A DNA stretch of 64,000 bases from Myxococcales bacterium 68-20 (lineage in GTDB: Bacteria > Myxococcota_A > Polyangia > Polyangiales > Polyangiaceae), in assembly GCA_001899635.1 (NCBI GenBank), contig MKVQ01000001.1, forward strand, positions 263,441 to 327,440, written 5' to 3'. Shown here in pieces: positions 1 through 64,000 of the stretch. Under the pieces are notes generated by a model, which did no database searches, was not told the origin of the DNA, and worked only from the letters and a program-made list of their open reading frames with translations. Position numbers and translations under genes: made by a program. Each line of letters starts with the position of its first letter. Within the stretch, counting starts at the first letter, position 1.

Positions 1-87
1 GAGGGCGATGATGAGCCCCATCACCAGCGAGACCATCAGCTCGACGAGCGTGAAGCCTCGGCTTCGGACGAGTGCGCGCCGCTTCAT
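1..87 (-). CDS. Prepilin-like protein, N-terminus only (cut by window edge)
   Basis: Only the first 29 codons lie in the window. The peptide starts MKRRALVRSRG and continues FTLVELMVSLVMG, a textbook type IV prepilin leader: basic residues, Gly at -1, Phe at +1, Glu at +5 and a hydrophobic helix. The start ATG overlaps the stop of the upstream gene as ATGA (84-87), so it is the third gene of a coupled minor-pilin set. Its position after a PilV-like and a FimT/GspH-like gene suggests a PilW-like minor pilin, but that is inference from order. Confidence 0.75.
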   Translation of the reverse strand, partial: MKRRALVRSRGFTLVELMVSLVMGLIIAL

Positions 88-749
88 GGCGTGGGGGTTC
101 CTCCGGGCGCGGGCGTGGGGTTTCCTCGAAGAGCGGTGGTCACGTTGACGAAGTGGTAGTGGTTGCGCTCCGCCGCGGAGGTGACGTCGAGGTTGGCGCA
201 GTTCGGCGGGCCGTACTCGAGCCGCGACCACACCACCCGGATCTCCGCGCGGATGATCGCCGTCGGGTTCACGCCGCTGCCGCTGTTCGCGATCCAGGCG
301 AGCCTGTAGTGAACGCAGAAGGCGCGGTCGTCCGAGGCCGGGTCGATGTCGCGACCGAGGAGATCGAAGGCCGCCGAATACCCCTCCATCGCGGGGCCAG
401 CAATCGGGACCCGCCACGCGTCGTCGATGTTCGCCGCGTCGAGCCACAACGTGTTGTCGATGTTCGAGGTCGTGACCAGGCTGTTCGGCTCGGTCCAGGC
501 GAGCGAGTCGCGCTGGAGGCGGTGCTGCCACTCGCGCGCGATGTTCGTCGCGATGTCGAAGTTGCGCGCGTCGGCGCCGCCCTGGATCGTCACGCGCTGC
601 ATCCCGATCACGCCCGCGGCGCCGATCGCGAAGAGCGTCATCGCGCTCAGGACCTCGACGACCGTGTAGCCGCGCCGGCTGCCAAGCGAACGGGAGCGTG
701 CGTCAGCGGAGCCGAGCTTCGCGCAGGAACGAGGAGCGGTGTTCTTCAT
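84..749 (-). CDS. Type IV pilus minor prepilin, PilV-like
   Basis: A 221-residue protein with a prepilin peptidase site near residues 27-33 (RRG before YTVVEV, Glu at mature position 5), followed by a hydrophobic helix of about 20 residues. The rest is a non-repetitive globular pilin head ending in a Pro/Gly/Thr tail. Proteins of this type are processed by PilD, sit in the inner membrane and prime or cap the pilus or type II pseudopilus. It overlaps both neighbours by ATGA, so translation is probably coupled. The PilV label rests on the leader and gene order; a type II secretion pseudopilin (GspI-like) is the main alternative. Confidence 0.75.
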   Translation of the reverse strand: MKNTAPRSCAKLGSADARSRSLGSRRGYTVVEVLSAMTLFAIGAAGVIGMQRVTIQGGADARNFDIATNIAREWQHRLQRDSLAWTEPNSLVTTSNIDNTLWLDAANIDDAWRVPIAGPAMEGYSAAFDLLGRDIDPASDDRAFCVHYRLAWIANSGSGVNPTAIIRAEIRVVWSRLEYGPPNCANLDVTSAAERNHYHFVNVTTALRGNPTPAPGGTPTP

Positions 750-1492
750 GGCGTGTCCGACCTCAGCCTTGGCGCGCCGCCGCCGGCGATCACGACACGG
801 CGCCGGAGACCGACGCCGGCGCCTCCCGTGTTGCGCCGGATCTGTGCCTCCGCGATGCCGTTGAACGGCGCCGACGCAACCATCATCGCGACTGCCGCCG
901 CGGCGTTAGCCCCGGAGCCGACGTACGTGACTCCGGCCGGGGTGATGCAGATCGCGATCGCCGGCGTTCCGAGCATCGGCGAGCCGACCGGACCATCGCC
1001 GATCACCAGCGTGGTGCGCACGTCCATGTCGACGTTGATGCCGCCGAGATTCAGGTCCACGTGGTCGATGAAGCGGGACCGGTTGTCGGCCATCAAGGCA
1101 TTCGTCGGGAAGGCGCCGGCGAGCTCGGGGATGGCCGTGGTCCACTGACCGAGGCCCCTGCAGGACGCGACCGGGTTCGGGCCGCTGGGGGGCGCCGCTC
1201 CGTCGAGCGCCGAGTACAGGCGAATGACCCCGCGTCCGCCGGTTCCGCCCGTCAGGATGGCGAGGTGCGCGGACCCGGTCCCGGCGGCGCGCGACCGACC
1301 CTGGACGAGGATTTGCTGATACTGCCGTGCATAGTCGAACGCCGCGCGGTCGTTGCGAGCCTCCACGAAGGAGGGGACGGCAAGGAGCGCGATGAGCGAG
1401 ATGAGCATCACCACGACCATCAGCTCGATGAGCGTGAAGGCTCGGCTCGCAAGCCTCGCTCGGGTACGACGGAGTGCTCCTCGCTTGACCAT
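746..1492 (-). CDS. Type IV prepilin-like protein, FimT/GspH-like
   Basis: A 248-residue protein with a basic leader and the prepilin motif RAFTLIELMVVVML at about residues 17-30. The residue before the cleavage site is Ala instead of the usual Gly, which may slow PilD processing; Glu5 is present. The head domain is larger than in most FimT proteins. It is the first gene visible in the coupled minor-pilin cluster, and its stop overlaps the next start as ATGA (746-749). FimT or GspH type is inferred from the N-terminal sequence alone. Confidence 0.72.
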   Translation of the reverse strand: MVKRGALRRTRARLASRAFTLIELMVVVMLISLIALLAVPSFVEARNDRAAFDYARQYQQILVQGRSRAAGTGSAHLAILTGGTGGRGVIRLYSALDGAAPPSGPNPVASCRGLGQWTTAIPELAGAFPTNALMADNRSRFIDHVDLNLGGINVDMDVRTTLVIGDGPVGSPMLGTPAIAICITPAGVTYVGSGANAAAAVAMMVASAPFNGIAEAQIRRNTGGAGVGLRRRVVIAGGGAPRLRSDTP

Positions 1493-1716
1493 GACGCGCT
1501 GCCCCGGAGCGGCAAAGCAAGGTGCGTGCCCCGAGCTCCGCCCGTAGGGGATGGGAACTGCGCGGGATTTTGGGCTGGAGGCGCTCCCCCTACGTCGAAT
1601 CCTTTGCGGGGGTACGAAAAAAGGTTCGAGTCGGCCGGAAGCGCTTCGGGCGCGCCGGCCCTACCAGGAATGCGCGGCTCGCATCGGCAACCACTCTTCC
1701 GGTATGAACACGCCCC
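1493..1716. other. Divergent intergenic region with a dyad
   Basis: No gene seen. The region separates the leftward prepilin cluster from a rightward lipoprotein, so both promoters should lie here. It contains an inverted repeat with arms GTAGGGG (1544-1550) and CCCCTAC (1587-1593), and a short A-run at about 1617-1622. I could not assign a clear -35/-10 pair. Confidence 0.4.
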
Positions 1717-2910
1717 ATGTCGTCCCGCTCGTTCGTCGCTTCCGTCCTCCTCCTCTCTGCTGCTTGCGCGTCGTGCAAGGACGACAAGCCCCGGTCGGAC
1801 ACGCCTCCCCCGCCTCCCCCGGAGGCCCCCGTCGCAAAGGCAGGCGCCTGCAGCGGCGGCGGTGGTGAGCTCAGCGATGCGATCTCGGCTCCCTTCTTCG
1901 CCAAGACGGCCGGCGGCTACTGCGTCGATCCCCAGGGCGAGATCAAGACGTACGGCGAGAAGGGCAAGCTCTCGATGGACGAGGTCTGCACGACCGCGTT
2001 CGACGGCGAGTGTGAGGTCTACAAGCGCTTCGGCCTGAAGCGCGTCGTCTCCCTCCACTACGTGGACGGCAGCGGCAAGGGCGGCACCGTGGAGGTGAAC
2101 CTCTCGCAGTTCGCCGACGTGCCCGGCGCGTACGGCATGTACACGCTCCGCGTCGTCGCCGGCGATCCCGCCGAGCCGTCGACGCCGAAGCCGCTCGCGG
2201 CGGGCGCCGCCGCGGCGATCGGGACCGGGCGCGCCTACGTGTGGCGAGGCCAGCATCTCGCCGAGCTCCAGTACGTCAACGAGAACGAGTCCCCCGAGCA
2301 GCTCGCGAAGTCGAGCGAGGCGATCCTGACGACGGTCGCCAAGGAGGTCGGCGAGCGTTTGCCCGGCCCGACCACGCTCCCGCCTGCGGCGCAGCTCCTG
2401 CCGGTCGACAAGCGGGTGCCGAACGGGATCGTCTTCTATCCGAAGGATGTCCTCGGCTGGAACGCGACGGGCCCCGGCGCGGTCGGCTTCTACAAGGACG
2501 GCGATCGCCGCTGGCGCGTCCTCGCGATCGTGAAGGACGACGCCGATCAGGCGAAGGACTCCTTCAAGACGATCAAGTCGAAGCCCGGCACGCTGCCGGT
2601 CTCCGCCACCGGCGACGAGGCCGCGCACGTCGTCGTCCCGTCCGCTGGAGAGGACAAGGCGAGCGCGCCGAAGGTCGAGATGCTCGTTGCGCGGAAGGGC
2701 AACGTGGTGTGGGGCGTCGGCGACGAGGAGTACGTGCTGCGCGGCGCGACGGGCGTGGATCGCGACAAGGTTCGGGTCACGAAGGACGAGGCCGTCGCGA
2801 AGATGAAGGACCTCCTCGCGACCGCGGCCCCCGCCGCCGGCGCAGCCCCCGCGTCCGATGCGGGAGCGAAGCCCGCCGTCGCGCCTGCGGGCTCGGCCCC
2901 GAAGAAGTAG
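1717..2910 (+). CDS. Secreted lipoprotein of unknown function (possibly DUF6599-like)
   Basis: A 397-residue protein with an N-terminal signal (hydrophobic stretch 5-16, LSAAC or ACASC lipobox-like cysteine) and a Pro-rich linker (about 30-45). The body repeats a pattern seen in myxobacterial lipoproteins: a segment around YGMYTLRVV, then a second half around YPKDVLGWN and GFYKDGDRRWRVL, and an Ala/Pro-rich tail. This resembles the DUF6599 family as I remember it; no enzymatic motif is visible. It probably sits on the periplasmic face of a membrane. It stands alone, convergent with the next gene 52 bases away. The earlier ATG at 1703 is in another frame. Confidence 0.6.
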   Translation: MSSRSFVASVLLLSAACASCKDDKPRSDTPPPPPPEAPVAKAGACSGGGGELSDAISAPFFAKTAGGYCVDPQGEIKTYGEKGKLSMDEVCTTAFDGECEVYKRFGLKRVVSLHYVDGSGKGGTVEVNLSQFADVPGAYGMYTLRVVAGDPAEPSTPKPLAAGAAAAIGTGRAYVWRGQHLAELQYVNENESPEQLAKSSEAILTTVAKEVGERLPGPTTLPPAAQLLPVDKRVPNGIVFYPKDVLGWNATGPGAVGFYKDGDRRWRVLAIVKDDADQAKDSFKTIKSKPGTLPVSATGDEAAHVVVPSAGEDKASAPKVEMLVARKGNVVWGVGDEEYVLRGATGVDRDKVRVTKDEAVAKMKDLLATAAPAAGAAPASDAGAKPAVAPAGSAPKK

Positions 2911-2962
2911 CGTCGCCGTTCGGGCAGGGCGCGACGTCTTCGACGTCGCGCCGCCCGTCGCG

Positions 2963-4018
2963 TCAGCGTCCGGCGCTCTTCGCGGTCGCGGCGTCCTTCT
3001 TGCCGATCGACGTGCGCTCGAAGCAGCGCGGGTCGACGCGGAGCTCCTTCCGCACGAGCGCCGTCGCCGCGATGAATCGCGACGAGACCGGATCGTGGTA
3101 CCCGCTCGCCTCCGGCGCGTCCGGCACGTGCGAACGATGCCAGCGCACGATCCGACGCATCAGGTGATCGCGCGCCCATTTGCCGACGAGGGAGGCGAGC
3201 CCGACGATGAGATGCGAGTCGTCGGCGTCGCGGAGGAAGGCGAGCCGTCCGATGCCGGCGATCTGGTACTCGCTCCGCGCGCGCCCCTCGCACAGCACCG
3301 TGTAGAGCCTTCCGGCGAGCGGGCCGAAGCGTTCGCCGTAGAAGCCGAATCCGCCGACCTTGCCGCAGTGCGCGTAGATGTGGTCGCCGGCTTCCTCGCG
3401 CGCCGCGAGCGCCAATCGCTCCATCGTGTGGAGGTCGACGTCGAAGCGCGAGAGCCCCGCGTCGACTGCGTCGTTGAGCTTGCGCGTGCACACGATCGCG
3501 ACGCGCACGCCGAGGACGTCGAGGCCGCGGGCTTCGAGGCGGTCGAGGTCCTTCGCGCAGGCTGCGACGGCCTTCTCGTCTGCGGTGAAGGCCTCGCCCT
3601 CCGAGCCCCAGCAGAGGTCGACGTGATGCGACGGGCACGGCGAGCGCAGCGTCGCGTCGGAGTCGAGCGCGACGGCGGCGAGGAGGTCCGCCGGCGTGAG
3701 GGGCCCGACGTATGGGGACGCTCCCGCCGAGGGCTCACGCTCGGCCCGTGCCTTCGCCGCGCGGGCGACGATCGCGCGCGCCCAGGCTTCACCGAGCGTG
3801 CTGTCGTCGAACGCGACGAGCTTCTTCGAGTCACCGATGCGCTTGGCGAGAACGCCGCGCGGCTTCGACGTCGCGAGCTTCGCCCCGTCGCTGTCGGGAC
3901 GAGCGCGAGCAAGGACGGACGTGACGATCAGGGGCCCGAGGCGTGGGCCCATTCCGTTCTCGTCGATACCGACGTAGTGTGAGCCGGACCATGGCGGGAG
4001 GTTGGGCGAGCGCGGCAC
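2963..4018 (-). CDS. RNase HII/HIII-like protein, divergent and long
   Basis: About 351 residues from a GTG at 4018; the open frame runs further upstream but without protein-like sequence. Near the N-terminus is YVGIDENGMGPRLGPL, matching the RNase HII core with the catalytic Asp-Glu pair (D19, E20), then GDSKKL, a second hallmark of the family. Near the C-terminus ASLVGKWARDHLMRR matches the AAS..AK..RD block that supplies the last catalytic Asp. RNase HII nicks the RNA strand of RNA:DNA hybrids and starts ribonucleotide excision. Ordinary RNase HII is about 200 residues; the central segment here is much longer and includes Cys residues. The canonical GRGPL is altered to GMGPR, so activity is not certain. 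Confidence 0.65.
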   Translation of the reverse strand: MPRSPNLPPWSGSHYVGIDENGMGPRLGPLIVTSVLARARPDSDGAKLATSKPRGVLAKRIGDSKKLVAFDDSTLGEAWARAIVARAAKARAEREPSAGASPYVGPLTPADLLAAVALDSDATLRSPCPSHHVDLCWGSEGEAFTADEKAVAACAKDLDRLEARGLDVLGVRVAIVCTRKLNDAVDAGLSRFDVDLHTMERLALAAREEAGDHIYAHCGKVGGFGFYGERFGPLAGRLYTVLCEGRARSEYQIAGIGRLAFLRDADDSHLIVGLASLVGKWARDHLMRRIVRWHRSHVPDAPEASGYHDPVSSRFIAATALVRKELRVDPRCFERTSIGKKDAATAKSAGR

Positions 4019-4196
4019 GACACCGGCGCTAGCGTGGCGACTCTTCAGGAACAAGTGCCGACATCTCCTCGTTGAAGAGCATCGCACCAAGACCGATGGT
4101 AGACAAAGGTGCGTCCCCAGGTTCTTCGTAACGCTGGGGAAAGCTGTTGGAAGCCGCGGCCGCGCGGCCGAATCAAGCAAGCTCGGCCCATATGGC

Positions 4197-4235
4197 CGCC
4201 AACACCTGGCGCCAACATCTGACGCCAACGTCTGA
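4197..4235 (+). repeat. Three tandem 13-bp repeats upstream of dksA
   Basis: Units are CGCCAACACCTGG (4197-4209), CGCCAACATCTGA (4210-4222) and CGCCAACGTCTGA (4223-4235), head to tail with no spacer. They lie about 80 bp upstream of a candidate -35 element. Regular direct repeats like these often bind a regulator; the binding role is inference. Confidence 0.8.
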
Positions 4236-4312
4236 CGAGAGAGGTGCTTATCTCAGAGAGCAGCGCCGGCCGAGGCATCGAGGCCAGCCGGCGACGATTC
4301 ACGACACACGCG

Positions 4313-4339
4313 TTGACCTTATCGATCCCGATGTTTAAG
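4313..4339 (+). promoter_or_regulatory. Candidate dksA promoter
   Basis: TTGACC at 4313-4318 resembles a sigma-70 -35 box; GTTTAA/TTTAAG at 4333-4339 is a weak -10 after a 14-15 base gap, shorter than the ideal 17. It would give a leader of about 85 nt before the dksA ATG. Confidence 0.3.
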
Positions 4340-4432
4340 GTGTCGGGCCCTTTGGGGGGCGGTTACTCTCACGAGCTTCACACGGCTCAGCTCAGCGCGG
4401 GGGAATTGATCCCGCGCGCCGGAGGCAGGCGG

Positions 4433-4795
4433 ATGAACAAGGTCCAGCTCAAGAAGTTCAAGACGCTGCTCACGGAGAAGCGCGACGAGATCGTCAAGAA
4501 GGCCAAGCAGACGCTCGAGGAGGACATGACCCTCGACTCGAACGATCTGCCGGATGAGATGGACCTCGCCTCGAGCGAGTACCTCCAGTCGTTCACCTTC
4601 CGGCTCCGCGGTCGCGAGAAGGTCTTCCTCGACAAGATCGAGAAGGCCCTTCGCAAGATCGAGGACGGCAGCTTCGGCATCTGCGAAGAGTGCGGCGAAG
4701 AGATCTCCGTCAAGCGACTCGAGGCACGTCCCGAGACCAACCTCTGCATCCGTTGCAAGGAGGATCAGGAGCGTCACGAGAAGGACTACACCTGA
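4433..4795 (+). CDS. dksA: DksA/TraR family RNA polymerase-binding transcription factor
   Basis: A 120-residue protein. Residues 1-70 form the coiled coil that enters the RNA polymerase secondary channel; the tip carries DEMDLA with Asp41, Asp44 and Ala46, the DxxDxA signature essential for DksA action with ppGpp. A four-Cys zinc finger follows: CEECGEE and, after 17 residues, CIRCKED. DksA lowers rRNA transcription and tunes amino-acid promoters during the stringent response. The ATG at 4433 is preceded by GGAGGCAGG, a good ribosome-binding site; the longer in-frame start at 4244 has no support. A hairpin follows the stop at once. Confidence 0.93.
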   Translation: MNKVQLKKFKTLLTEKRDEIVKKAKQTLEEDMTLDSNDLPDEMDLASSEYLQSFTFRLRGREKVFLDKIEKALRKIEDGSFGICEECGEEISVKRLEARPETNLCIRCKEDQERHEKDYT

Positions 4796-4801
4796 GCAAG
4801 A

Positions 4802-4820
4802 GCTCCCGATGATCGGGAGC
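4802..4820 (+). terminator. Hairpin after dksA
   Basis: Perfect inverted repeat GCTCCCGATGATCGGGAGC, 7 bases after the dksA stop. It folds as an 8-bp stem with a 3-nt loop. There is no T-run, as is common in GC-rich genomes. Confidence 0.6.
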
Positions 4821-4853
4821 GCTCGGCTTCGGTCGTAGGCTAGACACGCAAGA

Positions 4854-4885
4854 GGGCGCCGCTGCCGATCGCGCAGCGGGCGCCC
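4854..4885. terminator. GC-rich hairpin between dksA and uvrA
   Basis: Arms GGGCGCCGCTGC (4854-4865) and GCAGC plus GGCGCCC (4873-4885) pair with one bulged G and a 7-nt loop, followed by TTCGTCT. It suits a terminator for either convergent gene. Confidence 0.6.
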
Positions 4886-4954
4886 TTCGTCTCATTTCGG
4901 ATCGCGATCGCGCAGCGTCGGGTCACGTCCGAGAAGAGAAGAGCAGAGCGAGAG

Positions 4955-5011
4955 AACAGGAAGGCGGGAAGGATCCTTTGATCGGTCCTTCCGTCCTTTT
5001 GCCTTCCTGTT
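4955..5011. terminator. Nested hairpin downstream of uvrA
   Basis: Outer arms AACAGGAAGGC (4955-4965) and GCCTTCCTGTT (5001-5011) match perfectly; an inner pair GGAAGGA (4967-4973) and TCCTTCC (4986-4992) nests inside. It lies about 80 bp past the uvrA stop, between convergent genes. Confidence 0.6.
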
Positions 5012-5031
5012 CGGTCGCGACGAGCGCTTCA

Positions 5032-5068
5032 GGCCCACCACTGCGCGTGGTCGGGGCGCGAGCCCCAA
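5032..5068 (+). repeat. Dispersed hairpin repeat, copy A
   Basis: Plus-strand copy of a family found six times in this window. It starts GGCCCACCACTGCG and ends CGGGGCGCGAGCCCCAA. It sits 20 bp beyond the uvrA stop. The third hairpin found in the longest copies is not recognisable here. Confidence 0.8.
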
Positions 5069-5088
5069 GCCCGCGACGGGCGCTCGCG

Positions 5089-8013
5089 TCAGGTCGCCTC
5101 GGCCGCGGCGCCCTTCTTCTTCGACGGCTTCGTGGCCGCGCGGGTGAGCACCTCGGCGAGGTAGCGCGCGGTGTGCGACTGTTTGCTCGTCACGACGGTT
5201 TCGGGAGTCCCCGACGCCACGATCGTCCCGCCCTTGTCGCCGCCCTCGGGCCCGAGATCGATCACCCAGTCGGCGCATGCGACGACATCGAGGTTGTGCT
5301 CGATGACGACGACCGTGTTGCCTTGATCGCGGAGCTCTAGGAGCGCTGCGAGGAGGACCTCGATGTCGGTGAAATGGAGGCCGGTCGTCGGCTCGTCGAG
5401 GACGTAGAGCGTCCGCCCCGTCGCTTTGCGCGCGAGCTCGCGTGCGAGCTTCACGCGCTGCGCCTCGCCGCCGGAGAGGGTGGTCGCCGGCTGGCCGAGG
5501 GTGAGGTACCCGAGGCCGACGCGACGGAGCGCATCGAGGCGATCGCGCACGCGCGGGATGGTCTCGAAGAGCGGGAGTGCCTGCTCGACCGTCACCTCGA
5601 GCGCGTCGGCGATCGAGAGACCGCGGTACTTCACCTCGAGCGTCTCGCGGTTGTAACGCTTGCCGCCGCAGGTGTCGCAGGTGACGAAGATGTCCGGGAG
5701 GAAGTGCATCTCGACGCGGAGCACCCCGTCGCCCTGACACGCCTCGCAGCGTCCGCCCTTCACGTTGAAGGAGAAGCGCCCGGCTTTGTAGCCGCGCGCG
5801 CGGGCCTCCGGGAGACCGGCATAGAGCTCGCGGAGGAGGGAGAAGACGCCCGTGTACGTCGCCGGGTTCGAGCGCGGCGTGCGACCGATCGGGGCCTGGT
5901 CGATCGAGATGACCTTGTCGACGTTCTCGAGGCCCTCGACGGCATCACACTCCCCGATCGGGGCCGTGGCCGAGTAGAGCTTCGCGCGCGCGGCCGGGAG
6001 CAGCGTGTCGACCACGAGGCTCGACTTGCCGCTGCCGGACACACCGGTGAAGCAGGTGAAGAGGCCGGTCGGCACCTCGACGGTGACGTCCTTCAGGTTG
6101 TGCGCTCGCGCGCCGACGATGCGCACCGCGCCCTTGCCGCGGCTCTTGCGCGTCCGCGGGATCGGGAGCTGCTTCTTGCCGCTGAGCCAGGGGCCGGTGA
6201 TCGACGCCGGGTCCTCCATCAGCTTCTTCGGCGGTCCTTGCGCGATGATCTGCCCGCCGTGGACGCCTGCGCCGGGGCCCATGTCGACGACGTAGTCGGC
6301 GGCGAGGATCGCTTCGCGATCGTGCTCGACGACGAAGACCGTGTTGCCGAGATCGCGGAGGCGAACCTGTGCCTGGAGGAGGCGCGCGTTGTCCCGCGCG
6401 TGCAGTCCGACCGATGGCTCGTCGAGCACGTAGAGGACGCCGACGAGCGCCGCGCCGATCTGCGTTGCGAGACGGATGCGCTGGCCCTCGCCGCTCGAGA
6501 GCGTCTGCGCGCTGCGATCGAGCGAGAGGTAGTCGAGGCCGACATCGATGAGGAAGCCGAGCCTGGCCGTGACCGCGCGGAGCAGCGGCTCGGCGACGGC
6601 GCTCTCGCGCGCGGAGAGCTGCTGCGGGCCGCCGTCCTTCCCGAGCGTCGAGAGGAATGCGCGAAGCTTCTCGAGAGGCATCCGGCCGAGCTCGGCGACG
6701 TCCTTTTCGCCGAGCTTCACCGCGAGCGCTTCGGGGCGGAGGCGGCGGCCCTTGCACGCGGAGCAGGTGCGCGTGACGAGGAAGCGGCCGATCTCGTCGT
6801 CGCCGATCGCGCCCTCGTCCTCGTCGAGGTCGTCGACGTCATCGCGCCCGGAAGGCGATCCGCCACCTTCCTCGAGCCGGGCCTCGAGGCGCTTCACGAT
6901 GCCGACGTAGTTCTTCTTCGCCGCGCCGCGCCCGCGCGCCTTGCCCTTCCCGTCGGCATCGCCGCCGCCGCCGAAGAGCAGCGCCTTCTTCGCGTCCTCC
7001 GGCTGCTTGTTCCACGACTTGTCGGGATCGACGCCGAGGGCCTCGACGGCTCGAGCGAGCTCGGTCGCGAGCGCGACGGAGCCGCGCCGGCCCCACGCGA
7101 GGATGACGCCCTCACGGAGCGTGCGCTGCGGATCGCCGATGGCGCGCTCGGGATCGACGACCGTGCGCGCTCCGAGCCCGTCGCACGAAGGACAGGCGCC
7201 GTGCGGACCGTTGAAGGAGAACATCCGCGGCTCGATCGGCGGCAGCGAGATCCCGCAGTCGACGCACGCGAAGCGCTCGGAGAGCCAGAAGGGCTCCTTG
7301 CCCTCGACTGCGATGAGGAGGCGGCCTTCGCCGGTCTTCAGCGCGAGCTCGACGCTGTCGGTGAGACGACCCTTCACGCCCTCCTTGAGGACGATGCGAT
7401 CGACGACCACATCGAGGTCGTGGGCCTTGCTTCGGTCGAGCTCGATCGGATCGCCGAGATCGACGACGGCGCCGTCGACGCGCGCGCGCACGAAGCCTTC
7501 GCGGCGGAGGCGCTCGAGCTCGAGCTTCAGCTCCCCCTTCCGCGCTCGCGCGATCGGCGCGAGGACGCTGAAGCGCGAGCCCTCCGGCAGAGCGAGGACG
7601 CGGTCGACGATCTGCTGGACCGTCTGGGCCTCGATCCGCTTCCCGCAGCTCGGGCAGTGCGGGATGCCGACGCGAGCGAAGAGCAGGCGCAGGTAGTCGG
7701 CGATCTCGGTGACCGTGCCGACGGTCGAGCGAGGCGACTTCGACAGTGGGCGCTGCTCGATCGCGATCGCGGGCGAGAGCCCTTCGATGCGGTCGACGTT
7801 GGGCTTCGCGAGCTGCTCGAGGAACTGGCGCGCGTAAGCGGAGAGGGACTCGACGTAGCGCCGCTGACCCTCGGCGTAGATTGTGTCGAACGCGAGCGAC
7901 GACTTCCCTGAGCCGCTCGGGCCTGTGAAGACGACGAGCTTCCCGCGCGGGAGCGAGACGCTCACGTCGCGGAGGTTGTGTTGCCGCGCTCCTGTGACCA
8001 CCAGGCGGTCCAT
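5089..8013 (-). CDS. uvrA: Excinuclease ABC subunit A
   Basis: A 974-residue protein starting [14 protein letters not shown]; an ATG seven codons upstream is less likely. UvrA is the damage-sensing ATPase of nucleotide excision repair and loads UvrB. Both ABC modules are present: Walker [10 protein letters not shown] (31-39) and GVSGSGKSS in the second half, signatures LSSGEGQRI and LSGGEAQRV, and Walker [10 protein letters not shown] and LDEPTTGLH. Zinc modules [25 protein letters not shown] and [16 protein letters not shown] are intact. An acidic, Gly/Ser-rich insertion of about 20 residues (around [13 protein letters not shown]) precedes the CSACKG module. It is a single gene with hairpins downstream. 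Confidence 0.97.
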
Positions 8014-8133
8014 GGGGAACAGCCTTGTTAGCACGGGACAATGAGGTGTGCTGTGAGAACCCAGGACGGGGCGGTTAGAATCGATCGGGATAGAGGCTTG
8101 ACTCCCGACGGCGATCTCGGCGGTAGAGCCCGC

Positions 8134-8766
8134 TCACGTCTCCAGCATGAGGCGCGCGTAGTCGGCGTCGACGACGGCCCATGCGGACAGCGGAATGAGC
8201 TTGCCCGCGGCCTCGAGCTTGGTGCGGAGGTCGTCGTAGGCCGCCCGCGGAACCGCGAGGCCGGTGACTCCCTTCGACGAGAGGAGGGTGAAGCGAAGGT
8301 CGCGCCCTTCGGGATTGCTCGGCGTTCCGGTCCCTTCGAAGAGGTAACGCATGGCCGTGTCGCCGGCCTTCTGCGAAGCCACGACGAGCTTGAGCACCTC
8401 GATCACGCGGTCGTCGAGCTCCGCGTCGAAGATCTTCACCTTCTCGAGGAGAGCATTGCTGTCGTGAACGACGCGCGTGACGGCGGGCAGCGAGCTCTCG
8501 AGGCTCTGCAGAGAGGCGGCGTCGAACTTCCCGAGCGCATCCATCTGGAGCAGAAAGCCCCGTCGCATGTCGTGATAGACGAGCTCCGGATGCACCACCC
8601 GGGAGGTGCGTCCGCACGACGGACACGCGAAGGTGAAGAGTCGTCCGGTGACGAGCTGTTCCTTGAGCGACGGCTCCGTCGTGACGTTCACGCTGCGATG
8701 GATGCGCACCCGCGATGTCGCGCTGCAGCCGGGGCACGTGATCGATTGCTCTTCCGAGATGCTCAC
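8134..8766 (-). CDS. CpXC-domain zinc-ribbon protein
   Basis: A 210-residue protein from a GTG at 8766 (VSISEEQSITCPGC). Two Cys pairs, CPGC at about 11-14 and CPSCGRTS at about 48, flank a segment containing SVNVTTEPSLKEQLVTG, and LVYHDMRRG follows; this is the layout of the CpXC domain, a predicted zinc-binding module of unknown function found in many bacteria. The C-terminal 130 residues are soluble, with no membrane segment. It is cytoplasmic by appearance. The longer open frame to 9189 lies over the next gene and is not protein-like. It may be the last gene of the leftward block that starts at 18186, or independent. Confidence 0.75.
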   Translation of the reverse strand: MSISEEQSITCPGCSATSRVRIHRSVNVTTEPSLKEQLVTGRLFTFACPSCGRTSRVVHPELVYHDMRRGFLLQMDALGKFDAASLQSLESSLPAVTRVVHDSNALLEKVKIFDAELDDRVIEVLKLVVASQKAGDTAMRYLFEGTGTPSNPEGRDLRFTLLSSKGVTGLAVPRAAYDDLRTKLEAAGKLIPLSAWAVVDADYARLMLET

Positions 8767-8837
8767 GGCCCCCCGTCTAGCACGCGCACGATCGCGCTGC
8801 CGCTCGAGGTCACGGCGCGCGGCTGACGCCTGGCGCT

Positions 8838-10655
8838 TCAGTTGACGGTGACCTGCGCTTCGCTGATCGGGCGGAGGCCCGCACCGCCCGGATAGCCATA
8901 GCTCACGTAGTAGTCGAGGCCCCAGACGGTCATGGTGAACGGACCATCGCTCTTGATGCGATGGGGGCCGTCGGTACACGTGCCGCCCGGATACGTCTGC
9001 GCCCTGCCGTAGCGACTGAGCTCGACGAACGTCCACTCGTAGTCGTCCGAGATCCGCTTCCACCCCGTGAGCGCGCCGGTGCAATCGAGGGTGACGTCTT
9101 GGAACGCTCCGTCGACCTTGCGGCGCGTCACGAAGACCGAGCTGAGCTGGTACATGTAGTCGGAGAAGAACACGTAGGAGTCGAGCCACTGATCGGTCGG
9201 GACCGCCATGGCCACTTCGGGATCGCCGAGACTGCCCGCCCCGGACGCGGACGCACCGGTCATGACGATGGACAGATAGAAGGGGTGCTCGCTGTCCTGG
9301 CTACGCACGACGAACGGTTGGTGGACGAAGAACGCAGCGAGCTTTCCCGGCTCGAGCGTGTCGGGTGCACCTTCCGGACGGCTCGGCTCGTAGACGAGCT
9401 TGGTGCCGGCGACGGCACCGACGATGCGCGCCACGCTCGGATCCCGCTGCTTCGAGTCGCCCTGGGACGCGAGCGCCGGTCGATTCGGAGCCGGCAACAC
9501 CGCGTACTCGTGCCCCCATGCGGAGACGGGAGGGACCTGACTGTTGTCGATGTCGCAAGCGCTCACGTCGCCCGGTACGGCCATGCAGCCATGTCCGCCG
9601 AAGAGGCCGACGGGCTTGTCGGACTCGACGACCGATCCCGTGAGGTCCTGGTCCTGCGTGAGCTGCAAGAGCTCTCCGCGTCGCAGCTTGTAGCTCGCGA
9701 CCTTGCCTCGCGGCGTCGGAGGAATGCCGTTCCCACCGACGACGTCGGTCTTCGGAAGGAGACTGATCGACGTGTCGTCCTCGATCGCCACGACCTGGAG
9801 CGTGGAGAAGGGGCCCGTGGCGGAGACGTTGTCGCTGCCGGGCAGGAGTCCGAGACCGAAGCCGTCGCTCCTGCCGCCCCATGCGCTCACCGCGACGTAG
9901 TTCTTCTTGAACGACGTCGTCGGGAACAAGAGCATCGCGCTCGAGATCGCGCTCTTGGCTCCTCCGTAGGGATACACGGAGTACATCGCGACAGGGACGT
10001 CCGAGCTCGCAAAGGTCACCCTGCCGATGCCCGACTTGCCGTTGAGGGCTCTCTCCTTTTCGAAGATCGGCTTGACGCCCGGGGGACAAGAGACCCAGCG
10101 CTGCGCCCCCGTCTCCTCGTTCGACACGAAGATGACCGCGCCGCCTCCGGGAGGAATCGGGCCGTCGAGCTTCGTGTGCTTCACGACGCCGTCTTCGACG
10201 GAGGGGACCCACACCGCGCCGTCGAGCGGCATCTCCTTGCCGTCGAACTCGACGCGAAGCGTGGCAGGTGAAGTCCAGTTGTTCGCCACGAAGAACGCGT
10301 TGCAGCTCCCGCGACCGTCGCCGCCGTAGCGGTTGCTGTCCGGAATCGCGAAGGAGCATCCGACCGAGCCTTCGTTCGCCGCAGCCGAAGCGCAGGGATC
10401 GACGCACTCGCCCTTGGCGCACGCCGTATCCTCCGAGCACGTTCGCACGACCTTGCCGTCGCAATCGAGGATCGAGCGAAGGTCGCGAGAGCAGGAGACC
10501 GTGCCGCATCCGGCATCGACGACGTCGCCGGCGTCGTTCCCGCCGAAGTCATTCTCTGGCGGAGGCGTCCATCCGATGCGATCGGAGGAGCAACCCGCCC
10601 AACCGATCGAGACGGCCGCAATGACGAGAGAGAAAAAGAGTTGGGGCCTACGCAT
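8838..10655 (-). CDS. IgGFc-binding-like secreted lipoprotein
   Basis: A 605-residue protein with a lipoprotein signal (hydrophobic 5-19, then WAGCSSD) and a short Asp/Gly-rich linker. A Cys-rich stretch (about 48-100) resembles an EGF-like knot. The remainder (about 105-600) has FVANNWTSPATLRV, YVAVSAWGG, DTSISLLP, LRRGELLQL, GSVVESDKPVGLFGGHGCM and HEYAVLPAP, the order seen in the bacterial IgGFc-binding N-terminal domain, thought to mediate adhesion. It is likely exposed on the outer membrane. It is the last of five secreted-protein genes on this strand, 24 bp after the RCC1-like gene, so probably co-transcribed. Confidence 0.75.
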   Translation of the reverse strand: MRRPQLFFSLVIAAVSIGWAGCSSDRIGWTPPPENDFGGNDAGDVVDAGCGTVSCSRDLRSILDCDGKVVRTCSEDTACAKGECVDPCASAAANEGSVGCSFAIPDSNRYGGDGRGSCNAFFVANNWTSPATLRVEFDGKEMPLDGAVWVPSVEDGVVKHTKLDGPIPPGGGAVIFVSNEETGAQRWVSCPPGVKPIFEKERALNGKSGIGRVTFASSDVPVAMYSVYPYGGAKSAISSAMLLFPTTSFKKNYVAVSAWGGRSDGFGLGLLPGSDNVSATGPFSTLQVVAIEDDTSISLLPKTDVVGGNGIPPTPRGKVASYKLRRGELLQLTQDQDLTGSVVESDKPVGLFGGHGCMAVPGDVSACDIDNSQVPPVSAWGHEYAVLPAPNRPALASQGDSKQRDPSVARIVGAVAGTKLVYEPSRPEGAPDTLEPGKLAAFFVHQPFVVRSQDSEHPFYLSIVMTGASASGAGSLGDPEVAMAVPTDQWLDSYVFFSDYMYQLSSVFVTRRKVDGAFQDVTLDCTGALTGWKRISDDYEWTFVELSRYGRAQTYPGGTCTDGPHRIKSDGPFTMTVWGLDYYVSYGYPGGAGLRPISEAQVTVN

Positions 10656-10679
10656 GGGAGGTTCCTCGCTCGAGCGCGA

Positions 10680-12029
10680 TTACTTGAAGACGACGGGGGC
10701 CGATTCTGGATGGCTCTTCGAGTCGCGAGTGCCGCGCCCGAGCTGCCCGAGGAGGTTGTCCCCCCAGCACCGGACGGTGCCGCTTCGCAACAGCGCGCAG
10801 ATGGACGCGTCCATGACGGCGACCGCGACCGGCTCCTCGGCGAGCCCGTCCACGATGGTCGGCGTCGGACGATCTCGGTCCGCGGCTGCTCCGATCTGTC
10901 CACTCCCGTTTGCACCCCAGCAAAGGAGCTTGCCGTCCGCCATGATGGCGCACGTGTTGTTGCCGCCTGCGGCCACCGCGACCGCATAGGCGCGGTCCGG
11001 CAGAACGACACGCGCCGGAAACGACTCGTCCGCGCGGCGAGTGGTGCCGAGCTGACCGTAATCGTTCTGTCCCCAGCAGAGGATCTCGCCGCGGCTGAGG
11101 GCGCACGCGTGCGTGGCGCTGGCGCTCACGCTCGATGCCTCGGAGACGGCGAGCGCCTTCGGTGTCGGATCGGGCGTCACCGAGCTCGCGCGACCGAGCT
11201 GGTCGGCCGTGCCTCCCCACGAGAGGACGTCGCCGCTCTCCGTGACGACGAAGCCGTTCTTCGAGGTGCCTCCAGTGGAGAGGACCGCGCCCGCGACGCG
11301 GTCCGCGTGAGCCGGTGCGTTCGTGGTCCCTGCATCCGGGCCGGGCGTCGCTCGAGCGAGCTGCGTCGCGTCGTTCGCCCCCCACGACCAGAGGCGATCG
11401 TCCGTTCCCACGGCGAGTGCGAACGTGCCGGTGAGGGTGACCGACTTCGCCCGGAGGCCTGCAATCGCGACGGGGTCGGGATTCGTGCGGTTCGACGTCT
11501 CGTCCCCACGCCCGAGCTGCCCCCACGCGTCATCGCCGAAGCACGCGACCTCACCTGCGCCGTAGACGACGCAGGTCGTACCGGTGATGCCGCTGCCCGC
11601 TGCCGTGATACCCGTCGCGTTCGCGATCCCGAGCACCTGTCGCGGGACGCTCTCGTACTTCGCGAGCGAACCGCCGTCGCCATTGCCGGTGCCGAGCTGA
11701 CCGGAGTCGTTCGAGCCCCAGCACCGGACGGAGCCGCCTTGCAGGAGCACGCATGCGTGCCCGCCGCCGCGTGCCGCGAGTCGAGTGACGCACGGGTCGC
11801 TCGTGCACTTGACGGTGAAGTCGTACGGCGGCGGTGGCACCAAGGGCCCCGCCTCGCGTCCTGCGTCCGTCGCGGCGTCGGGGGGCGTTGCCTCGCCATC
11901 GACGGCGTCGCTGCCGCCATCCACGTTCGTGTCGAGCGGCGGCGAGGTCTCGTCCGACGAGCATGCCGCCGTGAGGAGCGCCGCGAAAGGAACGGACGCC
12001 AGCGCCAGCCAAGCGTATCGCGTCGTCAT
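10680..12029 (-). CDS. RCC1-repeat beta-propeller lipoprotein
   Basis: A 449-residue protein with a lipoprotein signal (LLTAACSSD) and an Asp/Ala/Pro linker. From about residue 85 it consists of RCC1-type repeats: HACVLLQGGSVRCWGSNDSGQLG, HACALSRGEILCWGQNDYGQLG, NTCAIMADGKLLCWG and others, about seven blades, consistent with one propeller. Most blades carry a Cys pair, suggesting disulfide locking outside the cytoplasm. Such proteins are common and expanded in Polyangia; the ligand is unknown. The start overlaps the upstream stop as ATGA (12026-12029). Confidence 0.85.
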   Translation of the reverse strand: MTTRYAWLALASVPFAALLTAACSSDETSPPLDTNVDGGSDAVDGEATPPDAATDAGREAGPLVPPPPYDFTVKCTSDPCVTRLAARGGGHACVLLQGGSVRCWGSNDSGQLGTGNGDGGSLAKYESVPRQVLGIANATGITAAGSGITGTTCVVYGAGEVACFGDDAWGQLGRGDETSNRTNPDPVAIAGLRAKSVTLTGTFALAVGTDDRLWSWGANDATQLARATPGPDAGTTNAPAHADRVAGAVLSTGGTSKNGFVVTESGDVLSWGGTADQLGRASSVTPDPTPKALAVSEASSVSASATHACALSRGEILCWGQNDYGQLGTTRRADESFPARVVLPDRAYAVAVAAGGNNTCAIMADGKLLCWGANGSGQIGAAADRDRPTPTIVDGLAEEPVAVAVMDASICALLRSGTVRCWGDNLLGQLGRGTRDSKSHPESAPVVFK

Positions 12030-13219
12030 AGCGTCGCTCCCTTGAGCGCGAAGCCGTCGCCGACGAGCCAGGCCTCCGTCGCGTTCCCGTGAATGCCGAA
12101 GACGGAGCGCGGTACGAAGTCCTGTCCCATCTTCAGCGATGTCGACGTGAGCTCGGTCTCGTTCCAGCGCAGGATCGCGCCGACCTGAGCCGGGATGTAG
12201 ATGTCGTCCCAGTTGCGCGCCCAGACCGGGAGGAAGAGCGCGTGAGGGGGCCGCAGCGGAGAGCCCGAGACGTCGAAGAAGAGCGCGTCGTTCCCGAGGG
12301 CCTGGACCGTCCCGAGGTTCTCGCTTCCGAGCGCGAAGTGAAATCCCATTCCGAAGCTGTCGTTGCCCGTGAGCATGACGAGAGATATCCGCTGGTCCTC
12401 GTTCGGCGTGTCCGTGACGACTCCGGAGAGCGGGGCGAACCCTCGCAGCATCGGGAGTATCGGGTTGAACTCGACGACCTCCGTCGGTGAGAGCTCGAAG
12501 AGATGCGGCTCGTGGTCGTAGAGGCCGCTCTCCTCCGAGAGGGTCCGCGATTCGACGTACCCCGCTGCATAGACTCCGACGCCCGGGCGACCGAAGACGG
12601 TCGTGATGCGAAGGCCCGGGATGTCGACCGGGTGATTCGTCAGTGTGGTTCCGTCGAAGTGGCTGACGGTCTCGTCACTGAAGGCGAACCAGACATCGTC
12701 GTCGTTCGTGCCGTAGATCGCGCGGACGGTTCCGAGCCGGCCCGTTTCGAAGCGTGCCCAGGTGCCGTCCGAGCTCCTGCGGAAGAGGCTTCCGCCTTCG
12801 CCGCCCGCCCACACGCTGCTCGCCGTCGCCCAGACGGCAAAGAGGCCACGGTTCTCTTGATGTGCGGTCGCCCAGCTCGTTCCGTCGTAGTGCAGAACGT
12901 AGCCCTCGGCGCTCGCGCTCCAGACGTCGTTCGGAGCCACCATCCATACGCTCTGGAGCGAGAGCGGCAGTCCGAGCTTCGAAGTCGGGATCCTCGTTTC
13001 GCAGAATCCCGCATCTCCGCATACGAGCGGGAGCTCGACGCCCGCGTCGGCGTCGCCGTCGGGCGGGGCCGAGGCGTCGGTCGGCTCGGGCTCGACGACG
13101 ATGGTCCCGCCGTCACCGCCGTCGGGCGAAGGCGTCTCGCGCGGAGGGTCGACGGCGCCGTCCGCCGCGCAGGCGGCCAATGCGATCAGCCCCGCGGCCA
13201 TGAGCATCCTGTGCTTCAT
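12026..13219 (-). CDS. Lipoprotein with beta-propeller-like repeats
   Basis: A 397-residue protein (start MKHRMLMAAG at 13219, coupled by ATGA to the previous gene) with a lipoprotein signal ending LAACAAD and an Asp/Gly/Pro linker. Repeats of the type DVWSASAEGYVLHYDGTSW, SVWAGGEGGSLFRRSSDGTW and DVWFAFSDETVSHFDG recur about every 45 residues, the pattern of BNR/Kelch-like propellers. It shares this with the upstream gene, so the two are probably paralogues. A 15-codon longer start (13264) would overlap the previous gene more deeply and lacks signal-peptide character. Confidence 0.75.
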   Translation of the reverse strand: MKHRMLMAAGLIALAACAADGAVDPPRETPSPDGGDGGTIVVEPEPTDASAPPDGDADAGVELPLVCGDAGFCETRIPTSKLGLPLSLQSVWMVAPNDVWSASAEGYVLHYDGTSWATAHQENRGLFAVWATASSVWAGGEGGSLFRRSSDGTWARFETGRLGTVRAIYGTNDDDVWFAFSDETVSHFDGTTLTNHPVDIPGLRITTVFGRPGVGVYAAGYVESRTLSEESGLYDHEPHLFELSPTEVVEFNPILPMLRGFAPLSGVVTDTPNEDQRISLVMLTGNDSFGMGFHFALGSENLGTVQALGNDALFFDVSGSPLRPPHALFLPVWARNWDDIYIPAQVGAILRWNETELTSTSLKMGQDFVPRSVFGIHGNATEAWLVGDGFALKGATL

Positions 13220-14358
13220 CGAAGTGCTCCCCAGTGGAACATTGCCTGGGCGCCACCAATCCACACGTCGTCGGGCGCCGAGCCCCAGATCGCTCGCAGG
13301 GCGCCGTCATAGGTGCCGACGGAGATCCGCGACCAGCTCTTTCCGTCGAAATGCAAGACGGTGCCCTCGTCGCCGGCCGCCCAGATGTCGTTCGACGAGA
13401 ATCCGAAGATCGCTCTGAGCGTCACGTTCGTGCCGGAGCTCTCCGTATGCCACGTGGCTCCGTCGTAATGAAGGATCGCGCCGTTGCTACCCGCCGCCCA
13501 GAGATGGTCGTCGTAGCCCCAGGCGGCGAGCAGATTGGCTTGCGAGTCGACCGGGAGCACGACGCCGGCTTCCGGCGTCGCAACCGGGTAGCGGGCTACT
13601 TGTCCGCGATCGCCCACAATCCACAGCGCGCGATTCGGCACCAAGAACAGGGCTCGCGGGCTCAGATCTTGAGTCAGCTCCGTGCCGGAGATCACCGGAG
13701 GCTCCATCGACTCGGTCTGACCGGCGTCGAAGTCCACGAGCTTCACGAGCGAGTCCGGTGCGGTGCCCGGGTCCCACGGTGCCGCGACGAGAAGGTAGGG
13801 GTCGCCGTTCGCGAGCACGGCAATCCCGGTCAGGTATCGATAGAGACCGTAGTAGTTCCATCGCGTAGTGCGGATGGTGCTCGCGTCGACGCCCCGTCGA
13901 ACGACCAGGCTGCCCGAGACACCCCACATCTCGTCGGGCGTCAGGAAGATGCTCGTCAGCGTTTCGCGGCTATCGGCTTCGAGCGATGCCCATTGCTTCC
14001 CATCCCAACGGAGGAGAAGGCCGGACGAGCCGCTCGCCCAGACATCGTCCTTCGAGCGCCCGCTCAACGCGGCGATGGACCCGATGGTGAGCGGGGTCGG
14101 TACGGTGCAGAGGTTTCCGACGGCGCAGGGCACGGGCGCAGCGGCCTCCGCCGCGGCGTCGTCGGAGGGCGAGGCTTCGGCACCAGCGTCGTTCGTGGGG
14201 ATGATGACGCCGTTGTCGGTCCGGGGCACCGACGTGCTCTCGGTCTCGGCGCAGGCCTGGATCGAGAGGAGCGGTAGCGAGAGGAGCGCCAGCCAGGCCG
14301 TGACGGTGACGGCTCGACGAGAGCGAAGGCGACCCGTGGAGAGAGGGCGTGACATCAT
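13216..14358 (-). CDS. Secreted beta-propeller-like protein
   Basis: A 380-residue protein starting MMSRPLSTGR at 14358, where ATGA overlaps the stop of the gene before. The N-terminus has arginines, a hydrophobic stretch (about 18-32) and QACAET, likely a lipobox. Blades such as DVWASGSSGLLLRWDGKQW, HLWAAGSNGAILHYDGATW, DIWAAGDEGTVLHFDGKSW and DVWIGGAQAMFHW mark a repeat of about 40-45 residues. It is a probable paralogue of the next gene. Surface or periplasmic location is inferred from the signal; no catalytic motif is visible. Confidence 0.75.
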   Translation of the reverse strand: MMSRPLSTGRLRSRRAVTVTAWLALLSLPLLSIQACAETESTSVPRTDNGVIIPTNDAGAEASPSDDAAAEAAAPVPCAVGNLCTVPTPLTIGSIAALSGRSKDDVWASGSSGLLLRWDGKQWASLEADSRETLTSIFLTPDEMWGVSGSLVVRRGVDASTIRTTRWNYYGLYRYLTGIAVLANGDPYLLVAAPWDPGTAPDSLVKLVDFDAGQTESMEPPVISGTELTQDLSPRALFLVPNRALWIVGDRGQVARYPVATPEAGVVLPVDSQANLLAAWGYDDHLWAAGSNGAILHYDGATWHTESSGTNVTLRAIFGFSSNDIWAAGDEGTVLHFDGKSWSRISVGTYDGALRAIWGSAPDDVWIGGAQAMFHWGALR

Positions 14359-15539
14359 TTGGGCAGTTCTTCCGGCTTGCACGGGGCGACGAGGCATTGC
14401 CCTTCGGAGCAGACCTGACCCGGCGAGCACGCGTTCCCACAGGCGCCGCAGTTGCGATTGTCGACGCGCGTGTTGACCTCGCACCCGTTGTCGCTGAGCT
14501 GGTCGCAGTCGGCATAGCCAGCTTGGCACGTGCCTCCGCAGACTCCGAAGTTGCACGTGGGGACGAAGTGCGGCCACTGCTTCCCCGGGCAGATGTGACC
14601 ACAGCCGCCACAGTTCTCCGGATCGTCGGTCAGTCGCTCGCACGTTCGGCCGAAGTTCGGAGACGTGCAAAGCTCGTATCCGTCGGCGCAGAGGCAGTAA
14701 TAGGCGTTGTTCATCGACGCGCAGAGCTTGCCCGCGCCGCATCCGGAGTCGCACGAGCCGCAACGCTCGGTCGTGAGGACATTGGCCTCGCAGCCGTCGC
14801 TCAGGTCATTGTTGCAATTGCGTTGGTGTTGATCTCTACATTTCGGGACCCCGCATTTCCCGCCTCCGCACCCGTAGTACATGGAGGAGTGGAGCGCCGG
14901 CTTCCCCGGGCCGGTGGGGTCGCAGGTGTTGCCGCAGACTCCGCAGTTCCGATCATCGTTCTGCAGGTTCGTGCATGCGCCGTTGCAATAGTCCTGGGCG
15001 CTGGGGTCGTTGCACGGGCCGATGCAAGTGCCCTTTTCGCACCTCTCCCCGGACTTGCACGCGAGCCCGCAGTCTCCGCAGTTGTCCACATCGGAGGACG
15101 TGTCGATCTCGCAGCCGTTGGTGGGGTCCTTGTCACAACTGCGGAAGTCCCCGACGCAACCGAACGCGCACTGTCCGTCGACGCACGACCAAACGCTGAA
15201 GTTCGCGCGAGGGCCGCCACAACGAATGCCGCAACCACCGCAGTTGTCGTCGTCGATCAACAGGTTGGCGTCGCATGGAAACTCGGATGTGGGGCACGTC
15301 GCCCACGGCGCCGAGCACGTCGTCACCGGGCACATCCGGACGTCGGAAGGAGGCTGGCTCGCGTCGGTGGACGTGTCCTCTTCGACCGAGGGGCCGAAGG
15401 GGCCGCGCGCTCCCGCGTCGGATTCGACCGCGACCCCGGCGCTCATCGTCTCCGCGCAAGCAAAGGGGCCCGCCATGATCAGCGCGACGAGCAGCGGTGC
15501 TGCTCGCAGGGGTCGGAGCTCGACGGTCTGTTTCTGCAT
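14355..15539 (-). CDS. Cys-rich repeat lipoprotein
   Basis: A 394-residue protein with a signal ending in GPFACAET. About seven repeats of the form D-NCGGCGxxC follow, for example NLLIDDDNCGGCGIRCGG, VDNCGDCGLACKSGERCEKG, DDRNCGVCGNTCDPTG and DNRNCGACGNACSPGQVCSEGQC. Cysteine makes up well over a tenth of the mature chain, so it should be heavily disulfide-bonded and extracellular. This repeat type is common in Sorangiineae and is sometimes mislabelled as tryptophan synthase alpha chain in databases. It is the first of four ATGA-coupled genes. Confidence 0.8.
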   Translation of the reverse strand: MQKQTVELRPLRAAPLLVALIMAGPFACAETMSAGVAVESDAGARGPFGPSVEEDTSTDASQPPSDVRMCPVTTCSAPWATCPTSEFPCDANLLIDDDNCGGCGIRCGGPRANFSVWSCVDGQCAFGCVGDFRSCDKDPTNGCEIDTSSDVDNCGDCGLACKSGERCEKGTCIGPCNDPSAQDYCNGACTNLQNDDRNCGVCGNTCDPTGPGKPALHSSMYYGCGGGKCGVPKCRDQHQRNCNNDLSDGCEANVLTTERCGSCDSGCGAGKLCASMNNAYYCLCADGYELCTSPNFGRTCERLTDDPENCGGCGHICPGKQWPHFVPTCNFGVCGGTCQAGYADCDQLSDNGCEVNTRVDNRNCGACGNACSPGQVCSEGQCLVAPCKPEELPK

Positions 15540-15620
15540 CGCTCGTGAGTGCGTGGACGATTGGAAATTGTGAATGTGTCGTGACGAAAAACGTCGCCGC
15601 GGTGAACCGCCTGCGCGTCG

Positions 15621-16487
15621 TCAGTTCGTCGTGCGTGCCGGAGCGAGCAAGGCATCGGCGGCGCACGAGCCACGGAGTCGCTCGAGGTGAGACGAGCGTG
15701 GGGTCTCGCGCGCGAGGTCTTCGGCCGAGCGTCGCGCCTCGTCGCGGCGACCTTCGGCACAGAACACGATGGCGCTGAGCGCGAGCCGCTCCTCGCGAAG
15801 GATCCCGCGCGGGTACGACCGCGCGTGCTGGTCGAGGGACGCGCGTGCTCGCGCGAGCTCACCGCTCTTCAGCGCCGCGTGCGCCTCGCGAAGGATGCGC
15901 ATCTCGACTCCGAGCGCGTCGGTCTGCACCTCGGAGACGGGCTCGGGCAGCGCCGTCGGGCGCGCGCCGCGATCGACCGGGGGCGGTGCGGAGGGAGTGC
16001 GAGTCGTGGCGATGAGGTTCGCGCGCGGGCGCACTTCGTCGGTTGCGACCGGCGCATCGGGCAAGTGGTTCGGTGAGAGCGCAGGGGCCGGCGCGTGCAC
16101 CACCTCGGGGGCCGGCGTCGTCTCGTCCGCACGCTGCGGTTCGTTCATGGACGCGGCTCGAGCCGTGTCGCCGTTCGTCGTCGCAACGGAAGAGGTGGAC
16201 GCGTGCTGCGTGGTCACGATGGCGGCGACGACGAGAGCGCTCGCGCCGATGAGCTTCAGTGCGTGACTCCGGAAGATGCCCGATACGGGCGGCTCCGTCG
16301 GTCGTTCCGAGGCGGGGGCCACCTCCGGCGCGGCGGGCGCACCGCCCGCTGTTTCGGTAGCGGGGGCAGGGGCCGCGACGCGCGCGAGGATCTGCTCGCG
16401 CAGTCGGTGTCGATCGCTCGACGTCGGGCCGAACTCGACGCGCGCGGCTTCGATGAGCGAGACGGATTCGTGGGACAGCTTGCTCAT
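15621..16487 (-). CDS. Single-pass membrane protein, probable ECF sigma partner
   Basis: A 288-residue protein. The first 70 residues are cytoplasmic-type and include SLIEAARVEFGPTSSDRHRLREQIL, a segment often seen in myxobacterial proteins encoded beside ECF sigma factors. One membrane helix (KLIGASALVVAAIVTT, about 76-92) is followed by a long Pro/Ala/Thr linker and a C-terminal helical domain (about 195-288) that looks TPR-like. It starts 73 bp after the sigma gene and is read in the same direction. An anti-sigma or signal-transducing role is inferred from position; the zinc anti-sigma HxxxCxxC motif is absent. Confidence 0.6.
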   Translation of the reverse strand: MSKLSHESVSLIEAARVEFGPTSSDRHRLREQILARVAAPAPATETAGGAPAAPEVAPASERPTEPPVSGIFRSHALKLIGASALVVAAIVTTQHASTSSVATTNGDTARAASMNEPQRADETTPAPEVVHAPAPALSPNHLPDAPVATDEVRPRANLIATTRTPSAPPPVDRGARPTALPEPVSEVQTDALGVEMRILREAHAALKSGELARARASLDQHARSYPRGILREERLALSAIVFCAEGRRDEARRSAEDLARETPRSSHLERLRGSCAADALLAPARTTN

Positions 16488-16560
16488 GACGAGACTCCGC
16501 TCACCGCTGCCCCGGGGACGGTAGGGATCGTTCGAAGCGAATCCATCGATGGCTCCACGG

Positions 16561-17214
16561 CTACCTCGCGTTCCCGCCGCGGAGCGCGACGAGTCGGTCG
16601 AACTCGATCCGCGCGAACCGGCGACGCGAGTAGACGGTGTTGACGTTGACGCCCAGGAGGCCGGCGACTTCTTCGGCCGTCATCTGCTCGATCTCCATCA
16701 AGACGAAGACGATGCGCTTCTTCTCGTCGAGCGCGTCGAGGATCTGCTCGATGAGCTGGAAGGCCTCGGAGCGGGCGACCTCTTCGAAGGGGGAGGGGCG
16801 ATCGTCGAGCAGTCGCTCTCCGACTTCGGAGAGATCGGTGCTCGGCGCCTGCCTGCGGCGGTAGTTGCGCGCGACGCGCAGCGCGATGCCGAACAGCCAG
16901 GTGGTCAGCTTCGAGCGTCCCTCGAACGTCCAGAGGCGTCGATGGACGACCACGAAGACGTCCTGGACCGCGTCATCGAGAGCCGGCGGTGCGATGCCGA
17001 GCGCGCGGAGGGCGCGCCAGACGAAGACCAGGTACCGGTCGTAGATCTCGTCGAACGAAGGCACCGCCGTTGCGTCGTCGGGCGGGGCATCACCCTCGGC
17101 GTGGTGAACGGGCGCGGCGGCCGTCGGATCGTCCTCGCGCGTGCTCCCCCATGCATCGATGGGAGGCACGAGAGCGGGGCAAGCAGCAGCCGCCTTCATG
17201 CCACTTGAGTGCAC
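16561..17214 (-). CDS. ECF-type RNA polymerase sigma factor
   Basis: A 217-residue protein. After an N-terminal extension of about 50 residues, region 2 runs FDEIYDRYLVFVWRALRALG ... LDDAVQDVFVVVHRRLW..FEGRSKLTTWLFGIALRVARNYRR, and region 4 runs LLDALDEKKRIVFVLMEIE-type helix with MTAEEVAGLLGVNVNTVYSRRRFAR, the DNA-recognition helix for the -35 element. The linker between them is acidic. Two alternative Met codons (1 and 6) exist. It is followed by a membrane protein and secreted lipoproteins on the same strand, so it may control their expression and its own. Confidence 0.88.
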   Translation of the reverse strand: MHSSGMKAAAACPALVPPIDAWGSTREDDPTAAAPVHHAEGDAPPDDATAVPSFDEIYDRYLVFVWRALRALGIAPPALDDAVQDVFVVVHRRLWTFEGRSKLTTWLFGIALRVARNYRRRQAPSTDLSEVGERLLDDRPSPFEEVARSEAFQLIEQILDALDEKKRIVFVLMEIEQMTAEEVAGLLGVNVNTVYSRRRFARIEFDRLVALRGGNAR

Positions 17215-17271
17215 GGGCCGTGACGAATCATCAAACTTTGTTTCGGCTGACGTAAGGTCGAGCTTCGTTGC

Positions 17272-18186
17272 TCAGAAGAGCTTGCTCTCGAGGCCGATCG
17301 CGACCCGGAAGACGATCGGCGCCGGCGAGTAGACCTGCCCGATGCCGTCGATCGTGACCGCGGAGTAGCGGAGGGGCGATCCGAGCTCTACCGTGGCACG
17401 CGGACGTAGGGGGCCCGCACTGACAGGCCGCGCCGTGAGGCCTGCCAGCCCGGTGAACCACAGGCCATCCGATGTCATCGGGCGGATGATGCCGAAGCCC
17501 GCCGCGTTGAGGACGCCCACCTCCGCGCGGAGACAGGCATCGAGCCACGGGACGCGGGCAGGGCTCCAACACCCGCGAACGCCGACCGTGCGAAGGGTGA
17601 TCGAAGCGCCGGCGCCCCGTGGTGAGGTGACGGTGGCCGGGCTTCGAGGCCAGAGCGCGGCACCGAGCTCCCCCCGGAACGCACCGTATCCGACGTAGCC
17701 GAAGATGCCTCCTCCCCACGCGAGCGACGGGAACGACCCGTGGTCCGCGGTGAGGTCGCTCCCGAGCGCGCCGTGGAGTGAGCTCGTCGAGGTGCGCCGC
17801 GGTGGCGACACGGCGGCGGACCGCGCCGGAGGCTCCGTGTGCGTCCGAGCTATCGTGCCGTCGGTGGGCGCGACCGGCGGCGCGGGCGCCGGCGCTTCCG
17901 TGCGTTCGGGCTCGGCGCGGGACTGGAGCCCGAGCGCGACGATGAATGCGGTCGCTTCGGCGAGCTTGTGGCACTCGTTGCTCTCGAGGGTGCGCGGCGC
18001 CTCGCTCTCGCTCCCGATGCGCAACTCGAGACGCCAGCGAGCCGGCTCGTCTCCCGGCACCCGGACGATGCGGGCCCATACCCGGAGCGGCTGCGCGGTC
18101 GCCGTCTCGCCTGCGAGGCTCGTCACGTGCGACACGACCTCGTGCTCGTTCGGACATTCCGGAGGGGCCACCCACTCGAGCAACAT
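17272..18186 (-). CDS. Putative outer-membrane beta-barrel-like protein lacking a signal
   Basis: A 304-residue protein starting MLLEWVAPPECPNEHEV. The first 100 residues (WVAPPECP, VWARIVRV, WRLELRIG, HKLAEATAFIVAL) resemble a domain found at the start of many myxobacterial periplasmic proteins, normally after a signal peptide. A Pro-rich linker (about 105-140) precedes about 160 residues with alternating hydrophobic strands and terminal Phe, like a small beta barrel. No signal peptide is seen at this start or in any upstream frame, so either a start is missed or the signal is lost. It lies 57 bp before the sigma gene on the same strand. Confidence 0.55.
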   Translation of the reverse strand: MLLEWVAPPECPNEHEVVSHVTSLAGETATAQPLRVWARIVRVPGDEPARWRLELRIGSESEAPRTLESNECHKLAEATAFIVALGLQSRAEPERTEAPAPAPPVAPTDGTIARTHTEPPARSAAVSPPRRTSTSSLHGALGSDLTADHGSFPSLAWGGGIFGYVGYGAFRGELGAALWPRSPATVTSPRGAGASITLRTVGVRGCWSPARVPWLDACLRAEVGVLNAAGFGIIRPMTSDGLWFTGLAGLTARPVSAGPLRPRATVELGSPLRYSAVTIDGIGQVYSPAPIVFRVAIGLESKLF

Positions 18187-18477
18187 CGGTCTAGGCGGGC
18201 GCCTCCTTGGATGGCAGCCTATCATCCTCGGTGCAGCCTGCGGCTCGCCGCTGGAGTGGAAACCGACGTGTCGTGGGGCGGATCGGCCTGGGCGCCCGCC
18301 GCGTGTCTCTCGTTCCCTGCTCGAGCGCGACGGCGACGACGAACGCATGCGCACGTTCGGCTTGGGCTTCGTCCGTGTTCGGGCGAACCGCATCCATCGT
18401 GGTGCGGATGGGCCGATTCGCAGGCGTAGTGGCCGAGCGGTAAGGTACCCGGCAGTCGAGCGGAGGACTCGGACTCG

Positions 18478-21111
18478 ATGGAGCTCGAAGCCGCGGCGGT
18501 CCTGACCGCAGCACCGGACGGTCTGCTCGTCGTCGATCGCGGAGGTCTGTTCCGGTATGCGAACCCTGCTGCAGCGACGATGCTCGGGCTCTCGGCTCCG
18601 GACGTCGTCGGCCGGTCGTGTCGTAGCTGGGAGGTCGCCGCGGTCGACGGCTCCGAGCTCGCTGTCGATGCGCTTCCGGTGCTCGAGGTCCTGCGCACCG
18701 GCGAGTCAGCTGGGGAGGTCGAGCATGCCTTGCGACGTCCCGACGGGGCCTGGGCTGTCGTCGCACACCGCGCGGCGCCCCTGCGGGACGCGAACGGAGC
18801 CGTCGAGGGGGCCGTCGTCTCGCTCGTCGACGTGACGGAGCGCACGCGCGCAGCGGAGCAGCTGCAGCGCGCGGAGTCGAGCTTCCGAATGTTCCTCGAA
18901 CAGGCTCGAGAGGGCATTACGCTGCAACGCGATCGGCACATCTTCTACGCGAATCCAGCCATCCTCGAGATGCTCGGTTACGCTCCCCACGAGATCGTCG
19001 GACGCCCGCTCCTCGACTTCATCCACCCGGACGATCGCCCGATCGTGCGCGAGCGCATGCGGGCGACCATCGAGGAGGGACGCTTCGTTCCGCCTCAGGC
19101 GCAGCGGCTCGTGCGGCGGAACGGTGAGCCCGTGGAGGTGGAGACGACGGCGTTGCCGATTGCCGTCGAACGCGTGCCGACCGTCGTGGCGATCTCCGTC
19201 GACGTGACGGAGCGCAATCGAACGCGACGGGAGCTCGAGCGGTCGCGCTCCACTCTCACTGCGGCGCTCGAAGCGACGGCGGACGGCATCCTCGTCGTCG
19301 ATCGCAAGCGGCGGATCACCGCGTTCAACGACCGGTTCGTCGAGATGTGGCGCATTCCCCGCGCGCTCGTCGAAGGTCGCGACGAGGGACGCGTGACCAA
19401 GTACGTGCTCGACCAGCTGAAGGCCCCAGACGTGGTCGTCGCGTCGACGCGAGAGGTCTACGCGTCGCCGGAGCGCGAGAGTGAAGAGCTCCTCGAGCTT
19501 GCCGACGGGCGGATCTACGAGCGCTGTTCGCGCCCGCAGCAGATCGCTGGAGAAGCCGTCGGCCGGGTCTGGAGCTTTCGCGACGTCACGGCACGACGGC
19601 GCGCGGAGGCGGAGCGTGAGCGGCTGCTCGCGGAGGTGAGCCGCGAGCGCGAGCTGCTGAAGACGGTCTTCGACCACGTGCCGGTAGGCATCACCCTCCA
19701 CCGCGGACCCGACCTCGTCTACGAGCTGATCAACCCGGCGTTAATGGCCATGTTCGGCGACGAGCCCCGTCTCGGCAGGCCGTTCGCGGCCGTGGCTCCT
19801 GGTACCGCGCCGGAGCGACGCTCGATCCTCGAGCGCGTGTTGGCGACCGGGGTGCCCTATCGCGCGGTGGACGAGCCCTTGCGGGTGCGTCGGACCCTGG
19901 AAGGTCCGTTCGAGGACGCCTACTTCACGATCGCCTACGTGCGAGTCCCCAGTCCGAAGGGGGCGGCGGTCGTCGCGCTCTACGTCGACTCCACGGACCG
20001 GGTGAGAGCCCGCCTACGGATCGAGGAGCTAGCGGCGGTGTCCCGGCGCCAGACGGCCGAGCTCGAGAGCATCCACGCCAACATGCTCGACGGGCTCCTC
20101 GTCTGCGATGCGGACAGCCGCATCACGCACGTCAACGAGGCGCATACTCGGATGACCGGCTTTCCCAACTTGTCCGTCGTCGGGCGGACGGTGGGCGAGT
20201 ACGCCCGTACGACGGGGCTTCGCGAGCTCGACGGTGGACCGCTGCACGAACGTGGACTCCCGCTCCTGCGCGCGCTGTCGGGCGAGATCGTGAAAGACGC
20301 ACTCTTCCGCTACTCGCGCGCGGGACGCACCGTGTGCGTGCGTGCGAACGCGACGCCGATCCGGAATGAGACGGGAGCGATCGTCGGAGCGGTAGCCGTG
20401 AGCCGGGACGTCTCCGATCTCGTCGAATTCGACCGGATGAAGGACCAGTTCATCCGCGTCGCCGCGCACGAGCTCAAGACGCCGGTAGCCATCATGAAGG
20501 GCTACGCCGACCTGCTCCTTCGTGGAAGGGAGCAGCTCCCCGCTGCGAGTCGCGACGCGCTCGAGGCCATCGCGAGGGGCGCCGTGAGGATCGACGACAT
20601 CGTGAAGGAGCTGCTCGACCTCTCGCTGCTCCACCTGGGGCAGATGGAGCTCCGTCGTGAGAGGGTCGATCTCTCCGCCCTCGTCGCGATCGTCACCGGG
20701 CGCATGGCGCTGACGACGCACCGGCATCGTATCCGCGTCGTCGAGTCCGAGCCTGTGGTCGTCCAGGCGGATCGGGTTCGGATCGAGCAGGTGCTCGGCA
20801 AGCTGCTCGACAATGCCGTCCGCTACTCGCCGCGCGGCGGAGACGTCGAAGTGCGTCTCGTCGTACGCGACGGCGTGGCGGTCGTGTCGGTGCGCGATCA
20901 CGGCATCGGGATTCCGACGGAGAAGCAAACGCGCGTCTTCCAGCGCTTCTACCGGCCGCACACCGATACTCCGTACGACTACGGCGGCATGGGGGTAGGC
21001 CTCTACATATCGCGCGAAATCGTGGCGCGTCACGGCGGGGCGATGTGGTTCGAGAGCACGGAAGGAGAGGGGAGCACCTTTTGCTTCCGTCTCCCGATCC
21101 AGCCGGGATGA
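18478..21111 (+). CDS. Multi-PAS hybrid-type sensor histidine kinase
   Basis: An 877-residue soluble kinase with no membrane segment. Five PAS modules occur in order: about 5-120, 130-250, 258-375, 385-510 and 530-640, several ending in the DVTER/DVTAR link. The dimerisation domain has H-box FIRVAAHELKTPVAIMKGY (His phosphorylation site), then the ATPase domain with N-box LLDNAVRYSPRGG, G1 DHGIGIP, F-box FQRFYRP and G2 GGMGVGLYISREI. All catalytic boxes are intact. It lacks a receiver domain of its own; the response regulator follows with an ATGA overlap (21108-21111), so the two form a two-component pair. Confidence 0.92.
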   Translation: MELEAAAVLTAAPDGLLVVDRGGLFRYANPAAATMLGLSAPDVVGRSCRSWEVAAVDGSELAVDALPVLEVLRTGESAGEVEHALRRPDGAWAVVAHRAAPLRDANGAVEGAVVSLVDVTERTRAAEQLQRAESSFRMFLEQAREGITLQRDRHIFYANPAILEMLGYAPHEIVGRPLLDFIHPDDRPIVRERMRATIEEGRFVPPQAQRLVRRNGEPVEVETTALPIAVERVPTVVAISVDVTERNRTRRELERSRSTLTAALEATADGILVVDRKRRITAFNDRFVEMWRIPRALVEGRDEGRVTKYVLDQLKAPDVVVASTREVYASPERESEELLELADGRIYERCSRPQQIAGEAVGRVWSFRDVTARRRAEAERERLLAEVSRERELLKTVFDHVPVGITLHRGPDLVYELINPALMAMFGDEPRLGRPFAAVAPGTAPERRSILERVLATGVPYRAVDEPLRVRRTLEGPFEDAYFTIAYVRVPSPKGAAVVALYVDSTDRVRARLRIEELAAVSRRQTAELESIHANMLDGLLVCDADSRITHVNEAHTRMTGFPNLSVVGRTVGEYARTTGLRELDGGPLHERGLPLLRALSGEIVKDALFRYSRAGRTVCVRANATPIRNETGAIVGAVAVSRDVSDLVEFDRMKDQFIRVAAHELKTPVAIMKGYADLLLRGREQLPAASRDALEAIARGAVRIDDIVKELLDLSLLHLGQMELRRERVDLSALVAIVTGRMALTTHRHRIRVVESEPVVVQADRVRIEQVLGKLLDNAVRYSPRGGDVEVRLVVRDGVAVVSVRDHGIGIPTEKQTRVFQRFYRPHTDTPYDYGGMGVGLYISREIVARHGGAMWFESTEGEGSTFCFRLPIQPG

Positions 21112-21485
21112 AGACGCACGCGGATGTCAGCTCCGTACTCGTGATCGAAGACGAGCCCGACCTGCGTGCCCTCATGGCCCTGGTGCTCGAGGACCGGGGG
21201 TACACCGTCCTGACTGCATCGGATGGCCGGGAGGGGCTCGAGGTGCTGGGGCAGAGCAAACCCGACGTGATCCTTCTCGACATGAAGATGCCCGTGATGG
21301 ACGGCTGGGAGTTTGCGAGCAGGTACCGCGCGGCATTCGAGCACCCCGCGCCGATCGTGGTGCTCACCGCCGCGGAGGATCCGAGGACGCGGGCCGAGGA
21401 GGTCGGCGCCGTGGCCGGGCTGGGCAAGCCGGTCGAGCTCGAGCTCCTGTTCGCGGCTCTCGAAGACGCGGTTCAGCGCCCCTGA
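21108..21485 (+). CDS. Single-domain response regulator
   Basis: A 125-residue receiver with no output domain. The acidic pair (IEDEPD), phosphoacceptor Asp in LLDMKMPVMDGWEF, the conserved Thr in VLTAAED and Lys in GLGKPVE are all present. It should take phosphate from the upstream PAS kinase and act through protein contacts, or feed a phosphorelay. The start is the ATG overlapping the kinase stop; a longer in-frame start at 21045 lies inside the kinase gene. Confidence 0.9.
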   Translation: MKTHADVSSVLVIEDEPDLRALMALVLEDRGYTVLTASDGREGLEVLGQSKPDVILLDMKMPVMDGWEFASRYRAAFEHPAPIVVLTAAEDPRTRAEEVGAVAGLGKPVELELLFAALEDAVQRP

Positions 21486-21534
21486 CGTCCCGCCGGACCA
21501 CGCTTCGCGGTCGTAGGTAGGGTCGCCGGTGGGC

Positions 21535-22797
21535 TCAGCCGAGAGCTCGATCGAAGTCGGCGATGAGGTCGGCGGCCCCTTCGAGACCGCAGCTCACGCG
21601 GAGGAGGCCGTCCTGGATCCCTGCAAGGCGGCGGGTCTCGGCCGGCATGGTCGAGTGTGTCGTGGACGCGGGATGGACGACGAGCGTGCGCACGTCACCG
21701 AGGCTCACCGCGTGGGTCGCCAGCCGGAGCGACTCGAGCACGGTGCGCCCGCGGACGACGGCGTTCTCGCCGGCGATCTCGAACGAGAGCAGCGCGCCGT
21801 AGGCGAACATCTGCCGGCGCGCGAGCGCGTGGCCGGGATGGTTGCTCAGTGACGGATGATGCACTCTCACGACGCGTGGATGCGCGGCGAGGTGAGCTGC
21901 GAGCGCGGCCGCGCTTGCACACGCTCGCTCCTGACGGATCGCGAAGGTCCGGAGGCCGCGCGCGACGAGCCACGCCGAGAGCGGGGAGAGGACGCCGCCG
22001 AATCCCTTGATGACCGTGTCTCGGACGCGAGAGACGAGCTCGGCCGAGCCTGCGACGACGCCGCCGATGACGTCGCCGTGACCGCTGATGCCCTTCGTCA
22101 TCGAATGCAAGACGAGGTCTGCGCCCACGGCGAGGGGCGTCTGCGCAAAGGGCGTTGCGAAGGTCCCGTCGACGATGACGAGAGGGCGATTCGCGCCGGT
22201 ACGGGCGAGGGCGGCGATCGCGGCGACGTCGACGACTCCGAGCATCGGGTTCGACGGCGTCTCGACGTAGAGGATGCGAGTCCGGGGCGTCATCGCCGCG
22301 GCGTAGGCGTTCACGTCGCCGTCGACGAACGTCGTCTGGATCCCGAACCTCGGGAGGCGCTCGCGGAAGAGACGGGCGCTCTCGGCGTACATCGATCGCG
22401 GCGCCACGACGTGGTCACCGGCTTCGCATGCGGTGAGGACCGCGCCGCTGATCGCTGCCATCCCGCTCGCCGTCGCGCAGGCGGCCTCGGCCTGCTCGAG
22501 CGCGGCCAGCTTCGTCTCGAGCGCGGCCACCGTCGGGTTGCCCCATCGGCCATAGATCCAGGCCTCCTCTTCTCCACGGAATGCCCGCGCGGCATGCTCG
22601 GCGCTCTCGAAGGCGAAAGCGCTCGACATCACGATCGGCGGATCCAGCGAGCCGTCTTCGCCCGGCGGCTCGCCGGCATGCACGCAGAGGGTCGCGAGCG
22701 CGTCGGCGCGGCTCCGGAGCTGCTCACCGTACCCGATGGAGGGATCGATCACGCCGGAGAGGTTACCCGAGAGCAGCTCGCCGCGGAGAGCGGTCAC
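21535..22797 (-). CDS. Trans-sulfuration family PLP enzyme (Cys/Met metabolism)
   Basis: A 420-residue enzyme. YGRWGNPTVAALE, ASGMAAISGAVL, YVETPSNPMLGVVD, VIVDGTFATPFAQ and LHSMTKGISGHGDVIGG (PLP-binding Lys after Thr) mark the Cys/Met metabolism PLP family, which includes cystathionine gamma-synthase, gamma-lyase, O-acetylhomoserine sulfhydrylase and methionine gamma-lyase. I cannot choose among these by eye. The start is taken as GTG 22797, which overlaps the stop of the exporter gene as GTGA; GTG 22752 is the alternative. Coupling to an EamA transporter suggests shared amino-acid or thiol metabolism. Confidence 0.85.
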   Translation of the reverse strand: MTALRGELLSGNLSGVIDPSIGYGEQLRSRADALATLCVHAGEPPGEDGSLDPPIVMSSAFAFESAEHAARAFRGEEEAWIYGRWGNPTVAALETKLAALEQAEAACATASGMAAISGAVLTACEAGDHVVAPRSMYAESARLFRERLPRFGIQTTFVDGDVNAYAAAMTPRTRILYVETPSNPMLGVVDVAAIAALARTGANRPLVIVDGTFATPFAQTPLAVGADLVLHSMTKGISGHGDVIGGVVAGSAELVSRVRDTVIKGFGGVLSPLSAWLVARGLRTFAIRQERACASAAALAAHLAAHPRVVRVHHPSLSNHPGHALARRQMFAYGALLSFEIAGENAVVRGRTVLESLRLATHAVSLGDVRTLVVHPASTTHSTMPAETRRLAGIQDGLLRVSCGLEGAADLIADFDRALG

Positions 22798-23699
22798 GAC
22801 GCATGACGTGTCGGGAGCGAGGTGGGGGAGCGGTCGCGCTTCATGACCGAGACGAGCCCGCCCGCGATCACGAGCACCATTCCCGCGATCGCCGTCGGCC
22901 CGGGCCGCTCGCCGAACGCCGCTGCACCGAGGAGTGCGCTCGCGACGACGGCGAGGTAGCTCATCCCACCGACGCGGGCCGCGCGCTCGAGCGCGTAGGC
23001 GCGCGTCATCGCGAGCTGAGCAAAGCCGGCGGAGAGCCCGGCCCCCACCATGCACGCGGCGTCGCGCAGCGAAGGGAGGCGGAGATCGAAGAGCGAGAGG
23101 ACGCCCATGGTCGCGGCGGCGAAGAGAGAGAAATGGAACGCGATCGCCTCGGTCGTCTCCGTCCTGCCGGCGCGCCGGAGGAGCATCATCGCAATCGACG
23201 TCGAGAGCGCGGCGAGCACGGCGACCAGCGCGGTCATCCCTGCGCTCGGCCCCGACGAAGCAGCGCCGGCGCCCGCGTCGTCGAGGCCGGCGCCGCCGAA
23301 GAGGAACGCCGGCCGCACGACCAGCACGACACCAGCGAGCGAAAGCCCGATCGCGAGAGCGACCGCAGCGGTCGTGCGCTCGCGCAGGAAGATAGGAGCG
23401 AGGACGGCGAGGAAGACCGGAGCCAGGTTGAGGAGCGTCACCGTGTTGCCGAGCGACATCGTCCGGGACGACAGCGCGTAGAACGTCGCCACCATCGAGA
23501 CCGTACCGACGAGGCTCCGCCAGAAGACGGCGCGCCCGTCCTTCACGGCGAGCGATTGGCCGCGCATCCGGGCAACGGCGAACGCGACGAGCGCGCCGAC
23601 GAGCGCACGCACGGCCGCGACGCTGGCCCAGGACGCCGATGACGTCGCGACCCGCGCGAGCAGGTTCATCAGTGCGAACAGGGTCGCACCGAGTGCCAT
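22794..23699 (-). CDS. EamA/DMT-family transporter
   Basis: About 301 residues from ATG 23699, with ten hydrophobic helices in two EamA halves. The first ATG cuts into the first helix, so a TTG at 23837 (347 residues) is possible; no other in-frame start is visible. DMT transporters move metabolites such as amino acids, often outward, across the inner membrane. The second half carries GAGLSAGFAQLAMTRAYALE, typical of the family. It is read before the PLP enzyme with overlapping stop and start, so it may export or import that enzyme's substrate or product. Confidence 0.8.
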   Translation of the reverse strand: MALGATLFALMNLLARVATSSASWASVAAVRALVGALVAFAVARMRGQSLAVKDGRAVFWRSLVGTVSMVATFYALSSRTMSLGNTVTLLNLAPVFLAVLAPIFLRERTTAAVALAIGLSLAGVVLVVRPAFLFGGAGLDDAGAGAASSGPSAGMTALVAVLAALSTSIAMMLLRRAGRTETTEAIAFHFSLFAAATMGVLSLFDLRLPSLRDAACMVGAGLSAGFAQLAMTRAYALERAARVGGMSYLAVVASALLGAAAFGERPGPTAIAGMVLVIAGGLVSVMKRDRSPTSLPTRHAS

Positions 23700-24044
23700 C
23701 AGGGCGAGCGCGGCAACGGAGGCGCGGCTCTCGGATGGGCCGAGCCGCCTCTCGGGAGGAGGGCGGCCAGGCCATGGCCGTTCGAGATCTGGAACGGGAT
23801 CGGCGGAGGTCGCGGTAGAGCTCGAGGGGGATGGCAAGGAAGTAGTGTCCTCGGGAGTGAGCTGAGTGGGGGGAGGGAAGAAAGGGTGGGGGCGAGAAAG
23901 AAAGAGGGACAGCGACCGAGCGCCGTTCCTGGGATGCGAGGGACGAGCTGGCGGTGGCGGAGGCCCTACGAAACGCCTCGCGCGGGCGCCACGATAGTCA
24001 GGCTTTCGCGATGAGTTTGAGCCCTGTGTTAGCCTAGACGCGTC

Positions 24045-27000
24045 ATGCTCAAGGTCGAGTGCGAGTCGTGCAAGGCGCCCTACCAGGTCGACGAACGGCG
24101 CGTACCGCCGACCGGGCTGAAGATGCGTTGCCCGAAGTGCGGGCACACGTTTCTCGTTACCGATCCGTCGAAGGGGGCCGTGCCTGCTGCAGACGGAGGT
24201 GCCGCTCCCAAGCCGCCGCCGCCGAAAAAGGCGACGATGGTCGGCCTCGCGCCGAAGCCTCCGACGAGCGCAAGCTCGAAGGCCGCTCCGCCGGCGCCCG
24301 CTCCGCCGATGCCGGCGCTCGATTTCGATGCCGCCCTTCCCGCCGTGAAGCCTGCGGCTTCGCGGCCGACACCGGGCTTCGCGATGAAGCCGACGGCGCC
24401 CGCGATGGCCGCGGTGCCCCCGCCGTTTCCGGGGCTCGACGATCTCGATCTGCCCGCGCTCGCAGGTGACGTCGGCCTGCCAGCCGCGGTCAATCGGCCG
24501 GCTGCGAAGGCGGCTCCGAGGGTCGCTCCGAAGGCCGCTCCGAAGCCGGCGCCCGCGCCGGCGCCCCCTCAGAGCCAGTTCAGCTTCGACGTCGACCTCC
24601 CCGCCATTCAGCCGCCGCCCGCAGCGCCGTCGGGCGGTGGGGGCTTCGGATCGATCGACCTTCCGGCGCCCAGGCACGCTGGCGCGCCTGACCTCCCCGC
24701 GCTGAAGGGAGACGACGGGTTCGGGGGCTTCGGCGATCTGCCTGCGCCGAAGGGCGGCGGGTTCGGCGATCTACCTGCGCCGAAGGGCGGCGGGTTCGGT
24801 GATCTGCCTGCGCCGAAGGGCGGCGGGTTCGGCGATCTGCCTGCGCCGAAGGGCGGCGGGTTCGGCGATCTGCCTGCGCCGAAGGGCGGCGGTGGCTTCG
24901 GCGAGATCGATCTGCCGTCGTTGCAGAACGACCTCCCGCTTCACAGCGGAGGCGCTGCGCACCTTCCGTCGCCGATGATGGGTGCGGGCGCGCATCTTCC
25001 GTCGCCGATGGGTGCGGGCGCACACCTTCCGTCGCCGATGGGTGCGGGCGCGCACCTTCCGTCGCCGATGGGTGCGGGCGCGCACCTTCCGTCGCCGATG
25101 GGTGCGGGCGCGCACCTTCCGTCGGCGATGAGCCCGAACGCGCACCTTCCGTCGTCGATGGGACCGGGCGCGCATCTTCCGTCGGCGATGAGCCCGAACG
25201 CGCACCTTCCGTCGTCGATGGGACCGGGCGCGCATCTTCCGTCGGCGATGAGCCCGAACGCGCACATGCCGCTGCCGGTCTCCGACGATCGCCTGCTCCC
25301 GAACAAGCCAGGGCCGGCGCCGATCGCATTCGGCGAGCTCGATTTGCCGCTCGTTGGTGGCAGTGGCGATCCGCTCGGAGCACCTCCGCCTTCCGCGGGG
25401 GGCCTCGGCGGTGGCTTCGGTGAGGTCGATCTTCCTTCCGATCCCGGGCCGCCGGGAGCACTGCCGATCGCGAGCGCGCCGCCGAGCGCGGGCGGCATGG
25501 CGTTCGGAGAGGTCGATCTCGGTGGCGGCGGCTCCGACAGCGTCGCGCCTCTCGGTCCTCCGCCGGCGACGAGCGCCGGTACGTTCGCCTTCCAGGAAGC
25601 CTCGCTCGAGTCGGCGAGCTCCGGCGCCAGCCCCGGCCCCGCCATCGGCCTACCGGGAAGGCTCCACCACGCGCCGGTCGATCGCCCGTCGAAGCTGCCG
25701 AAGATCATCGGCGCCGCCCTCGTCTTCGTGGTGGTCGGCGGCGCGGCCCTCCAGCTCACACCGCTCGGTGCATTCGGCTACGTGTGGATTGGCGACAAGC
25801 TTCACTCCGGCGAGAACATCACCGACGCGACGGCGAAGGCGGACTTCGCGCGCGCGAAGCTCGCGGGCGATACGTTCCCCGCCGCTCAGCTGGCTGCGGA
25901 TGATCTTCTCGAGGCCCGAAAACGTGCCCCGCGCTCGCGCCCGCTCGGCGCCTACGCGGCGTTCGTCGAGTACATGAACCAGGTCCGCTTCGGCGTCGAT
26001 CCCGCGCGCGCAGCGCGAGTGAGCACGTTCCTCGCCGACATCCCGCCGGACCAGGTGGTCCCGTATCTCGCAGCGGCGCAGGCCGCGCAAGCGGCGCAGG
26101 CAGGGGACTGGGCAAAGGCGAAGAGCGCGGTCGCCACCGCCGTCGCCCAGGAGCCGAAGGACGGCATCCAGCACGAGCTGTCGATCCTCAAGGGCGAGAT
26201 CGCGCTCGCCGAGAAGGACCACGCAGCGGCGCTCGCCGCCTTCAACGCCGCGCATGCGAGCGGCGGTTCGGCGCGCACGTTCTTCGGCATCGCGCGCGCG
26301 CACTTCCTGGCGAAGGCGTTCCCGAAGGCGCGCGAGGCGGTGGACAACGTGCTCAAGGCTTCGCCCACCCACGCGAGCGCATTGACGCTCCGTGCGCAGC
26401 TGATCTGGGAGATGCAGCGCGACGACGTCCTGGCGATGAAGGACCTCGACGCCGTCCTCGACGAGAAGAATCGGAAGACCCTCGGCGCCGCGGAGCTCTC
26501 GTATGCGCTCTCGGCGAAGGGCTGGATCATGTTCGCGCGTGACCGTGCGAGCGAGGCGCGCGCCGCGTTCGACGAGGCCGTGAAGGTCGACCAGCGTAAC
26601 GTGAGCGCGCTGGTCGGGCAGGGCGAGGTGCTCTACTCCGACAGCCGGCATACCGAGGCGCTCACGCGCTTCGACGAGGCCGTGACCAAGGATCCGTCCA
26701 GCCTGCCGGCGGTGATCGGCTCTGCGAAGACGAAGATCGCGCTCGAGCGGCTCGCGGACGCGAAGGCGCAGCTCACGGTGGCGCGGCAGAAGGCGCCGAA
26801 GGACATGAGCGTCGCCCTCTGGCTGGCGCGCACCGAGGAGGCGCTCGGCAACAAGAAGGTGGCCGAGGACCTCTTCTCGACCGCGGTCGACCTCGTCGAT
26901 CCGCAGAACCCGGACGCGATCCACGCGTACGCGGCATTCGCGAAGTTCCTCGCGTCGCAAGGCAAGACCGCCGACGCGGCCGCAAAGCTCGAGGAGGCGC

Positions 27001-28139
27001 GTGCGAAGCTCCCCGACTCTCCCGCGCTCCAGCGCGCTCTCGGCGAGGTCGCGGCCGAACAGGGCCGGTTCCAGGAGGCGCTCGAGCACTTCCAGGTGGC
27101 GCTCGAGAAGAACCCGAGCGACCTCGGCACCCGCTTCCTGCTCGGCAGGACCTACCGGCGAATGCACAAGCTCGACCTCGCGGCCAAGGCGCTCGACGAG
27201 GTCGCTGCGATCGACAAGGAGTACCCCAGCATCGCGCTGGAGCGTGGTCTCCTCTTCGAGGAGTCGGGGGACGTCCAGAAGGCGCTCGAGCAGTTCGAGA
27301 GCGCTTCGCAGAAGGCCCCGAACGACGTGGACCTGAAGCTCCGCGTCGGTGCCGCGTACGTCGCGATCGGCGAGGTCGAGAAGGCCCTCCCGATGTTGAT
27401 CCAGGTGAAGGATCTGCGCCCGAACAGCGCCGAGGCGAACCACTTCGTGGGGCGCGCCTACCTGAGGCAGGGCGGGCTCGAGGCGGCGGCGGCGATGCGC
27501 TACCTCCAGCGCGCCGTCGCGCTCGACCCCAACAAGGCCGAGTATCACCTTTACGTGGCGTGGGCTGCGAACGAGGCGACCCCGGCGCAGCTGGGGCTCG
27601 CGCGGACGCACGTCGACAAGGCCCTGCAGCTCGACAAGCTCCTCGCGGATGGGTACTGGCAGCGAGGTGTCCTCCTTCGCAAGGAGGGGCAGGTCAACGA
27701 CGCGATCAAGGACTTGAAGCGCGCGCTCGAGCTGAAGCCCTCGCGTCACGAGGCCCACGCGGCGCTCGCCGAAGCGTACGAGGACAAGAACGAGGTCGCC
27801 GCGGCGACCAGCGAGTGGCAGCGCGCCATCGCCGGCGACGACAAGCCGCCGTACTGGCGCTGGAAGTACGGCAAGATCCTCGCGGAGCGAAGCTCGAACG
27901 CCGAGGCGGCCAAGCACCTCGTCTATGCGGTCGCGAACGGCAGGACGGCGCAGCCGCGCCCAGGGTGGCTCGGTCCGGCGGCGTTCGAGGCGGGTGAGGC
28001 GCTTCAGAAGACCGGCCAGAAGAAGGAAGCGTGCGAGCACTTCCAGCTCTTCATGGAGCTCGCTCCCACGACCTCTCCGGATCGCCGTGACGCCATCAAG
28101 GCGCAGAGCGACCTCGGCTGCCCGTGGGAGGGCCGCTGA
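24045..28139 (+). CDS. Giant zinc-ribbon, repeat and TPR membrane protein
   Basis: A 1364-residue protein. It starts with an MJ0042-type zinc ribbon (CESCKAPYQVDERRVP ... CPKCGHTF, residues 7-36). A Pro/Ala-rich region follows, with five perfect FGDLPAPKGGG repeats (about 229-283) and eleven 10-11-residue AHLPSPMGAG-type repeats (about 305-415). One membrane helix (IIGAALVFVVVGGAAL, about 549-565) separates this cytoplasmic part from about 780 residues of TPR-like repeats that end the protein. The topology recalls Myxococcus motility proteins that join a zinc finger and disordered repeats to an envelope domain, but similarity in function is only a guess. It stands alone between divergent and convergent genes. 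Confidence 0.82.
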   Translation: MLKVECESCKAPYQVDERRVPPTGLKMRCPKCGHTFLVTDPSKGAVPAADGGAAPKPPPPKKATMVGLAPKPPTSASSKAAPPAPAPPMPALDFDAALPAVKPAASRPTPGFAMKPTAPAMAAVPPPFPGLDDLDLPALAGDVGLPAAVNRPAAKAAPRVAPKAAPKPAPAPAPPQSQFSFDVDLPAIQPPPAAPSGGGGFGSIDLPAPRHAGAPDLPALKGDDGFGGFGDLPAPKGGGFGDLPAPKGGGFGDLPAPKGGGFGDLPAPKGGGFGDLPAPKGGGGFGEIDLPSLQNDLPLHSGGAAHLPSPMMGAGAHLPSPMGAGAHLPSPMGAGAHLPSPMGAGAHLPSPMGAGAHLPSAMSPNAHLPSSMGPGAHLPSAMSPNAHLPSSMGPGAHLPSAMSPNAHMPLPVSDDRLLPNKPGPAPIAFGELDLPLVGGSGDPLGAPPPSAGGLGGGFGEVDLPSDPGPPGALPIASAPPSAGGMAFGEVDLGGGGSDSVAPLGPPPATSAGTFAFQEASLESASSGASPGPAIGLPGRLHHAPVDRPSKLPKIIGAALVFVVVGGAALQLTPLGAFGYVWIGDKLHSGENITDATAKADFARAKLAGDTFPAAQLAADDLLEARKRAPRSRPLGAYAAFVEYMNQVRFGVDPARAARVSTFLADIPPDQVVPYLAAAQAAQAAQAGDWAKAKSAVATAVAQEPKDGIQHELSILKGEIALAEKDHAAALAAFNAAHASGGSARTFFGIARAHFLAKAFPKAREAVDNVLKASPTHASALTLRAQLIWEMQRDDVLAMKDLDAVLDEKNRKTLGAAELSYALSAKGWIMFARDRASEARAAFDEAVKVDQRNVSALVGQGEVLYSDSRHTEALTRFDEAVTKDPSSLPAVIGSAKTKIALERLADAKAQLTVARQKAPKDMSVALWLARTEEALGNKKVAEDLFSTAVDLVDPQNPDAIHAYAAFAKFLASQGKTADAAAKLEEARAKLPDSPALQRALGEVAAEQGRFQEALEHFQVALEKNPSDLGTRFLLGRTYRRMHKLDLAAKALDEVAAIDKEYPSIALERGLLFEESGDVQKALEQFESASQKAPNDVDLKLRVGAAYVAIGEVEKALPMLIQVKDLRPNSAEANHFVGRAYLRQGGLEAAAAMRYLQRAVALDPNKAEYHLYVAWAANEATPAQLGLARTHVDKALQLDKLLADGYWQRGVLLRKEGQVNDAIKDLKRALELKPSRHEAHAALAEAYEDKNEVAAATSEWQRAIAGDDKPPYWRWKYGKILAERSSNAEAAKHLVYAVANGRTAQPRPGWLGPAAFEAGEALQKTGQKKEACEHFQLFMELAPTTSPDRRDAIKAQSDLGCPWEGR
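24729..24893 (+). repeat. Five tandem 33-bp coding repeats
   Basis: Five consecutive 33-bp units, each encoding FGDLPAPKGGG, at 24729, 24762, 24795, 24828 and 24861. They differ only at a few synonymous positions, so they are young or homogenised. They lie inside the zinc-ribbon/TPR gene. Confidence 0.92.
24957..25289 (+). repeat. Eleven tandem 30-bp coding repeats
   Basis: A first 33-bp unit (extra Met codon) is followed by ten 30-bp units, starting every 30 bases from 24990. The first five encode AHLPSPMGAG; the following units alternate AHLPSAMSPN and AHLPSSMGPG, a 60-bp higher-order repeat; the last is degenerate. Confidence 0.9.
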
Positions 28140-28314
28140 TCCCCAGGACCCTCGCCGGCTAGCGCTGGTGCGGGAACAGGGAACAGGGAAGTTGAACGGG
28201 GAACGGCGAGTCCAGCCAGTTCCCTGTCCCCGGTTCTGAATCCGTGGCTGCGGCGGGGGAACGAAGACGAGCGGCGCGATCGCTCCGCCGCTCGTCCGCC
28301 GTCGCTCCGCGGCG
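28140..28314. terminator. Convergent intergenic region with hairpin
   Basis: Between the TPR gene and rsmA. GGGAACAGGGAA near 28170-28190 can pair, with one mismatch, with TTCCCTGTCCCC near 28222-28233. This long hairpin could end transcription from both sides. A second copy of the GGGAACA motif lies inside, so alternative folds exist. Confidence 0.45.
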
Positions 28315-29163
28315 TCAGTCGTTCGCGAGGAGTGAGGCCATTCGCGCGAACACTTCCACGTCGAGCGTCTCCCCGCGCGCGTCGAGTGAGATGCCCGCCT
28401 GGGCGGCGGCGTCCGCGATCTTCGTCGCGTCGGCCACGCGTGACCATGCGTTGCGGAGTGTCTTCCGGCGAGCACCGAACGCGCCCTTCACGAGCGAGCG
28501 GAAGGTCTCCGTCTCTTCGGCGAGGCGAGGTCGATGCGGCTCGAGCAGGACGACCGCGCTCGTCACGTCCGGTGCGGGATGGAACGATCCACGCGAGACG
28601 TCGAAGAGCTTCGTCACGCGGTATGCCGCACGGACGAAGACGGTGAGCGCACCGTACGTCTTGGTGCCGGGATTGGCCGTCAGTCGCTCGGCCACCTCGA
28701 GCTGCACCATGAAGACGACGCGATCGAGGTCCTCGGCGTGCGCGACCGCTCGCTCGAGGAGGCGTCCGGTGATCTGGTAGGGCAGGTTGCCCGCGAGGAC
28801 GCGTGGGGACGACGGATCGACATCGCCGAGGAGCTCGCGGGGATCGGCGGTCTGGGCGTCACCTTCCACGATGCGCACGCGGCTGTCCTCGATGTGCGTC
28901 GCGAGCTCCTGCCCGAGCACCGGGACGAGATCGCGGTCTCGCTCGACGGCGACGACGGAGCGAGCGCGCGCTGCGAGCGCGCTCGTGAGCACGCCGAGCC
29001 CGGCGCCGAGCTCCAGGACACGCGCTCGGCCGATCTCGTCGTCCGGGACGCACGCGCGCGCGATCGCTTCGACGACGTGCGGCGAGACGAGAAAGTTCTG
29101 GCCGAAGCTCTTCTTCGGCGCGAGCCCGACGCGCCTCAATACGGCGCGGGCATCCGTGCTCAC
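28315..29163 (-). CDS. rsmA: 16S rRNA (adenine1518/1519-N6)-dimethyltransferase
   Basis: A 282-residue RsmA/KsgA enzyme, which dimethylates two adenines at the 3' end of 16S rRNA during late 30S maturation. Motif X is KKSFGQNFLV, the SAM-binding glycine motif is VLELGAGLGVLT, and the catalytic motif IV is GNLPYQITGRLL. HPAPDVTSAVV is the usual substrate-domain signature. Length is normal. Its start overlaps the stop of the DUF58 gene as ATGA, so it is the last gene of a four-gene operon. Confidence 0.95.
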   Translation of the reverse strand: MSTDARAVLRRVGLAPKKSFGQNFLVSPHVVEAIARACVPDDEIGRARVLELGAGLGVLTSALAARARSVVAVERDRDLVPVLGQELATHIEDSRVRIVEGDAQTADPRELLGDVDPSSPRVLAGNLPYQITGRLLERAVAHAEDLDRVVFMVQLEVAERLTANPGTKTYGALTVFVRAAYRVTKLFDVSRGSFHPAPDVTSAVVLLEPHRPRLAEETETFRSLVKGAFGARRKTLRNAWSRVADATKIADAAAQAGISLDARGETLDVEVFARMASLLAND

Positions 29164-30833
29164 CGTCGGTCCTCCTCTGCTGTTTCGGCCGCCGCTGGGG
29201 CGGGCCGGTGATCCTCGTCAGCGTGGCCGGCGAGCGGTCCGCTCACCGCGCGCCGGCGAACTTCGATCGGGCGCGCGCGGACGCCCATACCGCGCATCAC
29301 TCGCTCGGCACGCGACTGCGAGGCGCGCACGCGCATGCGCACGGCGTTCCGGACGACGTCCTCGACCGTCAACGGTTCGGACGTCTGCACCTCGAGCGCG
29401 GGCTCGAACGCCGGCATGGTCCAGCGCACGTCGACGTGGCGTGCTCGGAGCTTCCGTACGGCTCGTTCGACACTTACGGCCCTGTCTCCGGTCTCGGTGC
29501 CCGGTCCGGGAGGCGGCGCCCAGACGTGGACGATGCTCGGCTTCTTGCGCTTCTCGAGGAGGATCTTCTCGAGCAGGTTGGCGAGCTGCACCTCTGCCTT
29601 CTCGCGCTCGCCGTCCACTCGCGGCGGCACCTCGATGCCGAACGCAGCGAGGTAGTGGCGCAGGCGCTGGTCGCGCGTCGTCGTCGCTTGCGGCAGGCGC
29701 GGCGCGAACGGCGCACGGGCGCGCATCGCTTCGGCGCGCGTCGCGAGCGCGTCGAAGTTCCCACGCGGAACGTCGGCGAGGCCGCGCGGATCGAGCGGGC
29801 GGAGGTGCTCGGCGACGCGCGCCGCGAGCTCCACCTCGTCGAGCTCGCACCGGTCGGCGTCGACGGCGCTCGCGGTGCTCGCGAGCGCCGCGGCGATTCG
29901 CGAGGCCTGGAGCGGTCCTGACTCCGGCACGAGCCATGTGCGTATCCGCGACGCGAACACCACCAGGCCGACCTTGTCACCGCGCGCGAGGTGACGCGCC
30001 GCGATCCCGCCGAGCTCGTCGACCGCGATGTCGAGCGGTGCGCGTCCGGCATCTCCCGCCCAGAGCTCGACTGACGCGTCGATCACGAGCCAGACGATGT
30101 CGCGCTCCTCGCGCTCCATCTCGCGGACGAGGAGCTGGCCGCGACGCGCGCTCGCCTTCCACGCGATCCGCTTGAACGGATCGCCGGGCACGTGCTCGCG
30201 TAGCTCCTTCAGCGTCTCGCCCTCGCCCGGCAGCGGCGCCGCTCGCCCGGCCGGCGCGAGGGCCCGAGCCCGTCCACCGCGAGCGCTCTGGAGCATCGCG
30301 AAGAGCGGCTTCGGCACGACCTCGATGCCGTGAGGATTCGCGAACATCAGGGGCACCTCGTAGAGGCCCTCACCGCCGAGCGGTGTCCCGCGCACCTCCA
30401 GCGCGATCCCGTGAACGCCCCAGCGCCCGACGCGCTTCGCGCGCACGTGCACGTCGAAGCGGACCTTGGACGCCGCGGGCAGGTCGAGGACCGGCGGATG
30501 GATCGTGACGTCGAGCAGGCTCGAGGCGACGGGGCGGAGGTTCACGCCGCGCGCGTCGTCGACGCCGCGGTTGCGAAGCTCTGCGTGGAGCACGACCTCT
30601 TCGTCACGCTCGAGGCGCGTCACCCGTCTCGTCATGGTCCACACCATCTCGAAGCCCGAGGCCCGGATGCGTGTGACCGTGGAGAGCGCGAGCGCGCGAC
30701 CGAGGGTGATCGCGAGGAGCATCGCCCCTCCGAACGCGACGGCGGCGCTGACCTTCGCGGCGACACCCACCGCGACCATGGCAGCGCCCGCGAGGGCGAC
30801 CTGGAACGTGGCGCGCGTCGGGTGAAGCTGCAC
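29160..30833 (-). CDS. DUF58 domain membrane protein
   Basis: A 557-residue protein with two N-terminal helices (about 10-45). GEGETLKELREHVPGDPFKRIAWKASARRGQLLVREMEREE at about 205-245 is the DUF58 core, followed by a von Willebrand-like fold (VWLVIDASVELW; the MIDAS-type DxS is present). DUF58 proteins are nearly always partners of MoxR ATPases and are thought to help assemble or modify envelope proteins. The C-terminal 60 residues are charged and Pro/Ala-rich. It lies 15 bp after the MoxR gene. Confidence 0.88.
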   Translation of the reverse strand: MQLHPTRATFQVALAGAAMVAVGVAAKVSAAVAFGGAMLLAITLGRALALSTVTRIRASGFEMVWTMTRRVTRLERDEEVVLHAELRNRGVDDARGVNLRPVASSLLDVTIHPPVLDLPAASKVRFDVHVRAKRVGRWGVHGIALEVRGTPLGGEGLYEVPLMFANPHGIEVVPKPLFAMLQSARGGRARALAPAGRAAPLPGEGETLKELREHVPGDPFKRIAWKASARRGQLLVREMEREERDIVWLVIDASVELWAGDAGRAPLDIAVDELGGIAARHLARGDKVGLVVFASRIRTWLVPESGPLQASRIAAALASTASAVDADRCELDEVELAARVAEHLRPLDPRGLADVPRGNFDALATRAEAMRARAPFAPRLPQATTTRDQRLRHYLAAFGIEVPPRVDGEREKAEVQLANLLEKILLEKRKKPSIVHVWAPPPGPGTETGDRAVSVERAVRKLRARHVDVRWTMPAFEPALEVQTSEPLTVEDVVRNAVRMRVRASQSRAERVMRGMGVRARPIEVRRRAVSGPLAGHADEDHRPAPAAAETAEEDRR

Positions 30834-30848
30834 GCGCGGTTCTCCCGA

Positions 30849-31829
30849 TCAGACCGCGCGGAACCCGCGGCGGTAGCCCACCTTCTGCAGCGCCTCCTCG
30901 ACGATCTGGTCGCGGACGCGGGGGTCGGCCTCGACGTCGGCGACGAGCACGAGGCGGTGGCCGAGTACGGCAGGCGCCACGGCGCGGACGTCCTCGGGCA
31001 CGACGTACGTTCGCGCGGCGAGGAGCGCGTGCGCTTTCGCGGCCTGGACCAGCCCGAGCGTCGCGCGCGGGCTCGCGCCGAGCGCGACCTTGGGATGCGA
31101 GCGCGTGTACCCCGTGATCGACACCGCGTAGTCGTGGAGATCGTCGTCCACGTGGATCCGCGAACAGATCCCCTGGAGGTCGATCACGTCCTGCGGATTG
31201 AGCACGGCGCGCACCGCCGGCGCCTCGACGCCGTGGGTGCGGAGCATCTGCGACTCTTCCCGTGCCGACGGGTAGCCCATCGGGACGCGCACGAGGAAGC
31301 GATCGATCTGCGCCTCGGGGAGGGGATAGGTGCCCTCGAGATCGATCGGGTTCTGCGTCGCGAGGACGAGGAAGGGCAGGGGCAGCTCGAAGCGATCGCC
31401 CTCGATCGTGACCTGCCTCTCCTGCATCGCCTCGAGGAGCGCCGACTGCGTCTTGGCGGGGGCGCGGTTGATCTCGTCCGCGAGCACGACATTCGCGAAG
31501 ATCGGACCGGCACGAAGGCTGAAGGTCCCGTCGCGCGGCGAGAGCACGTACGTGCCGGTGATGTCCGCCGGCAGGAGGTCGGGCGTGAACTGGATGCGTC
31601 GCGCCGAGCAGCCGAGCGCGGTCGCGAACGCTTTCACGAGCGTGGTCTTCGCGACGCCCGGGACGCCTTCGAGCAGCACGTGGCCGCGCGCGAGCAGCGC
31701 CACCATCATCATGTCGAGCGCGCGAGCCGAGCCGATGTAGACCCGCTGGACCTCACGCCGGAGCTCCTCGACGCGCTCCTTCGCCGCCGCGATCTCCTTC
31801 GCTCCCTGCTGCATCGGCTGCGTCGTCAT
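30849..31829 (-). CDS. MoxR-family AAA+ ATPase
   Basis: A 326-residue ATPase. Walker A is GVPGVAKTTL (about 55), Walker B LADEINRAPAKTQSALLEAMQE, sensor 1 LATQNPID and the arginine-rich PLPEAQIDRFLVRV. MoxR proteins act as chaperones for VWA or DUF58 partners. The start ATG overlaps the stop of the DUF4350 gene (ATGA, 31826-31829) and the DUF58 gene follows, which is the usual MoxR neighbourhood. Confidence 0.94.
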   Translation of the reverse strand: MTTQPMQQGAKEIAAAKERVEELRREVQRVYIGSARALDMMMVALLARGHVLLEGVPGVAKTTLVKAFATALGCSARRIQFTPDLLPADITGTYVLSPRDGTFSLRAGPIFANVVLADEINRAPAKTQSALLEAMQERQVTIEGDRFELPLPFLVLATQNPIDLEGTYPLPEAQIDRFLVRVPMGYPSAREESQMLRTHGVEAPAVRAVLNPQDVIDLQGICSRIHVDDDLHDYAVSITGYTRSHPKVALGASPRATLGLVQAAKAHALLAARTYVVPEDVRAVAPAVLGHRLVLVADVEADPRVRDQIVEEALQKVGYRRGFRAV

Positions 31830-33256
31830 CGAGGCTCCGCCTCACGGCCGTCGCGTCGCACGTCGTCGTGGCGCGCGTGCGGCGCTCCGGCCTGGGCGGC
31901 ATCGAGGAGCTGCTTCACGGTGCGTGCGATCGACACGACCTCGTTGTCGCGAACCGACTGCACCATTCCCCCGCTGCGCTGGAAAACGACCATGGTTTCG
32001 ACGTTCGACATTCGTAGCAGAAGGCGGCGAAGGGTGTGCAGCCCTTCGGCGTCGAGCAGGCCCCGGGCGCTGATTTGATCGAGCAGGTCCTGGTGGCCCG
32101 GGACCTTGGAGAGTCCGAGCAGGGTGGTGAGCTGCTCTTCCAGAGCGCTCTTCAACTCGAGCACAGCGAGCACGCGTGTCGTCTGCGGCGCGCCGATGAC
32201 GGCGGCGTGGCCGGCGACGCCGCCCTGCGCCACCGCAGGGACGCGCCGGACGAACCTCGGCACGATGGGCTTGTGGAGCCGCCCGGCGCGTGACCCGACC
32301 CACACGACGAGCGCGAGCCCGAGGGCGATCGAGGCGCTCCATGCGAGGATCGAAGGGAGGCCTTCCTTGCGGATCTGGTCGAGCAGGTCCTTGAGGTCCC
32401 GGAACAACTCGGTCAGCGCGTTCTGATCACCGCCGTACGAGCCCTTCTGTTCGAAGTTGCCCGAGGCGATGAAGAGCCTCCCGCCGCGCTTTCCCCAGGC
32501 GTCGCTGTCGACGGCGTAGCGCGCGAGCCCGCGGGCGAACGCCTTGTTGCCCGAGTACCGGAGCATCGAGTTCATCACGACCGACGGGTCACCGACCGCG
32601 AGCAGGCGGCCCTGGCCAACGGCGCCCGCGACCGCGACCGTCACGTCCGCTTCCCCCGAGGCTGCGTGGATCTTCAGCACCGGCGAGAGGTCCGGATGCG
32701 AGAGGCCGGTCGGGTGGTTGGTGACGACACGGTTCACGTCGGCGACGACGGGATGGGCGCTCGCGGGCTCTGCGAGTGCGAGCTGCGGGTTGTTTCGCAG
32801 GGACTCCGCCGGATGCCTCGGGCTCGGCACGCGCTTCATCCCGAAGGTCGTGAGCAGGGACTCTCCGCGGCCGAAATCGTCGAGCATGATCACGCGCCCG
32901 CCCGCGTGCATGAACTTCGTGAGCTCGCCGACGTCGAGCGCGCGTTCCGGGTAGAGCAAGAGGAGCCCGTCGTCGGGCGTCAGCTCCGCGAAATCGACCT
33001 GGGTGGTGGCGACCACGCGGGCGGTGCCCAGCTCTGCTCGCGCGAGACGCACGAGCTCCGTGCCGCCCTCCCAGTCGCTGCCGGCGAGGTCGAACGGCGT
33101 CGCTCCCACAGAGGCAGGCACGAACAGGACCAAGAAGACGAGCAGCAACGCGATGCGCCACGGAGCTCGACGAGCCCTGGCCGGATGAACGCGAACGGAC
33201 GAGCTTTTGGGGCTCGTTGCCGACCTCGAAGCGGGAGAGGTGAGCGCGCTAGTCAT
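31826..33256 (-). CDS. DUF4350-type membrane protein
   Basis: A 476-residue protein with an N-terminal membrane helix (IALLLVFLVLFVPASVGA, about 34-51), a periplasmic domain with LLLLYPERALDVGELTKFMHAGGRVIMLDDFG and LLAVGDPSVVMNSML, a second helix around 305-322 and a cytoplasmic tail of about 150 residues. The first domain matches DUF4350, a GATase-like fold common beside MoxR and DUF58 genes. It is the first gene of the operon. A palindrome lies just upstream of its start. Confidence 0.8.
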   Translation of the reverse strand: MTSALTSPASRSATSPKSSSVRVHPARARRAPWRIALLLVFLVLFVPASVGATPFDLAGSDWEGGTELVRLARAELGTARVVATTQVDFAELTPDDGLLLLYPERALDVGELTKFMHAGGRVIMLDDFGRGESLLTTFGMKRVPSPRHPAESLRNNPQLALAEPASAHPVVADVNRVVTNHPTGLSHPDLSPVLKIHAASGEADVTVAVAGAVGQGRLLAVGDPSVVMNSMLRYSGNKAFARGLARYAVDSDAWGKRGGRLFIASGNFEQKGSYGGDQNALTELFRDLKDLLDQIRKEGLPSILAWSASIALGLALVVWVGSRAGRLHKPIVPRFVRRVPAVAQGGVAGHAAVIGAPQTTRVLAVLELKSALEEQLTTLLGLSKVPGHQDLLDQISARGLLDAEGLHTLRRLLLRMSNVETMVVFQRSGGMVQSVRDNEVVSIARTVKQLLDAAQAGAPHARHDDVRRDGREAEPR

Positions 33257-33262
33257 CGCTCA

Positions 33263-33279
33263 TGTCGACACTATCGACA
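33263..33279 (-). promoter_or_regulatory. Palindrome upstream of the DUF4350 operon
   Basis: TGTCGA and TCGACA (33263-33268 and 33274-33279) flank CACTA, six bases before the start codon of the operon's first gene. The position suits a repressor site or a leader hairpin; the factor is unknown. Confidence 0.4.
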
Positions 33280-33310
33280 ACGTTGCCTGCGTTCCATATC
33301 GGCCGCCTAC

Positions 33311-33338
33311 TTGACCGCTAGGACCGGATTGCTAGCTT
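33311..33338 (+). promoter_or_regulatory. Candidate promoter of the 55-aa ORF
   Basis: TTGACC (33311-33316) and TAGCTT (33333-33338) are separated by 16 bases, about 54 bases before the ATG at 33392. A ribosome-binding site GGAGGAGG sits just ahead of the start. Confidence 0.45.
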
Positions 33339-33391
33339 CCATGTGAGTAGTCCGGAGCTTGTACCGCCGTTCCTTTTGGAGGAGGACCAGG

Positions 33392-33559
33392 ATGCTCCCT
33401 CCGTTCATCATCGAGCAGATCCGCAAGCGCGAAGAAGAGGATCGGAAGCGGTACGAGCAGCCGCAGCTGGACCTCCCGCTCGCACCTCCCGGGCCGGCCA
33501 AACGCCGCGACGAGAGCGACGAGAGCGGACAGCGCGGCGTCATCGTCGTCGAGCTCTGA
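33392..33559 (+). CDS. Small acidic/basic protein of unknown function
   Basis: A 55-residue protein starting MLPPFIIEQIRKREEEDRKR, a charged amphipathic helix, then QPQLDLPLAPPGP, a charged stretch, and a hydrophobic C-terminus RGVIVVEL. The start has a strong GGAGGAGG ribosome-binding site six bases upstream and a candidate promoter. I have the impression that similar short proteins (helix start, LPLP centre, hydrophobic end) occur widely in deltaproteobacterial-type genomes, but I cannot confirm it. No known domain. It is read away from the DUF4350 operon. Confidence 0.65.
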   Translation: MLPPFIIEQIRKREEEDRKRYEQPQLDLPLAPPGPAKRRDESDESGQRGVIVVEL

Positions 33560-33596
33560 CCCGACGGGCGCCGCCGCTCGGCCGCCCGTTCTCGTC

Positions 33597-33628
33597 TCGT
33601 AGGCTCTCGTAATCGTAGGCTCTCGTAA
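33597..33628 (+). repeat. Two tandem 16-bp repeats
   Basis: TCGTAGGCTCTCGTAA occurs twice back to back (33597-33612, 33613-33628), then a partial copy (GCTCTCGTAGGC, from about 33632). They lie 38 bp after the small ORF. Confidence 0.8.
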
Positions 33629-33751
33629 AGCCTGCTCTCGTAGGCCCGGGCGCGGCTACCCCCGGCCGGGTGGGGCTGGCGGGAGCTGCCGGCGGAGGGG
33701 TTCTAAAGGCTGTACGAACCTGGCCACCGCTGTACTAGGGTGCCGGCCGAC

Positions 33752-35569
33752 ATGGGCTTCCTTCGCGGATGGCAGCGGTCGGTCGCCGTCCTGCCCCTCC
33801 TCCTGATCGGGCTGGTGGCGGACAGCGGCTGCTACGACACCGGTGACGGGAGTGCCCCGCCGCTCGAGCACTTCTACTTCCCGGTCGGGCTGAAGGTCTC
33901 GCACGGCGGCACGGTCCTCTACGCCGTCAATTCGAACTTCGACCTCCAGTTCAACGGCGGGACGATCCAGTCGTACGACCTGCACCAGATCCGCCACGAC
34001 ACGGTCAAGGCGATCAAGGACCCGACGAAGAACCTCCCGCTCATCAAGGATTCGGACACGACGTGCGCCGACGCTCTCAAGGAGGGCGAGCCGCGCCGGG
34101 AGCTCGGCGAGACCTGTGCCCCGCCCGTCGATTCGAAGCACTACTTCCGCGACTCGGCGATCATCGGCGCGTTCGCGACCGACCTCCTCTTGTCCCGCCC
34201 TCCGGCGGAGCTACAGGGAGAGTTCCTCGTCGCGGACGGCGCTTGCACGAGCCCGCCGTGCCGGCAGAGCACGAAGGTCCACGCCGACGACCCGCCGGTC
34301 CCGGCGGGGAACGCGAGCTTCGACCGCCTCTTCGTCCCGGTCCGCGGCAACGCGACGTTGACCTGGGCCACGGTCGTGCGCGACAGCGTCGAGAGCGTTC
34401 CGCCGGCCGACCCTAAGGCGCCGTACGCGCCGTTCCGGCTCGATTGCGGTCAGGGGCCGTCGAAGCGATGCGATGCGGTCCATCAGATCGGCGAGGACCC
34501 GAACGAGGAAGGCAACTCGCGCCACCTCACGATGCCGGGTGAGCCGTTCGGAGCGACGATCAGCGAGGACGGCACGTCGCTCGTGATCACCCACCAGAAC
34601 GACACGAAGACGACGCTCTTCTCGACCGGTCTGTCGCGCACGCGCAACGACGGCGAGAACGATCGGCCGCTGCCCGCGATCCAGTTCGTCGCCGACAAGC
34701 TTCCGGTCGGCGGCATCGACATCGCCGGCGTGCCGCACGATCCCGATGCGTTCCTCGGCGCGCGTGACCTTCCGCGGCCCGCGTTCCTCCAGACGAGTCG
34801 CTCGATCCCGGAGGTCAGCCTCATCCGCCGCTACTCGGACGAAGAGGGCGGCGTCGGGCCGTCGACGCCGCGTCCCTTCCTCGACTTCGAGGCGGTGTTT
34901 CCGATCACGGTGAGCGCCGGCGGCGCCGATTCGCGCGGCATCGTGATCGATCCGACGCCGCGCCTCGCGTGCAAGGCGCGCGTTGCTGCAGTCGGGCCCA
35001 ACCAGACCGCCGAAGAGCGCGATCGCCAGATGCTGGCGTGTGCGCGCAAGCCGGCGCGAGTCTTCATCGCGAACCGCTCGCCCGCAGCGCTCCTCATCGG
35101 TGAGGTCGGCGGGGCACAGGGGATCGACGGCGCCTACGACCCCGACCGCCTCACGATCCACTCGTCGGAGCCGCTCTCGCCAGGCCCGTCGCGCGTCTAC
35201 CTGGCTCCGATCGTCGACAGTGATGGAGCGTACGCGCTCCGTGTCTTCGTCGTCTGCTTCGATTCGGCGACGATCTGGGTCTACGACCCGGACGCCGGCG
35301 TCATGGAGACAAACATTCGCGTCGCGCCGGGGCCGTTCGCGATGGCCTTCGACCCGTTCTCGCTCGAGGACGTCGCGACGCACGCCCAGGTCCCGTACAA
35401 CGAGCGCGATCGCGCGCTCCAGCTGCGCCGCTACCGCTTCGCGTACGTCGCGAGCTTCATGCAGTCGTTCGTTCAGATTCTCGACCTCGAGAAGGCGCTG
35501 CCCAATCCGGCGACGTACGGGAAGGTCGTCTACACCCTCGGCCGTCCGACCAACCCCAAGGGCACGTGA
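33752..35569 (+). CDS. Large lipoprotein, beta-propeller-like, first of a pair
   Basis: A 605-residue protein (ATG 33752; GTG 33740 is an alternative). The signal ends LVADSGCYD, a probable lipobox. Early residues YFPVGLKVSHGGTVLYAVNSNFDLQFNGGTIQSYDL look like a YVTN/surface-layer propeller strand, and later FAYVASFMQSFVQILDLEK repeats the theme. Several Cys are spread through the chain, suggesting an oxidising compartment. It is read directly into a second, longer lipoprotein, so the two probably act together. Its ligand or role is unknown. Confidence 0.72.
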   Translation: MGFLRGWQRSVAVLPLLLIGLVADSGCYDTGDGSAPPLEHFYFPVGLKVSHGGTVLYAVNSNFDLQFNGGTIQSYDLHQIRHDTVKAIKDPTKNLPLIKDSDTTCADALKEGEPRRELGETCAPPVDSKHYFRDSAIIGAFATDLLLSRPPAELQGEFLVADGACTSPPCRQSTKVHADDPPVPAGNASFDRLFVPVRGNATLTWATVVRDSVESVPPADPKAPYAPFRLDCGQGPSKRCDAVHQIGEDPNEEGNSRHLTMPGEPFGATISEDGTSLVITHQNDTKTTLFSTGLSRTRNDGENDRPLPAIQFVADKLPVGGIDIAGVPHDPDAFLGARDLPRPAFLQTSRSIPEVSLIRRYSDEEGGVGPSTPRPFLDFEAVFPITVSAGGADSRGIVIDPTPRLACKARVAAVGPNQTAEERDRQMLACARKPARVFIANRSPAALLIGEVGGAQGIDGAYDPDRLTIHSSEPLSPGPSRVYLAPIVDSDGAYALRVFVVCFDSATIWVYDPDAGVMETNIRVAPGPFAMAFDPFSLEDVATHAQVPYNERDRALQLRRYRFAYVASFMQSFVQILDLEKALPNPATYGKVVYTLGRPTNPKGT

Positions 35570-38500
35570 TGTCCAGAGCCCGCGCTTTCGTCCTCTCCAC
35601 TGCGGCCGTCGCTGCCGTCGCCGCCTCCGCGGTCCTCTTCGCCTGCTCGCAGACGCCCACGAGCGTCCCGATCCGCACCTTCGAGCGCGCTCAGAAGGTG
35701 GACGTGATCTGCCTTCGCGTGTTCGGCGAGAATGCTCCAGAGCCGCTGAAGCAGGAGGAGTGCGCGCCGGTGCCGCCGAACGTGAACGGCGGCAACCTCG
35801 ACAATCAGCTCTTCGCGCTCGTCACCCAGACGAGCCGCGGAGAGGTTGCCGTCGTCGACCTCTCGGCCGGCGCCATCATCGATCAGAGCCATGCCGTCCC
35901 CGGCCTGAACTTCCTTCCGGTCGGAGCGAACCCGACGGACATCGCGGCCACGCCCGACGGGCGGATGGCGTTCATCGCCTCCGCGGAGCCCAACAAGTTC
36001 GCCATCTACGGCATCCCCGGGCATCGCATCCTCGGCGACGCGGCGGGGCGGCGCGATCCGGAGGGCGCAGTGACGCTCTCCTCGTGGCCGGTCTGCGCGC
36101 TTCCGCAACGTCCCGGCTCGCTCACGGTCGTGCCTCGACGATCGCTTTCGCCCGTCACCGCCGACGGCGGCGCCGAGGACGCGGGCGCGCAGGCGGCGAC
36201 GCCGACCGAGCTCCCGTACGAGCTCGTCGCGGTGCTCCCGGGCGATCGGACGACTTCGGCGAAGGTCATCACGATCGATCCGCGCCCGTTCCTCCGGGCC
36301 TCGCCGCGCCTCGGCGCGGACGGCCAGCCGCTCGAGGACTTCGGTGAAGGCCCCACACTCGCGCCCGGAGAGCTCGACGCGTGCCCGATCACGGCCGCGA
36401 TGGAGCTCGTCGGCGAGTCGGCGGTCCCGGAGACGTTCCGCGAGGGCAAGAAGTGGGAGGACGGCGTGAAGTGGGTCGACGGCGGCGTCGACCTCACGTG
36501 CGATACGCCCGAGCAGCCGGCGAGCTGCGGGCTCCGCTCCTGCAAGTGCAAGGATCCGACGACGGGCCTCGATGCCGGCAGCCCGATCGACGCTGGTGGT
36601 GGAGTCGTTCCCGCGTGCGACCCCGATGCCGGAAGCACGGAGGTCGTGGAGCGCGCGTTCGAGCTCGGTCCGCTCGACCCGCCGCAGCCGATGGCGATCG
36701 CGCGCGACGGTCAGATGCTCTACATCGCGGACCAGGGCATTCCGCTCATCCACGTCGTCGATCTCTCGGTGCCCGGCGCCCCGCGCGAGCTCCCGCCGCT
36801 CGTGGTCTCGAGCAGCATCGATCCATCGCGCGCCGCATCCATCGGGGACATCGCGATCAGTCCGCCGACGCGCGAGTACAAGCGATTCCTCTACGCCATC
36901 GATCGCAAGCAGCACGGTTCGATCGCGGTCTTCGACGTGACCGATCCGGTGAACGGCGAGCGCAGCCCGATGCTCCGGCCGCATCCCGAGCTCAACCCGT
37001 TCCAGCCGCCCGATCGGATCGTGTTCGAGGCGCCGGTCGTCGCGGTCGCGTTTGCGCGCCACGACTTTCCGCTGACGCGGATCAACGGCGTTGCGCAGGC
37101 GAACGCGAAGACCGGCTTGCTCTGCAACCCGAATCCCAACCTCAATCCGGCGAGTGGCGAGGCCGCCCCCGACTTCGGCGTCTTCTACCGCTCGGGCTCG
37201 GGCTCGAGCAACGTCGACGTCGGGCTCGGACCGATCCGCCTCCGCGGCATCTTCGCGTTCGCGACGCTCTCGAACGGCAAGGTGGTTGCGATCGACGTCG
37301 ACGACTGGGATGCGCCTTGTCGGAGGCCTCAGGAGCTCATCGGCGGGGAGGGGACGAGCGAGGGGGTGGCCACGACCGCGTCCGCCCTCGCGGTCGCGCA
37401 GCCGGCCCCTTCCGGGGACGATGACTACAATCCGTACCACGCTCCTCAGGCGGCGCCCGACAGCGTCTCGCAGGAGGCCTTCTTCCCGGTCTCGGCTCCG
37501 CACCGGGCGCGCTCCAACTACGTCCTTCGCGAGGACGCGGTGAGCGGAAGGCACACCCCCTACCTCCAGTCCACTCCGACGATCACATCGACGGGCGCCG
37601 TAACGCCGCCGCTCCAGGGGCCGGGAAGCGAAGCGACGCCGAAGATGCGTCCCACCGCGACTCGCCCCGGCGGACTGGCGGCCGGGACCGAGGAAGTCGG
37701 CGTCCGGTTCTCGCTCGACACTCCCGAGGTGCATTTCGATCAGGACTGGGAGGTCACCTACGAGGGCAAGCTCCTCGGGTTCGAAGGACTCCCGGCCACG
37801 ATCTCGACGACCGACGGGTACTCGTCGCTGATCCTCTCGCAGCCCCAGGCGCGGTTTTGCTCCAAGGGCGTGGAGGACTGGAGCGTCGGTGGTGCGCGCG
37901 CGAACGCGGTCACGAACGCGCTCGCCATCGCGGGCCGGCCTCCGTACCCCGCCGCCGAGCCCCTCGGCCGCCGTATGGTCGACTACGTACAGATCTCGGA
38001 CGACTTGCTCCCGGCGGGAGACGCGTTCTGGCGGCAGCCCGACATCGCGGAGCCGAACAGCTGCTGGGACGAGCGGCTCAACCCTGCAAATCCCTCCGAT
38101 CCGCGGCAGGTCGAGATCGCGGCACGCGATCGGTTCGACCAGTGCTCCAAGTTCTTCGGCTCCTCCGTGAGCGAACAGAACACGAACCGCGACTTCCCGA
38201 TCCTCGAGGCCTACGACGACCACCTCGTCGTCGGTCGCTTCGCGTCGTTCGGTAAGGATCTCTCGCGTGAGGTCGTCTACGCCGACCCGTCGAACGCCAA
38301 GCAACTGAAGATGATGCGCTGCTGCTTCCATCATCAGGCGCGGTTCGAGGTACGGGCGAGCGGGCAGTGGGTTGCGGTGGGCTCGACGGTGGGCTTCTTG
38401 AACCACGTCACGCGAGGCGAGGGCGGGCGCTGCGTGCCCTCGTGCGATCCGCGGGAGGCTCTCCTCAACGCACGGGCCCCGTCCCTCCCGTACGGTGAAT

Positions 38501-38814
38501 CGACCACCGACTTCGCTCCGTTCCGCGACAGCCCCCTGGCGATGAGGAACCCCGCCTTCTCGTTCTTCATCCAGGAGGGCCACCAGGATGCGAAGGCGAT
38601 GAGACCGACGCGCGACATGGCCTTCCGGTTCCAGACGCGAGGCCAGTTCCAGCCGCTCGTCGTCAACCTTGCGGCGACGACCACGGGCGTGAACCCGCAG
38701 TCGATGCGCTTCATCGAGTCGCTCGGCCAGATCGCCGTCGTCGACGGCGCGTCCCAGGGCCTCGTGCTCATCGATCTCGCGGGCGTCACCATTGCGCGCG
38801 CGCCTTACTTCTGA
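35569..38814 (+). CDS. Very large lipoprotein, beta-propeller-like, second of a pair
   Basis: A 1081-residue protein starting at ATG 35569, which shares one base with the stop of the gene before (TGATG); a GTG three bases earlier is possible. The signal ends SAVLFACSQTP, a good lipobox. Repeats such as LFALVTQTSRGEVAVVDLSAG, PMAIARDGQMLYIADQGIPLIHVVDL, FLYAIDRKQHGSIAVFDV and QIAVVDGASQGLVLIDL show an incomplete propeller of the YncE type. The middle and C-terminal parts are non-repetitive and Cys-containing. Function unknown; it ends 14 bp before mutS. Confidence 0.72.
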   Translation: MSRARAFVLSTAAVAAVAASAVLFACSQTPTSVPIRTFERAQKVDVICLRVFGENAPEPLKQEECAPVPPNVNGGNLDNQLFALVTQTSRGEVAVVDLSAGAIIDQSHAVPGLNFLPVGANPTDIAATPDGRMAFIASAEPNKFAIYGIPGHRILGDAAGRRDPEGAVTLSSWPVCALPQRPGSLTVVPRRSLSPVTADGGAEDAGAQAATPTELPYELVAVLPGDRTTSAKVITIDPRPFLRASPRLGADGQPLEDFGEGPTLAPGELDACPITAAMELVGESAVPETFREGKKWEDGVKWVDGGVDLTCDTPEQPASCGLRSCKCKDPTTGLDAGSPIDAGGGVVPACDPDAGSTEVVERAFELGPLDPPQPMAIARDGQMLYIADQGIPLIHVVDLSVPGAPRELPPLVVSSSIDPSRAASIGDIAISPPTREYKRFLYAIDRKQHGSIAVFDVTDPVNGERSPMLRPHPELNPFQPPDRIVFEAPVVAVAFARHDFPLTRINGVAQANAKTGLLCNPNPNLNPASGEAAPDFGVFYRSGSGSSNVDVGLGPIRLRGIFAFATLSNGKVVAIDVDDWDAPCRRPQELIGGEGTSEGVATTASALAVAQPAPSGDDDYNPYHAPQAAPDSVSQEAFFPVSAPHRARSNYVLREDAVSGRHTPYLQSTPTITSTGAVTPPLQGPGSEATPKMRPTATRPGGLAAGTEEVGVRFSLDTPEVHFDQDWEVTYEGKLLGFEGLPATISTTDGYSSLILSQPQARFCSKGVEDWSVGGARANAVTNALAIAGRPPYPAAEPLGRRMVDYVQISDDLLPAGDAFWRQPDIAEPNSCWDERLNPANPSDPRQVEIAARDRFDQCSKFFGSSVSEQNTNRDFPILEAYDDHLVVGRFASFGKDLSREVVYADPSNAKQLKMMRCCFHHQARFEVRASGQWVAVGSTVGFLNHVTRGEGGRCVPSCDPREALLNARAPSLPYGESTTDFAPFRDSPLAMRNPAFSFFIQEGHQDAKAMRPTRDMAFRFQTRGQFQPLVVNLAATTTGVNPQSMRFIESLGQIAVVDGASQGLVLIDLAGVTIARAPYF

Positions 38815-38828
38815 CAGACCTCTCGGCG

Positions 38829-41633
38829 ATGTCGTCCTCGCTCGGGGGAGCCGGTTCCCCAAGCCTTCCGAGAGCCTCTGGCGGTTCAGCGAAGAAGGGC
38901 CACGGCGCAGACACGCCGGTCATGCGGCAGTTCCTCGCCGCGAAGGCCGCGTATCCGGACGCGATCATCTTCTTCCGGCTCGGTGACTTCTACGAGCTCT
39001 TCTTCGACGACGCGGTCGTTGCGGCGAAGATTTGCGACCTCACGCTGACGAGTCGCAACAAGTCGGCGGATGAGCCGATCCCGATGTGCGGTGCGCCGTA
39101 TCACGCGGCGAGCGGCTACATCCAGAAGCTGCTCGAAGCCGGCCACAAGGTCGCGATCTGCGAGCAGATGGCCGACCCCGCGACGGTGAAGGGCATCGTC
39201 CCCCGCGAGGTCGTGCGCGTGGCGACGCCGGCGCTGGCGTACGACGACGCGGGCCTCGACTCGAAGAAGAACCTCTTCCTCATGGGGGTCGAGGTCCACG
39301 GAGATCTCGACCGGGTCGGGATCGCCGTCCTCGACTTCTCGACCGGTGAGCTCCTGGCGTGCGAGGCAGACCACGGCGAGGCGGCTCTCTCGGAGATCGT
39401 GCGCCTCGATCCGCGCGAGGTGCTGCTCGGTGCGGGGACGGGGCCGCTCGGCGCGACGATTCGAAACGCACTGCCGCGCGCTGCCGTCCGCGAGGAGACG
39501 TCGACCCTCGAGCTCGACGACGCGATCGCCGTCCTCGACTCCGTGCTCGGCGCAGGGCAGGCGCGAAACGCGTGCGCGAGCGATCTCGCGCTGCGTGCCG
39601 CCGCGCGCTGCATCGCCCTCGCCAAGGCTTGCGAGCCCGGAAGGAAGCTGCCGATCTCGCGGCTCGCGGAGTACCCGCTCGGCGACACCCTCGTGCTCGA
39701 TGATGCCACGCAGCGCCATCTCGAGCTCGTACGCACGATGGACGGCGAGACCAAGGGCTCGCTCCTCGACCAGATCGACGCAACCAAGACCGCGCCCGGC
39801 GCGCGGCTCCTCCGGCGCCGGCTGCTCGCGCCGCGGACGAACGTTGCGGAGATCCGCCGGCGCCTGGACGGCGTCGAGATCTTCGTCACGCAGCCCGGCC
39901 TGCGCGGAGAGGTCCGCGCACGGCTTGCGAAGGTGGCGGACGTCGAGCGTCTCGCAACGAAGCTCGCCGTCGACCGGGTCGGCCCGCGCGAGCTGTCGCT
40001 CCTCCGCGCCTCCCTCGCCGAGCTCCCCGCGATCGACGACGCGCTGGCGGCATGCCCCGATCCGACGACGCGGGACGCGCTCGAGGTCCCGAGTGTTTCA
40101 TCTCCGTCGGGGGGCGCTCGGCGCTCGGCGCAGAAGCGAGCCTCCGTACCCGCGCCGTTCATCGATCGCTGCGAGGACCTCCACACGACCCTCGCGAGTG
40201 CGCTCGTCGAAGATCCGCCCGCGCGGGCGAGCGAGGGCGGCGTCTTCCTCGACGGCTTCGACGCGGAGCTCGACGAGTCGCGCACGCTCGCGAGGGACGG
40301 GCAGCGACTCATCGTCGAGCTGGAGGCGCGTCTTCGGGAGCAGGCCCAGATCCCGTCGCTGAAGCTGCGCTACACGCGCGTCTTCGGTTGGTACGTCGAG
40401 GTCACGAAGAGCCATCTCGGCAAGGCTCCGAAGACGTGGCGACGCAAGCAGACGATCGCGACCGGCGAGCGCTTCACCTGCGACGAGCTCGATACGCTCG
40501 CAGACAAGCTCGCACACGCCGAAGACCGTCTCGCCTCGCGCGAAACCGAGCTGTGGACCGCGCTCGTTCGCGATCTCTCGGCTCACGTGGAGCGGCTCCG
40601 GGCCGTGTCCGCCCGCCTTGCCGTGCTCGACGTCGCCAGCGCGCTCGCGGAGATCGCGCATCGTGACGACTACGTGCGGCCGGAGGTCGACGACTCTCTC
40701 GAGCTCCATCTCGAGGAAGCGCGTCATCCCGTCGTCGAGCGGCTCGCCGCGGCGGGGCGCTTCGTTCCGAACGACGTCCAGCTCGACGCGTCCCCCGATG
40801 CTCCGTCCGACCGATCGCGCCTCTGGATCGTCACGGGCCCGAACATGGCGGGCAAGTCGACCTTCATGCGTCAGGTCGCGCTCGCGGTCATCCTCGCGCA
40901 CATGGGGTCGTTCGTCCCTGCGAAGCGCGCACGTGTCGGCATCGTCGACCGCGTCCTCACGCGCGTCGGTGCGAGCGACAACCTCGCGCGCGGCGAGAGC
41001 ACCTTCATGGTCGAGATGAAGGAGACGGCGAACATCGTCCGGCGCGCCACGCGACGCTCGCTCGTCGTGCTCGACGAGATCGGCCGTGGCACGAGCACCT
41101 ACGATGGCCTCTCGATCGCGTGGGCGGTCGCAGAGCACCTCCATGACGTCTCGGGCTGCCGAGCGCTCTTCGCGACGCACTACCACGAGCTCACCGAGCT
41201 CGCGGCGAGCGCCGCGCGCGCCGACAACTACAGCGTGAGCGCTCGCGAGCACGCCGGGAGCATCGTCTTCTTCCACAAGGTGCAGCGTGGGGCGGCCTCG
41301 CGGAGCTACGGCGTCGCATGCGCACGCCTTGCGGGGCTGCCCGAGCCCGTCCTCGCGCGCGCGAAGGCGATCCTCGAGGACCTCGAGCGGAGCGCGTCAC
41401 TGCCCACCGGTGGCGGATCGCGGTCACCGCGCGGGCGGAAGAACGACGGGCAGCTCGGCCTCTTCGCTGCGAGCTCGCACGACGCCGCGAGTCGTGCATC
41501 CTCGCCCGCGGTCGCGGAGCCCACGAGCCCCGCGCTCGACATGCTCCGCGCGCTCGACGTCGAGCGGATCACGCCGATCGAGGCGCTCACGACTCTCGCG
41601 AAGCTGAAGGGGCTCGCGGGCGCCGGATCGTGA
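38829..41633 (+). CDS. mutS: DNA mismatch repair protein MutS
   Basis: A 934-residue MutS1. The mismatch-sensing motif is DFYELF (Phe-x-Glu) in the N-terminal domain, the clamp is normal, and the ATPase domain has Walker A TGPNMAGKSTFMRQVAL, signature-type FMVEMKETANI and VVLDEIGRGTSTYDGL, then LFATHYHELTEL. A Ser/Arg/Ala-rich linker with GQLGLF and a final helix-turn-helix-like tail follow. The first 30 residues are an extra Ser/Gly extension. Its stop overlaps the GTG of the next gene (GTGA). Confidence 0.96.
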   Translation: MSSSLGGAGSPSLPRASGGSAKKGHGADTPVMRQFLAAKAAYPDAIIFFRLGDFYELFFDDAVVAAKICDLTLTSRNKSADEPIPMCGAPYHAASGYIQKLLEAGHKVAICEQMADPATVKGIVPREVVRVATPALAYDDAGLDSKKNLFLMGVEVHGDLDRVGIAVLDFSTGELLACEADHGEAALSEIVRLDPREVLLGAGTGPLGATIRNALPRAAVREETSTLELDDAIAVLDSVLGAGQARNACASDLALRAAARCIALAKACEPGRKLPISRLAEYPLGDTLVLDDATQRHLELVRTMDGETKGSLLDQIDATKTAPGARLLRRRLLAPRTNVAEIRRRLDGVEIFVTQPGLRGEVRARLAKVADVERLATKLAVDRVGPRELSLLRASLAELPAIDDALAACPDPTTRDALEVPSVSSPSGGARRSAQKRASVPAPFIDRCEDLHTTLASALVEDPPARASEGGVFLDGFDAELDESRTLARDGQRLIVELEARLREQAQIPSLKLRYTRVFGWYVEVTKSHLGKAPKTWRRKQTIATGERFTCDELDTLADKLAHAEDRLASRETELWTALVRDLSAHVERLRAVSARLAVLDVASALAEIAHRDDYVRPEVDDSLELHLEEARHPVVERLAAAGRFVPNDVQLDASPDAPSDRSRLWIVTGPNMAGKSTFMRQVALAVILAHMGSFVPAKRARVGIVDRVLTRVGASDNLARGESTFMVEMKETANIVRRATRRSLVVLDEIGRGTSTYDGLSIAWAVAEHLHDVSGCRALFATHYHELTELAASAARADNYSVSAREHAGSIVFFHKVQRGAASRSYGVACARLAGLPEPVLARAKAILEDLERSASLPTGGGSRSPRGRKNDGQLGLFAASSHDAASRASSPAVAEPTSPALDMLRALDVERITPIEALTTLAKLKGLAGAGS

Positions 41634-42550
41634 CGGCCGCGAGTCGGCAGTCCGAGGTCGCCGCCCCGCACCGCGGGTCGCGAAACCTCGGTTATGTCCT
41701 CGTTGCCACAGCCGCGACAGGCTGGGGGACCTGGCCGCTCATCCTGAAACACGCCGTGATGCCGGCCGCGCTGTCGGCCGCGATCATGATGGTGGTCCAG
41801 ACCGTCTTCAGCTTGCCCGTGATGCTGAAGGACCGCGTGCCGGCTCGAGCGCGCCCGTCGCATTGGCTCGGCATTGCGTGGCTCGGAGTGGCCGACGCCC
41901 TCAACGTCTTCCTCTTCTTTGCTGCCTACCAGCGGACGTCCGTCGCCATCGCGGTGCTCACGCACTACCTCACCCCGGTCTTCGTCGCGCTCGCAGCGCC
42001 TGTCGTCCTCGGCGAGCGCTCGCATGCCCGCACCTTCGGCGCCGTCGCGACGTCGTTCTTCGGGCTCGTGCTGCTGCTCCAGCCATGGAACGCGGCGCTC
42101 TCGTCGAGCGATCTCGTCGGCGCTGCCCTCGGCGCGGGGAGCGCGGTCTTCTATGCGTCGAACGTGCTCGTGAACAAGCGCCTCGCGCACGTCTTCTCCG
42201 CGAGCGAGCTCATGTTCTTCCATGGCTTGGTCGCGATACCGCTCCTCTGGGCGATGGTCCCGGCCGGCGCGTTTGCCGCGGTGTCCGCGTCGTCGATCGC
42301 CGTCGTCGTGGCCGGAGCGCTCGGCCCGGGCGCCCTCGGCGGGCTTACCTTCGTCTGGGGCCTGCGTCGGATCGCCGCGACCCATGCCTCCGTCCTCACG
42401 CTCCTCGAGCCGTTCGTGGCGGTGGTCATGGCAGCGCTTTTCTTGGGCCAGGGGCTCGGAGAAGCGCAGATCCTGGGTGGGATACTCATCCTGATCGGTG
42501 CAGTCGCGGTCATCACCGCAGGGCGGCAACAACGTGCAGAGATCGAGTAG
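41630..42550 (+). CDS. EamA/DMT-family transporter, second copy
   Basis: A 306-residue inner-membrane protein from GTG 41630 overlapping the mutS stop. Ten hydrophobic helices in two EamA halves; the first begins LGYVLVATAATGWGTWPLI, and the second half has GLRRIAATHASVLTLLEPFVAVVMAALFLGQGL, the well-known EamA signature. Substrate unknown. The coupling to mutS is unlikely to mean shared function. It is not a close copy of the transporter at 22794. Confidence 0.85.
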   Translation: MTAASRQSEVAAPHRGSRNLGYVLVATAATGWGTWPLILKHAVMPAALSAAIMMVVQTVFSLPVMLKDRVPARARPSHWLGIAWLGVADALNVFLFFAAYQRTSVAIAVLTHYLTPVFVALAAPVVLGERSHARTFGAVATSFFGLVLLLQPWNAALSSSDLVGAALGAGSAVFYASNVLVNKRLAHVFSASELMFFHGLVAIPLLWAMVPAGAFAAVSASSIAVVVAGALGPGALGGLTFVWGLRRIAATHASVLTLLEPFVAVVMAALFLGQGLGEAQILGGILILIGAVAVITAGRQQRAEIE

Positions 42551-42561
42551 AATCGGCCGCC

Positions 42562-43524
42562 TTGAGTGTCCGCGAATCGCTCCTGTCCTCGGTCGCGCCG
42601 ATCGCCGCCGGTGAGCTCCTCGTCGTCGCCGACGAGGCGACGCGGAAGCTCGTCGCGCACCACATCAGCATGCTCGCGATGCAGGCATCGCACGCCGAGA
42701 GCGCCGAGCGTGCCGCCTCGATCGTGTCGGAGAAGGCGAGCATTCTCGACTGCGTCATCGTCGACGTCGGGCTCGCTGGCCTCGACGCGTGGAGCCTCCT
42801 CCGGCAATTCCGGCAGGAGCCCGAGACGGCGATGATCCCGGTCATGGTCATCCTCGGCCGGCCGCCGAGCGAGGCCGACTCGCTCAAGCTGATCGAGGCG
42901 GGCGTGATGGATCACCTCGTCAAGCCGCTCAACGCGACGCTGGTCTGCGCGAAGGTCAAGGCCGTCGCGGAGCGCTCACGGATGCAGCGCGAGCTGAAGA
43001 ACAAGCTGCGCCTGGCGCTCGAGTACTCCGCACACGATGCGCTCACGGGGCTCTTCAACCGGCGCTACTTCGAGCGACGCCTGAGAGAAGAGGCTGCGCA
43101 TGCGAAGCGGCACAAGCGGCCGTTCTCGCTCATCCTCGTCGACATCGATCACTTCAAGCTCGTGAACGACACTTACGGGCACGAGGACGGTGACCGGGTC
43201 CTCTGTCACGTCGCGGAGCTCCTCGGTGGATCGCTTCGTGAAGACGACATCGCGTGTCGCTTCGGCGGCGAGGAGTTCATCATTCTCCTCCGCGCCACGC
43301 CGGGCCCTGCCGCTCGTGTGGTCGCGAACCGCCTCCGCTCGGAGGTGGCCGCCAAGGGCATCACGCTCGGCGCGAAAGAAGAGATGCGCCACGTGACCTT
43401 GAGCGGCGGAGTCGCAGCCGCCGACGAGCGAAACAACTACGACGTCGACAACATCGTCGATCGCGCCGACAAGGCGCTCTATCGAGCGAAACGCGGCGGT
43501 CGTAATCGCGTCGAGATGGAGTGA
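42562..43524 (+). CDS. Diguanylate cyclase with degenerate receiver domain
   Basis: About 320 residues from TTG 42562 (LSVRESLLS), the best in-frame start but with a weak ribosome-binding site. Residues 20-135 form a receiver: phosphoacceptor Asp in VIVDVGLAGLDAW and Lys in LVKPLN are present, but the conserved Thr/Ser is replaced (VMVILGRPPS). A helix links it to a GGDEF domain with RRYFERR, VDIDHFKLVNDTYGH, catalytic RFGGEEF and, five residues before it, an inhibitory site REDD. It should make cyclic di-GMP with product inhibition. Confidence 0.85.
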   Translation: MSVRESLLSSVAPIAAGELLVVADEATRKLVAHHISMLAMQASHAESAERAASIVSEKASILDCVIVDVGLAGLDAWSLLRQFRQEPETAMIPVMVILGRPPSEADSLKLIEAGVMDHLVKPLNATLVCAKVKAVAERSRMQRELKNKLRLALEYSAHDALTGLFNRRYFERRLREEAAHAKRHKRPFSLILVDIDHFKLVNDTYGHEDGDRVLCHVAELLGGSLREDDIACRFGGEEFIILLRATPGPAARVVANRLRSEVAAKGITLGAKEEMRHVTLSGGVAAADERNNYDVDNIVDRADKALYRAKRGGRNRVEME

Positions 43525-43544
43525 CCCCGGCTCGGCCGAGCTCG

Positions 43545-43627
43545 CTACAGCGGTGCTCGCTTGCATGGACCGAGCTGAGCACTCGCTTCCTACTTTTCAC
43601 AATCAGCGCACCTGAGTTGCGCTGTAG
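43545..43627. terminator. Nested dyads between convergent genes
   Basis: CTACAGCG (43545-43552) pairs with CGCTGTAG (43620-43627), and GTGCTC (43553-43558) with GAGCAC (43577-43582). They lie between the cyclase and the kinase-macro gene and could serve both. Confidence 0.4.
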
Positions 43628-43636
43628 GTGGAAGCG

Positions 43637-45136
43637 TCAGCGACCCGGCGTGTGCGGATCGAGGAACGTCGCGCCCTCGGGGCTGATCATCGCCTCGTCG
43701 TCGGGAAGGCCCACGTCGGTCTGTCCGAAGTGGCGCACGTCGCGGAGGCCGAGCACCTCTTCGGCGATGTCCTGATAGATCCGGCGCTTCGCCTCCGAGT
43801 CGAGCCACACCGTGACCTTGCGGATGCGAGTGCCGCCGAGCATCGCGTGCCATCGGAGCGTCGTCATCATCGCATTGGCGCACATCTCGACGCCGACTCG
43901 CGCTGCGCCGGTGCCGAGAGCGGGAGCGGCGATCGACGTGCAGCCGCGCTCCTCGGCGAGGATGAGCGCGCGCGCGAACGCGCGACCGACGCACGACACC
44001 TCGTTCCATGCGCTGACCGCGTGGAAGACGTGCTTCGTCTCGAGCGCGCCGGGGTCGGTGCGGATGCAGGTCCCGAGCGGCTGCTCGCCGCCCGCCATGG
44101 CGTCGCGTTCGATCTCGTCACCGCCGCGGAGGCGAAGCGCCTCGCCGACGCCGCTGCGCATGCGGAGCTCGAAGTTCGCGCTCGAGACGATCGCGTCGGC
44201 GGATGCCCTCGCGATGTCGCCGGTGGCGAAGGTCACTTCGAGCTGGCCGAAATGCAAGGTGCAGGAGCCGACACGGTTCACGGCGGGCTCGGGCGGCTCG
44301 AGCGCCTTCGTCAACGTCGCGAAGTGCGAGAGCGGGGCGAGGACGTCGGCCGGGCGATCGCGCACGTCCTTCGCGAGCATCCGCCGGACCACGTCCTGGA
44401 AGTACGCCTCGGCCGGCGACGTCGGCGGTGGCATGCGAGGCGCGGTATTCGGGTCGAGGATCTCCCCGACGCTCTTGAACGGATTGCTTCCGTACCGGAG
44501 ATCGCACGCGGTCGCGCCTGCTCCCCAGACGTCGGTGAAGCGACCGAGCTCACCGTGCCGGAGCTGCTCCGGCGCCATGAAGGGCAGCGTGCCGGCGGTC
44601 TCGGTCGGCGCACCGTCGCTGCGCGCCACGGCGATCCCGAAGTCACCGAGGCGGATGCCCGACTGGGCTTCCCCGAACACGTTCGACGGCTTGAGATCGC
44701 GATGGATGACCCCGGCTTGATGGGCCGCGCGCAGACCTTTGCAGATCTCGCGCATCACGTGGCAGACGAGCCAGAGGGGGAGGCCGACGCCGAGCGCGGC
44801 GCGCCGGCGTCGATCCAGCTCGGCGAAGTCGAGGCCGTCGACGTACTCCTGAACGAGGAACGGCGTCGGGGCGGCCCCTTCGCCGTCATCGCCGGGGATC
44901 TGGCCGGCGCCGAGCGCGCGTACGATACGCGGGCTCGACACACGCGCCATCAGCCGCGCCTCCTGGAGGATCCGCGCGGCTGCGCCCTGCGTGTCGCTCG
45001 CGCGGAGCGTGCGGCGCAGGGTCTTGATCACGACCGGCGTCGCGAGCACCTCGTGCTTCGCGAGCCAGACCTCGCTCATTCCTCCTTCGCCAAGGAGGCC
45101 CCAGACGTCATATCCGGGGACGCTCAGCTCCCGCAT
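43637..45136 (-). CDS. Ser/Thr protein kinase fused to a macro domain
   Basis: A 499-residue protein. The kinase spans about 9-275: glycine loop LGEGGMSEV (15-23), Lys38 in VVIK, HRDLKPSN (145-152), DFG 165-167 and APE 188-190, so all catalytic residues are present. After a short linker a macro domain spans about 298-445: VTFATGDIARASADAIVSSAN (Asn at 321, the ADP-ribose-contacting position), GVGEAL (329-334), VFHAVSAW and APALGTGAARVGVE. Macro domains bind or remove ADP-ribose. No membrane segment or long Pro-rich linker, unlike most bacterial kinases of this group. It is not in an operon with the gcv genes by spacing (41 bp to gcvH), though co-transcription in the opposite order is possible. 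Confidence 0.9.
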   Translation of the reverse strand: MRELSVPGYDVWGLLGEGGMSEVWLAKHEVLATPVVIKTLRRTLRASDTQGAAARILQEARLMARVSSPRIVRALGAGQIPGDDGEGAAPTPFLVQEYVDGLDFAELDRRRRAALGVGLPLWLVCHVMREICKGLRAAHQAGVIHRDLKPSNVFGEAQSGIRLGDFGIAVARSDGAPTETAGTLPFMAPEQLRHGELGRFTDVWGAGATACDLRYGSNPFKSVGEILDPNTAPRMPPPTSPAEAYFQDVVRRMLAKDVRDRPADVLAPLSHFATLTKALEPPEPAVNRVGSCTLHFGQLEVTFATGDIARASADAIVSSANFELRMRSGVGEALRLRGGDEIERDAMAGGEQPLGTCIRTDPGALETKHVFHAVSAWNEVSCVGRAFARALILAEERGCTSIAAPALGTGAARVGVEMCANAMMTTLRWHAMLGGTRIRKVTVWLDSEAKRRIYQDIAEEVLGLRDVRHFGQTDVGLPDDEAMISPEGATFLDPHTPGR

Positions 45137-45177
45137 CGTCTACTGCCCCCCCGCGATGCTGCCCCGAGGCGTCCGCG

Positions 45178-45564
45178 TCAGGACGCCTTGACGTGATCGC
45201 CGTAGCTCTTCTCGTCCATCAGCTGGGCGATCCCGGCGCTGTCGGAGGTCTCGATGACCACCATCCAGCCCTTGCCGTACGGATCCTCGTTGACGAGCTC
45301 CGGCTTGGCGTCGAGGTCCTGGTTCACCGCGACGACCTTGCCGTTGAGGGGGGCGTACAGATCGCTCAGCGTCTTGACGCTCTCGATCGTCCCGAAGGTC
45401 TTGCCCGACGTGAGCTCGTCACCGACCTTCACATCGAGGCTCACGAGCGTGATGTCACCGAGCTGCTCGACCGCAAACGCGGTGATGCCGACGGTGATTC
45501 GGTTGCCCTCGACCTTCGTCCACTCGTGGTCCTTCGTGTACTTGAGCTCCGCGGGGAATTCCAT
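45178..45564 (-). CDS. gcvH: Glycine cleavage system H protein
   Basis: A 128-residue lipoyl carrier. The lipoylated Lys64 sits in GTIESVKTLSDLYAP, the usual hairpin. GcvH shuttles the aminomethyl group between the P and T proteins. It follows gcvT on the same strand after 114 bp. The length is normal. Confidence 0.95.
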   Translation of the reverse strand: MEFPAELKYTKDHEWTKVEGNRITVGITAFAVEQLGDITLVSLDVKVGDELTSGKTFGTIESVKTLSDLYAPLNGKVVAVNQDLDAKPELVNEDPYGKGWMVVIETSDSAGIAQLMDEKSYGDHVKAS

Positions 45565-45678
45565 TTCGCCTTTTCCTTCTGCGCTCGCGAGCGTGCTCGC
45601 TCGTCTGTTTTCTACACCACTCGGGGCACCGGGCCCCAGAACCCGTCCTCGTCCGTTCTCGAGCTCGTCGGCCGTCCG

Positions 45679-46791
<1,113 letters not shown>

Positions 46792-47088
46792 ATCGCGGGG
46801 CACACTAGACGAGCCGCCGCAGGTCCGAAAGTGGAGTGATTCGGTGTCGTGCGTCACGCCGTTGCGCGGCGACCAAGTGCACGCGCGTCAAGGGCCGCGC
46901 GAAGCGAAGGAGACGTCGTCGAGCGGCTCGATCGCGAGCCCGAAGGCGGCGAGCACGGGGACGTCGAGCTCGAGCGTACAGTCGAAGCGATGCATGCGGC
47001 GTGGGCTTTCACGAGACCGGCGCCCGCGGTGCGCCAATCCACCCTCGCCAGTGCCGGCGCGCTCCATTCGGGTTATGCTCGGCAGGTC
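46792..47088. other. Divergent intergenic region, gcvT / methyltransferase
   Basis: About 297 bp without a supported gene. Promoters for both directions must lie here. A short leftward open frame near 46888-46992 reads as a possible protein end (MHRFDCTLELDV...), but I do not trust it. I looked for a glycine riboswitch in the gcvT leader and saw none. Confidence 0.4.
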
Positions 47089-47976
47089 ATGGGAACGCCC
47101 TGGGATCAGCCGGCTACTCAATATCTCGAGGAATGGGTTCCGCGTTTCGTCCCCTATCACCTCGATCTCGTTCAGGAGCTCGCGCTCACACAGGGGCAGC
47201 GCGTGCTCGTTGCGAGCGCGGGGCCCGGCGCCGAGGTGCTTGCCGTCGCACGTGTCGTCGGCGATCGCGGTCTCGTGCGTGCGACGGACGCGAGCGCGGA
47301 CCTCGTCGGCATCTGCGAAGCGCAGGTGAAGAAGGCCGGCTTCGGCGCGGTGAAGGTCGAGCAGGCCGACATCGGCGACGTCGGGCCCGGTGACTGGAAC
47401 GCCATCGTCTGCTGCTTCGGGCTGTGGCCGATCGCCGATCGCTCCGCGGTCCTCCGGAGCTGGGCGCGCGCGCTCTCCGCTCACGGTAAGGTCGGCGTGC
47501 TCACCTTCGGCCCGCCCGACGAGAACGATCCATTCGAGCTGCTCGGGCAGGCGCTTCGCGACCTCGAGCCGAACGCGGAGGCGACGCCCGCGCGCGTGGC
47601 GTCCGACCGCGAGTCGATGGCGAAGATGTTCGAGGACGGCGGGCTCTCGCTCGTCCGCCACACCGTGCTCCGTCACACGGTGGCGTTCCCGAGCGCGGAG
47701 GCGTTCACGAACGCGATCCGCGAGGGACGGACGTGGCGCCGGGTCTGGGAGGAGCTCGGCCCCGAGCGGATGGGCCTCGTGACCGCGCGCTTCTACGATC
47801 GCGTCGGTGGGCCGACCGCTCCCTTGAGCTTCGAGCCTGCCGTGACGCTCGCGATCGCCGCTCTCCCCGGCGCGGAGGTCGAGCTGATGTCGCGCCCGAG
47901 CGCGAAGGCTCCGCCGCTGGTGAACGGTCCGCCGAAGCGTCCGTCTCGCCCGCCGCCCGATCCGTACAAGGACTGA
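47089..47976 (+). CDS. SAM-dependent methyltransferase, class I
   Basis: A 295-residue protein starting MGTPWDQPATQYLEEWVPRF. The SAM-binding motif is RVLVASAGPGAEVLAVARVV, with VRATDAS as the acidic loop and NAIVCCFGLWPIADR as motif IV, the layout of UbiE/COQ5-like small-molecule methyltransferases. A Pro/Lys tail ends the chain. The substrate is unknown. It is read toward metK, which makes SAM, but with a hairpin between them. Confidence 0.75.
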   Translation: MGTPWDQPATQYLEEWVPRFVPYHLDLVQELALTQGQRVLVASAGPGAEVLAVARVVGDRGLVRATDASADLVGICEAQVKKAGFGAVKVEQADIGDVGPGDWNAIVCCFGLWPIADRSAVLRSWARALSAHGKVGVLTFGPPDENDPFELLGQALRDLEPNAEATPARVASDRESMAKMFEDGGLSLVRHTVLRHTVAFPSAEAFTNAIREGRTWRRVWEELGPERMGLVTARFYDRVGGPTAPLSFEPAVTLAIAALPGAEVELMSRPSAKAPPLVNGPPKRPSRPPPDPYKD

Positions 47977-48001
47977 CTGAGCCGCTCTCGTCGTATACGC
48001 A

Positions 48002-48021
48002 GGCGCACCGTCCGGTGCGCC
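48002..48021 (+). terminator. Hairpin after the methyltransferase gene
   Basis: GGCGCACC and GGTGCGCC pair around a GTCC loop, 25 bp after the stop. There is no T-run. The 190-bp leader of metK follows, in which I see no known SAM riboswitch. Confidence 0.6.
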
Positions 48022-48214
48022 CGTCGAATGCGACGGCCCTGGGGAAGGGCGTGCACGCTGACGCCGACGCAGTAGCGAAAGACGCGACCAAAACGATGCC
48101 GCGTTGAGGCGTGACCCGAGCATGGACCGTCGCTGCGTCGAGGGCCAATAGGGCTTTGCGTCTCGGCTCTGCCGCGCTATGTCAGGACGCTCGTTAACCT
48201 TCAGGAGCTCGCGC

Positions 48215-49543
48215 ATGGCACGTTACCAGTTCACGTCGGAGTCGGTCACCGAGGGCCACCCGGACAAGCTTTGCGACCACGTCTCGGATGCGATCCTCGA
48301 CGCGATCCTCGCCCAGGACAAGCATGCGCGCGTCGCCTGCGAGACGCTCGCGAAGACCGGCATGGTCGTCGTTGCCGGTGAGATCACGACCACCGCGACG
48401 ATCGACTACCCGAAGATCATCCGCAAGACGGTGCGTGACATCGGATACACGAGCTCCGAGATGGGCTTCGACGCCGGCACCTGCGCGGTGATCACGGCGA
48501 TCGAGCAGCAGAGCCCGGACATCGCCCAGGGCGTGACCGAAGGCCAGGGCATGCACAAGGAGCAGGGGGCCGGCGACCAGGGCCTCATGTTCGGCTACGC
48601 GTGCGACGAGACGCCGAACCTCATGCCGGCGCCGATCGACTATGCGCACCAGCTCGCGCGCCAGCTCGCGGCGATCCGCAAGTCGAAGAAGGTCGACTTC
48701 CTCCGTCCCGACGGCAAGACGCAGGTCACGCTCGAGTACGAGAACGACGTGCCGGTCCGCATCGACGCGATCGTCGTCTCCACGCAGCACAACGAGGAGG
48801 TGAAGCAGAAGACGCTTCGCGAGGCCGTGCTCGATCTCGTGATCGACAAGGTCATCCCGAAGAAGCTCCTCGACAAGAACACGAAGTTTCACGTCAACCC
48901 GACCGGGCGCTTCGTCATCGGCGGACCGCAGGGCGACTGTGGCCTCACCGGCCGCAAGATCATCGTCGACACCTACGGTGGCATGGGCCGTCACGGCGGC
49001 GGCGCGTTCAGCGGCAAGGACCCGACGAAGGTCGACCGCTCGGCTTGCTACTACGCGCGCTACATCGCGAAGAACGTCGTCGCGGCCGGCCTCGCCAAGC
49101 GCTGCGAGGTGCAGATCGCGTACGCGATCGGCGTCGCGAAGCCCGTTGGTGTGCACGTGAACACGTTCGGCACCGGCAAGATCTCGGACGAGAAGCTCGA
49201 GAAGTACATCCTCGAGAACTTCGACATGCGCCCGAAGGCGCTCATCGACGAGCTCGGCCTCCTCGCGCCGCAGTACCTCGCGACCGCCGGTTACGGCCAC
49301 TTCGGCCGCAGCCAGTTCTCGTGGGAGAAGACCCACCGCGCGGCGCAGCTCGCGGCGGATCTCCTCGGCGGCAAGCCGAGCGGCAAGAAGGTCGACACGA
49401 AGAAGGCGCACGCGAACGGCAACGGCACGAACGGCGCGCTCAACGGCCATGCCGCGAAGGACGCGGGCAAGGGCGAGAAGAAGGGCGAGAAGAAGGCCAG
49501 CAAGAAGGGCAAGAAGGGCGGCGCACGCTTCGCCGAAGTGTGA
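48215..49543 (+). CDS. metK: S-adenosylmethionine synthetase with a Lys-rich tail
   Basis: A 442-residue enzyme. [51 protein letters not shown] and [17 protein letters not shown] are MetK signatures, so ATP and methionine binding are intact. The normal fold ends near residue 388; about 54 extra residues rich in Lys, Gly, Ala and Asn follow ([18 protein letters not shown] near the end). A typical MetK has about 385-400 residues. The start ATG 48215 has CAGGAG upstream. A strong terminator follows. Confidence 0.95.
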
Positions 49544-49576
49544 CCCTCGAGCCAGCTCCTCGTCATCGAGGCTGAG

Positions 49577-49610
49577 AAGGGCGCGCTCCCATCCGGGGCG
49601 CGCCCTTTTT
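49577..49610 (+). terminator. Intrinsic terminator of metK
   Basis: GGGCGCGC and GCGCGCCC (49579-49586, 49598-49605) form a stem extended by AA/TT, followed by TTTTT. It is the clearest Rho-independent terminator in the window. Confidence 0.92.
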
Positions 49611-49660
49611 CGTGGCGTGCGCGTGGCGTGCTCGGGGGGACGCGTTCGGGCCAGCTCGGA

Positions 49661-49694
49661 CAGACTGTCTGACAGTGGCTCCTTTCTCGCCACT
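49661..49694 (+). promoter_or_regulatory. Adjacent dyads upstream of the vWA lipoprotein gene
   Basis: CAGACTGTCTG (49661-49671) is a near-perfect palindrome, and AGTGGC/GCCACT (49674-49679, 49689-49694) a hairpin. They end 111 bp before the start and may be operator or leader structure. Confidence 0.4.
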
Positions 49695-49805
49695 TACAGA
49701 ATGTCTCAACTGAATGACATCGCGATCCAGGAAGAGCTTTCGTGAGGCTCGCGGTGTGTACTCCCCTCGCGAGCTCGCTCGAGCTCGAGGCATGGGAGGT
49801 TCGCA

Positions 49806-50828
49806 GTGATTCGCAAGTCGTTCGGTCTCGGGGCGTTCCTGATCGCGTCGTCGCTCGTGTTCGCGTGCGGAAGCTCGTCGACGAGGGATGCCTTCTCGGA
49901 CGGTGCCGGGAACGGCAACGGCTCCTCCGGCACCGGTAGCAGCAGCTCCGGCGACTCGCTCGGCGACAACCCGCCTCCGGCGGAGCCGCCTCAGCCGGAG
50001 GAATGCGAGAAGATGGATATCGTCTTCGTCGTCGACGACTCCGGATCGATGAAGGAAGAGCAAGCGAATCTCGCCGCAAACTTCCCGAAGTTCATCGCCA
50101 AGATCGACTCGTTCAAGACGAAGGGCGGCTCGAAGCTCGACTGGCGGATCGCCGTGACCACGACGGGGCGCGACATCGCCTACACCATCACGCCGCCCGC
50201 AATTCCCGGGTTCCCTTCAGTCCCCGCCGTCCCTCAGTCCGAGAAGGGCGACAATGGCGAGTTCCGTATGGGCGGGAAGTGCGGGACGTCGAAGCGCTGG
50301 ATCGAGAAGGCGGACGCGACCGCGGCGAAGGACTTCCAGTGCCTCGCTCAGGTGGGCACCTCCGGGCCGAGCATCGAGATGCCGCTCGAATCGGTCAAGC
50401 TCGCGCTCGACGATCGGATGAGCGACGGCACGAACGCCGGCTTCCTTCGCGACGATGCGTTGCTCGCGGTCGTCGTCCTCTCGGACGAGGACGACTGCTC
50501 ACGCACCGACAACAACTTCACTATCCAGAACGACGTCTGCAAGACGATGGATGGCGTGAAGCCGGTCGCCGACTACAAGCAGATGCTCGACGCCGTCGCG
50601 AAGGGGGCGGGCCGGTGGGCGACCGCGGTCATCGCGGGCCCGACCGCATGCAAGTCGTCGTTCGGTGATGCCAGCGAGGCGGCGCGGCTGCAGGAGTTCG
50701 TCTCGCTGGCGGGCAAGAACGGAACATTCAGCTCGATCTGCGACGGCGATCTGAGCAACGCGCTCGAGAAGGCGCTCGACACCTTCGACGCGGCCTGCAA
50801 GGTCTTCCCGCCGTCGGAAGTGAAATAG
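49806..50828 (+). CDS. von Willebrand factor A lipoprotein
   Basis: A 340-residue protein from GTG 49806 with GGGAGG upstream. The signal ends SLVFACGSSS, a clear lipobox; a Ser/Gly/Pro linker follows. The vWA-type fold starts MDIVFVVDDSGSMKEEQ (MIDAS motif DxSGS), with later LLAVVVLSDEDDCSR holding further metal-site acidic residues. Cys pairs may form disulfides. Such lipoproteins bind other proteins in a metal-dependent way; the partner is unknown. Confidence 0.85.
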   Translation: MIRKSFGLGAFLIASSLVFACGSSSTRDAFSDGAGNGNGSSGTGSSSSGDSLGDNPPPAEPPQPEECEKMDIVFVVDDSGSMKEEQANLAANFPKFIAKIDSFKTKGGSKLDWRIAVTTTGRDIAYTITPPAIPGFPSVPAVPQSEKGDNGEFRMGGKCGTSKRWIEKADATAAKDFQCLAQVGTSGPSIEMPLESVKLALDDRMSDGTNAGFLRDDALLAVVVLSDEDDCSRTDNNFTIQNDVCKTMDGVKPVADYKQMLDAVAKGAGRWATAVIAGPTACKSSFGDASEAARLQEFVSLAGKNGTFSSICDGDLSNALEKALDTFDAACKVFPPSEVK

Positions 50829-51165
50829 GCGCTCGCGCCCGCCCTGTGGAAAACCTGAGGAGGGCAAGCTGCGATCTTCGGGCGCGGCGCGCTTCCTTCG
50901 GGCGTCCAAGTTCTGGACAGCCGCGCATGTGCTCGTGATCCATCACGAAGAGTCGACGTCCATCTGTTCTGGACGGGATAGAAAACGCCAAATTCGTGCG
51001 TCATCGTCCCGCCATCCGGGCCTACGTCGGGTGTGGAAAGCCTTCGTGGGAGCGCCCTCGCCGGCGCGTGACCGAGGCCCTGCGAGAGATCGCTTCTCCC
51101 CCTTCCGAAGCGCTCGCGACAGGGCGCGAGGGCGCGCTCGAGATCGGCGTTCGCTCGGCGCCTAC
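50829..51165. other. Intergenic region without supported gene
   Basis: 337 bp. Two short direct repeats GTTCTGGAC (near 50912 and 50968) and a repeated CTTCGGGCG are visible. Small open frames exist but show no protein-like character. Confidence 0.4.
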
Positions 51166-51609
51166 CTACTCCGAGGCTGCGGCGCGCTTCGTCCGCGAAC
51201 GTGCCGTGCGCTTGCGGCGACGCGGGGCCGCCTGACGCGCCTGGCGCGAGAGCGCGCGAGTCGATGCCGCCGAGCGGGGGGCGCGCTTCAGCGCCTCGGT
51301 CGTGGCGCGCGAGCGCTTTGCCGACTTTCGGCGTGTGGTCGGGGACGCCTTGGCCTTCGCGGTCGTGCGCTTGGCCTGCTTGCGCGTGCGCTCCGAGGTC
51401 GTGCCCTTCTTCGGAGCCGGGAGCTTCACGCCGGCGCGGCGCGCCTTCGAGAGCCCGATCGCGATCGCTTGCTTGGCGTTCTTCGCGCCATGCTTCCCCT
51501 CACGGATGTGTTCGATCTCCTCTCGCACGAACTCACCGGCTTGCGTCGTCGGTGCTTTGCCCTCGCGCTTCGCCTTCCGTGCGCGCGCGATCGTCTTCTT
51601 CTCCGGCAT
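51166..51609 (-). CDS. DUF6496-type, histone H1-like basic protein
   Basis: A 147-residue protein starting MPEKKTIARARKAKREGK at 51609, with GGAGGAGA upstream. Residues 20-70 (TQAGEFVREEIEHIREGKHG and KQAIAIGLSKARRAGVKLP) match what I recall of DUF6496. The remaining 75 residues are almost only Arg, Lys, Ala, Thr and Ser (RTRKQAKRTTAKAKA-type), like the tail of histone H1. It is a likely nucleic-acid binder. It stands alone between the vWA and adhC genes. Confidence 0.8.
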   Translation of the reverse strand: MPEKKTIARARKAKREGKAPTTQAGEFVREEIEHIREGKHGAKNAKQAIAIGLSKARRAGVKLPAPKKGTTSERTRKQAKRTTAKAKASPTTRRKSAKRSRATTEALKRAPRSAASTRALSRQARQAAPRRRKRTARSRTKRAAASE

Positions 51610-51690
51610 TGATTGTCTCCTCCGTCGCGCGGGCAAAGCAAGGAGGTGGCCACACGTAGGGATTGCCGGCAGTGCTGCGGGGGGGTTGGG

Positions 51691-51725
51691 GCATCCACTG
51701 CGGGTCGTTGGGGCGCGAGCCCTAA
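51691..51725 (+). repeat. Dispersed hairpin repeat, copy B (degenerate)
   Basis: GCATCCACTGCGGGTCG followed by TTGGGGCGCGAGCCCTAA. Same orientation as copy A, with several changes that spoil part of the stems. Confidence 0.65.
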
Positions 51726-51875
51726 ATTCGCCGATCCACGCGCGGGTTCCGTGGAGGAGCCGCATGCCGGCGCATCGCGACGCATGCGCGGCCTTTCGAC
51801 ACGTGCGGTCGCGAGATGCCCCGCTTCGACGCGCGGCGGGAGAAGAGCTGCTGCGACGAGGCGACGGTTCTCGAG

Positions 51876-51907
51876 GGCCGGGTCGCGCGTTTCACGCGGA
51901 CCCGGCC
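51876..51907. terminator. Long hairpin downstream of adhC
   Basis: GGCCGGGTC (51876-51884) and GACCCGGCC (51899-51907) enclose CGCGT/ACGCG with a 3-nt loop and one bulged G. It lies 33 bp past the adhC stop. Confidence 0.6.
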
Positions 51908-51939
51908 TTTGGGGAGGGAGTGCGTCCGGCCGAGCCGTC

Positions 51940-53049
<1,110 letters not shown>

Positions 53050-53194
53050 GGGACGCCCAGCATCGCAAGGCGCGCCCGCATCGACAAGGGCGGATGCCCC
53101 GGCCGAGCCCGAGCCGACGCCCTGTGCTCGATGCTCATCCGACGCGACGCCGTGCCTCGCCCCGCTGGCCGCTGTCGTGCATGGCTCGAGCTAT

Positions 53195-53617
53195 GTGAGC
53201 AGCGAGAACTTCCACGAGCGGTTCGAAGACCTGACCCCGTACGCCCGCGAGATGCATCGCGCCATCGTGTCACTCATGGAGGAGCTCGAGGCGATCGACT
53301 GGTACCAGCAGCGTGTCGACGGCACGAAGGACGAGGCCCTCAAGGCTGTGCTCGCACACAACCGCGACGAGGAGATCGAGCACGCGATGATGAACCTCGA
53401 GTGGATCCGGCGGAACAACCCCACGTTCGACGAGGCGGCGCGGACGTTTCTCTTCACCGAGGGCCCGATCACCGAGGTCGAGGAGAAGACGAAGGGCGAC
53501 GCAGGGGGCGGCCGGGCGGGGCGGGACGGCGAGGGTGAGCCGACGGCGAGCGGAGGCCCCGCGGAGCCGTCCGGCGTCGAGGGCTCGCTCGGCATCGGAA
53601 GTCTCAAGCTCATGTGA
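53195..53617 (+). CDS. Encapsulated ferritin-like cargo protein (EncFtn)
   Basis: A 140-residue protein from GTG 53195 (VSSENFHERFEDL); earlier in-frame codons are not protein-like. Helix 1 has HRAIVSLMEELEAIDWYQQRV and helix 2 HNRDEEIEHAMMNLEWIRR. Glu30, Glu60 and His63 align with the ferroxidase residues of the Rhodospirillum rubrum protein as I recall it. It ends in a Gly/Glu-rich linker and SLGIGSLKLM, the cargo-loading peptide that docks inside the shell. EncFtn oxidises Fe(II) for storage inside the encapsulin. Its stop overlaps the shell start. Confidence 0.9.
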   Translation: MSSENFHERFEDLTPYAREMHRAIVSLMEELEAIDWYQQRVDGTKDEALKAVLAHNRDEEIEHAMMNLEWIRRNNPTFDEAARTFLFTEGPITEVEEKTKGDAGGGRAGRDGEGEPTASGGPAEPSGVEGSLGIGSLKLM

Positions 53618-54468
53618 ACCCAACCGACGACGCAACTGCAAACGAGGGCATGACCGTGGACCTGCTCAAGCGCAACCTCGCACCCATCCTTCCCGAAGCT
53701 TGGACGCTCATCGATGCCGAGGCGGCGCGTGTCCTCCGCCTCCTCCTCGCCGGGCGCAAGATCGTCGACTTCGAGGGGCCGTTCGGCTGGAAGTTCGCCG
53801 CGGTCAACACGGGTAGGCTGAAGCTCTTCTCGCAAGGGCCGGCCCCCGATGTCGGGATGGGGATTCGCGAGGTGCAGCCGCTCGTCGAGGTGAGAGTCCC
53901 GATCAAGCTCTCGACCATGGATCTCGACACAGTGGCGCGCGGCGCCGAGGGGCCCAACCTCGAATCGGTGGTCCAGGCTGCCGAGAAGGTCGCCCTCGTC
54001 GAGGACAACGCCGTCTTCAACGGGCTCGTCGCGGCGGGGATCCAGGGCATCCTCGAGTCGACCCCGCACCCGTCGTTGCCGCTTCCCGCCGACGTGCTCG
54101 AGCTACCGAGGGTGCTCATCGACGCGAAGGAGACGCTCCGTCGCGCGGGCGTCGCCGGCCCGTACGTCCTCGTCCTCGGCGCCGAGCTCCATGATCAGGT
54201 CTACTCCGCGACCGAGGAAGGGCATCCGCTCGCCAAGCGCATCGAGCAGCAGCTCGTCGACCGCCCGATCGTCCGCGCCGAGGCCGTACGCGGCGCCGCG
54301 CTCCTCTCGCTCCGTGGAGGCGACTACGAGCTCTACGTCGGTCAGGACCTCTCGATCGGCTACGCGTACCACACGAAGGACGAGGTCGAGCTCTACCTCA
54401 CCGAGTCCTTCACGTTTCGCGTGATCGAGCCGGCCGCGGCGGTTCGGCTCACGACCAACGCGAAGTGA
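53614..54468 (+). CDS. Encapsulin shell protein (family 1, HK97-like)
   Basis: A 284-residue protein if GTG 53614 is used (GTGA overlap with EncFtn); ATG 53650 would give 272 residues and starts MTVDLLKRNLAPI, nearer the usual MDLLKRELAPI. RVLRLLLAGRKIVDFEGPFGW, IREVQPLVEVRVPI, VQAAEKVALVEDNAVFNG, GAALLSLRGGDYELYVGQDLSIGY and FRVIEPAAAVRL are standard for the family. Sixty or more copies form a virus-capsid-like cage holding the EncFtn cargo. Not a phage remnant: no other phage gene is near. Confidence 0.93.
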   Translation: MNPTDDATANEGMTVDLLKRNLAPILPEAWTLIDAEAARVLRLLLAGRKIVDFEGPFGWKFAAVNTGRLKLFSQGPAPDVGMGIREVQPLVEVRVPIKLSTMDLDTVARGAEGPNLESVVQAAEKVALVEDNAVFNGLVAAGIQGILESTPHPSLPLPADVLELPRVLIDAKETLRRAGVAGPYVLVLGAELHDQVYSATEEGHPLAKRIEQQLVDRPIVRAEAVRGAALLSLRGGDYELYVGQDLSIGYAYHTKDEVELYLTESFTFRVIEPAAAVRLTTNAK

Positions 54469-54509
54469 CCGACCCGCCACGCCCCTGCACGCGCGTCACA
54501 AAGAGCTTC

Positions 54510-54538
54510 GGCCGGCCACGAACGACGCGTGGCCGGCC
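54510..54538. terminator. Bidirectional hairpin between encapsulin and glnA
   Basis: GGCCGGCCACG (54510-54520) and CGTGGCCGGCC (54528-54538) form an 11-bp stem with a 7-nt loop between two convergent genes. Confidence 0.75.
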
Positions 54539-54569
54539 TCGTTGTCGTCATCGTGCGGACGTCGCGTCG

Positions 54570-54618
54570 TCCGATCAGATGTCTCGGCGACATCCGATCG
54601 GACGCTCTCGTCCGATCG
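54570..54618 (-). terminator. Overlapping alternative hairpins after glnA
   Basis: CGATCGGACG (54595-54604) pairs perfectly with CGTCCGATCG (54609-54618), starting one base after the glnA stop. An alternative, GATGTC/GACATC with TCCGATC/GATCGGA outside (54570-54602), uses part of the same bases, so the two folds exclude each other. Confidence 0.6.
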
Positions 54619-54619
54619 A

Positions 54620-56035
54620 TCAGATGTCGAAGTACAGGTAGAACTCGTGCGGGGTCGGACGCATGCGGATCGGGGTGAGCTCCTTGGTCCGCTTGTAGTC
54701 GAGCCACTCGGCCACGGCGTCCTTCGTGAAGACGTCGCCGCGGAGGAGGTACTCGTGATCGTGCTCGAGCGCGTCGAGGGCCTCCTCGAGGCTGCCCGGC
54801 ATGTGGGGGACGTTCTTCAGCTCCTCGGGGCTGAGGGCGTAGATGTCCTTGTCGAGCGGATCGCCCGGATCGATCTTGTTCTGGATGCCGTCGAGACCCG
54901 CGAGAAGCATCGCGCTGAACGCGAGGTACGGGTTGCAGCTCGGATCCGGGAAGCGGATCTCGACACGGCGCGTCTTCGGCGAGGGGCCGGTGATCGGGAT
55001 GCGGACGGACGCCGAGCGGTTGCGGCTCGAGTAGGCGAGGTTGACCGGCGCCTCGAAGCCCGGGACGAGACGGCGGAAGCTGTTCGTCGTCGGGTTCGTG
55101 AACGCGGCGAGCGACTTCGCGTGCTTGATGATGCCGCCGATGTAATAGAGCGCCGTCTGCGAGAGGCCCGCATAGCCGTCACCGTGGAAGAGGGGCTTGC
55201 CCTCCTTCCAGAGCGACTGGTGCACGTGCATGCCCGAGCCGTTGTCGCCGAAGAGCGGCTTCGGCATGAACGTCGCCGCCTTGCCGTGCTTACGGGCGAC
55301 GTTCTTGACGATGTACTTGAACCACATCAGCTGATCGGCGCAGGGGAGCAGCCGATTGAACTTGATGCCGATCTCGCACTGCCCGCCCGTGGCGACCTCG
55401 TGGTGGCCGACCTCGACCTCGATTCCCGAGGCCTGGAGCGCGAGCATCATCTCCATGCGGACGTTCGCGAGCGTGTCCGTCGGCGGGACCGGGAAGTAGC
55501 CTTCCTTGTGGCGCGTCTTGTAGCCGAGGTTCGGATACTCCTCGCGGCCCGAGTTCCAGGCACCCTCGACGCTGTCGAGGAAGTAGTAGCCCTCGTTCGG
55601 CTTCGTGTGATCGAAGCGGACGTCGTCGAAGAGGAAGAACTCCGCCTCGGGACCCATGAAGGACGTGTCGGCGATCCCGGTCTGACGGAGATACGCTTCC
55701 GCCTTCTTCGCGATGTGGCGCGGATCGCGCGAGTACGGCTGCTTCGTGATCGGATCGAAGACGCTGCACACGAGCGAGAGCGTCGGGTGCGCGAAGAACG
55801 GATCGAGCTGCGCCGTCGCGGGATCCGGGATCATCGTCATGTCGGACGCGTTGATGGGCTGCCATCCGCGCACCGACGACCCGTCGAACTGGATGCCGTC
55901 CTCGAAGAGGGCCTCGTCGAGCCTCGCCACCGGCAGGGTCGTGTGCTGCCACACGCCCGGATAGTCGATGAACTTGAGGTCGATGAACTTGACGTCGTTC
56001 TTGTGCGCGAGCTCGATGACTTCCTTCGGATTCAT
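54620..56035 (-). CDS. glnA: Glutamine synthetase, type I
   Basis: A 471-residue enzyme starting [81 protein letters not shown] and [11 protein letters not shown] (adenylylation Tyr) are present, so it is the adenylylation-controlled GSI-beta type. It makes glutamine from glutamate and ammonia. glnB lies 64 bp upstream on the same strand. Confidence 0.96.
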
Positions 56036-56099
56036 GGCTTCCTTGCTTTCCCCCCGGAACCTTCGCGTGGCGTAAAGGCCGGGCTGGTCCAAACGATGG

Positions 56100-56695
<596 letters not shown>

Positions 56696-57664
56696 ATGAC
56701 GGGCGCCGGGCTCGCCCTCGGGACATACCCGACGCCGCTCGAGCACCTCGAAGACCTCGGTCTCTGGGTGAAGCGAGACGATCAGGTCGGAGCGCTCTAC
56801 GGTGGCAACAAGGTCCGCAAGCTCGAGCGGCTCCTCGGGGCCGCACGCGCCTCGGGGAAGTCGCGCATCCTCACGATCGGCGCGGCCGGAAGTCATCAGG
56901 TCGTCGCGACCGCGCTCTACGGACGGCGCGAGGGCTTCGACGTGGAGGCGGTCCTCGTCTCGCAGCCGCCCTCCGAGCATGGCCGGCGAAACCTGCGTGT
57001 TGCGCTCGCGCAGGGGCTCGAGCCCGTTGTCGCGACTTCATGGCCCGCGGCACCGGCGCTCGCGCGCGCGCTCGTCCGCGGGGACACGTATTTCGTCCCA
57101 CTCGGTGGCTCCAACGCTCTCGGCTCACTAGGGTTCGTAGACGCCGCGAACGAGCTCGCTGGGCAGGTCTCGTCGGGCGCGATGCCGGAGCCCGACGTGG
57201 TCGTCGTCGCGATGGGCTCGGGCGGAACAGCGGCTGGTCTAGCCGTGGGCTTCGAGGCGGCGGGGATGCGGACGCGCGTCGTCGGCGTCGCCATCTCGCA
57301 GCCCGTTCCGGTGCTCGCAGCGATGGCTCGCCGCGTGGCGAAGAAGACCGCCGAGCGCGCTGGCCTCTCCGGCGCTCAGGCTGCGCGCGCGGTGAAGCGC
57401 ATCGAGGTCGACCGACGCTGGGTCGGGCGCGGCTACGGTTGGCCTCTACCGGAAGGCCAAGCCGCGATCGACGACGCAGCACGTGCTGGAGTCGTCCTCG
57501 ACCCGACGTACACAGCAAAGGCATTCGCGTGCGCTCTGTCGCTCGCACGCGCTCGGCAGGTCGGCAGGATCCTCTACTGGCACACGCTGTCGACGGCGCC
57601 GCTCGAGCCGCTGCTCATGGACGCGCGCGAGCTTCCGCCCGAGCTCGAGCGGCTCTTCCGCTGA
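56696..57664 (+). CDS. D-cysteine desulfhydrase / ACC deaminase-like PLP enzyme
   Basis: A 322-residue protein. WVKRDDQVGALYGGNKVRKLERLL carries the PLP Lys39, IGAAGSHQVVATALYG the SH.. phosphate loop, and AMGSGGTAAGLAVGF the second glycine loop. These define the D-cysteine desulfhydrase/1-aminocyclopropane-1-carboxylate deaminase group. The ACC deaminase Tyr and Glu residues cannot be judged by eye, so the substrate is open. It ends one base before the stop of a convergent kinase gene. Confidence 0.82.
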   Translation: MTGAGLALGTYPTPLEHLEDLGLWVKRDDQVGALYGGNKVRKLERLLGAARASGKSRILTIGAAGSHQVVATALYGRREGFDVEAVLVSQPPSEHGRRNLRVALAQGLEPVVATSWPAAPALARALVRGDTYFVPLGGSNALGSLGFVDAANELAGQVSSGAMPEPDVVVVAMGSGGTAAGLAVGFEAAGMRTRVVGVAISQPVPVLAAMARRVAKKTAERAGLSGAQAARAVKRIEVDRRWVGRGYGWPLPEGQAAIDDAARAGVVLDPTYTAKAFACALSLARARQVGRILYWHTLSTAPLEPLLMDARELPPELERLFR

Positions 57665-57665
57665 T

Positions 57666-59489
57666 CTACTCGCTCGCCGGAGGCTCGGGGGCCGGCGCGG
57701 GGCTCGGCGCCGGCGACTCGTCCTCCGGCGTCGGGACATCGGGCTTCACGACGGGCGCCTTCGGACGGAGCTTGCGTCGCGCCGAAGGCGCTGCGCTCGG
57801 CGAAGGCAGGTCGTTCGGGCTCAACGTCACCGGGGCGGCAACGGTGCCCTCCGTGGCCGTCGTCGCTGCGCTCGCTTCCGTCGTCGCTGCGCTCGCTTCC
57901 GTCGTCGCTGCGCTCGCTTCCGCCGCCTGCGTCGTCGTCGCTGCGCTCGTCTCCGCCGCCTGCGTCGGCGTCGCTGCGCTCGTCTCCGCCGGCGGCGGCT
58001 CCGCGATCGCGTGGGTCGCGTTCGATGGCGCGGGCGCGTTCGGTTGCGTGCGCTGGCCGGCGAGGAATGCGCCGATCGCGATGCCGACGACCGCGAGGAC
58101 GATCGACGCGAGTGTCATGCGTCGACGTCGCTCGGCCCGGAGCGCGATCCGCTCGTCGCGCTCCGTGTTCGGCGCGGGCTCGATGGCCGGGAGCGGCGCG
58201 ATCTCCGGTGGAGTTCCGGGCAACGCGACGCCGCCGGATGACGAAGAGGGGTAAGGGTTCGGCGGTCCCGGCGAGGATGCGGAGTGCCCTGTCGGAGGCA
58301 GCGGCAGGGTCTTCGGACCGGAGCCGCCGGTGATCTCGGAGTCGCTGCGCGACCTGCTCGCTGCGATGGCGAACGCGGCTTCCACGCCGGTGCGCATGGC
58401 GTCGTCCGAGTCGCGGATCGTCTCCGCGTGGTCCGACTCGCTCTGCCGCGAGTCGCTCAGGTGGCTCTCGCGACGCTCTCCTTGCCCGCTCGGTTTGCTC
58501 CCGCGAGCTGCAGCAAACGCCGCTGCCGTGAAGACCTCGGTGTCCCCCGTCGTGTCGACCGCCGCGGCCGCTTGCGCGACGATGACGGCGGTGTGCTTAC
58601 CGGTGCCGTCGGGGAGCACCGTGGGGAACGCGTCGAGCAGGCGCTGGGTCACGGTCTCCGCGTCCGGGATCCGCGCATCGCGATCGTGGACGAGCATCGC
58701 ATCGACGACACGTGCGAGCTCCGCGGGGACCCATGGCGCCGCGTCGTGGAGCGGCTTCGGTCGGGACGTCAGGATGCCGACGATGGTGCCGTGATAGCTA
58801 CCGCGATCGGCGAACGGCGCCGTGCCGGCGAGGGTCTCGTACAAGACGGCGCCGAGGGACCAGACGTCCGCGCGGCCGTCGACGTCGTCCTTGCCCTCGG
58901 CCTGCTCGGGCGACATGTAGAGCGGCGTTCCGATCGGCGTACCGCTGCCCGTGATGCGAGCGTTGCCGGGGGCTTCGGCGAGCAGCTTCGACACGCCGAA
59001 ATCGAGCAGCTTCACGAGCAGCTGCCCACTATCGCGCTTCGTGAGGTAGACGTTCGCCGGCTTGAGATCGCGGTGGATGACGCCGGCCTCGTGGGCCTTC
59101 ACCAGCCCGCGCGCGATCTGGTGCGCGATCATGACGCCGGTCTTCACGTCGAGTCGATTCTCGCGCTCGAGGCGTGCCTGGAGGTCCTCGCCGGCGAGGT
59201 GCTCCATGACCATGTAGAGGCCGACGCGGCCGTCCGCGCCCACGTCGAAGACGTCGACGATGTGCTCGGAGTTGATCTGTCCGGCGGCGCGCGCCTCGCG
59301 GCGGAAGCGAGCGACGATGAGCTCGCTCTCCTTCATCGACTTGTCGATCAGCTTGATCGCGACGCGCTTGCCGAGGTCGAGGTGAATGGCCTCGCACACG
59401 ACGCCCATGCCGCCTGCGCCGAGCACACGACGGATCTCGTATTTTCCGCCGACCGCCAGGCCGACCAACGAGCTGTACGTCGCCGCCAC
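57666..59489 (-). CDS. Membrane-anchored Ser/Thr protein kinase
   Basis: A 607-residue protein. Kinase domain about 15-280: LGAGGMGVV glycine loop, Lys in VAIKLID, VIHRDLKPANV, LLDFGVSKL and YMSPEQ, all intact. A Ser/Pro-rich juxtamembrane region follows, then a membrane helix (MTLASIVLAVVGIAIGAFLAG, about 462-482) and an outside tail made of EASAATT repeats and a Pro/Lys end. This is the standard layout of myxobacterial PknB-type kinases; the short repetitive tail is unlikely to be a folded sensor. Confidence 0.93.
   Translation of the reverse strand: MAATYSSLVGLAVGGKYEIRRVLGAGGMGVVCEAIHLDLGKRVAIKLIDKSMKESELIVARFRREARAAGQINSEHIVDVFDVGADGRVGLYMVMEHLAGEDLQARLERENRLDVKTGVMIAHQIARGLVKAHEAGVIHRDLKPANVYLTKRDSGQLLVKLLDFGVSKLLAEAPGNARITGSGTPIGTPLYMSPEQAEGKDDVDGRADVWSLGAVLYETLAGTAPFADRGSYHGTIVGILTSRPKPLHDAAPWVPAELARVVDAMLVHDRDARIPDAETVTQRLLDAFPTVLPDGTGKHTAVIVAQAAAAVDTTGDTEVFTAAAFAAARGSKPSGQGERRESHLSDSRQSESDHAETIRDSDDAMRTGVEAAFAIAASRSRSDSEITGGSGPKTLPLPPTGHSASSPGPPNPYPSSSSGGVALPGTPPEIAPLPAIEPAPNTERDERIALRAERRRRMTLASIVLAVVGIAIGAFLAGQRTQPNAPAPSNATHAIAEPPPAETSAATPTQAAETSAATTTQAAEASAATTEASAATTEASAATTATEGTVAAPVTLSPNDLPSPSAAPSARRKLRPKAPVVKPDVPTPEDESPAPSPAPAPEPPASE
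57859..57987 (-). repeat. Tandem coding repeats in the kinase tail
   Basis: Three 21-bp units (57859, 57880, 57901), each encoding seven residues of EASAATT type, then two 33-bp units (57922, 57955) encoding 11 residues. The first three are identical, so replication slippage is recent. Confidence 0.85.
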
Positions 59490-59664
59490 CCTTACTTCCT
59501 CTTCTCGCTGCTTCCGGAGCCTGGACTGGAGAATCGATTCGTCGTCGCGCGCCCCAGGCCGAGCGAGGCTCCAGCATAGCCTGGATTGGGGGCGTGCCCG
59601 ATCCCCCCTTCATACGACGAAACGGAGGCGCTCACCCCTCGATGAGTGACCCTAGTCGCTGCAC

Positions 59665-59708
59665 TTGGGGCTCGCGCCCCAACCACCCGCAGGGGTGAGC
59701 GCCGGACC
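59665..59708 (-). repeat. Dispersed hairpin repeat, copy C
   Basis: TTGGGGCTCGCGCCCCAA, then CCACCCGCAGGGGTGAG and GCCGGACC. The first hairpin is perfect; the second and third are damaged. Copy D follows 25 bp later in the same orientation. Confidence 0.8.
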
Positions 59709-59733
59709 GCGTGCGTGTGCGGGTGTAGGTAAG

Positions 59734-59781
59734 TTGGGGCTCGCGCCCCAACCACCCGCAGCGGTGGGCCTCCGGCCCGCG
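59734..59781 (-). repeat. Dispersed hairpin repeat, copy D (most complete)
   Basis: TTGGGGCTCGCGCCCCAA, CCACCCGCAGCGGTGG and GGGCCTCCGGCCC form three successive hairpins, followed by GCGTTGAAATCG. This is the reference copy. Confidence 0.88.
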
Positions 59782-59866
59782 TTGAAATCGCGAGCGCCGG
59801 CGCCTCCCGACCGCTGCGGTCCGGGGCGCCGTCCTCGCTCGCATGACTCGCCGTGCCCGCGCTCAC

Positions 59867-59896
59867 TCCTCGTCGCGCGCGATCCCGCGACGAGGA
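59867..59896 (-). terminator. Terminator hairpin of acs
   Basis: TCCTCGTCGCG (59867-59877) and CGCGACGAGGA (59886-59896), 8-nt loop, 19 bp past the acs stop. Flanking CCCGC and GCGGG bases can lengthen the stem. Confidence 0.75.
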
Positions 59897-59915
59897 CGAG
59901 AGTGCGGGTAGTCGT

Positions 59916-61889
<1,974 letters not shown>

Positions 61890-62309
61890 GGGCCTCCGGC
61901 GCGTTCGGACGAACTTGGGCTCGGCCCCGACCAACGCGGGGGCCGCCCCGACCCCTCCGCAGGTGTGGGCGTTCGGCCCGCGGTCGATTCTCCTTGATGG
62001 GCATACCTTCTGTCTACGGAACCCTCAAGCAGCGCTGCCGTTTGCGCGTCCCGTCCCCTCTCCAGTCTCGAGGTTGCGTCGGGCGGACCCTCCAGCGCAA
62101 TGCCGCGGCTTCGGAGAGGAGGGGACGGATGAGCCTCTGCTCGCTCGAACACCGGATCGACGCACAGCGTCGCGCCGTTCGGAGTGGGCGGAAATCGACG
62201 ATGCCGCCGGTCTCGCCGAGCGCGGCGGCGCGTCCGGCTCGAGCTCGTGGAGTGCGATCGCGGCGCGGAACACGACGCGACTCCGAATTGGGCGGCTATC
62301 CTCGCAGCG
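61890..62309. other. 420-bp divergent region with long hairpin
   Basis: Between acs and the SGNH lipoprotein gene. It holds a degenerate copy of the dispersed repeat (61915-61981) and a long stem: CCGTCCCC (62051-62058) with GGGGACGG (62121-62128), then TCTCC with GGAGA. No gene is supported. Confidence 0.5.
61915..61981 (-). repeat. Dispersed hairpin repeat, copy E (degenerate, with insertion)
   Basis: TTGGGCTCGGCCCCGACC, an extra 20-odd bases, then CCTCCGCAGGTGTGGGC and GTTCGGCCCGCG. The order of blocks is kept but the first two hairpins are imperfect. Confidence 0.6.
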
Positions 62310-63728
62310 ATGAGTCCTCTCAGCTCGACGCGAGGCCGCCTCCTAGCGCCGTTGGCGCTCGTCGGTATCGTCGTCGGGATGGCGGTCGCCTGCGGTGACG
62401 AGGAAGAGGCCCCGGCAGTGCTCTCCGGCAACGACGCGGGTGACGAGCCGAGCAATGACGCGAGCGCGGGGCAGGATGCCTCGACTTCGCCGGCCGACGG
62501 CGGACCGGAAGGTGGTCGGCCCAACACGAAACTCTCGTCGAGCTTCGTCCATCGCGACGTCAATCATGTCCTCTCGACCGGGCAGAGCCTCTCTGTCGGC
62601 GCCACGGGGACGCCGCCGCTCTCGACGTCGCAGCCCTTCGGGAACCTGATGTTCACGAACGGCGTCATCCCGGGCCCGACCAACCTCACGGCCTTCGCTC
62701 CGTTGATCGAGGGCCGCGTGCCCAACGGCAACAACCCGGACGTCGAGACCATGTCGGCTGGGCTCGCGAATCTCGTGACGAAGATGGCGCGTGACGAGCT
62801 CCTCGTCGGTCAGCCCGCGGACAAGACGAGCCACGATCTCCTCGTGAGCGTCCACGGGATCGGCGGGACCGCATATTCGGGCCTGAAGAAGGGGACGAGC
62901 GCGTTCGCCGCGGGCATGGCGCAGGCGAAGGCGGGCTTCGAGCTCGCAAAGGCGCTCGGCAAGTCGTACGTCGTCCGTGCGGTGACGACGGTCCACGGCG
63001 AGACGGATCACGTCCAGAACAACCCGGCCTACGAGAGCAACCTTCTCGAGTGGCAAGCCGCCTACGAGAAGGACGTGAAGGCGCTGACGGGGCAAGCCGA
63101 CGCGATCCCGCTGCTCCAGACGCAGATGAGCAGCTGGACGAGGTACAACTCGACGACGAGTGCGATCCCCGACGCGCAGCTCGCGGCGCACGTCAACAGC
63201 GGTGGCAAGGTCGTCCTCGTCGGGCCGAAGTACCACCTGCCGTATTCGCCCGACGGTGTGCACCTCACGAACGAGGGGTACCGTCACATGGGCGAGGACT
63301 ACGCGAAGGCGTATCGACGGATCGTCCTCGAAGGCCGACGTTGGGATCCGGTGCGTCCGCTCTCGATCGCGCGCGCGGGCGCGGTGATCACGGTGAAGTT
63401 CGTCGTCCCCGCGCCGCCGCTCGTCCTCGACGAGGTGCTCGTGAGCAATCCGGGCCGCTTCGGCTTCGAGATCGCGCAGGTGGGAGCGCCTCCGCCGGCG
63501 ATCGCGAGCGTCGCCGTCACGGCTCCTGACACCGTCACCATCACGCTCGCCGCGGAGCCGACGGGATCGCAGCGTCGCCTCCGCTACGCATTCACCGCTC
63601 CCGCGCAGGCCTCCGCAGGCCCGACCACCGGCGCCCGCGGGAACCTGCGGGACTCGGACGCGACGCCGTCGCGTCACGGCTATTCACTCTACAACTGGTG
63701 CGTGCACTTCGACGAAGCGCTGCCCTGA
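62310..63728 (+). CDS. SGNH/sialate O-acetylesterase-like lipoprotein
   Basis: A 472-residue protein with a lipoprotein signal (GMAVACGDEE) and an Asp/Ala/Gly linker. From about 85: VLSTGQSLSVGATG fits the first SGNH block with its catalytic Ser, VVRAVTTVHGETDH fits block III/IV, and PYSPDGVHLTNEGYRHMGEDYAKAY supplies the catalytic Asp-x-x-His. A C-terminal beta domain (about 350-472) follows. Such enzymes remove acetyl groups from polysaccharides. It is probably exported to the periplasm or surface. The start is the first ATG that gives a signal peptide. Confidence 0.78.
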   Translation: MSPLSSTRGRLLAPLALVGIVVGMAVACGDEEEAPAVLSGNDAGDEPSNDASAGQDASTSPADGGPEGGRPNTKLSSSFVHRDVNHVLSTGQSLSVGATGTPPLSTSQPFGNLMFTNGVIPGPTNLTAFAPLIEGRVPNGNNPDVETMSAGLANLVTKMARDELLVGQPADKTSHDLLVSVHGIGGTAYSGLKKGTSAFAAGMAQAKAGFELAKALGKSYVVRAVTTVHGETDHVQNNPAYESNLLEWQAAYEKDVKALTGQADAIPLLQTQMSSWTRYNSTTSAIPDAQLAAHVNSGGKVVLVGPKYHLPYSPDGVHLTNEGYRHMGEDYAKAYRRIVLEGRRWDPVRPLSIARAGAVITVKFVVPAPPLVLDEVLVSNPGRFGFEIAQVGAPPPAIASVAVTAPDTVTITLAAEPTGSQRRLRYAFTAPAQASAGPTTGARGNLRDSDATPSRHGYSLYNWCVHFDEALP

Positions 63729-63748
63729 CCCGCCGGCTCACGATCCGA

Positions 63749-63800
63749 TTGGGGCGCGCGCCCTGCCCCAACCACCCGCAGTGGTGGGCCTACGTCCCGG
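63749..63800 (-). repeat. Dispersed hairpin repeat, copy F
   Basis: TTGGGGCGCGCGCCCTGCC with CCAACCACCCGCAGTGGTGG, then GGGCCTACGTCCC and GGGTTAAATTG. The first hairpin has an insertion; the second is perfect. It sits between a stop codon and a terminator. Confidence 0.8.
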
Positions 63801-63810
63801 GTTAAATTGA

Positions 63811-63847
63811 AACGCCGCACGCGGTGACGGGCACCGCGTGCGGCGTT
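63811..63847. terminator. Strong bidirectional terminator
   Basis: AACGCCGCACGCGGTG (63811-63826) and CACCGCGTGCGGCGTT (63832-63847) form a perfect 16-bp stem with a 5-nt loop. It separates the SGNH gene from the convergent partial gene. Confidence 0.85.
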
Positions 63848-63863
63848 CGTTCGTCGGGGGTCG

Positions 63864-64000
63864 TCAGCCGTGGCCGCCCTTGACCGCCTCGATGCGCGAG
63901 AGGAGCAGCTCCTTGTGGAGCTTGAGCGCGCGCGGCATCGCCGGGCCGATGTTGTCGAAGAACTCGCCGTACGACTGGACTTCCTTCTCCCACTCGTCGA
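63864..64000 (-). CDS. C-terminal end of an unidentified protein (cut by window edge)
   Basis: The last 45 codons only: DEWEKEVQSYGEFFDNIGP, AMPRALKLHKELLLSRIEAV, KGGHG. Codon use is fully coding-like. The pattern (Trp, Glu, then EFFD..GP..P.AL) faintly recalls the end of GTP-dependent phosphoenolpyruvate carboxykinase, but the tail is longer and I do not rely on it. The rest lies beyond the window. Confidence 0.55.
   Translation of the reverse strand, partial: DEWEKEVQSYGEFFDNIGPAMPRALKLHKELLLSRIEAVKGGHG

Follow-up and report, generated by a model that had tools for sequence, protein, structure and literature searches.

A minus-strand gene in the window, by which we mean the whole stretch of 64,000 nucleotides of Myxococcales bacterium 68-20 analysed here, places a Ser/Thr protein kinase and a macro domain in one polypeptide, which we call KinMac (Table 1). 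The locus raises two questions: is this a genuine and conserved protein architecture, and what would an ADP-ribose-binding module do for a kinase? To our knowledge, the sensor domains described for bacterial Ser/Thr kinases are mostly extracellular or of the protein-interaction type, and a small-molecule input is known for few of these enzymes. With an ADP-ribose module built into a kinase, KinMac would be a compact protein for asking whether phosphorylation in bacteria is coupled to ADP-ribosylation or to NAD state. Our analysis indicates that the kinase-macro architecture is genuine, old, conserved and patchily distributed, with the macro domain most likely an ADP-ribose-type reader that serves as an input or targeting module.

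The sequence-only reading did not recognise the fusion as a characterised bacterial architecture, and the searchable literature agrees: full-text searches for a macro domain together with a kinase, in bacteria at large or in myxobacteria, gave no paper whose title or opening lines of abstract describe it, with the reservation that subscription papers, supplements and domain databases may differ. The main text of two surveys of prokaryotic kinase architectures contains no macro domain ("A1pp" does not occur and, in the passages available, "macro" occurs only inside other words; PMC2877116, PMC1262709), and the accessible text of PMC4245714 holds no description of a kinase-macro architecture. 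Nearest in print, in the portions available of PMC7159879 and PMC8195603, are macro domains and Ser/Thr kinases listed as alternative domains of bacterial conflict systems.

Table 1. Features of the kinase-macro locus, in positions of the window.
Feature	Position	Strand	Basis or remark
Kinase-macro fusion gene (KinMac), 499 aa	43637..45136	-	Intact ORF; Pfam Pkinase and Macro
Hanks-type Ser/Thr kinase domain, residues 9-268	44333..45112	-	Pfam 11-263; PknB fold match
Macro domain, residues 289-463	43748..44272	-	Pfam 317-422; family profile 289-463; model pLDDT 93.6
C-terminal tail, residues 466-499	43640..43741	-	Mean pLDDT 62, 35, 52 and 52 in the last four 10-residue blocks
Thr490 codon in conserved tail motif GATFLD	43667..43669	-	Candidate phosphorylation/FHA docking site
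gcvH, glycine cleavage H protein	45178..45564	-	Pfam GCV_H 7.1e-40; 41 bases upstream of KinMac
gcvT, aminomethyltransferase	45679..46857	-	Pfam GCV_T 5.7e-94; upstream of KinMac

An intact gene with two domains

The KinMac ORF begins with an ATG at 45136 and runs through 499 codons with no internal stop. Both of the domains that had been proposed from motifs score above their curated Pfam cut-offs within it, Pkinase at residues 11-263 (E 1.1e-36, 127.1 bits, cut-off 31.7) and Macro at residues 317-422 (E 1.6e-12, 47.8 bits, cut-off 22). The residues named in the sequence-only reading lie where it placed them, namely K38, HRD 145-147, DFG 165-167 and APE 188-190 of an intact kinase, together with DAIVSSAN from residue 314 and GVGEAL from residue 329 in the macro part. 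Its description of a soluble protein also holds: no membrane anchor is indicated in KinMac because the maximum 19-residue Kyte-Doolittle mean is 1.39, and the corresponding peak exceeds 1.8 in two of the 64 fused proteins described below. A model of the two domains together, built from a 17-row alignment, has a pTM of 0.83 and a mean pLDDT of 83.2, with values under 50 at residues 167-178 (after the DFG), 467-481 and 497-499. An overlapping ORF on the plus strand (43628-45196) lies opposite KinMac; it is most likely a shadow frame, since the minus-strand ORF has the gene-like pattern of G+C by codon position.

We collected 64 distinct fused kinase-macro proteins, KinMac included, all from the window's phylum or from named myxobacteria; checking the ORFs with one profile for the kinase and another for the macro domain gave a first set of 59 and then five more. 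Pfam independently finds both Pkinase and Macro in 66 of 66 proteins, these being the 64 and two divergent relatives (macro at E 0.001). Some loci were left out of the 64: L124, in which the two halves lie in different frames; L125 and L158, with a macro domain only, in an ORF that begins at the first base of the respective sequence; L073, a 173-aa ORF with a macro domain only; and five divergent fusions, L131-L135, which were counted apart. A frameshift or other artefact uniting two genes, named beforehand as what would overturn the proposal, is excluded by the recurrence of the same two-domain ORF in 64 distinct sequences. The fusion is beyond chance because these homologues share one domain order, both domains have dN/dS values of 0.11-0.23 in three pairs of sequences and both folds are predicted.

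In L124 itself, the kinase ORF (about 4028-6034) and the macro ORF (5764-6525) lie in different frames; the assembly is fragmented, and the copy has either decayed or been misassembled.

The kinase domain

KinMac has all the marks of a Hanks-type Ser/Thr kinase, with the VAIK lysine (K38), the alphaC glutamate (E59) and the HRD, DFG and APE motifs. Catalytic residues are nearly invariant in the set of 59 fused proteins, with K38 present in 58, E59 in 56, H145 in 59, R146 in 56 and both D147 and D165 in 59. The kinase is probably catalytically competent. PknB of Mycobacterium tuberculosis is the closest known counterpart, being the top match in the fold search with the kinase (5u94, Z 29.3, rmsd 2.4, 254 residues aligned) and the top sequence match among solved structures, and it shares the catalytic residues; here and below, fold-search matches less than one Z unit apart are treated as tied. 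PknB sits in the membrane as a receptor and carries PASTA repeats. KinMac differs from it in having no membrane segment, and it falls outside the PASTA/PknB receptor family, scoring 142.3 bits where the family model NF033483 has its cut-off at 450 and showing no PASTA domain in its Pfam scan.

The macro domain

Since fold searches with the full-length model returned lists filled with kinases, we modelled the macro domain by itself from an alignment of 57 rows (57 of the 59 fused proteins in the set at that stage) and used this model for a separate search. The resulting model has a pLDDT of 93.6 and a pTM of 0.90, and the 50 fold matches listed for it consist of macro-domain proteins, carrier fusions containing one and designed hydrolases. 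They include PARP14 macro domains 1 and 2 (4d86, Z 26.9, rmsd 1.4, 173 aligned), macroH2A1.1 (1zr3, Z 26.6), PARP14 macrodomain 3 with ADP-ribose (4abk, Z 25.5, rmsd 1.6, 169 aligned), OiMacroD with ADP-ribose (5l9k, Z 25.2), TTHA0132 (2dx6, Z 24.7, 29 % identity), PARP14 macrodomain 2 (3q71, Z 23.2) and MacroD2 (Z 22.5). Because the best matches of the model are macro domains, some of them bound to ADP-ribose, the C-terminal half is a macro domain by predicted structure as well as by Pfam.

Judged from sequence, its putative ligand pocket has a conserved framework across the fused family: D307, which we take to be the adenine-binding aspartate of macro domains, is kept in 62 of the 64 proteins, G329 in 63, and G410 and H372 in all. 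The pocket nevertheless varies, since N321, present in 53, is replaced by Y, H, V, R or T in the remaining 11. Every one of the 64 fused proteins has the arginines R385 and R389, as against 5 and 7, respectively, of 27 macro ORFs collected without a kinase, a constraint special to the fusion. Among solved bacterial macro domains, stand-alone proteins of the TTHA0132 type are among the nearest in sequence (2dx6, E 2.1e-12) and show similar GV-x-x-AI and GTG loops in the alignment; they differ in being single-domain proteins, and the macro tree places the kinase-less ORFs that resemble TTHA0132 outside the clade of fused proteins.

Proposed reading or removal of ADP-ribose

The explanation that we favour, with rather better than even confidence, is that KinMac is a cytosolic and competent Ser/Thr kinase whose macro domain would be a non-hydrolytic reader of a ligand containing ADP-ribose and would control the kinase. 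The sequence-only reading had left recognition and removal of ADP-ribose side by side. In the accessible text of PMC10470015, MacroD-related hydrolases are defined by the motifs N(6x)GG[VLI] and G[VIA][YF]G, and the inactive PARP14 macrodomains 2 and 3 have neither. When each macro sequence was tested without alignment, neither motif was found in any of the 64 fused proteins; of the 27 kinase-less macro ORFs, eight carry the first and four carry both. The catalytic-aromatic position, A412 in KinMac, is F or Y in none of the fused proteins and in 10 of the 27 kinase-less ones, and at the positions of the MacroD aspartate (331) and of what is presumably the MacroD histidine (335) none of the 64 fused proteins has D or H, respectively, as against 5 of 27 in each case. 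With the MacroD motifs absent from all 64 proteins, recognition is likelier than hydrolysis, and the removal half of the earlier suggestion finds no support in these sequences. Binding without cleavage has a precedent, since PARP14 macrodomain 1 without the aromatic residue is described as having substantially lower hydrolysis while still being stabilised by free ADP-ribose (PMC10470015, accessible text). The reader assignment is likely and not proven, because, in the available portion of PMC7050489, some MacroD homologues are active without the aspartate and SCO6735 is an ALC1-like hydrolase that lacks the TARG1 dyad.

Known ADP-ribose readers offer a partial parallel. PARP14 macrodomains 2 and 3 and macroH2A1.1 share the macro fold with KinMac, and the former two likewise lack both hydrolase motifs (PMC10470015, accessible text); all are eukaryotic, none is attached to a kinase, and their identity to the KinMac macro domain is 18-23 %.

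An enzyme that strips ADP-ribose from proteins or cleaves O-acetyl-ADP-ribose, with the kinase regulating or following that step, is in our judgement an unlikely description of the fusion. The modelled fold lies about as close to active hydrolases as to readers (the 4d86, OiMacroD and MacroD2 matches given above), N321 is retained in most of the family and atypical hydrolases exist, according to the same portion of PMC7050489; the uniform loss of both motifs and of the aspartate and histidine weighs against it, and another macro ORF of the same genome, L037, has both motifs and could do the erasing.

It is somewhat less likely again that the macro domain binds no ligand and is a purely structural, dimerisation or substrate-docking module. 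Such a role would fit the divergent L131-L135 proteins, which keep the domain without D307 and N321, and R385 and R389, whose invariance is special to the fusion, could lie at an interface, but the near-complete retention of D307, G329 and G410 in the main family speaks for a binding pocket.

Distribution and descent of the fusion

A search of 58 genomes, KinMac's own included, with the whole protein gave kinase-level matches in all 58 and a match spanning the macro domain in 17, at 86 to 41 % identity apart from its own. The fusion is present in 8 of 12 genomes of the window's genus, some of which are incomplete. The sequence-only reading had proposed a count of genomes with the same fusion: among 317 genomes of the class, a profile of the macro part gives 56 matches of at least 154 bits in 54 genomes (the next scores 114.5), so that 54 of the 317 carry the fusion. 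Across 377 genomes sampled from the phylum, the same profile adds six matches outside the class, the next scoring 131.7 bits. A peptide-pattern scan of genome contigs found 34 loci, of which 33 are fused and one (L073) has no kinase. Fusions beyond the phylum were sought with two family-specific peptide patterns only, and other kinase-macro fusions may therefore occur elsewhere. Carriers include Labilithrix MAGs, Minicystis rosea, Sorangium cellulosum So ce26, Archangium violaceum and A. lansinium. The presence of the gene is patchy and, as only 54 of 317 class genomes have it, it is dispensable in many lineages.

Kinase and macro trees built separately recover the same two groups of fused proteins, with 15 and 49 members, and because this membership agrees, the two domains have been passed on together. 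The kinase tree unites the fused kinases in a single clade (support 100/99) whose sole extra member is the kinase half of L124, and L131-L135 stand next to it (96/81) in a tree whose outgroup is 15 other kinases only. In the macro tree L131-L135 sit on a long branch that joins another long branch, so its placement is uncertain, and the fused group there needs two changes. Most simply, the domains fused once, long ago, and have stayed together since, a single origin that the macro tree would permit without demonstrating. For three pairs of sequences, dN/dS is 0.11-0.21 in the kinase and 0.20-0.23 in the macro domain, and looser, 0.19-0.81, in the tail.

The L131-L135 loci (about 4954-6492 in each) represent a second, strongly diverged kinase-macro subfamily within one genus. 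All five have N at position 307 and D at 321, and ADP-ribose binding may have been lost in them; the subfamily is likely a paralogue with a changed pocket.

Proposed coupling of the two domains and the tail

If the macro domain is a reader, as we favour, its ligand could be ADP-ribose in free form, O-acetyl-ADP-ribose as made by sirtuins or a protein that bears ADP-ribose, and ligand binding would set when, or on what, the kinase acts. The model would favour tight coupling, that is, a ligand-gated kinase, over a loose tether, because the linker is short and confidently modelled (pLDDT 88 in the block 281-290).

Beyond the macro domain, 50 of the 64 fused proteins have a tail that extends at least 20 residues past the macro match. 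A threonine preceded by two small or acidic residues and followed by any residue and a hydrophobic one occurs in 39 of these 50 tails (mean 6.8 and maximum 17 in 500 within-tail shuffles), and TxxD occurs in 26 (11.9 on average and at most 24 after shuffling); we chose the pattern after viewing the tails, and the shuffle statistics ignore relatedness. TxxD resembles the phosphothreonine motifs read by FHA domains. Thr490 of KinMac may be a phosphorylation or docking site, and in the proposed mechanism the conserved threonine of the disordered tail would probably be phosphorylated and used for docking. What we infer here is which ligand binds, how it affects the kinase, what the tail does and which cellular targets are involved.

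Whether a suitable ligand could exist in this cell can be judged from the genome. It contains three macro-domain loci, two matches to the SIR2 family (L182 has the HG motif and the other is ambiguous by motif pattern) and two matches to ADP_ribosyl_GH. ADP-ribose metabolites are plausible because of these SIR2-family and ADP_ribosyl_GH proteins. Weighing the other way, no DarT was found in the genome and no ADP-ribosyltransferase was identified in it; a PARP profile search, with no match there or in any control genome, is uninformative.

As a broader and more tentative proposal, which we regard as possible without thinking it probable, proteins of this family across the phylum would be ligand-gated Ser/Thr kinases in which the macro domain senses ADP-ribose or O-acetyl-ADP-ribose and the phosphorylated tail threonine recruits FHA proteins. 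If this were true, NAD turnover or protein ADP-ribosylation would be a direct input to phospho-signalling. That many myxobacteria share the architecture suggests that NAD or ADP-ribosylation state may act directly on their phosphorylation signalling, a link that the sequence-only reading had thought possible. Genetics are conceivable because cultivated strains (Sorangium cellulosum So ce26, Minicystis rosea and Archangium violaceum) carry the family.

Genomic neighbourhood

In the window, gcvT, gcvH and KinMac follow one another in this order on one strand, and gcvP of the same genome is on another contig. The arrangement invites the idea that KinMac is a glycine-cleavage regulator, a member of a gcvT-gcvH operon that would read an ADP-ribosyl mark or the lipoyl state on GcvH and phosphorylate the complex. 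The analogy is with the operon of SirTM, a macro domain and GcvH-L, in which, in the accessible text of PMC4518038, the macro domain acts on ADP-ribosylated GcvH-L. The short distance to gcvH, with gcvT above it, would be consistent with such a role, as would the presence of gcvT, gcvH or gcvP within 8 kb of the fused gene at 18 of the 64 loci, 16 of them with at least one such gene upstream on the same strand, in several arrangements. The other 46 have no gcv gene in the available flank (some flanks are short), and among the 48 loci with at least 3 kb upstream, 13 have one. In the kinase tree all 18 gcv loci belong to a single 25-member branch (support 89/79), in which seven have no gcv gene, some on short contigs; outside this branch, none of the available flanks has one.

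The same loci also keep a methyltransferase gene (13 of 64), mutS (12) and metK (9) within 8 kb, all among the 18, and for this reason plain synteny explains the proximity to gcv genes. The likeness to the SirTM/Zn-macro/GcvH-L operon is limited to a macro domain adjoining a glycine-cleavage H gene. No SirTM gene is adjacent to KinMac, the two SIR2 matches of the genome being on other contigs (C3, C23), the neighbours are gcvT and gcvH, the association occurs in one branch only, and the macro domain of the SirTM operon has an extended Zn-binding loop (PMC7050489, available portion). We judge the gcv link to be mainly synteny with a small chance of meaning, and a regulator of glycine cleavage to be improbable.

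Arrangements at related loci differ in detail. A PDZ-domain gene (L022:1819-2640, minus strand) lies between gcvH and the KinMac homologue on the same strand in one relative, and a gene of the same cluster (L024:9532-10329, minus strand) has this position, again on the same strand, in a second. At L050, another kinase gene precedes the KinMac homologue.

Phage defence, in which the macro domain would sense an NAD-derived alarm molecule, as in Thoeris effectors containing a macro domain, and the kinase would be the output, is very unlikely: macro domains do occur in Thoeris systems (PMC11204291, accessible text) and 34 PADLOC models, which have no cut-off, match KinMac, including mad6 (6.4e-48), PD-T4-6 (in the kinase region) and PDLC04041 (aligned over residues 9-447), but 24 of the 25 models among the matches listed are confined to residues 5-287, the kinase, the C-terminal 217 residues alone match none, NCBIfam MAD6 (NF047741) gives 106 bits against a cut-off of 460, which places KinMac outside MADS MAD6, TIR_2 is absent from the genome (positive controls matched in 4), and in most genus relatives carrying it the gene lies among mutS, gcvTH and metK, not in a defence island. 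Taken together, the PADLOC, DarT and TIR_2 results offer a defence role no backing other than generic matches to kinases.

Elsewhere in the window, a second Ser/Thr kinase gene on the minus strand (57666-59489) encodes 607 aa without a macro domain, and a plus-strand gene (24045-28139) encodes a protein of 1364 aa that has a zinc ribbon at its N-terminus and also contains TPR repeats. At 53048-54468 on the plus strand, an EncFtn-like gene (Pfam 1.9e-38) overlaps the start of an encapsulin gene (Linocin_M18, 8.7e-82), and the two look like an iron-storing encapsulin pair.
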